This document shows, one piece after another, positions 1 to 21,600 of a stretch of DNA of 21,600 bases. The stretch is from positions 1-21,600 of the IMG/VR virus record IMGVR_UViG_3300049057_000072; one strand, 5' to 3'. Below the pieces are notes generated by a model that saw only the letters and a program-made list of their open reading frames with translations, searched no databases and was not told the DNA's origin. The stretch comes from a virus. The first letter of the stretch is position 1, and every line of letters begins with the position of its first letter. Position numbers and translations under genes: made by a program.

Positions 1-1
1 T

Positions 2-2305
2 GAACCGATGTCATCACAGTTCGGGTCGGGCAAGATCATCGACCATCTGTTTAAGATGAATGGAGTTGAACGTGAGCAAGTTCTTCTCACGAATACAGTC
101 CTATGTGTCGCGCCGGATGGGGCAGTCCCATCAGAAGCAATCAAGTGTTGTGCTCCGCGTCTCGACAACGAACTACGGGGTATTGATACCGTTATCGCAG
201 CCGGAAGCGAGGCAGTTGGCCTTCTTATTGGACGCGGCTCTCTCACACGCCATCGGGGATATCGTCATGGAGTTGGAGGACGGACGGTGGTGGCAACTTA
301 CAACCCTGCAATCATCCTCAAAGACGATTCCAAATTCCCTGATCTCAGACGCGATTTCCAAAGAGCCTTCAGTCCAAAGCCCGATCCTACGTTTCCCGAA
401 ATCGAGGTAATCGAAAATGCCCGAGACGCAACTGACCTTCTCGATAGACTCGGAAGAACTAACGGATACATTGGATGCGATATCGAGTCTCGTGGAGGGC
501 TTACTCACAAAGCCACCCTCATCAGTATTCAGCTATCAAACGACGGCAAAAGTGCGTTTGTGCTCGGAGAAAGGGGAGGTCTTTGGGACAATGAAGCTTT
601 CATTCGAACTGTACTACGACCCTTCTTCGAGAAACAAGATCTCTCTTACGTATGGCATGGAGGGAAGTTCGATACGAAGATACTTCGACATACTTACGGA
701 ATCAACGCCCGAGTAGATCATGACACCATGCTACTTTCCTATGCCCTCGATGAGCGTTCTGGAACAGATGAGCGAATTGGGGTTCACGGGCTTGATTACC
801 TGCTTATGGATACGTTCGGTTGGCCGTACTATTCAAGCGAAGCTATTGAACGCGCAAAGCGCACAGGTGTCGTAGAAGACTATGACGAGTTCTACCGCTA
901 TGCCGGGATGGACGTGGGGGGCACGTACCAACTCTTCCACGACCAGTATCCCCGTGCCGAGAAGGATGATGTTCTACGTGCATACAACCACCTACTGCTA
1001 CGTGGAAATGAGTTCTGTACACAGGTAGAACTCAATGGCATGATCTACGATGTCCAGCGAGCGGCGGACATCCACGAGTTCGAGATCGTGCCCGAACTAC
1101 GTGAGATCGAAGAGAATTTGCGGCTCAAGGCGGACAACCCGATCCTTAACCCCGCCTCGCCTACGCAGATGGCGCATCTCTACTATGACGTATGGGGTAT
1201 CAAGCACGTCATGCAGTCCCGCCCAAAGAAGGAAGGCGGGCGCATGGATCGCAGCATCGATGACTCCGCTCGGAAGGAAATCATAGAGAATAGGTTCCGG
1301 TTCCGTGGCGACACAGCACACAGGCGGTCGGGGAATCTCGTGACCACGGTACCCGCAGAGGATGCAGAGGAACGACGCGCGTTCTACATCGAGTTCACAA
1401 AAGAGTACGACCGTTTCCAGAAACTAGCCAAACAGGATGGTACGTACATCCGTGGCTTGATCAAGAGAGCGGAGCTAAGTGAAGATCATCGGATTCATAC
1501 TCAACTCAACCTTCACGGAACAAATAGTGGGCGACTCAGTTCATCGAAGCCGAACCTACAGAATATCACACGGCCCAAAGATGGCTTGCCTGACATTCGG
1601 CGTCTCTTCAAGGCAAGTGACGGATGCCAAATTGTTCAGGCTGACTTCTCTCAGGCTGAGCTACGATGTATCGCACAGTTTTCCGGGGATGGGGAACTCA
1701 CTCGAATTTATAGCCAGGACTTATCACTCCATAGAGAAACAGCAACCCGTTTCTATGGCCCAGATTATACCACTGAGCAATACGCAACGTGCAAGAATGT
1801 GAACTTCGGTGTCTTCTATGGGCAGAGTGCTGAGACGTTTCAGGAGAAGCATGGTATCCCGGTCAGTCAAGCACGACCATACATCGAATGGGTCTGGAAA
1901 ACTTTCAAGGGTGTAGCGGAATGGGAGGATGATGTCCGACGAGAGATCAAGAGTAAGGGAGTACTTGTATCACCTTTCGGACGGAAGCGTCGTTTCCATC
2001 TACTTACCCGAAGTAACCTCGAAGCAGCTTTCCGAGAAGGAATCAACTTTTATCCTCAGTCTACAGCTTCAGATCTTACTCTGTGCGCAGCAATTACTCT
2101 CGGAAATGCAATCGATGGGACTAAGGCCAGAATTGGCATTCTCGTACACGACTCCATCGTCGCTGATGTCCGAGACGACTATGTTGAAGATTACGGAACC
2201 ATTGTAGAACAAGTGATGTCATCAGTTGCAAAGGATGAACTCGGATGGGATCTACCTTTCCGCGCGGAAATCGGAATAGGCCCCACATGGGGGGAAGCCA
2301 AATAG
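2..2305 (+). CDS. UDG-like domain / family A DNA polymerase fusion (5' partial)
   Basis: Replicative phage DNA polymerase. The reading frame is open to the left edge, and the first methionine (position 8) falls inside a family 4 uracil-DNA-glycosylase-like domain, so the true start lies upstream. Numbering from that methionine: residues 1-115 are glycosylase-like (TNTVLC at 28-33, a second cysteine pair at 47-48 where family 4 enzymes carry Fe-S ligands, and TYNP at 97-100 in place of the usual HP motif). Residues 140-310 are a 3'-5' exonuclease with D158/E160, D222 and Y298/D302, so proofreading looks intact. Residues 330-765 are the polymerase: SGRLSSSKPNLQN near 507, motif A DFSQAELR with D546, O-helix K596/F600/Y604, motif C HDS at 714-716. 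The motif C glutamate is serine and the glycosylase histidine is asparagine. UDG-like extensions are, from memory, known on SPO1-type phage polymerases; uracil-excision activity here is doubtful. Confidence 0.93.
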   Translation, partial: EPMSSQFGSGKIIDHLFKMNGVEREQVLLTNTVLCVAPDGAVPSEAIKCCAPRLDNELRGIDTVIAAGSEAVGLLIGRGSLTRHRGYRHGVGGRTVVATYNPAIILKDDSKFPDLRRDFQRAFSPKPDPTFPEIEVIENARDATDLLDRLGRTNGYIGCDIESRGGLTHKATLISIQLSNDGKSAFVLGERGGLWDNEAFIRTVLRPFFEKQDLSYVWHGGKFDTKILRHTYGINARVDHDTMLLSYALDERSGTDERIGVHGLDYLLMDTFGWPYYSSEAIERAKRTGVVEDYDEFYRYAGMDVGGTYQLFHDQYPRAEKDDVLRAYNHLLLRGNEFCTQVELNGMIYDVQRAADIHEFEIVPELREIEENLRLKADNPILNPASPTQMAHLYYDVWGIKHVMQSRPKKEGGRMDRSIDDSARKEIIENRFRFRGDTAHRRSGNLVTTVPAEDAEERRAFYIEFTKEYDRFQKLAKQDGTYIRGLIKRAELSEDHRIHTQLNLHGTNSGRLSSSKPNLQNITRPKDGLPDIRRLFKASDGCQIVQADFSQAELRCIAQFSGDGELTRIYSQDLSLHRETATRFYGPDYTTEQYATCKNVNFGVFYGQSAETFQEKHGIPVSQARPYIEWVWKTFKGVAEWEDDVRREIKSKGVLVSPFGRKRRFHLLTRSNLEAAFREGINFYPQSTASDLTLCAAITLGNAIDGTKARIGILVHDSIVADVRDDYVEDYGTIVEQVMSSVAKDELGWDLPFRAEIGIGPTWGEAK

Positions 2306-2322
2306 ATAAAGGAGATGCAGTA

Positions 2323-2544
2323 ATGAATGTAGATACTGGACGGATATATACTAATGAAGAATTACATGAGTTCTATACATCACATACTACTGAACAGATT
2401 CGCCAGTTTGAGAAAAGAATGGTGAAGATCGAGGGTGAACCAGAAGCTATCGCTGATCTAGCTGCTAAGGTGGCGACAAGCGAGGATAATTTGAGAAGCA
2501 TTCAAGAGGAAGCTCGTCAGCGAGTATATCGAGCTATGCGATAA
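2323..2544 (+). CDS. small hypothetical protein, 73 aa
   Basis: Not recognised. The frame is open further upstream inside the polymerase gene, but the ATG at 2323 is chosen because an AAAGGAG Shine-Dalgarno (2308-2314) sits 8 bases before it and it follows the polymerase stop by 17 bases. The product is hydrophilic and probably helical: an acidic N-terminus (NEELHEFY), then heptad-like stretches rich in E, K and R. No signal peptide, membrane segment or cysteine motif. The stop codon shares a base with the next start (TAATG), so the two are probably translationally coupled. Confidence 0.72.
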   Translation: MNVDTGRIYTNEELHEFYTSHTTEQIRQFEKRMVKIEGEPEAIADLAAKVATSEDNLRSIQEEARQRVYRAMR

Positions 2545-2816
2545 TGGATACTTCACATGTACTAGACGAAATTGCTCGTGAACGGCTGCGTCAAGATACA
2601 CTCAAAGCAGAAGGGAAGTTCCGTCATACTCTGAATGATCATGGTATGGATGATGGGGATAAACTCGCGTGTCTTGCAGAAGAACTAGGCGAGGTAGGGA
2701 AGGCGATGTTATACAATCGGCTGATGGTAAGTGACGGTGGTGGAGATCTGCGTACCGAACTAATCCAGCTAGCTGCCTTATGTACAGCATGGGCTGAAGG
2801 GATAAAGCGGATATGA
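2544..2816 (+). CDS. MazG-like NTP pyrophosphohydrolase family protein
   Basis: Ninety-residue all-alpha protein of the MazG-like type common in phage replication regions. Family members hydrolyse nucleoside triphosphates to monophosphate and pyrophosphate using two acidic helix motifs that hold Mg2+. The first motif is visible as EELGE at 46-50. The second, normally ExxD, reads ELIQ at 72-75, so glutamine replaces the metal-binding aspartate; this resembles a phage subgroup ending in a hydrophobic AAxCxAW helix. Activity is therefore uncertain. Start ATG overlaps the previous stop by one base with no strong Shine-Dalgarno, suggesting coupling; its own stop overlaps the next start (ATGA). Confidence 0.72.
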   Translation: MDTSHVLDEIARERLRQDTLKAEGKFRHTLNDHGMDDGDKLACLAEELGEVGKAMLYNRLMVSDGGGDLRTELIQLAALCTAWAEGIKRI

Positions 2817-3022
2817 GGATAACCGCAGAGATCTTCAAGAAGTGTGTGCATGATCTGATTGATCACGGTGTATACCCAGGGCCAACAGCGATCAATGACT
2901 ATATCAACCGGAACTGGAATCCTGATCGCACGGTAGATAATCATCTCAATGGTCGCGATACGCGATTGCGACGAGAAATCATGCAAGAGCGGGGTATACC
3001 GCTACGGAGGCCACCCGTATGA
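2813..3022 (+). CDS. small hypothetical protein, 69 aa, basic
   Basis: Not recognised with confidence. Starts in a four-base ATGA overlap with the MazG-like gene; an AAGGGAT about 9 bases upstream can serve as ribosome binding site. The sequence has GVYPGPTAIN followed by a basic helix-like stretch (NHLNGRDTRLRREIM), a pattern that looks like a small helix-turn-helix or winged-helix DNA-binding protein, since tRLRRE-type segments are common in recognition helices. That reading is inference. No membrane segment. It overlaps the next gene by four bases (ATGA). Confidence 0.65.
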   Translation: MRITAEIFKKCVHDLIDHGVYPGPTAINDYINRNWNPDRTVDNHLNGRDTRLRREIMQERGIPLRRPPV

Positions 3023-3255
3023 GAAACAACCTTGATCCCGGTATCATCGGTGAGCGGATATTGCAGATAAAGCAGCAACGCGGGTGTTCGATCATCGAGG
3101 CTGCCGACGATCTCTTCCGCGACCTCGAACTCGGCGACGGCGGCGCTCCGAAACCGGCTGCGAGCCTTCACCAGACGGCCGCTCCTGCGTCGGAATATCG
3201 AGGCGGGTCGAGAACCGCCGCGAAGCGAAACGGCGTCGGAGGGCCGCGCTCGTGA
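3019..3255 (+). CDS. small hypothetical protein, 78 aa, in GC-rich patch
   Basis: Not recognised. A GGAGG at 3006-3010, 8 bases before the ATG, and four-base overlaps on both sides support the gene. Residues 1-37 look like a structured helical domain (IIGERILQIKQQRG then an acidic FRDLELG). Residues 38-78 are low complexity, rich in A, G, S and R, and end GGPRS. This second half lies in a sharply GC-richer stretch, so the C-terminus may be a recent extension or the by-product of a recombination joint. The stop overlaps the GTG start of the RuvC-like gene. Confidence 0.6.
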   Translation: MRNNLDPGIIGERILQIKQQRGCSIIEAADDLFRDLELGDGGAPKPAASLHQTAAPASEYRGGSRTAAKRNGVGGPRS

Positions 3256-3776
3256 GTGCTCAGATCCTCACCGAGAGCGCACAGGAAGCCGCCTCCGGGA
3301 CGGCGAGAGTCGAGCGCATCCTGGCACTCGATCCCGGCAAGACGACCGGCTACGTGGAAGCCTACTACACCACCGATCACCTGACAATCGGGGTGTATGA
3401 GGATGTCTACACACCACGTGAAATGTACGATTACCTCAAGGCATGGCTTGCCGCGTCGAATGCGCCGACAACCATCATCTACGAGACGTTCGAGTATCGT
3501 AACCGTGCTCGCAGTGGTCTTGATCTCACGCCTGTCAAGCTGATCGGCGTGATCGAGATTTTCAAGGAACGCCACCATCCTCTCGTCGGGTTCGTCAAGC
3601 AGTCGGCAGCTACAGGCAAAGCCTTCTTCAATGATGATCGGCTAAAGCAGATGGGCGCATATATGCCCGGTAAGAAGCATGGCCGTGATGCTACCCGACA
3701 TCTGCTACAGTGGGCCAACTTCGGTGCCGGTGCTCAGCACATCGACCTATCACGGTGTGAGATTTTCCTGACGTGA
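3252..3776 (+). CDS. RuvC-like Holliday junction resolvase family nuclease
   Basis: RNase H-fold nuclease of the RuvC-like type found in many phages, expected to cut branched DNA during replication, recombination or before packaging. The GTG at 3252 is chosen over the longer in-frame start at 3084: it has GGAGGG 8 bases upstream (3238-3243) and overlaps the preceding stop, while the upstream extension is an implausible arginine-rich run. In the resulting 174 residues the metal-binding acids are visible: D27 in ILALDPGKTTG, E78 in IIYETFEY, and H143/D146 in KKHGRDATRHLL. Residues 1-20 precede the first strand and form an extra tail. The stop overlaps the next small gene (GTGA). Confidence 0.85.
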   Translation: MSAQILTESAQEAASGTARVERILALDPGKTTGYVEAYYTTDHLTIGVYEDVYTPREMYDYLKAWLAASNAPTTIIYETFEYRNRARSGLDLTPVKLIGVIEIFKERHHPLVGFVKQSAATGKAFFNDDRLKQMGAYMPGKKHGRDATRHLLQWANFGAGAQHIDLSRCEIFLT

Positions 3777-3922
3777 TACATGTTACATTTCTACTGGCTA
3801 GCTATGTAATAGCCCTGATTGCCGTCTCTCACGGGTATTCGCCCTACGTTGTTAGCATCGCTTTTGCTGCCAATGTCATCCTCGCCGCGCATGGAGTGTA
3901 TAGGGAGTGGAAGAAGAAGTAG
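3773..3922 (+). CDS. small membrane protein, 49 aa, two predicted helices
   Basis: Short gene with a GTG start. It overlaps the RuvC-like stop by four bases (GTGA), the joint used throughout this operon, and ends in TAG at 3922. The product has two hydrophobic stretches (about 4-18 and 25-40) separated by HGYSPY, and a basic C-terminal tail (YREWKKK), the layout of a small two-helix inner-membrane protein with a cytoplasmic C-terminus. The Shine-Dalgarno is weak, so translation would depend on coupling. Function unknown; a holin-like or membrane-tethering role is possible but unsupported. It is the last plus-strand gene before the convergent gap. Confidence 0.62.
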   Translation: MIHVTFLLASYVIALIAVSHGYSPYVVSIAFAANVILAAHGVYREWKKK

Positions 3923-3962
3923 GGCCGGTGTGTCGCAGGAGAGAACGACAACACACCGGCCC
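3922..3962. terminator. 12-bp inverted repeat, possible bidirectional terminator
   Basis: Perfect 12-bp arms GGGCCGGTGTGT (3922-3933) and ACACACCGGCCC (3951-3962) with a 17-base loop. The left arm begins on the last base of the stop codon of the final plus-strand gene. It lies between convergent operons, so it could stop transcripts from both sides. Neither side has a clear T-tract, so it is not a textbook intrinsic terminator. Confidence 0.5.
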
Positions 3963-4084
3963 GAGGGGTATTAGGACGATACCCCGATCAGATGGAGTTG
4001 CAGCACCGAGTGGAGGTTGCTCAGACCTCCCCGTTGTCCTCTATGGCTCCATCATCATTGCGTCCGACCCGGCCCGCAATGCTA
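3963..4084. other. convergent intergenic region with three more hairpins
   Basis: No convincing coding sequence on either strand. Three further short stem-loops follow the 12-bp repeat: GGGGTAT/ATACCCC (3965-3971 and 3979-3985, 7-base loop), GGAGGT/ACCTCC (4012-4017 and 4025-4030, 7-base loop) and CATTGCG/CGCAATG (4056-4062 and 4075-4081, 12-base loop). The last is four bases beyond the stop codon of the final minus-strand gene, where a transcript end would be expected. Confidence 0.5.
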
Positions 4085-4174
4085 TTAAAACGTGATCTCA
4101 TCCGACACCATTGCGATGAGTAGCATGACCGCGATGGCGATCACGGCGAGTGCTGTGATGAATCCGTTGTCCAT
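4085..4174 (-). CDS. tiny single-span membrane protein, 29 aa (or 35 aa)
   Basis: Last gene of the minus-strand operon. An ATG at 4174 overlaps the preceding stop (TGATG) and has a GGAG about 11 bases upstream; an in-frame ATG at 4192 would add six residues. The product begins MDNGFITALAVIAIAV, continues as an unbroken hydrophobic helix and ends SDEITF, so it is a single transmembrane segment with an acidic C-terminus. Its place after the holin and endolysin suggests a lysis-related or membrane-modulating role, but this is inference. The small size leaves some doubt that it is a gene. Confidence 0.55.
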   Translation of the reverse strand: MDNGFITALAVIAIAVMLLIAMVSDEITF

Positions 4175-4440
4175 CAGTCCCACGGACTCCATGATGCGCC
4201 ACCAGGGACATCCTGCGAATCGTCGGCACGACCGATCTGCCCGCGATAGTTGACACCATCAGCAAGACCGGCGGCGTTGTCCGTATCATCACAGAAGACG
4301 TAACCCGAAAGCTGGTTCATCGAACCATCTTCGGACTCGTCCTTCTTGACAACCAGGAATGCGAATGCTTTCCCGGATCCGTCATGGAACTTGACCCAAC
4401 GCGGGCCACCCTCGACTAGCGTCTGACTAAGCTCGCTCAT
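4174..4440 (-). CDS. hypothetical protein, 88 aa, downstream of holin
   Basis: Not recognised. Start ATG overlaps the holin stop by four bases. The product is soluble and acidic, with an N-terminal stretch that looks like beta strands (GPRWVKFHDGSGKAFAFLVV), a D-rich middle (FCDDTDNAAG) and a polar C-terminus ending SWSPWD. One cysteine, no membrane segment or signal peptide. The order after endolysin and holin suggests it is expressed late, but nothing in the sequence gives a role. Confidence 0.7.
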   Translation of the reverse strand: MSELSQTLVEGGPRWVKFHDGSGKAFAFLVVKKDESEDGSMNQLSGYVFCDDTDNAAGLADGVNYRGQIGRADDSQDVPGGASWSPWD

Positions 4441-4820
4441 ACAGTTCCTCCTTCATCGGTGTTGGTTGCCTGATACACGAACCCTGTTGCGACGACGGCT
4501 GCGCCGATAGCCACAAGCCATTCCGACTGTGTGATTCGAACGACACCGTTCTCATCGGGATCGAGTGCAATCACGAGCGAAGCAAAACCGGCTGTCAAGA
4601 GTGCAACAACCGCCTTGATCACACCACCGGCAACGCCTGGAATATTCTGCACGAGCCACACCATGCCGCCCGAACCAAGAACGGAGATAAGGGCGACAAG
4701 CCAATTCTTGCCGTCGATGTCACCGATCTCTGCATCGCTACCAATCCCGGTGAGAGCAAGACCAACTGCGCCCACGAGGGAAACGATGACAGCCATCAGA
4801 GCCTTGAGATATGCAGACAT
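4437..4820 (-). CDS. putative holin
   Basis: A 127-residue integral membrane protein directly after the endolysin gene, the usual place for a holin, which makes the membrane lesions through which a leaderless endolysin leaves the cell. Four hydrophobic segments are visible: about 5-25, 40-60, 66-86 and 99-118. The first two flank a loop IGSDAEIGDIDGKNW, similar in layout to the two-helix holins of actinobacteriophages; the other pair may be an extension, joined by the acidic loop DPDENG. The start has a good AAGGAG upstream and 15 bases separate it from the endolysin. Assignment rests on topology and context, not on a catalytic motif. Confidence 0.68.
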   Translation of the reverse strand: MSAYLKALMAVIVSLVGAVGLALTGIGSDAEIGDIDGKNWLVALISVLGSGGMVWLVQNIPGVAGGVIKAVVALLTAGFASLVIALDPDENGVVRITQSEWLVAIGAAVVATGFVYQATNTDEGGTV

Positions 4821-4835
4821 TCTTTACTCCTTCGT

Positions 4836-5492
4836 TTAGTGCCTTCCAGACACATGTACGTGATTGAAGTGACCGCCACCTGTATACGTGTGGATACCAC
4901 GACCACGGTACCAGATCCACGGGCCGAGGATGACATACTCTACTTCCGGCCGTCCGATTGCTTCATTGAAGAACTTGCGTGCGGCGGGGTTATCCCACCC
5001 GGCAGGCCCACCAGGGTCGGTATCGAGATCGAATGCCCACGAGGGGTAGTAGGCATGATCCGACCGTGCTCCGCTTGGCAGTCTGGAATTGGGGTTATAG
5101 GTACCGGATGACATACCCGGCCCATCTCCGAGTCCCATGTGTCTGCCGAGACTAAACAAGGGGAGCAGAGATTTGTGTAGGGACGCAAAGCCCTGAAATG
5201 GTGGAATGAGCTTAAGTGGCGGTTCCTCCTTTAGTAGTTCTCGGGCGTATTGATCGAGATAGGGCTTGATTGCCGCCTGTGTCTTTGGGCCTATGATCCC
5301 GGATACCTCGATACCGGCGCGTCTCTGGAATTCCGCTACGACCTTCTTCTTGCCGGGGCCAAAGGTGCGTCGGACAATAGTGGGCTTGTCGAAGAACGTA
5401 TCGAGACTGCGCAGGTACTTGTGGATCCCCCGCATCCATGCCTCGACATCCTTGCCGGGTGGCGAACCCAGTCTAATAGTGCGATACGCCAT
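4836..5492 (-). CDS. endolysin: peptidoglycan-binding domain plus M15-like peptidase
   Basis: Cell wall hydrolase for lysis. Residues 10-80 form a peptidoglycan-binding-like domain (VAEFQRRAGIEVSGIIGPKT, a PG_binding_1 signature of VxxFQ...G..G..T). Residues 100-218 resemble a D-Ala-D-Ala type zinc peptidase (M15 family): H146 in SDHAYYPSWAFDLD with D155, and a C-terminal HFNHVHVSG with H208, H211 and H213. The H-to-D spacing is two residues longer than the common HxxGxAxD form. No signal peptide, so release depends on the adjacent holin. An AAGGAG lies just before the ATG, within the end of the preceding gene. The binding domain is N-terminal, the reverse of many endolysins. Confidence 0.85.
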   Translation of the reverse strand: MAYRTIRLGSPPGKDVEAWMRGIHKYLRSLDTFFDKPTIVRRTFGPGKKKVVAEFQRRAGIEVSGIIGPKTQAAIKPYLDQYARELLKEEPPLKLIPPFQGFASLHKSLLPLFSLGRHMGLGDGPGMSSGTYNPNSRLPSGARSDHAYYPSWAFDLDTDPGGPAGWDNPAARKFFNEAIGRPEVEYVILGPWIWYRGRGIHTYTGGGHFNHVHVSGRH

Positions 5493-5501
5493 GATCTCTC
5501 C

Positions 5502-5828
5502 TTACGTCGTCCACCATAGAATCGGGAATGGACAGCTTTCGGGCTTGAGTTTGGCAATTAACCGTTCGGCGTCTTTGATTGCTTGCTGCTTCTGCTCGAC
5601 CCAATCGTTACCAAAGATATTCTGGAATTCCTCATCGAACTGACCACTCTTGATACGCCGCAGTGCCTCGTTTTCTTCTTCTCTCTGAATGGTCTTCTGG
5701 AACTCAATCTTGCTACAATTCTCTTGCGAACGGATACCATTGCCGATCATACCTAGTAAGTTAGCACTGAGCGCAAAGACAAGGGCAAGTACGGCGAGTC
5801 CCTTAGCTGTTCTGACGACTCCTACCAT
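5502..5828 (-). CDS. membrane-anchored coiled-coil protein, 108 aa
   Basis: Not assigned to a family. Residues 8-28 form one transmembrane segment or uncleaved signal anchor; the rest is a charged, probably coiled-coil stretch (residues 40-95, rich in E, K, Q and R) followed by a tryptophan-ending tail. C38 and C99 flank the helical part and could form disulfides if it is outside the membrane. One N-terminal anchor plus a helical outer domain resembles an i-spanin (Rz) layout, but spanins belong to Gram-negative hosts, so this is only an analogy. A GGGGGA lies 6 bases before the ATG, within the end of the preceding 55-aa gene, which it overlaps by seven bases. Confidence 0.7.
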   Translation of the reverse strand: MVGVVRTAKGLAVLALVFALSANLLGMIGNGIRSQENCSKIEFQKTIQREEENEALRRIKSGQFDEEFQNIFGNDWVEQKQQAIKDAERLIAKLKPESCPFPILWWTT

Positions 5829-5989
5829 AGAATTCCCCCAAATACAATGAAGGCCGCAATGGACAATAGATTACAGATCACTACCACGTAGATGATATAG
5901 TTGAGAAAGCGATCTTTTCTGGTATAGGGTACGATGTCCATCTCTTCCTGCACCCTCTCTAAGATGGGGTTTTCCTCATCTGATGTCAT
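5822..5989 (-). CDS. small membrane protein, 55 aa
   Basis: Short gene that fills the gap between the 111-aa and 108-aa genes. Its ATG overlaps the upstream stop by four bases (ATGA) and its TAG lies inside the first codons of the next gene. Residues 1-28 are charged and soluble (MTSDEENPILERVQ to YTRKDRF); residues 29-54 form one long hydrophobic helix (NYIIYVVVICNLLSIAAF then FGGILW). This suggests a C-terminal tail anchor, possibly working with the neighbouring single-span proteins. No family recognised. The exact tiling between its neighbours is strong evidence that it is real. Confidence 0.72.
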   Translation of the reverse strand: MTSDEENPILERVQEEMDIVPYTRKDRFLNYIIYVVVICNLLSIAAFIVFGGILW

Positions 5990-6321
5990 TGCACGACTTG
6001 GTAGAGGAAACTGCCAACAACGAGCGAGGCAGTTAGAATGGACGATATCGCCACGAGATATCGTACCTGTCGTTCTCTCTTAGTCACCCCTCTTGCCTGC
6101 GATTCCTCAAGTCCGTGGGCTAGCATGGTGGAAACTTGGTCAGGTGTGATGGCTGCATGTTCGAGTGCTTCGATAGCTGCTTCCATCTTGTCCATCCGTT
6201 CATCTTGTTCTGTCTTGTAATCTGCGAATGTACCGCGACTCACCTTGTCATCGAGTCGGCGACGAAGATCATCTAGCTCCTGCCAGAGCCGTGCCCACAG
6301 ACGATCTTCGTGCGTGCTCAT
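5986..6321 (-). CDS. coiled-coil protein with C-terminal membrane anchor (XhlA-like layout)
   Basis: A 111-residue protein: residues 8-55 have strong heptad character (LWQELDDLRRRLDD, EQDERMDKMEAAIEALE), then a soluble linker, a basic KRERQVRY and one transmembrane helix at about 88-107. A helical cytoplasmic part followed by a single C-terminal span is the layout of XhlA-type haemolysin/holin partners in Gram-positive phage lysis cassettes. The location, just after the last tail gene and before endolysin and holin, fits. The assignment is by architecture only. ATGA overlaps occur at both ends. Confidence 0.7.
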   Translation of the reverse strand: MSTHEDRLWARLWQELDDLRRRLDDKVSRGTFADYKTEQDERMDKMEAAIEALEHAAITPDQVSTMLAHGLEESQARGVTKRERQVRYLVAISSILTASLVVGSFLYQVVQ

Positions 6322-7595
6322 CGGAATCTCGCGATGCGGAAGAATCCCGGATTATCGAGAGGTTCCCCCGGCCCGTAGAGTTGTAGCATACTGGTTCCGG
6401 GATTCGGTGCATCCTGGATCTCACCTGTGAGTATCACCTGATTGTCTATGATCTCCCCTGATGCTGCACGCACACCAGGACTACGGATGTTCTCGACATA
6501 ACATAGTGTCTTGGATTGGAAAAATCCCGGTGTTCCTGTAGCGGGCGCATTTCCCGCGCCTGTATCCATACCCACGCATCCCTGATAGTCAGGCGTTAGC
6601 ACACCGAAGGTGTAGGCGGCGTTCGGGCCAAGGATCTGCTCACTTCCGTATCCAGTGGTACCGAAGAACAGCGCAGCCTCGACCTCCGTCACGTTCGGGC
6701 GTGCTGTATAGGTGCCTTCGGCACCGAGTGCGGGTGTACTCACTAAATGGGCGGAACCCTCACCGGCCCACCATGCCATAGAGTGCCGCGTTGGATAGCC
6801 ATGGAGAGAAGCCCGTATAGCCTCAGAATCGAGATTCGGATAGGGATGCAACTTATCATCGGCCGTTAGGATTGACCCTGCGATCCACGGTCGCACAGTC
6901 AGCGAGACGGGAACCACTGTCGATGGTAGAAGGAAGTTCAAGAATTGCTGCGTGTAACCAATCGCGCCCAACTGTGAGAATGTCCGCATCATCATGGATA
7001 GCGCATTGCTCTGATGTCCGTAGGGTGCCGGAATCAAATCGGTGGGCCAATTACCCACACCCATCGAATAGTAGATTCCCTCATTATGTGAGCCGTCCCG
7101 CGCAGCACCCGTAATCCAGTGATGGAAACCGATTCCCGTCTGTGGTCGATAGTCCAAGGCAAAGTCATATACGGCTGTATCGTTCGAGAAGATCGAGGAT
7201 CCGTGTGATCCTGCGAAGTCTCCCCACATGAGGTAGTGGATAAGACGGGAACCGGGAGCAGATGTATTCACCGTAACAGTGAAGCCGTCGCTGTCAAAGG
7301 ACACTGTTCCCTGATAGTCGATAGTCCCACCGGCAGCGCCCGCACATGAAATCGCCTTCGGCTTGAAGTTACTGCCAAACGCGATGTTGCTTAACGACTG
7401 TTGATCTATCAATTCGGTCGCATGATCAGTCCATGCCATGCCGAAGAAGATGCCGGGATTGCCACCCGAAACCAGAGCATCCTCGGTAGCCTGATTGCCC
7501 CCGAAGAACATACCTCCCTGCGGTGTAAAACCCAATCCTGTAATGGACAGCGATCCGCCGCCTGTGGGGAAATAGAAGCTACCAGCCTTAAACAC
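6318..7595 (-). CDS. tail fibre / receptor-binding-like minor tail protein
   Basis: A 425-residue, beta-rich, glycine-rich protein at the end of the tail module, where host-binding proteins usually lie. The N-terminus (GSFYFPTGGGSLSITGLGF, residues 5-23, then GGMFFGG) matches the style of a common phage tail motif in which GSF...TG...ITGLGFxPxA opens a beta-sandwich; a second part with similar composition follows around 140-210. The central and C-terminal parts have many aromatic and glycine residues typical of trimeric fibres. The start is GTG, sharing a base with the upstream stop (TAGTG). The receptor cannot be predicted. Confidence 0.7.
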   Translation of the reverse strand: MFKAGSFYFPTGGGSLSITGLGFTPQGGMFFGGNQATEDALVSGGNPGIFFGMAWTDHATELIDQQSLSNIAFGSNFKPKAISCAGAAGGTIDYQGTVSFDSDGFTVTVNTSAPGSRLIHYLMWGDFAGSHGSSIFSNDTAVYDFALDYRPQTGIGFHHWITGAARDGSHNEGIYYSMGVGNWPTDLIPAPYGHQSNALSMMMRTFSQLGAIGYTQQFLNFLLPSTVVPVSLTVRPWIAGSILTADDKLHPYPNLDSEAIRASLHGYPTRHSMAWWAGEGSAHLVSTPALGAEGTYTARPNVTEVEAALFFGTTGYGSEQILGPNAAYTFGVLTPDYQGCVGMDTGAGNAPATGTPGFFQSKTLCYVENIRSPGVRAASGEIIDNQVILTGEIQDAPNPGTSMLQLYGPGEPLDNPGFFRIARFR

Positions 7596-8266
7596 TATGC
7601 GAATTGGATGTAGACACCTAGACCCTTAGAACCCGCTGCAACCGCATCGGTATCGATCCAGATGCGATCACTCGTATAGACCTTGTTACGTGGATTGGCT
7701 GGATCTCCACCCGTGTCGATCTGAGGCTGTGTGCCCGCGGTTTCGGAATCGTACTCGCCTGAGTCGATAGTGATCGGAACCTCAAGGATGTCGAAGCCCC
7801 TAGTCTGATTCGAGATCTGCACAGTGGTCGGCCCACTACCGGCGGTACCGTTGAATGCGGCGACGTGTGTAATCTTGGTCGCATTCAACGAACGATGAAT
7901 CGAGAATCGGAATGCTCCATTCTCAACTCGATTCGACCGTCTGTCTGCATAGACCTTGATCGCATGGACGGCAGGGCCAGCAACGGCGTACCAGCCTGCT
8001 TCGACTTCCTCATCAGTGAGGGGATCTACACGGCCGGGATGGTAGTACACGAGCGAGTCAGTCGGAAGGGCTTGATGATGCGCGCCCGACCAATTCAATA
8101 GCACTTCCCAGGGGAACGGGGCAATCGCGTATTCCCACTGATCGGCCTGAATCGATGATGGCCCTGCTTGAATGACAGAGCGCAGGAGTTGCCTCATCTG
8201 TGTGACCTGTTCCTGAAGAACCTCGATCTCACGCTGTGGTGATATGGACTTACGCCGAAGGGCCAT
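7595..8266 (-). CDS. minor tail protein, 223 aa
   Basis: Virion protein by context, between two other tail-tip genes. Residues 8-40 form a short coiled coil (REIEVLQEQVTQMRQLL), a frequent trimerisation and attachment element in tail fibres and baseplate proteins. The remainder is beta-rich with GWYAVAGPAVHAIKVYADRR and a C-terminal strand region. Start ATG shares a base with the upstream stop (TGATG). No enzymatic motif visible. It may be an upper fibre or a connector between the tail tip and the 425-aa protein. Confidence 0.68.
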   Translation of the reverse strand: MALRRKSISPQREIEVLQEQVTQMRQLLRSVIQAGPSSIQADQWEYAIAPFPWEVLLNWSGAHHQALPTDSLVYYHPGRVDPLTDEEVEAGWYAVAGPAVHAIKVYADRRSNRVENGAFRFSIHRSLNATKITHVAAFNGTAGSGPTTVQISNQTRGFDILEVPITIDSGEYDSETAGTQPQIDTGGDPANPRNKVYTSDRIWIDTDAVAAGSKGLGVYIQFA

Positions 8267-9540
8267 CAGATGCCACCCTTACGATCCGTAGGTAGACCAC
8301 CCGACGTACCGAACTCGGGTTCGTAGATCATCATCAATTCCATCGAGACAGTTTCATTGGTCGAGTTGTCCACATTCCACTTGATAGCGTTCACCTTGAA
8401 GTAGGCATCCACTAGGTGATAGGGCGCAAAGTCATGGGTAACCCGCACAGTGTTGGCAATCAGGCTTCGAGGACGATCCCCTCCGTAGAAGTTGAGTCCG
8501 AGAAATTCGGGATTCAACAGCGCCACAGAGAGTTTTTTCTGTGGATGAAGGTCGTTCTGATCCTTCAGCTTTCGTAGTATGACGTTGTAGTCCTGAACCT
8601 CACCATAGTCATACACGAGATCCAGACGACCATAGAGGTCGAGGCTCGGCTTGTATGTCCACATAGCCCCGACTTTGTGACGCCCGGAACCAAGACCGAT
8701 CAGATGCGTACCGTCCGGCCCATCATTTGTCCAGTCGAAATCGACAAAGCTGCCCATCGTCTCATCATCGGTAGCTTTCCATGAATACACGGGAGAATTG
8801 GACGTGTATTTCGTGGGCGTCCATAGCTTGAACTGTCTGCTGATCGGCAGGATGTCCCATTCGAACCCATCACTGAGTTCGGACAACTTAGTGATGTGAT
8901 CGTAGATGGTTGTCTGGTCGCCGGGATAGATCTTGTAGCGACCTACTGGGCCATCGGTGACACCGATATTCCATACCAGATTGAGGGATCCCTGCGCCGT
9001 AGGCAAAGCCTGCCTCTCGGCCGCTGTCATGCCATAGTCGCATGGCACCCCTGTTCGCATCGAGACAAGGATGTCTCTGACGATCCGCTTGATCGGGACA
9101 GCGGGTAGTTCTGGATCATCGGGCAAAGCCTTCTTAGGCCATTTCTTCGGCCATTGATCCCAGAAACTATGCTTGGTGATCTCAGCGTAGGTGAGATAGT
9201 CTTCCGGCGTGAACGGGTAGATACGCCGTTGCAAGTAATGCTTCCAGTCTTTCCCGGCTACGAGGATTGTATCGCGATCCTTGTTCAGATTGACCGACGT
9301 GAGCATGCCATCGGAGATTATCAATCCACCCCGATATAGCTCATAGTTCGCACTATAGGGCGCAAACTCGTCACGTGTGATGCCTAGCGTATCTGAGCCA
9401 CGTCGATACTGACCGAGAGCCAACTCACCTGCGAACCCACCCGGCTCTGAGTTACGGATCTCCGCTTCGGGAGTCTGAATAGCATACTCACCCTTCGGCG
9501 CTCCCGACCGACTGAGGAACCTAACCCACCACTCAGCCAT
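8266..9540 (-). CDS. minor tail protein, tail-tip component (ReqiPepy6 Gp37-like)
   Basis: A 424-residue tail-tip protein following the distal tail gene, the position of Tal-like or baseplate hub proteins. It contains the layout seen in actinophage Gp37-like tail proteins: an early strand region (NYELYRGGLIISDGMLTSVN), then ILVAGKDWKHYLQRRIYPF around 92-110, which resembles the G-x-D-xxxLxxRxxxP core, and a long C-terminal domain ending in VSMELMMIYEPE. No peptidase or lysozyme motif was seen. The assignment is by pattern and gene order. The start has only a weak Shine-Dalgarno; six bases separate it from the distal tail gene. Confidence 0.72.
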   Translation of the reverse strand: MAEWWVRFLSRSGAPKGEYAIQTPEAEIRNSEPGGFAGELALGQYRRGSDTLGITRDEFAPYSANYELYRGGLIISDGMLTSVNLNKDRDTILVAGKDWKHYLQRRIYPFTPEDYLTYAEITKHSFWDQWPKKWPKKALPDDPELPAVPIKRIVRDILVSMRTGVPCDYGMTAAERQALPTAQGSLNLVWNIGVTDGPVGRYKIYPGDQTTIYDHITKLSELSDGFEWDILPISRQFKLWTPTKYTSNSPVYSWKATDDETMGSFVDFDWTNDGPDGTHLIGLGSGRHKVGAMWTYKPSLDLYGRLDLVYDYGEVQDYNVILRKLKDQNDLHPQKKLSVALLNPEFLGLNFYGGDRPRSLIANTVRVTHDFAPYHLVDAYFKVNAIKWNVDNSTNETVSMELMMIYEPEFGTSGGLPTDRKGGI

Positions 9541-9546
9541 ATGGCC

Positions 9547-10053
9547 CTACCCGAGTTGATACTTCGTAGACGACGAAACACCCACGAAGTAGGGCACGAA
9601 TGCCTTCCAGGTGATCTGAAACTCCGAGTTCGCCGGATACAGCGCACGCATTGGAAATGACGGTTGCACAACAACCACTTCGGCGTCTGCGTCCTCAGTC
9701 ATTCCATCGAACCGCACACGGAGGACTCCATGCGTGCGGGATGTATAAACCCCGGAAGGGGGAGGCAGCACAGCGTCGATCAGAGCGAGGCGCTTCGTAA
9801 TGTAGTCCGTCGCTCGCGCTGCATCCGATGCGCCTACTCCCAGGATAGCGCCCTCTGCGATGATAGTCATCGCATCCGGATAGTGGAAGGTCTTCCATTG
9901 TCCGGGGGCAGCCATCTTCTTTGCGTCATGCTGATCGATGTTCGTCGTGATGTTAAAGTCATGCAGCGGATACAGGTTGTTGCCTGATCCATCTGTGGTA
10001 TTCAATTCTACCGCACTACCTACAATGGGACGGATTTCTACCTTGGTCAGCAT
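9547..10053 (-). CDS. distal tail protein (Dit-like)
   Basis: Placed right after the tape measure gene, where distal tail (Dit) or equivalent tail-tip adaptors lie; these form the ring that closes the tail tube. The ATG at 10053 is preferred: it shares a base with the tape measure stop (TGATG) and has AGGTGG about 8 bases upstream. A GTG at 10065 would add four residues. The 168-residue product starts MLTKVEIRPIVG, is beta-rich (YPLHDFNITTN, FRFDGMT-type strands) and ends ITWKAFVPYFVG. Family assignment rests on position and size. Confidence 0.7.
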   Translation of the reverse strand: MLTKVEIRPIVGSAVELNTTDGSGNNLYPLHDFNITTNIDQHDAKKMAAPGQWKTFHYPDAMTIIAEGAILGVGASDAARATDYITKRLALIDAVLPPPSGVYTSRTHGVLRVRFDGMTEDADAEVVVVQPSFPMRALYPANSEFQITWKAFVPYFVGVSSSTKYQLG

Positions 10054-13000
10054 CAGGGATTCCACCTAGCGGTACGGGCAACGAATGCCGCCTTTCGAAT
10101 AACTTCCTCTGTGGAGGATCCCCCCGCTAGAGCGCCTGCCGCAATGTCAATCATGATCGTCTGTGAGCGGGAATTGTCGGTTGTCGTGCTTCCGCCTTTA
10201 CCCGTTGTACCCACACCGCCAGGATTCTTTGACGTTGCACCGGCAGGCTTGGCAATGGTGGGCAGCATCGGGGGAGCGGGGTTTTCGACCTTCCAATCGC
10301 TGACCGCTTTATTCACCGCTGCGTTGATCACATCGGGGAACTTGGTCTGGATCCAGCCATCGAACCATGCGCCCACCTGTGCCTGCTGGAAACCGTTGAT
10401 GATGGCCTGACCCATGTCGCCGCCCGCCTTGCGGAAACGGTTGATCTCATCCTGAAAGTCCATTTTCGTTGCGGACTTGATCTGCGTGTTGCGCCGCTTC
10501 CACTGTGAAATGAGTTGGTTCATCTGCTGCGGCGTAGCCTTGAGCATGTTCTCGATGATGGGCGAACCCTCTTCAATGCCCATATTACGAATCTCATTGA
10601 TGAACTCTGCCGGGACGCCACGCTTCATCAGCTTGTCCAGTCGTTCACGCCAGCGCGCAAACTGGTTGTTCTGCTGATTCAGATCCTTGATCATGTCCTG
10701 GATGCGCGGAGTGATACCCCATTCCTTAGCAAGATCGAATGTCTCGCTCGTAAGCCACGGCCCCTGGAATAGCTGTCCGAACGCCTGACGATTAGCGTTC
10801 TCCATGTCGATGTACATATTGCGCAGATTGTCTACTGTCTGTGTCCGCGCACGCTCTGTCTCAAGAGCCAGTTGCTTACGCCATTCCCCTGCGCGATCAC
10901 CCATCTCATCGAATTGGTCACCGAGGTCGGCAAGCGGAGTATCTAGACCGAGCAGCTTACTGATGGTAGCTTGATCACCCTTCTTGATTGCCTTGTCGAG
11001 TTTCGCCTGCCAATTCTCCCATGTCTTGACAGTATCGTTTGCCGCATCCTTATGAGCGGCCTTGACGCGAGCGAATGCAGCATTGAGATCCTGCGCTTGA
11101 CGTAGGATCACTTCTCGATTAGTACCAGGAGCGAAATCACCCGTGCGAAGCTGTCGGAAGAATTCTGCCCGGAGTTTCTTGGCCTTCTTCGGTGATTCCC
11201 GAACAAGCTGATCCAATGCCTTACTCGTCGCGTTAGCCTCTTCTCGCATATGCTGTGAAATACGGACATTTCCAAGTTCTCGCTCAAGGAAATCTTTGGC
11301 CTGACGGAACTCGTCAAAGACACCTACGCCGAATCCCGGCACATGTGTAAATGGATCGATGATCTTCAGTGCAGCATCAATCGCGCGGATCCGAAGTTCG
11401 TCCCATATATCATAGAGACGGTCGCGTGTCCGCTCCCAATGGAAGATGAACTGCTCAAGCAGTAGACCAGCGGCAACGACGAAAGCACCGATACCCGTGC
11501 TGACCAATGCCCGCTTCCACGCGAAGGAAACGCTTGTAGCCGCTACGCGATTCGCGATTGCGACGGCCGCTGCTGCGGCGATTGCCGTTGTCTTCCAGGC
11601 AATCCAGCCAAGCGCCATGATCTTGACGGCCCGCTCGATACCGACGATCTGTGTAAGCAGCACGCCTAGACCGACAAGGGGTATTGCTCTGAGAGCGGTA
11701 GCGAATGTCATCGTTGCCCCGCCAGCACCGGCAGCGGCCATCTTCCATAGCTTGAAGTGTGCTACCAGAGTCACGAGCGGGCCAGCGATACCGAGGATCA
11801 CACCCGCAACCAGGGCACCGATGGATGCCCATGCACCGAATTGGACGATTGAGTCGCGCAGACCCTCATCGAGGCTATTCCACCAATCGAGCATACCTGC
11901 GATGGCGTCACCGATACGGGCAAATACCGGGATAGCAGCCTCACCGATTTCCACCACAAGTGTCTTGAAACGGTTGACGAATACCTGCCACTGCACACCG
12001 GGATCCGCCATCAACGTCTCAAACGACCGCTGGAACTCTTTGTTATTCTCGGTCGTCTGCTTCTGAAGCTGCATGTACTGCTTGAAGTCAGAGAATACAA
12101 ACCGGAAGAATCGGCGTGCTTCTGCTGTAGACAACAGACCCTTCGTACGTGGATCCGCCGCACGTGTGACGATCTGAATGAATCGCTCCGATGCCTTGCC
12201 ACCCTTGTCGAGTTCATTGCCCCAGGCATCCATGATCTTCTTCATGACCTGCGGCAACGGCAGCAAGCGACCTTGAGCATCCTCGATGTCAACGCCTAGC
12301 TTCTGGATTCCCTTGCGGAACTCGGCGCGGCCGAGCACGTCAAACGCACGGGAGATCTGTGTGGCTGCGATACTCGCATCGCCGGTCTTCCTTGTCAGGA
12401 AAGCCATGATGCCTGCAACGTCATCGAGAGACTGACCGGATCCGTATGCGGCAGCCGCAACCTTCGGCAGCATCTCCGCGAAATCCTGGAAGCGCATACG
12501 ACCAAACCGGACAATCGAGAACATGCGGTTCAGCGTCTCTGCGACACTCTCGTTCGCACCACGGAACGTATTCAAAACGGTGATACTCGCTTTGGTTGCG
12601 GTCATCAAGTCTGTCTGTCCTGCGACCGCTGCGCGTGAGAAGGCTTCCAGAAGTCCGATACCCTCACCGATGTTCTGGACGTTGGTGGACGAGAAGATCT
12701 CGTATGTCGCCTCAGCCATCTCCTGTGCCGCAAACGGATAATCCACAGATAGACGAAGGATCGCAGCACGGAGTTGATCCGCGTTAGCCTGTGCTTCCCG
12801 TGTACCCGCGCCTATCCTGGTTACCTGCGTGGCGGCAAGACTGGCAGAACGGCTGAATTCTGCTGCTTCCCGCGCGGCAAAGCCAAAAGCGGCTGTTCCC
12901 GCAGCACCGAACAACTGCATGGTACGACCGATATTGCCGAGAGCGTGGCCGACATCGGATAGCCTCTGCGCAGGCATCGCATTGACGGCCTGATTAAAGG

Positions 13001-13571
13001 CAAGCTGCGCCCTTTGACTCTGATTGAGAGCATTGTGTGCTTCAAGCAGACGGAGATTTGCCCGCTGTTGCGCCGATGCAAAGGCGTCCGCATTAGTCCG
13101 CATCAACTGATACTGCCGGGGCAGGCGGATTACCTGTTGCTCGACCCGTCCGATGCTCTGAGCAAGTCGGTCATGACGGGTCTGCAACGATCCTACTGCC
13201 TGCTCTGCGGCACGGATATCCGCGATCATCTGTGGACTACGCGGCCCAAAGGTACCCAGAGTCGTACGTGTGCGTGCTCTCCGTACCTTATCGAGATTTG
13301 CTTGCGCTTGCGTAAGACGATCAAGCGTCATAGCCTGCTGACGAAGCAGACGGTTATGTGTCTCGATGATACTCAGAGGTCGTGCTGCTGCTTGTGCAAG
13401 CTGAAGCTGACCTAGTGCCCGCATCTTACGGAAAGTCACATCCGATTGTCGAGCCGCGATCATCTGAGCCTTGGATAGACCCGAGAACTCGGCGGACGCG
13501 CGGCGAAGCTGACGCGAGGCGAAATCCTGCGCCCGGATGATGACCATCATTTCGCCTACGCGGAGTGCCAT
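10053..13571 (-). CDS. tail tape measure protein
   Basis: The longest gene in the window (1172 residues). It sets tail length and is ejected with the DNA. Residues 20-200 are helical coiled coil; about 205-480 match the TP901/PhageMin_Tail tape measure core (SASLAATQVTRIG, FAAQEMAEATYEIFSSTNVQN, DDVAGIMAFLTRKTGDASIAATQISRAF). Hydrophobic segments at about 580-610, 630-650, 660-680 and 690-708 are probable membrane-inserting helices; the C-terminal half is again helical and charged, ending in a low-complexity G/T/K linker near 1110-1130. At about 0.15 nm per residue the tail would be roughly 175 nm. The ATG is one base past the stop of the chaperone frameshift product. Confidence 0.95.
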   Translation of the reverse strand: MALRVGEMMVIIRAQDFASRQLRRASAEFSGLSKAQMIAARQSDVTFRKMRALGQLQLAQAAARPLSIIETHNRLLRQQAMTLDRLTQAQANLDKVRRARTRTTLGTFGPRSPQMIADIRAAEQAVGSLQTRHDRLAQSIGRVEQQVIRLPRQYQLMRTNADAFASAQQRANLRLLEAHNALNQSQRAQLAFNQAVNAMPAQRLSDVGHALGNIGRTMQLFGAAGTAAFGFAAREAAEFSRSASLAATQVTRIGAGTREAQANADQLRAAILRLSVDYPFAAQEMAEATYEIFSSTNVQNIGEGIGLLEAFSRAAVAGQTDLMTATKASITVLNTFRGANESVAETLNRMFSIVRFGRMRFQDFAEMLPKVAAAAYGSGQSLDDVAGIMAFLTRKTGDASIAATQISRAFDVLGRAEFRKGIQKLGVDIEDAQGRLLPLPQVMKKIMDAWGNELDKGGKASERFIQIVTRAADPRTKGLLSTAEARRFFRFVFSDFKQYMQLQKQTTENNKEFQRSFETLMADPGVQWQVFVNRFKTLVVEIGEAAIPVFARIGDAIAGMLDWWNSLDEGLRDSIVQFGAWASIGALVAGVILGIAGPLVTLVAHFKLWKMAAAGAGGATMTFATALRAIPLVGLGVLLTQIVGIERAVKIMALGWIAWKTTAIAAAAAVAIANRVAATSVSFAWKRALVSTGIGAFVVAAGLLLEQFIFHWERTRDRLYDIWDELRIRAIDAALKIIDPFTHVPGFGVGVFDEFRQAKDFLERELGNVRISQHMREEANATSKALDQLVRESPKKAKKLRAEFFRQLRTGDFAPGTNREVILRQAQDLNAAFARVKAAHKDAANDTVKTWENWQAKLDKAIKKGDQATISKLLGLDTPLADLGDQFDEMGDRAGEWRKQLALETERARTQTVDNLRNMYIDMENANRQAFGQLFQGPWLTSETFDLAKEWGITPRIQDMIKDLNQQNNQFARWRERLDKLMKRGVPAEFINEIRNMGIEEGSPIIENMLKATPQQMNQLISQWKRRNTQIKSATKMDFQDEINRFRKAGGDMGQAIINGFQQAQVGAWFDGWIQTKFPDVINAAVNKAVSDWKVENPAPPMLPTIAKPAGATSKNPGGVGTTGKGGSTTTDNSRSQTIMIDIAAGALAGGSSTEEVIRKAAFVARTARWNP

Positions 13572-13572
13572 G

Positions 13573-14261
13573 CTAGTTCACTTTCGTCGGCGTGTGCCTC
13601 TGTCGATTCTTGTTACGAGCTTCGCCTCTGCGCTCATCCAGTTCGTCCTTGCGGGTATAGGCGGTTAGAATTGCTTCTAACCGCCTGATATCCCCCGCAG
13701 GCTGATCCAGAACTCCACCCGCACGGGGTAACACGTTCAATGCTCGACACAGGGCACCGACGCGCAACCATCGTGCGGCTTCGATTACTACGTCTCGATC
13801 AAAGAGAGATCTGGCCGATTCGTCTCGTCCGATGAGGAAGAGGAAGGCGCAGTCGGTAAAGGGCTAAGGTCTTCCTCAGCGATCTGCGTCAACTCCGTGA
13901 TGTATCTATCGATTTCCTCACCGACCTTTGGATCCAGCTTCCACGTAGACATCGGCTTGGTGAAGTCGATCTTCTGCGTTTCCGCCTCATCGACAAAGAG
14001 GTTATGATCCACGATGCAGTTGCGGAACTCGAACTCCGTCACAGAGACGTTCATGGCCTCGAAATACGCACGCAGAGTTTCCTCGTCCGTGCGCTTTCGA
14101 CCACGACCCACGGACACCTGCTGTTCCTGGTACATACGACCAGCAATGTCCTTGCGCATCTCCATCTCGTGAAAGCTGAGCGTCCGCAGTTCGACATACC
14201 CACCGGGGCATGTCTTAAGATCCCTGCGACTGGTGCCCGGATCAACCGTTGCCTTTGGCAT
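13573..14261 (-). CDS. tail assembly chaperone GT-type fusion by -1 frameshift, 229 aa
   Basis: Predicted product of ribosomes that slip -1 at the heptamer at 13857-13863. Residues 1-135 come from the first frame; the shift at L135 then reads the second frame, which is open from the slip site (begins ACC GAC TGC at 13857) to the TAG at 13573, adding 94 residues. The added part contains LFDRDVVIEAARWLRVG and ALNVLPRAGGVLDQP, conserved-looking sequence typical of the T part of chaperones, and a basic tail. The second frame lacks a good start of its own: the ATG at 13767 would lose the LFDRDVVIEAA helix. The coordinates span both parts; one base is read twice. Confidence 0.8.
13788..14261 (-). 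CDS. tail assembly chaperone (G-type), 157 aa
   Basis: Chaperone that coats the tape measure protein and recruits tail tube subunits, not found in the finished virion in characterised phages. It lies between the tail tube and tape measure genes, as expected. The N-terminal part (residues 18-60) has VELRTLSFHEMEMRKDIAGRM, a common opening for siphophage G-type proteins, and the end is a disordered serine and aspartate-rich tail (SPLPTAPSSSSSDET). The frame-zero stop is at 13788. GGAGAGGAAAG lies upstream of the ATG, which shares a base with the stop of the 46-aa gene (TAATG). Confidence 0.85.
   Translation of the reverse strand: MPKATVDPGTSRRDLKTCPGGYVELRTLSFHEMEMRKDIAGRMYQEQQVSVGRGRKRTDEETLRAYFEAMNVSVTEFEFRNCIVDHNLFVDEAETQKIDFTKPMSTWKLDPKVGEEIDRYITELTQIAEEDLSPLPTAPSSSSSDETNRPDLSLIET
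13857..13863 (-). promoter_or_regulatory. -1 programmed frameshift slippery heptamer C CCT TTA
   Basis: On the minus strand the frame-zero codons AGC CCT TTA contain CCCTTTA, an exact XXXYYYZ heptamer in the correct frame for tandem slippage of the P- and A-site tRNAs (CCT to CCC, TTA to TTT). The -1 frame is open from here to 13573. No strong stem-loop is obvious just downstream. Confidence 0.75.
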
Positions 14262-14401
14262 TACTTCTTTCCTCTCCTGTGTTGACTTGCCTTGATAGCG
14301 CGGCCCTGCTTTGCAGCCTTCGCTTTGGCGCCCTTACCTCGGTACTCCTTGCCTTTCGAGCCGTACTTGTACCCGCCACCTTTTGTTTTACGGACGGGCA
14401 T
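14261..14401 (-). CDS. small basic protein, 46 aa, between tail tube and chaperone genes
   Basis: Short gene with a perfect AAGGAGG 7 bases before its ATG and a TAATG overlap with the chaperone start. The product begins MPVRKTKGGGYKYGSKGKEY and is rich in K, R and G (about ten lysines in the second half: GKGAKAKAAKQGRAIKASQ), with no acidic stretch or hydrophobic segment. Similar tiny K/G-rich proteins with MPVxKxKGGYxxGSKGK openings are common in phage structural regions, where their function is not known; nucleic acid or virion surface binding is a guess from charge. Confidence 0.78.
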   Translation of the reverse strand: MPVRKTKGGGYKYGSKGKEYRGKGAKAKAAKQGRAIKASQHRRGKK

Positions 14402-14431
14402 TGTTAGCCTCCTTACGTGTCCTAACTCGGA

Positions 14432-15421
14432 TTATGTAATGTTGGCCGGTGACTTGACCTCGATCTCATAGGCATCGCCAGCGGCGATCCCGACCATGCG
14501 GCCGGTAAATCCAGCCATGATCAGGTCGGGCATGCCTTCGAGAGCGACATCGTAGGCGTCATAGCTAACACGGTTGCCCTGTAGCTTGATACCCGACGTG
14601 GCCGCTGCGAAGGTCGCACCACCGTTGGTCGATTCCAGCTTGATCGCCCTCTGTGCGTTGTTGACGAAGTTCGTGTACTCCGTCTTATCGATGAAGTCGA
14701 GTTCGGACTCGATCTCGGCTTCAGTCTCACCGAAGGAGATGTAGCTTGCCTGACGATCTGCACGGATTCGGTTCTGCGGTTCCGCGTTGTAGTTCGCGCG
14801 GAACGTGAATCCGTTGAAGTCGTTCGACACAGCGCCGAATGCGGGAACGGCTGCCGAAGCTGCCACGTAGACACGGTGTGCATCTGCGCCGAGCAGATCC
14901 GGCGTAACCCATGTGGGCGACGGAGCCGCCTGTGTCGCCTCGGCAAGTCCGAGTACGTCGAGAGAGCACCGTAGCACAGCATCCTCAATCGAGAACTCGA
15001 AGCTACCAGCAACACAGCCGGTATACCCGAAGACCACGTTGTTGCGGACGACCGTGATCGAAAGCGTCTTCGGTGTAGTAGCACCTGTCGCTGTCGATGC
15101 CGAACCCGCCGACGAAGGCGTGAACTTGTAAACAAACGGGCCAGCCCCCGACTTCGCGATAGTATGCCGAGAAGCATACATCCAATACGGGAAGTTCGTC
15201 GGATCAACTTCCATGTTTATCGTACCCTCGACGTGATAGTAACCGGGCTTCACGTCGGAGACGATTGTCTGCTGCCTGATCTGCGGAGAGTAATACTTCT
15301 CTTCCGAGTACATCAGGGATTCATCGAGAATCGGGACGAAGATGGTCGGGGCAACATAGGTGCCCATCACCGTCTCGAACCCGATGCCTACCTTACCACC
15401 ACCACCGAGTCCAGCGGGCAT
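14432..15421 (-). CDS. major tail (tube) protein
   Basis: A 329-residue protein between the tail terminator region and the chaperone genes, the standard place for the tail tube subunit, which stacks in hexameric rings around the tape measure. It shows typical features: N-terminal AGLGGGGKVGIGFET with TYVAPTIFVPILDES, a central FSIEDAVLRCSLDVLG strand pair, and repeated beta-strand stretches with EGTINMEVDPTNFPYW. A stop/start TAATG overlaps the previous gene. The length is at the long end for single-domain tube proteins, so a surface-exposed extra domain, perhaps around 90-120 (AGSASTATGATT), is possible. Confidence 0.85.
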   Translation of the reverse strand: MPAGLGGGGKVGIGFETVMGTYVAPTIFVPILDESLMYSEEKYYSPQIRQQTIVSDVKPGYYHVEGTINMEVDPTNFPYWMYASRHTIAKSGAGPFVYKFTPSSAGSASTATGATTPKTLSITVVRNNVVFGYTGCVAGSFEFSIEDAVLRCSLDVLGLAEATQAAPSPTWVTPDLLGADAHRVYVAASAAVPAFGAVSNDFNGFTFRANYNAEPQNRIRADRQASYISFGETEAEIESELDFIDKTEYTNFVNNAQRAIKLESTNGGATFAAATSGIKLQGNRVSYDAYDVALEGMPDLIMAGFTGRMVGIAAGDAYEIEVKSPANIT

Positions 15422-15654
15422 TATTCACCCCCATCCGTCTTAGCCAATTCAGTCGTACCCGTCAGCTTGATATGGTCAGGAACATCCTTATGACCATAGA
15501 TCTCACGTAGAGGCCGACCCACACGAGAGAGAAACGCCTGTTCCTCTTCCTTCGAGATCTTGACTGTGTTCCCGTTCTTCACGAGAATTCCGTCACAGTC
15601 GAACTCGAACCCCTTCGGGAAGTCAGGATGGTTCACTTCCAGACTGTATGCCAT
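15421..15654 (-). CDS. conserved small phage protein, 77 aa
   Basis: Unknown function. The start at 15654 is chosen because AGGAGG lies 5 bases upstream, overlapping the stop of the previous gene; the frame is open to 15702 without a usable start signal. The product has FDCDGILVKNGNTVKISKEEEQAF, a pattern of an edge strand followed by an acidic helix, seen in small proteins next to tail tube genes in related phages; a role in tail assembly is plausible but unproven. Ends in a TAATG overlap with the tail tube gene. Confidence 0.72.
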   Translation of the reverse strand: MAYSLEVNHPDFPKGFEFDCDGILVKNGNTVKISKEEEQAFLSRVGRPLREIYGHKDVPDHIKLTGTTELAKTDGGE

Positions 15655-15662
15655 CTTTCCTC

Positions 15663-16118
15663 CTAACTCACTTCGAACGGGGCACGGAGTTCGCCTGCCC
15701 ACGTAAGTCTGGTTGTCATGATCCCGATACGTTCAGTACCAACTACACGACCGGATACACCTGGAAACTCTCCGTCCACAAAACCAAAGATGATATGACC
15801 ATCGAGCGTCCGGTTCGCATGAAGTAGTTTGCGCACAGCGGTTGCTAGCTCGATGTCCCTACGTGAACGTGTGGCGGCGGACACAGATAGCTGAGCGTGA
15901 AAGATCCAGATGTCGAGATGATGACGTACCATGAATTGTCCGGTAGCATGATGCTCACGTTGTGTCCGATCTGTCTGTACCAGGATCGCGGGATACTCGG
16001 GGATGAGTGCTTCGTCGTTCTCCGCGATATACTTGATACCAAGCGTCGCCCTGTTGTCATCAAGGATGTCAACGATGTGATCAAAGACTTGCAGGATGTC
16101 ATAGTAATCCTGTGCCAC
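15663..16118 (-). CDS. tail terminator / tail completion protein
   Basis: Predicted to cap the tail tube and join it to the head connector. Position between the Mu gpG-like gene and the tube gene fits. The 151 residues begin with an amphipathic helix (YYDILQVFDHIVDIL), then strand-rich sequence ending in RLTWAGELRAPFEV, the alpha/beta layout of lambda gpU-like terminators. The start is GTG at 16118, one base past the upstream stop. An ATG at 16123 on this strand is in another frame and does not open this gene. Assignment is by position and fold pattern. Confidence 0.72.
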   Translation of the reverse strand: MAQDYYDILQVFDHIVDILDDNRATLGIKYIAENDEALIPEYPAILVQTDRTQREHHATGQFMVRHHLDIWIFHAQLSVSAATRSRRDIELATAVRKLLHANRTLDGHIIFGFVDGEFPGVSGRVVGTERIGIMTTRLTWAGELRAPFEVS

Positions 16119-16119
16119 G

Positions 16120-16692
16120 TCATCGGATTCTCATGGGCATAGGCGAACCGCGTGGAATGAATGTTCCCGAAGGGCCACGTCGAGCATGACGCCGACCGAT
16201 ACGCCCAGTCGATGTCTCGAACAGATCAACGACATTATCGAACCAGTCGATGAACGCCGCGTAGATGAATCTAACGGTTTCCTTTGATAGACCCAGGAAT
16301 CGACGCTCCGGGAGCGTACCGCCCTTGGAACGCTCACGACCTTCCTGATGCCAGATTCCACGCTCGGGGATCTGACCTTCATCGAAGAACAACGTATCCC
16401 CGTTGATCAGCAACGCATTCTCAGCCTTCTCAGCGAGTTCACCCGTCTGCCGCAGAACCCCGATGTTGGGAAACTCGATTGCGAAGTTCTCATACGATTC
16501 CGCCCACGGTGCCCATGGTGTGCCGTCGGGGTTGGTTTCCGTCTCAAACCGCTCACGGATGTCGGCCTGCACTTCCTGCATAGCCAACGCCATCGGCATC
16601 TCCGTGTGACGCAAGCCTTCCTCGACTTGCAGGATCGCATCCCCGAAGACAATCGGATCAGGCGACCACTCGATGAAGACTCGGCGTGCCAT
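16120..16692 (-). CDS. virion morphogenesis protein (Mu gpG / P2 gpS-like)
   Basis: A 190-residue neck protein. The family signature is clear: NPDGTPWAPWAESY at 54-67, VLRQTGELAEKAENAL then a strand pair, an IWHQEGRERSKGGTLPERRFLGLS block near 113-136, and a C-terminal helix. This matches the WxPL...LxxTGxL...HQxG...PxRxFLG layout of Phage_tail_S proteins that finish the head-tail joint. Start ATG shares a base with the upstream stop (TGATG). Its C-terminus is basic (RHARR). Confidence 0.82.
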   Translation of the reverse strand: MARRVFIEWSPDPIVFGDAILQVEEGLRHTEMPMALAMQEVQADIRERFETETNPDGTPWAPWAESYENFAIEFPNIGVLRQTGELAEKAENALLINGDTLFFDEGQIPERGIWHQEGRERSKGGTLPERRFLGLSKETVRFIYAAFIDWFDNVVDLFETSTGRIGRRHARRGPSGTFIPRGSPMPMRIR

Positions 16693-17123
16693 CAGTATTG
16701 ATCAGCCATCGTGAACTTCGGGGGATCGGTTGTATTGTTGGGCCAGAAATACGAGTCATCGAACTCAGTCTGCGCGACACCATCGATAAGCAGATTGCCC
16801 TTGATGATGTCATTCAGCATTCCCATCGCCTCGTCGTACTTCACTTGCGCATATTCGGGATCATCGAATGACTGCTCACCGAAACGCAGACGGTAGATCT
16901 CCGCAGCGGCGAAGCGACTCGTGATGGCCCGAATGATCTGCGGCGTAGTTTCCGGTGTGAGCCATGTCGCGAGGACAGTCGACTCAACTACACCGGCGAG
17001 GTAACCCCTGACGATCCGCTCCGCATCGAGATAGACACGATCGCGGTCGTCAGGGATTTCCTCTACCACTAACTTGTCTTTGGGGAGATGTGCTTGCACA
17101 TCTCCATCATCGACAAGTGCCAC
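16692..17123 (-). CDS. head-tail connector / adaptor protein
   Basis: A 143-residue mostly helical protein: residues 28-52 and 60-83 form helices (DAERIVRGYLAGVV, IIRAITSRFAAAEIYRLRFG), then a third helix (AQVKYDEAMGMLNDIIKG). This is the pattern of gp6/gp15-type adaptors that add a ring below the portal. The location between the capsid-proximal small gene and the Mu gpG-like gene agrees. The start is GTG overlapping the upstream stop (TAGTG). The family name is inferred from helix pattern and order. Confidence 0.72.
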   Translation of the reverse strand: MALVDDGDVQAHLPKDKLVVEEIPDDRDRVYLDAERIVRGYLAGVVESTVLATWLTPETTPQIIRAITSRFAAAEIYRLRFGEQSFDDPEYAQVKYDEAMGMLNDIIKGNLLIDGVAQTEFDDSYFWPNNTTDPPKFTMADQY

Positions 17124-17491
17124 TATGCGCCCTTCGGTCTACTTGCCTCTTCGTCCGGCGCATTACCACCGGGGGGATGTGGGAAGCCCATATCGATCAG
17201 CTTCATCACGTCGATCTCGCCCTGGTCATTCACGAGAGCCTGCGTGACAGCCTGTGCGGGTGAGACGTACTCACTTGCGCCCTCCGGGAGTGGCTTATCA
17301 CGAACGGAACCGCTTGCAACAAGAGCATCCCATTCGTCATCGCCTACACCCAACTGAGCCTTCGTGACTTTCTCGCCACGCTTGACCACATTGCGCTCAA
17401 GGACAACGGTCATCGACATACCGTTAGACCTTTCGCGCTTCTCGGACTTACCACCGTAGTACAGATCACTCCATGCGTAGTGTGTAGCCAT
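17123..17491 (-). CDS. conserved phage protein, 122 aa, downstream of major capsid gene
   Basis: Function unknown. A conserved-looking core VVLERNVVKRGEKVTKAQLG then DEWDALVASGSVRDKPLP (residues 29-70) recalls small proteins found after major capsid genes in many actinophages. The C-terminus is proline-rich and charged (PHPPGGNAPDEE). No membrane segment. The first 20 residues (MATHYAWSDLYYGGKSEKRE) are basic and aromatic. A GGAGAGAGGA lies upstream; 18 bases separate it from the capsid gene. It may assist capsid or connector assembly. Confidence 0.7.
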   Translation of the reverse strand: MATHYAWSDLYYGGKSEKRERSNGMSMTVVLERNVVKRGEKVTKAQLGVGDDEWDALVASGSVRDKPLPEGASEYVSPAQAVTQALVNDQGEIDVMKLIDMGFPHPPGGNAPDEEASRPKGA

Positions 17492-17509
17492 AAGGCAGTA
17501 TCCTCTCTC

Positions 17510-18514
17510 CTACCAAGCCGTCGCGCTAAAGGCATCCTTGATCAGATACCCCGCAATAGACGACGTGACCTTGAGATCCCACTTCCATGAAGTGCGAACC
17601 ATGTCCGACTTGCGACCTTCCTCACGCCACCTATCCGTGGGGCGGGTCGTACCATCGGGATAGACCTGAGCAAAGGTCTTCCCGAATGACAGGTCGTTCT
17701 CACCGAGGTTGGGAGTGTTATACCCGATCCACACATCCTTACCCCACGCCGACACGAGGTCTTCCGTCGCCTCCTGGATATCGTTGTCGTTGTACTTATC
17801 ATCTGCGATAAGCACGATGCGACCATCGAACCCGGTAAGGGCGCGGAAGGCTCCCTCATCCGTGAGGTTGAAGTTCGTGAATCGAGCGACAACATCAGGA
17901 TGTTCCTCAAGCCACGGAATACCCTGTGCCCCGATTGCCATCAGGTTCGGCGGAACACCGATCTTGGACGTGATGGTGTTGATCGCTGTACGAACGATGG
18001 TAAGCGGATTGGACGTTGCACCCGCGTAGTTATCCCACTGATCTGCCGCCAACAGCGTCACAGTGTGTCCCGCAGGATACGTAGCCGTGTTGCGAAGAAG
18101 GTTAGCTGTCGCGATCTCATGCTCAAGGAGCAGAGAATTGAGAAGCTGCGCTGTCGCATCACGCTCGGGGTTGATCTGCAATGCCCCGCCAAACGTGGCG
18201 TTTGCAAGTCCACCCTGAGAGTTCAACTGCTGGTTTTCCTCGTCGGCCACGGCAGCCTGAAGTGAGTGCTCAACAGTCTTGAACGTATCCTCACTCCAAC
18301 GCCTGCCGCGAACCTCGTTCGCCACGGTTCCAGGCTCACGCCTCGAATAGAACCGCACACGACCCGAACGATCGAACACGCGATACCGACCTGACTGAGT
18401 ACCGACAGCTACCTGTGGCATCAGTTCCAGACCCACAAAGGTAGGCGGACGATACCCGACCGAGAAGTCGGTCAGGATCGGGTCGCTATATAGCGTACCG
18501 GGATCGTAGAACAT
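17510..18514 (-). CDS. major capsid protein
   Basis: A 334-residue shell protein after the decoration gene. The opening DPILTDFSVGYRPPTFVGLELMPQV is typical of the gpE/Mu-type capsid group, where DxxLTxxAxxYxxxxxIAxxLxPxV begins the chain. It lacks the long N-terminal delta domain of HK97-type precursors, which agrees with scaffolding carried by the protease gene. The central part has LANLLRNTATYPAG-type helix and the region around 190-225 (GAQGIPWLEEHPDVVARF) fits the HK97 fold P/A-domain arrangement. Shine-Dalgarno AGGTGAT lies 7 bases upstream. Confidence 0.88.
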   Translation of the reverse strand: MFYDPGTLYSDPILTDFSVGYRPPTFVGLELMPQVAVGTQSGRYRVFDRSGRVRFYSRREPGTVANEVRGRRWSEDTFKTVEHSLQAAVADEENQQLNSQGGLANATFGGALQINPERDATAQLLNSLLLEHEIATANLLRNTATYPAGHTVTLLAADQWDNYAGATSNPLTIVRTAINTITSKIGVPPNLMAIGAQGIPWLEEHPDVVARFTNFNLTDEGAFRALTGFDGRIVLIADDKYNDNDIQEATEDLVSAWGKDVWIGYNTPNLGENDLSFGKTFAQVYPDGTTRPTDRWREEGRKSDMVRTSWKWDLKVTSSIAGYLIKDAFSATAW

Positions 18515-18521
18515 TGGCTAT

Positions 18522-18528
18522 ATCACCT
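18522..18528 (-). promoter_or_regulatory. extended Shine-Dalgarno of the capsid gene
   Basis: On the minus strand, AGGTGAT lies 7 bases before the capsid ATG at 18514. It is complementary to ATCACCT of the 16S rRNA 3' tail, and a second AGGAAGG lies just upstream of it. This agrees with high capsid output. Confidence 0.5.
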
Positions 18529-18537
18529 ACCTTCCTA

Positions 18538-18933
18538 TTACGGGTGGATTCCTGCGGCCGGTGCCAGATGGACACGAGCGAAACCGCCTGCTCCGTCCGC
18601 ATTGGCCTCGACGCAATGGCCGATGACGCGATCACCAGCGGTACCCGTCGTAGCGCGACCATTGGCGCTGATCACGACGAGAGCACCGATAGCGATGTTG
18701 CCTGTGCATTCCATCAGCGTGTCACCCTCGACAGCAATGGAAGCACCCTTACCAAGAAGGATCTCGGCAGCCGTTACGTCGTGCTGTACAACGCCAGCGA
18801 TGACATCGGTATCGGCCGTAACCGGCCCAACCGTTTCCGCCGCAGTAAACTTCACCGCACGGAACTTCGTCAGGGCTTCGGCAGCGTTGTACCCCTTGTC
18901 CTGAATGTAGTTACGGGTCTTGCTCGGGGGCAT
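18538..18933 (-). CDS. capsid decoration / head stabilisation protein (DUF2190-like)
   Basis: A 131-residue small beta-rich protein immediately before the capsid gene, matching decoration proteins that bind the outer shell. It shows the DUF2190-like order: ALTKFRAVKFTAAETVG, DTDVIAGVVQHDVTAAE, ILLGKGASIAVEGDTLMECTG with AIGALVVISANGRA, RVIGHCVEANADGAGGFARVHL. These are gas of short strands turning at G residues. The start has AGGAGG 7 bases upstream, overlapping the stop of the protease gene. Confidence 0.85.
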   Translation of the reverse strand: MPPSKTRNYIQDKGYNAAEALTKFRAVKFTAAETVGPVTADTDVIAGVVQHDVTAAEILLGKGASIAVEGDTLMECTGNIAIGALVVISANGRATTGTAGDRVIGHCVEANADGAGGFARVHLAPAAGIHP

Positions 18934-18942
18934 TTTATCCTC

Positions 18943-19554
18943 CTATCTGCCGGTATGCCCAACGGCGTATGCACGTGCGAGATCGGGATGCTGCTGTGAC
19001 ACATGTGCGATAGCCGCATCCTGATCCATGTTGTCTTCCGTCATGGCGTTCTTGACAAGCTGTGCGAACGCCTTGCGATCCTCCGTCACATTGCCAGTCG
19101 GCACAGTGCTCGTGCTCTCGGGCGAACGCGACGATCCACGCTCACCACGTGGCACAAGATTCGTAGCCGCCATCGTGAGAAGGTTAGTCAGATCATTGAC
19201 CGTGAACTGACGGTTTGCGATGGCCTGATGCGCCGTCTCGATAGCACCACGCATCTGTGTTGAGTAGCCTCTATCAGTATCCCCGATTTCCGCAAAACCC
19301 TCAGCGTATGCATGAGCCGCTGCTGCTGCATCCCGCTCACGGAGACTCGCGATCTCGGCAGCCTGCTCGGGATAGTCACGTGCGAAATCCCTCGCCTGCT
19401 GCGCTTCCTGTGTTGCCTCCTGAAGTGGCGCGACAACCTGCACGAGTTCGTCGCTACGAGTAGCGACAGCCTGCGCGAGATCTGCGTCGGCCATCTCAGA
19501 CGTAAACTCGATACCGAGAGCGGTAGCCCTCGCCTCTAGCCATTCTCTGTTCAC
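18943..19554 (-). CDS. possible internal scaffold product, 203 aa, from GTG at 19554
   Basis: In the protease frame a GTG (V343) is preceded by GGAGG at 19560-19564, 5 bases upstream, exactly where the P/E-rich linker ends and the coiled-coil domain begins. Initiation here would give a free scaffold of 203 residues, as lambda Nu3 arises inside gpC. The first residues would be MNREWLEARATALG. This is inference from the Shine-Dalgarno and domain boundary. An ATG at 19494 lacks a good ribosome binding site. Confidence 0.45.
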   Translation of the reverse strand: MNREWLEARATALGIEFTSEMADADLAQAVATRSDELVQVVAPLQEATQEAQQARDFARDYPEQAAEIASLRERDAAAAAHAYAEGFAEIGDTDRGYSTQMRGAIETAHQAIANRQFTVNDLTNLLTMAATNLVPRGERGSSRSPESTSTVPTGNVTEDRKAFAQLVKNAMTEDNMDQDAAIAHVSQQHPDLARAYAVGHTGR

Positions 19555-20580
19555 TGCTTCCTCCGTTTCATATGCGACGGGTGGCGGATCTCGCCTCCAT
19601 CCTCCTTCGATAGCCGGATCTCCTTCTTCGGGCGGTTCGCGCGGAGTAGGTTCGCCACCCGTACCAGAACCAGGTTCGGAATGCTCCTTATCCGCATCGT
19701 AGGATGACTTACTGGCAGGGTGGCTTTGGGCAAGCGGTGTACCTCCTTCTACAGCTTGTCCGACAACTTCCTCCAACGTGGCAATTCCATCGATCAGGCC
19801 CATGCTATGAGCACGATCTGCGGCGAAGACTTTCCCCTCACCATAGGTTTGTTGGACAGTCTCGACATCGATACCACGCCCTTCAGCAATACCACCGACA
19901 AACCATGAGTTCATATCGGTGATCCACTCCTGGAAGGCCGCATGCGACTCTGCGGTCATCGGCTCGATGTCATACGCCTTCAGACGATCTGACTTGATCA
20001 CGGTATCCGTAATACCTTGAGCCTGTCGTCGTTTGAATTCCTCACTGTGGACAAAGTAGGTGCCCACAGAACCCACGATTCCCGAAGGTGTCGAGAACAT
20101 CTTGGTCGCCTGCGAAGCGATACCATAGGCTGCCGACGCAGCCATCGTGTGTGCAACGGCGTATACAGGCTTCACAGCGCGTGCAGCGCGAACCTCGGCC
20201 ATTGCTTCTGCCACCATGCTGCTCATACCACCGGGGGAATCGACATCGAGGATGATCGAGCCGATCGACTCATCTGCGACAAGTTGACGGAGTTCTCCGA
20301 CCCACTCTTCCAACGAGGTAGCACCGGAGAACTCCGTCATCATGTTCGCCTTCGGGAAGATCGGCCCATGCAAGGGAAGCACGGCCACAGCACCATTCCG
20401 TGACATGCGGCCTTCGCTCTGTCGAGGGGTTGCCGACTGCATCCGAAGGCGAATCTCTTCCTGCGTGATATTGCCCGTAAGATGAGCATCGAGAATTTCC
20501 AGGATCATGTGTAGCGATGCTGGCATGATCATCCACGGAGTAGATGTAACCTTTGAAATGATCTGCGCGTAGTCTCTCAT
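18943..20580 (-). CDS. prohead protease (S49, SppA/gpC-like) fused to scaffold domain
   Basis: A 545-residue capsid maturation protein. Residues 60-290 form an S49 serine protease domain: GAVAVLPLHGPI, DSPGG at 114-118, MAASAAYGIAS with S149 as the likely nucleophile and K201 (SDRLKAY) 52 residues on as the likely general base, the spacing of B. subtilis SppA (S147/K199). A proline/glutamate-rich linker (PTPREPPEEGD) spans about 295-335. Residues 345-545 are coiled-coil and scaffold-like (ELVQVVAPLQEATQEAQQARDFA), ending in a helix. This is the lambda gpC design, with scaffold in the same reading frame. Start ATG at 20580 has AAAGGGA nearby. Confidence 0.9.
   Translation of the reverse strand: MRDYAQIISKVTSTPWMIMPASLHMILEILDAHLTGNITQEEIRLRMQSATPRQSEGRMSRNGAVAVLPLHGPIFPKANMMTEFSGATSLEEWVGELRQLVADESIGSIILDVDSPGGMSSMVAEAMAEVRAARAVKPVYAVAHTMAASAAYGIASQATKMFSTPSGIVGSVGTYFVHSEEFKRRQAQGITDTVIKSDRLKAYDIEPMTAESHAAFQEWITDMNSWFVGGIAEGRGIDVETVQQTYGEGKVFAADRAHSMGLIDGIATLEEVVGQAVEGGTPLAQSHPASKSSYDADKEHSEPGSGTGGEPTPREPPEEGDPAIEGGWRRDPPPVAYETEEAVNREWLEARATALGIEFTSEMADADLAQAVATRSDELVQVVAPLQEATQEAQQARDFARDYPEQAAEIASLRERDAAAAAHAYAEGFAEIGDTDRGYSTQMRGAIETAHQAIANRQFTVNDLTNLLTMAATNLVPRGERGSSRSPESTSTVPTGNVTEDRKAFAQLVKNAMTEDNMDQDAAIAHVSQQHPDLARAYAVGHTGR
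19560..19564 (-). promoter_or_regulatory. internal Shine-Dalgarno GGAGG within the protease gene
   Basis: Minus-strand ACGGAGGAAGCAGTG: a full GGAGG 5 bases before an in-frame GTG, at the linker/scaffold boundary. The same codons encode ETEEAV, so coincidence with glutamate codons is possible. Confidence 0.45.
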
Positions 20581-20599
20581 TCAGATATCCCTTTCGGAA

Positions 20600-21600
20600 C
20601 TAACCTTCAGCATTCGAGGGATCGGCCTCGTCGGGAGCATCGAGACGACCAGGGTCATTAGTCTGTTTGTTGGGGTCAAACGTACCCGGTGTAAGCGGTG
20701 CATCGACAATTGCACGCGCCCATTCTTCAAGTTCCGGCGTATAGTTGATAACACCGTTCTTCACAAGATTGCCGATTGCCGATGCCCACTGCTGCAAGTC
20801 CTTGGTTTCTCCAAGGTTCCGCGCACGGAGCTTCGGGAACTTGTCTGTCGTGAAGTTGTATCCGACGAGATAGGGTACACAGTAGAGATTGATGGCATCA
20901 CAGATCTGGTTGGCAACGTATCTGAGGCTCTTGTTAAACATGTCCTGATGAGATCCCGACGTAGCCCTACCACCACCTGTGCCCTCCAATCCCAACAGCA
21001 AAAACTGCGTCATCGTATTGAGCATGATCGCGCCGTTGTGATGCTCGATGGAACGCATGACATCGACGGGTTGACCGGGCAACTCAAGAAACGCGAGGTT
21101 CCACTGCGGAGGAACGACCGCGCCGCCATGCTCATTCGTACGGATGTTGCGAACGAGTTCTAGCGCAGCGGTCTTATCCTTGTCCTTGTACCCGGCCGGG
21201 AGTGTGATGACCGGGAACCCCATACCGTGACGTTCCTTCTGGATACCGTCGATGTTGTACAGATTAGACTTGAAGTACCACGGGCGGTAGGCAGTCCTCA
21301 ATAGGCTCTTACCTTCGAGATTCCCACCCTTCCGGTTATGCGTGAAGATGATCAGCTTCTCGATGCCGATCTCGACCTCTTCGGGCTTACCATCTTTCCG
21401 CACGGCCTGCTGCTTGATCCCCAACGGCCCACCGTTATCGTCGTACAGGATCTCTGTGGTCGTCAGTGTGGGCCGGGCAGCTAGCTTGCGTAGCATCGTG
21501 TACTTACGCCGATTCGCTCCCGTCTTACGCGGTGCCCATTCCCTCTCTTCATAGACCTTCTCGACTACGGAGTAGCCATGCTCGTACATACGGAGGATGT
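20600..21600 (-). CDS. portal protein, Mu gp29-like (DUF935) (5' partial)
   Basis: Portal subunit forming the dodecameric DNA gate and packaging motor dock. The frame is open to the right edge (codons for ILR precede the first methionine at 21589), so the N-terminus lies outside. Visible features are of the DUF935 type: YEHGYSVVEKVYEE at the start, LIIFTHNRKGGNLEGKSLLR, then FLELPGQPVDVMRSIEHHNG, LLGLEGTGGGRATSGSHQDMF and a helix QICDAINLYCVPYLV, with an acidic tail ending DPSNAEG. The terminase would lie further upstream on this strand. The stop is 20 bases from the protease start. Confidence 0.87.
   Translation of the reverse strand, partial: ILRMYEHGYSVVEKVYEEREWAPRKTGANRRKYTMLRKLAARPTLTTTEILYDDNGGPLGIKQQAVRKDGKPEEVEIGIEKLIIFTHNRKGGNLEGKSLLRTAYRPWYFKSNLYNIDGIQKERHGMGFPVITLPAGYKDKDKTAALELVRNIRTNEHGGAVVPPQWNLAFLELPGQPVDVMRSIEHHNGAIMLNTMTQFLLLGLEGTGGGRATSGSHQDMFNKSLRYVANQICDAINLYCVPYLVGYNFTTDKFPKLRARNLGETKDLQQWASAIGNLVKNGVINYTPELEEWARAIVDAPLTPGTFDPNKQTNDPGRLDAPDEADPSNAEG

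Follow-up and report, generated by a model that had tools for sequence, protein, structure and literature searches.

In bacteriophage lambda the tail assembly chaperones G and GT are made from overlapping frames with a -1 frameshift. In the lambda model the tape measure protein is a partner of both G and GT, the tube protein is recruited by T, and a proportion of 30:1 between the two products is important (PMC5009743). A joined coding sequence, named as pre-TMP frameshift protein or tail assembly chaperone, is also annotated in the records of the Rhodococcus phages ReqiDocB7 (GU580940) and Perlina (PP782351). The earlier note on this DNA treated frameshifted tail chaperones as established knowledge, and we agree that the mechanism has been known for a long time.

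The window analysed here comprises positions 1-21,600 of the IMG/VR record IMGVR_UViG_3300049057_000072, a stretch of 21,600 nucleotides from an uncultured phage. Two overlapping frames, G and T, lie in it between the genes of the tail tube and the tape measure protein, and the order tail tube - G/T - tape measure, in which a chaperone pair takes this position, is found in the relatives as well (Table 1). We are highly confident that G and T form a tail assembly chaperone pair like lambda G/GT and that the pair relies on -1 programmed ribosomal frameshifting for its expression.

Table 1. Features of the G/T locus and its neighbours in the window
Feature	Positions	Strand	Description
G ORF	13788..14261	-	157 aa, 0-frame product; stop TAG 13790-13788; tail assembly chaperone (predicted)
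Slippery heptamer C_CCT_TTA (X_XXY_YYZ)	13857..13863	-	G codons 134-135 and the base before them
TAG closing the -1 frame directly 5' of the heptamer	13864..13866	-	
T part	13573..13857	-	-1 frame after the putative slip, TDCAFLFL...LNVLPRAGGVLDQPAG...; 94 aa and stop
Predicted GT fusion	13573..14261	-	229 aa; translation with the reading frame set back by one base at the heptamer
Tape measure protein	10053..13571	-	1172 aa; begins just past the T stop; PhageMin_Tail E 3.8e-23
Tail tube protein	14432..15421	-	upstream of G; Phage_tube_2 E 4.5e-23

The tape measure gene of the window also matches PHROG tape measure families. Between the tail tube gene and G (14401-14261, minus strand) there is a 46-aa ORF rich in Gly, Lys and Arg (MPVRKTKGGGYKYGSKGKEYRGKGAKAKAAKQGRAIKASQHRRGKK), the stop of which overlaps the G start (TAATG). 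Its homologues occupy the same place in the loci L007, L027 and L031 and are absent from the other relatives; searches of Pfam and NCBIfam with this ORF gave no match. At the other end of the window, a single ORF on the plus strand (8-2305) joins a uracil-DNA glycosylase superfamily domain to a 3'-5' exonuclease and a family A DNA polymerase.

The earlier note had read CCCTTTA at 13857 in frame as C_CCT_TTA, followed by a second frame in the -1 register that stays open to 13573. Our translation bears out both the register and the open frame, and the location also stands with one small correction, namely that 13857 is the last base of the heptamer. The heptamer lies in the 0 frame of the G ORF, conforms to the X_XXY_YYZ pattern and is the single occurrence of CCCTTTA on the minus strand of the window. 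From the heptamer the -1 frame stays open past the G stop as far as the TAG at 13575-13573; it encodes a conserved domain and holds ALNVLPRAGGVLDQP, the sequence by which the T part had been recognised. A TAG directly in front of the heptamer closes this frame, which leaves the heptamer itself and the approximately 70 nt up to the G stop as the only places where the frame can change. Under tandem slippage the predicted junction would read ...DLSPL-TDCAF....

One could argue that T is a separate gene, which has its own start or is reached by termination-reinitiation past the G stop and needs no frameshift. There is a codon that could serve this purpose: the first ATG, GTG or TTG of the T frame is TTG 13767, about 20 nt beyond the G stop, and it opens an ORF of 64 aa. 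However, this TTG encodes the Leu of a conserved WLR and lies within a conserved helix, therefore a start there would remove the N-terminus of T. Additionally, the T frames of the close relatives L017-L039 contain no ATG, GTG or TTG in the scanned part, which extends to about 10 codons beyond the start of the match. A separate gene would also leave unexplained why the heptamer is retained and why it switches only to other slippery heptamers. We consider an independently started T very unlikely.

In-frame X_XXY_YYZ words occur 10 times per 5547 codons in the genes of the window, which gives a probability of about 4% for one chance site across the 25-codon overlap of G and T. The site of the window could therefore be due to chance alone and is by itself suggestive, whereas the relatives make the case overwhelming, and it is the comparison with them that settles the reading. 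Searches of IMG/VR yielded 15 loci with relatives of G and 61 with relatives of T, on contigs that are partly shared. An X_XXY_YYZ heptamer is present at the same codons in all 16 other close relatives examined (CCCTTTG in 13, AAATTTT in 3). CCCTTTG belongs to the main group (L002-L008, L017-L034), and AAATTTT, seen in L035, L036 and L039, to the divergent sister group L035-L039, in which Pro-Leu has become Asn-Phe and the slipperiness has been retained. The earlier note had asked for conservation of the heptamer and had named its loss in close relatives that keep both frames as the refuting case; we found no such relative, the only changes being those to other X_XXY_YYZ words.

The choice of codons points in the same direction. 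In the 14 genes of the CCCTTT type (the window and 13 relatives) the pair CCT-TTR, preceded by C, is invariant, and elsewhere in the same genes CCT makes up 21% of the Pro codons and TTR 16% of the Leu codons. If the slip takes place at the heptamer, only its final base contributes to translation in the -1 frame, so the coding of T offers no explanation for the constancy of CCT-TTR. The slippery site is conserved beyond the needs of the protein. The T frame past the G stop evolves as a coding sequence, with differences of 0.36/0.27/0.65 at codon positions 1/2/3, a pattern that shows selection on T.

The same comparison bears on the notion that the heptamer is there by chance and that the change of frame is a sequencing or assembly error splitting one gene. 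The window does come from a single metagenomic contig, and the chance estimate given above leaves some room for such a coincidence. However, the overlapping two-frame layout is repeated in independent contigs from many samples, which makes an error very unlikely, and the close relatives have their 0-frame stop at a similar distance beyond the heptamer. We give this explanation next to no credence. The frame could alternatively be changed during transcription instead of translation, and some of the related loci carry runs, such as AAAAAAC. Transcriptional slippage typically requires long runs of A or T, yet the homopolymers of CCCTTTA and CCCTTTG are no longer than three, and we regard it as a highly improbable source of the frame change.

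RNA stimulators, either a downstream hairpin or pseudoknot or an upstream SD-like sequence, are common at -1 frameshift sites, but they are not obligatory. RNAalifold detected no pseudoknot-free structure around the heptamer that is shared across the relatives, and the folding energy is ordinary (MFE z -0.9). An SD-like GAGGA is located about 10 nt upstream of the heptamer in most close relatives; it resembled a conserved stimulator, but synonymous shuffles pair just as well with the anti-SD. Regarding the heptamer itself, a study of heptamers in E. coli (PMC4066793) reports that those with UUN as the second codon and those with X and Z bases of the same class are on average more prone to shifting. 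CCCUUUA fits this trend.

The identity of the two proteins had been proposed from sequence reading, and it is now supported by the gene order and by the T profile, which matches the T-parts of the annotated pre-TMP frameshift proteins of ReqiDocB7 (E 1.8e-6) and Perlina (E 4.9e-9). The AlphaFold model of G has a mean pLDDT of 75.5 and is of low confidence from residue 128 on, around the slip site. Its best match in the PDB is the tail assembly chaperone of HK97, 2ob9, with weak scores (E 1.6, TM 0.37-0.56), and several of its top matches in BFVD are named tail assembly chaperones, also with weak scores; no fold match of G in PDB or BFVD has an E value below 0.001. The T model is all-helical with a pLDDT of 92.9, and its structural matches are unnamed. 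The G and T of the window have no identifying match in Pfam, NCBIfam or PHROGs. The relatives touch PHROGs weakly, and phrog_9001, 'tail assembly chaperone', matches weakly one close relative and ReqiDocB7. No counterpart of the window's G or T turned up when cultured phages were searched at the nucleotide and protein levels, and the distant T queries L043 and L071 likewise found nothing. The G profile retrieved no relative from the GTDB genome contigs, therefore the host could not be named.

Searching with the T profile led to T-parts with the motif LPxxGG[VL]LDQPA in distant phages, where they are joined to a short G of about 92 aa. We compared 45 distinct T-parts, defined by the LPxxGG[VL]LDQ motif and by less than 85% identity over the core. 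An in-register heptamer is present in 43-44 of them, L069 being doubtful and L113 lacking one, and the chance expectation is about 1.2 per 43 T-parts. The heptamers are of eight types, among them CCCTTTG, AAATTTT, CCCAAAA and GGGAAAC, and the tree requires at least 11 switches; as this tree was built quickly and many of its forks are weak, the count is approximate. The 0-frame stop of the far group follows the heptamer immediately or after one codon. The clade of the window and the far clade are bridged by L115 and L116, both of which carry GGGAAAC, and the G of L115 is homologous to that of the window (hhalign E 2.7e-22). A profile comparison of the window-clade G with the short far-clade G detected no relation. 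It could well be, and we hold the chances to be even, that T represents a widespread and largely uncatalogued family, joined by -1 frameshifting to at least two unrelated-looking G families, in which the type of the heptamer switches freely and recoding is almost never lost. If this is true, T is an exchangeable module, and what remains constant is its expression as a minor frameshift fusion.

Six members of the far group (L040, L043, L050, L058, L062 and L076) carry exactly CCCTTTA at the site. They have a GAG codon six codons ahead of CCT, possibly an SD-type stimulator, and their 0 frame ends in a TGA one codon beyond the heptamer. In Rhizobium phage vB_RleS_L338C (L122; KF614509.1 20854-24973, at about 1779-2165) a G-like ORF stops just past GGGAAAC. 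Ahead of the tape measure gene the -1 frame is open and contains ILPEEGGLLSQPA; the annotation has hypothetical proteins only. This locus is probably an unannotated frameshift.

We propose that most ribosomes would translate G through to its stop. In a minority of them the tRNAs on CCT and TTA would slip together one base back, onto CCC and TTT, and these ribosomes would continue in the -1 frame to produce GT, whose T domain is helical. If the pair works as it does in lambda, G would bind the tape measure protein, as would GT through its G part, and T would recruit tail tube subunits, the efficiency of the slip setting the ratio of G to GT.

CCCTTTA was also considered as a slip site in SPP1 and rejected, for the paper gives UUUUUUC for gene 17.5 and CCCTTTA occurs in a terminator sequence. 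In the literature searched, which did not cover the survey of Xu et al. 2004, we found no tail chaperone with CCCTTTA/CCCUUUA as its slip site. The mechanism is not new; this phage adds a member to it, with an uncatalogued chaperone family. What is gained is a comparatively well-supported frameshift site together with such a family from uncultured phages, and the observation that slippery heptamers turn over while the recoding event persists. Additionally, the T motif could guide annotators to the overlooked second half of such genes, as in vB_RleS_L338C. Among solved structures the HK97 chaperone 2ob9 is the closest to the G model, but the likeness is weak (9% identity). ReqiDocB7 and Perlina share with the window the T domain with its LP.AGG..DQ motif, the -1 frame and the downstream tape measure gene; their G family is different (no match to A3; phrog_3096), and their junction reads CTG GAA AAA TAA, where no standard X_XXY_YYZ was found. 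The locus differs from lambda G/GT in its heptamer, CCCTTTA, and in having a G and a T that Pfam and NCBIfam do not recognise. With lambda it shares the two overlapping frames between the tail tube and tape measure genes, and, as we read it, the -1 shift towards the end of G and a T that would be produced only as a fusion.
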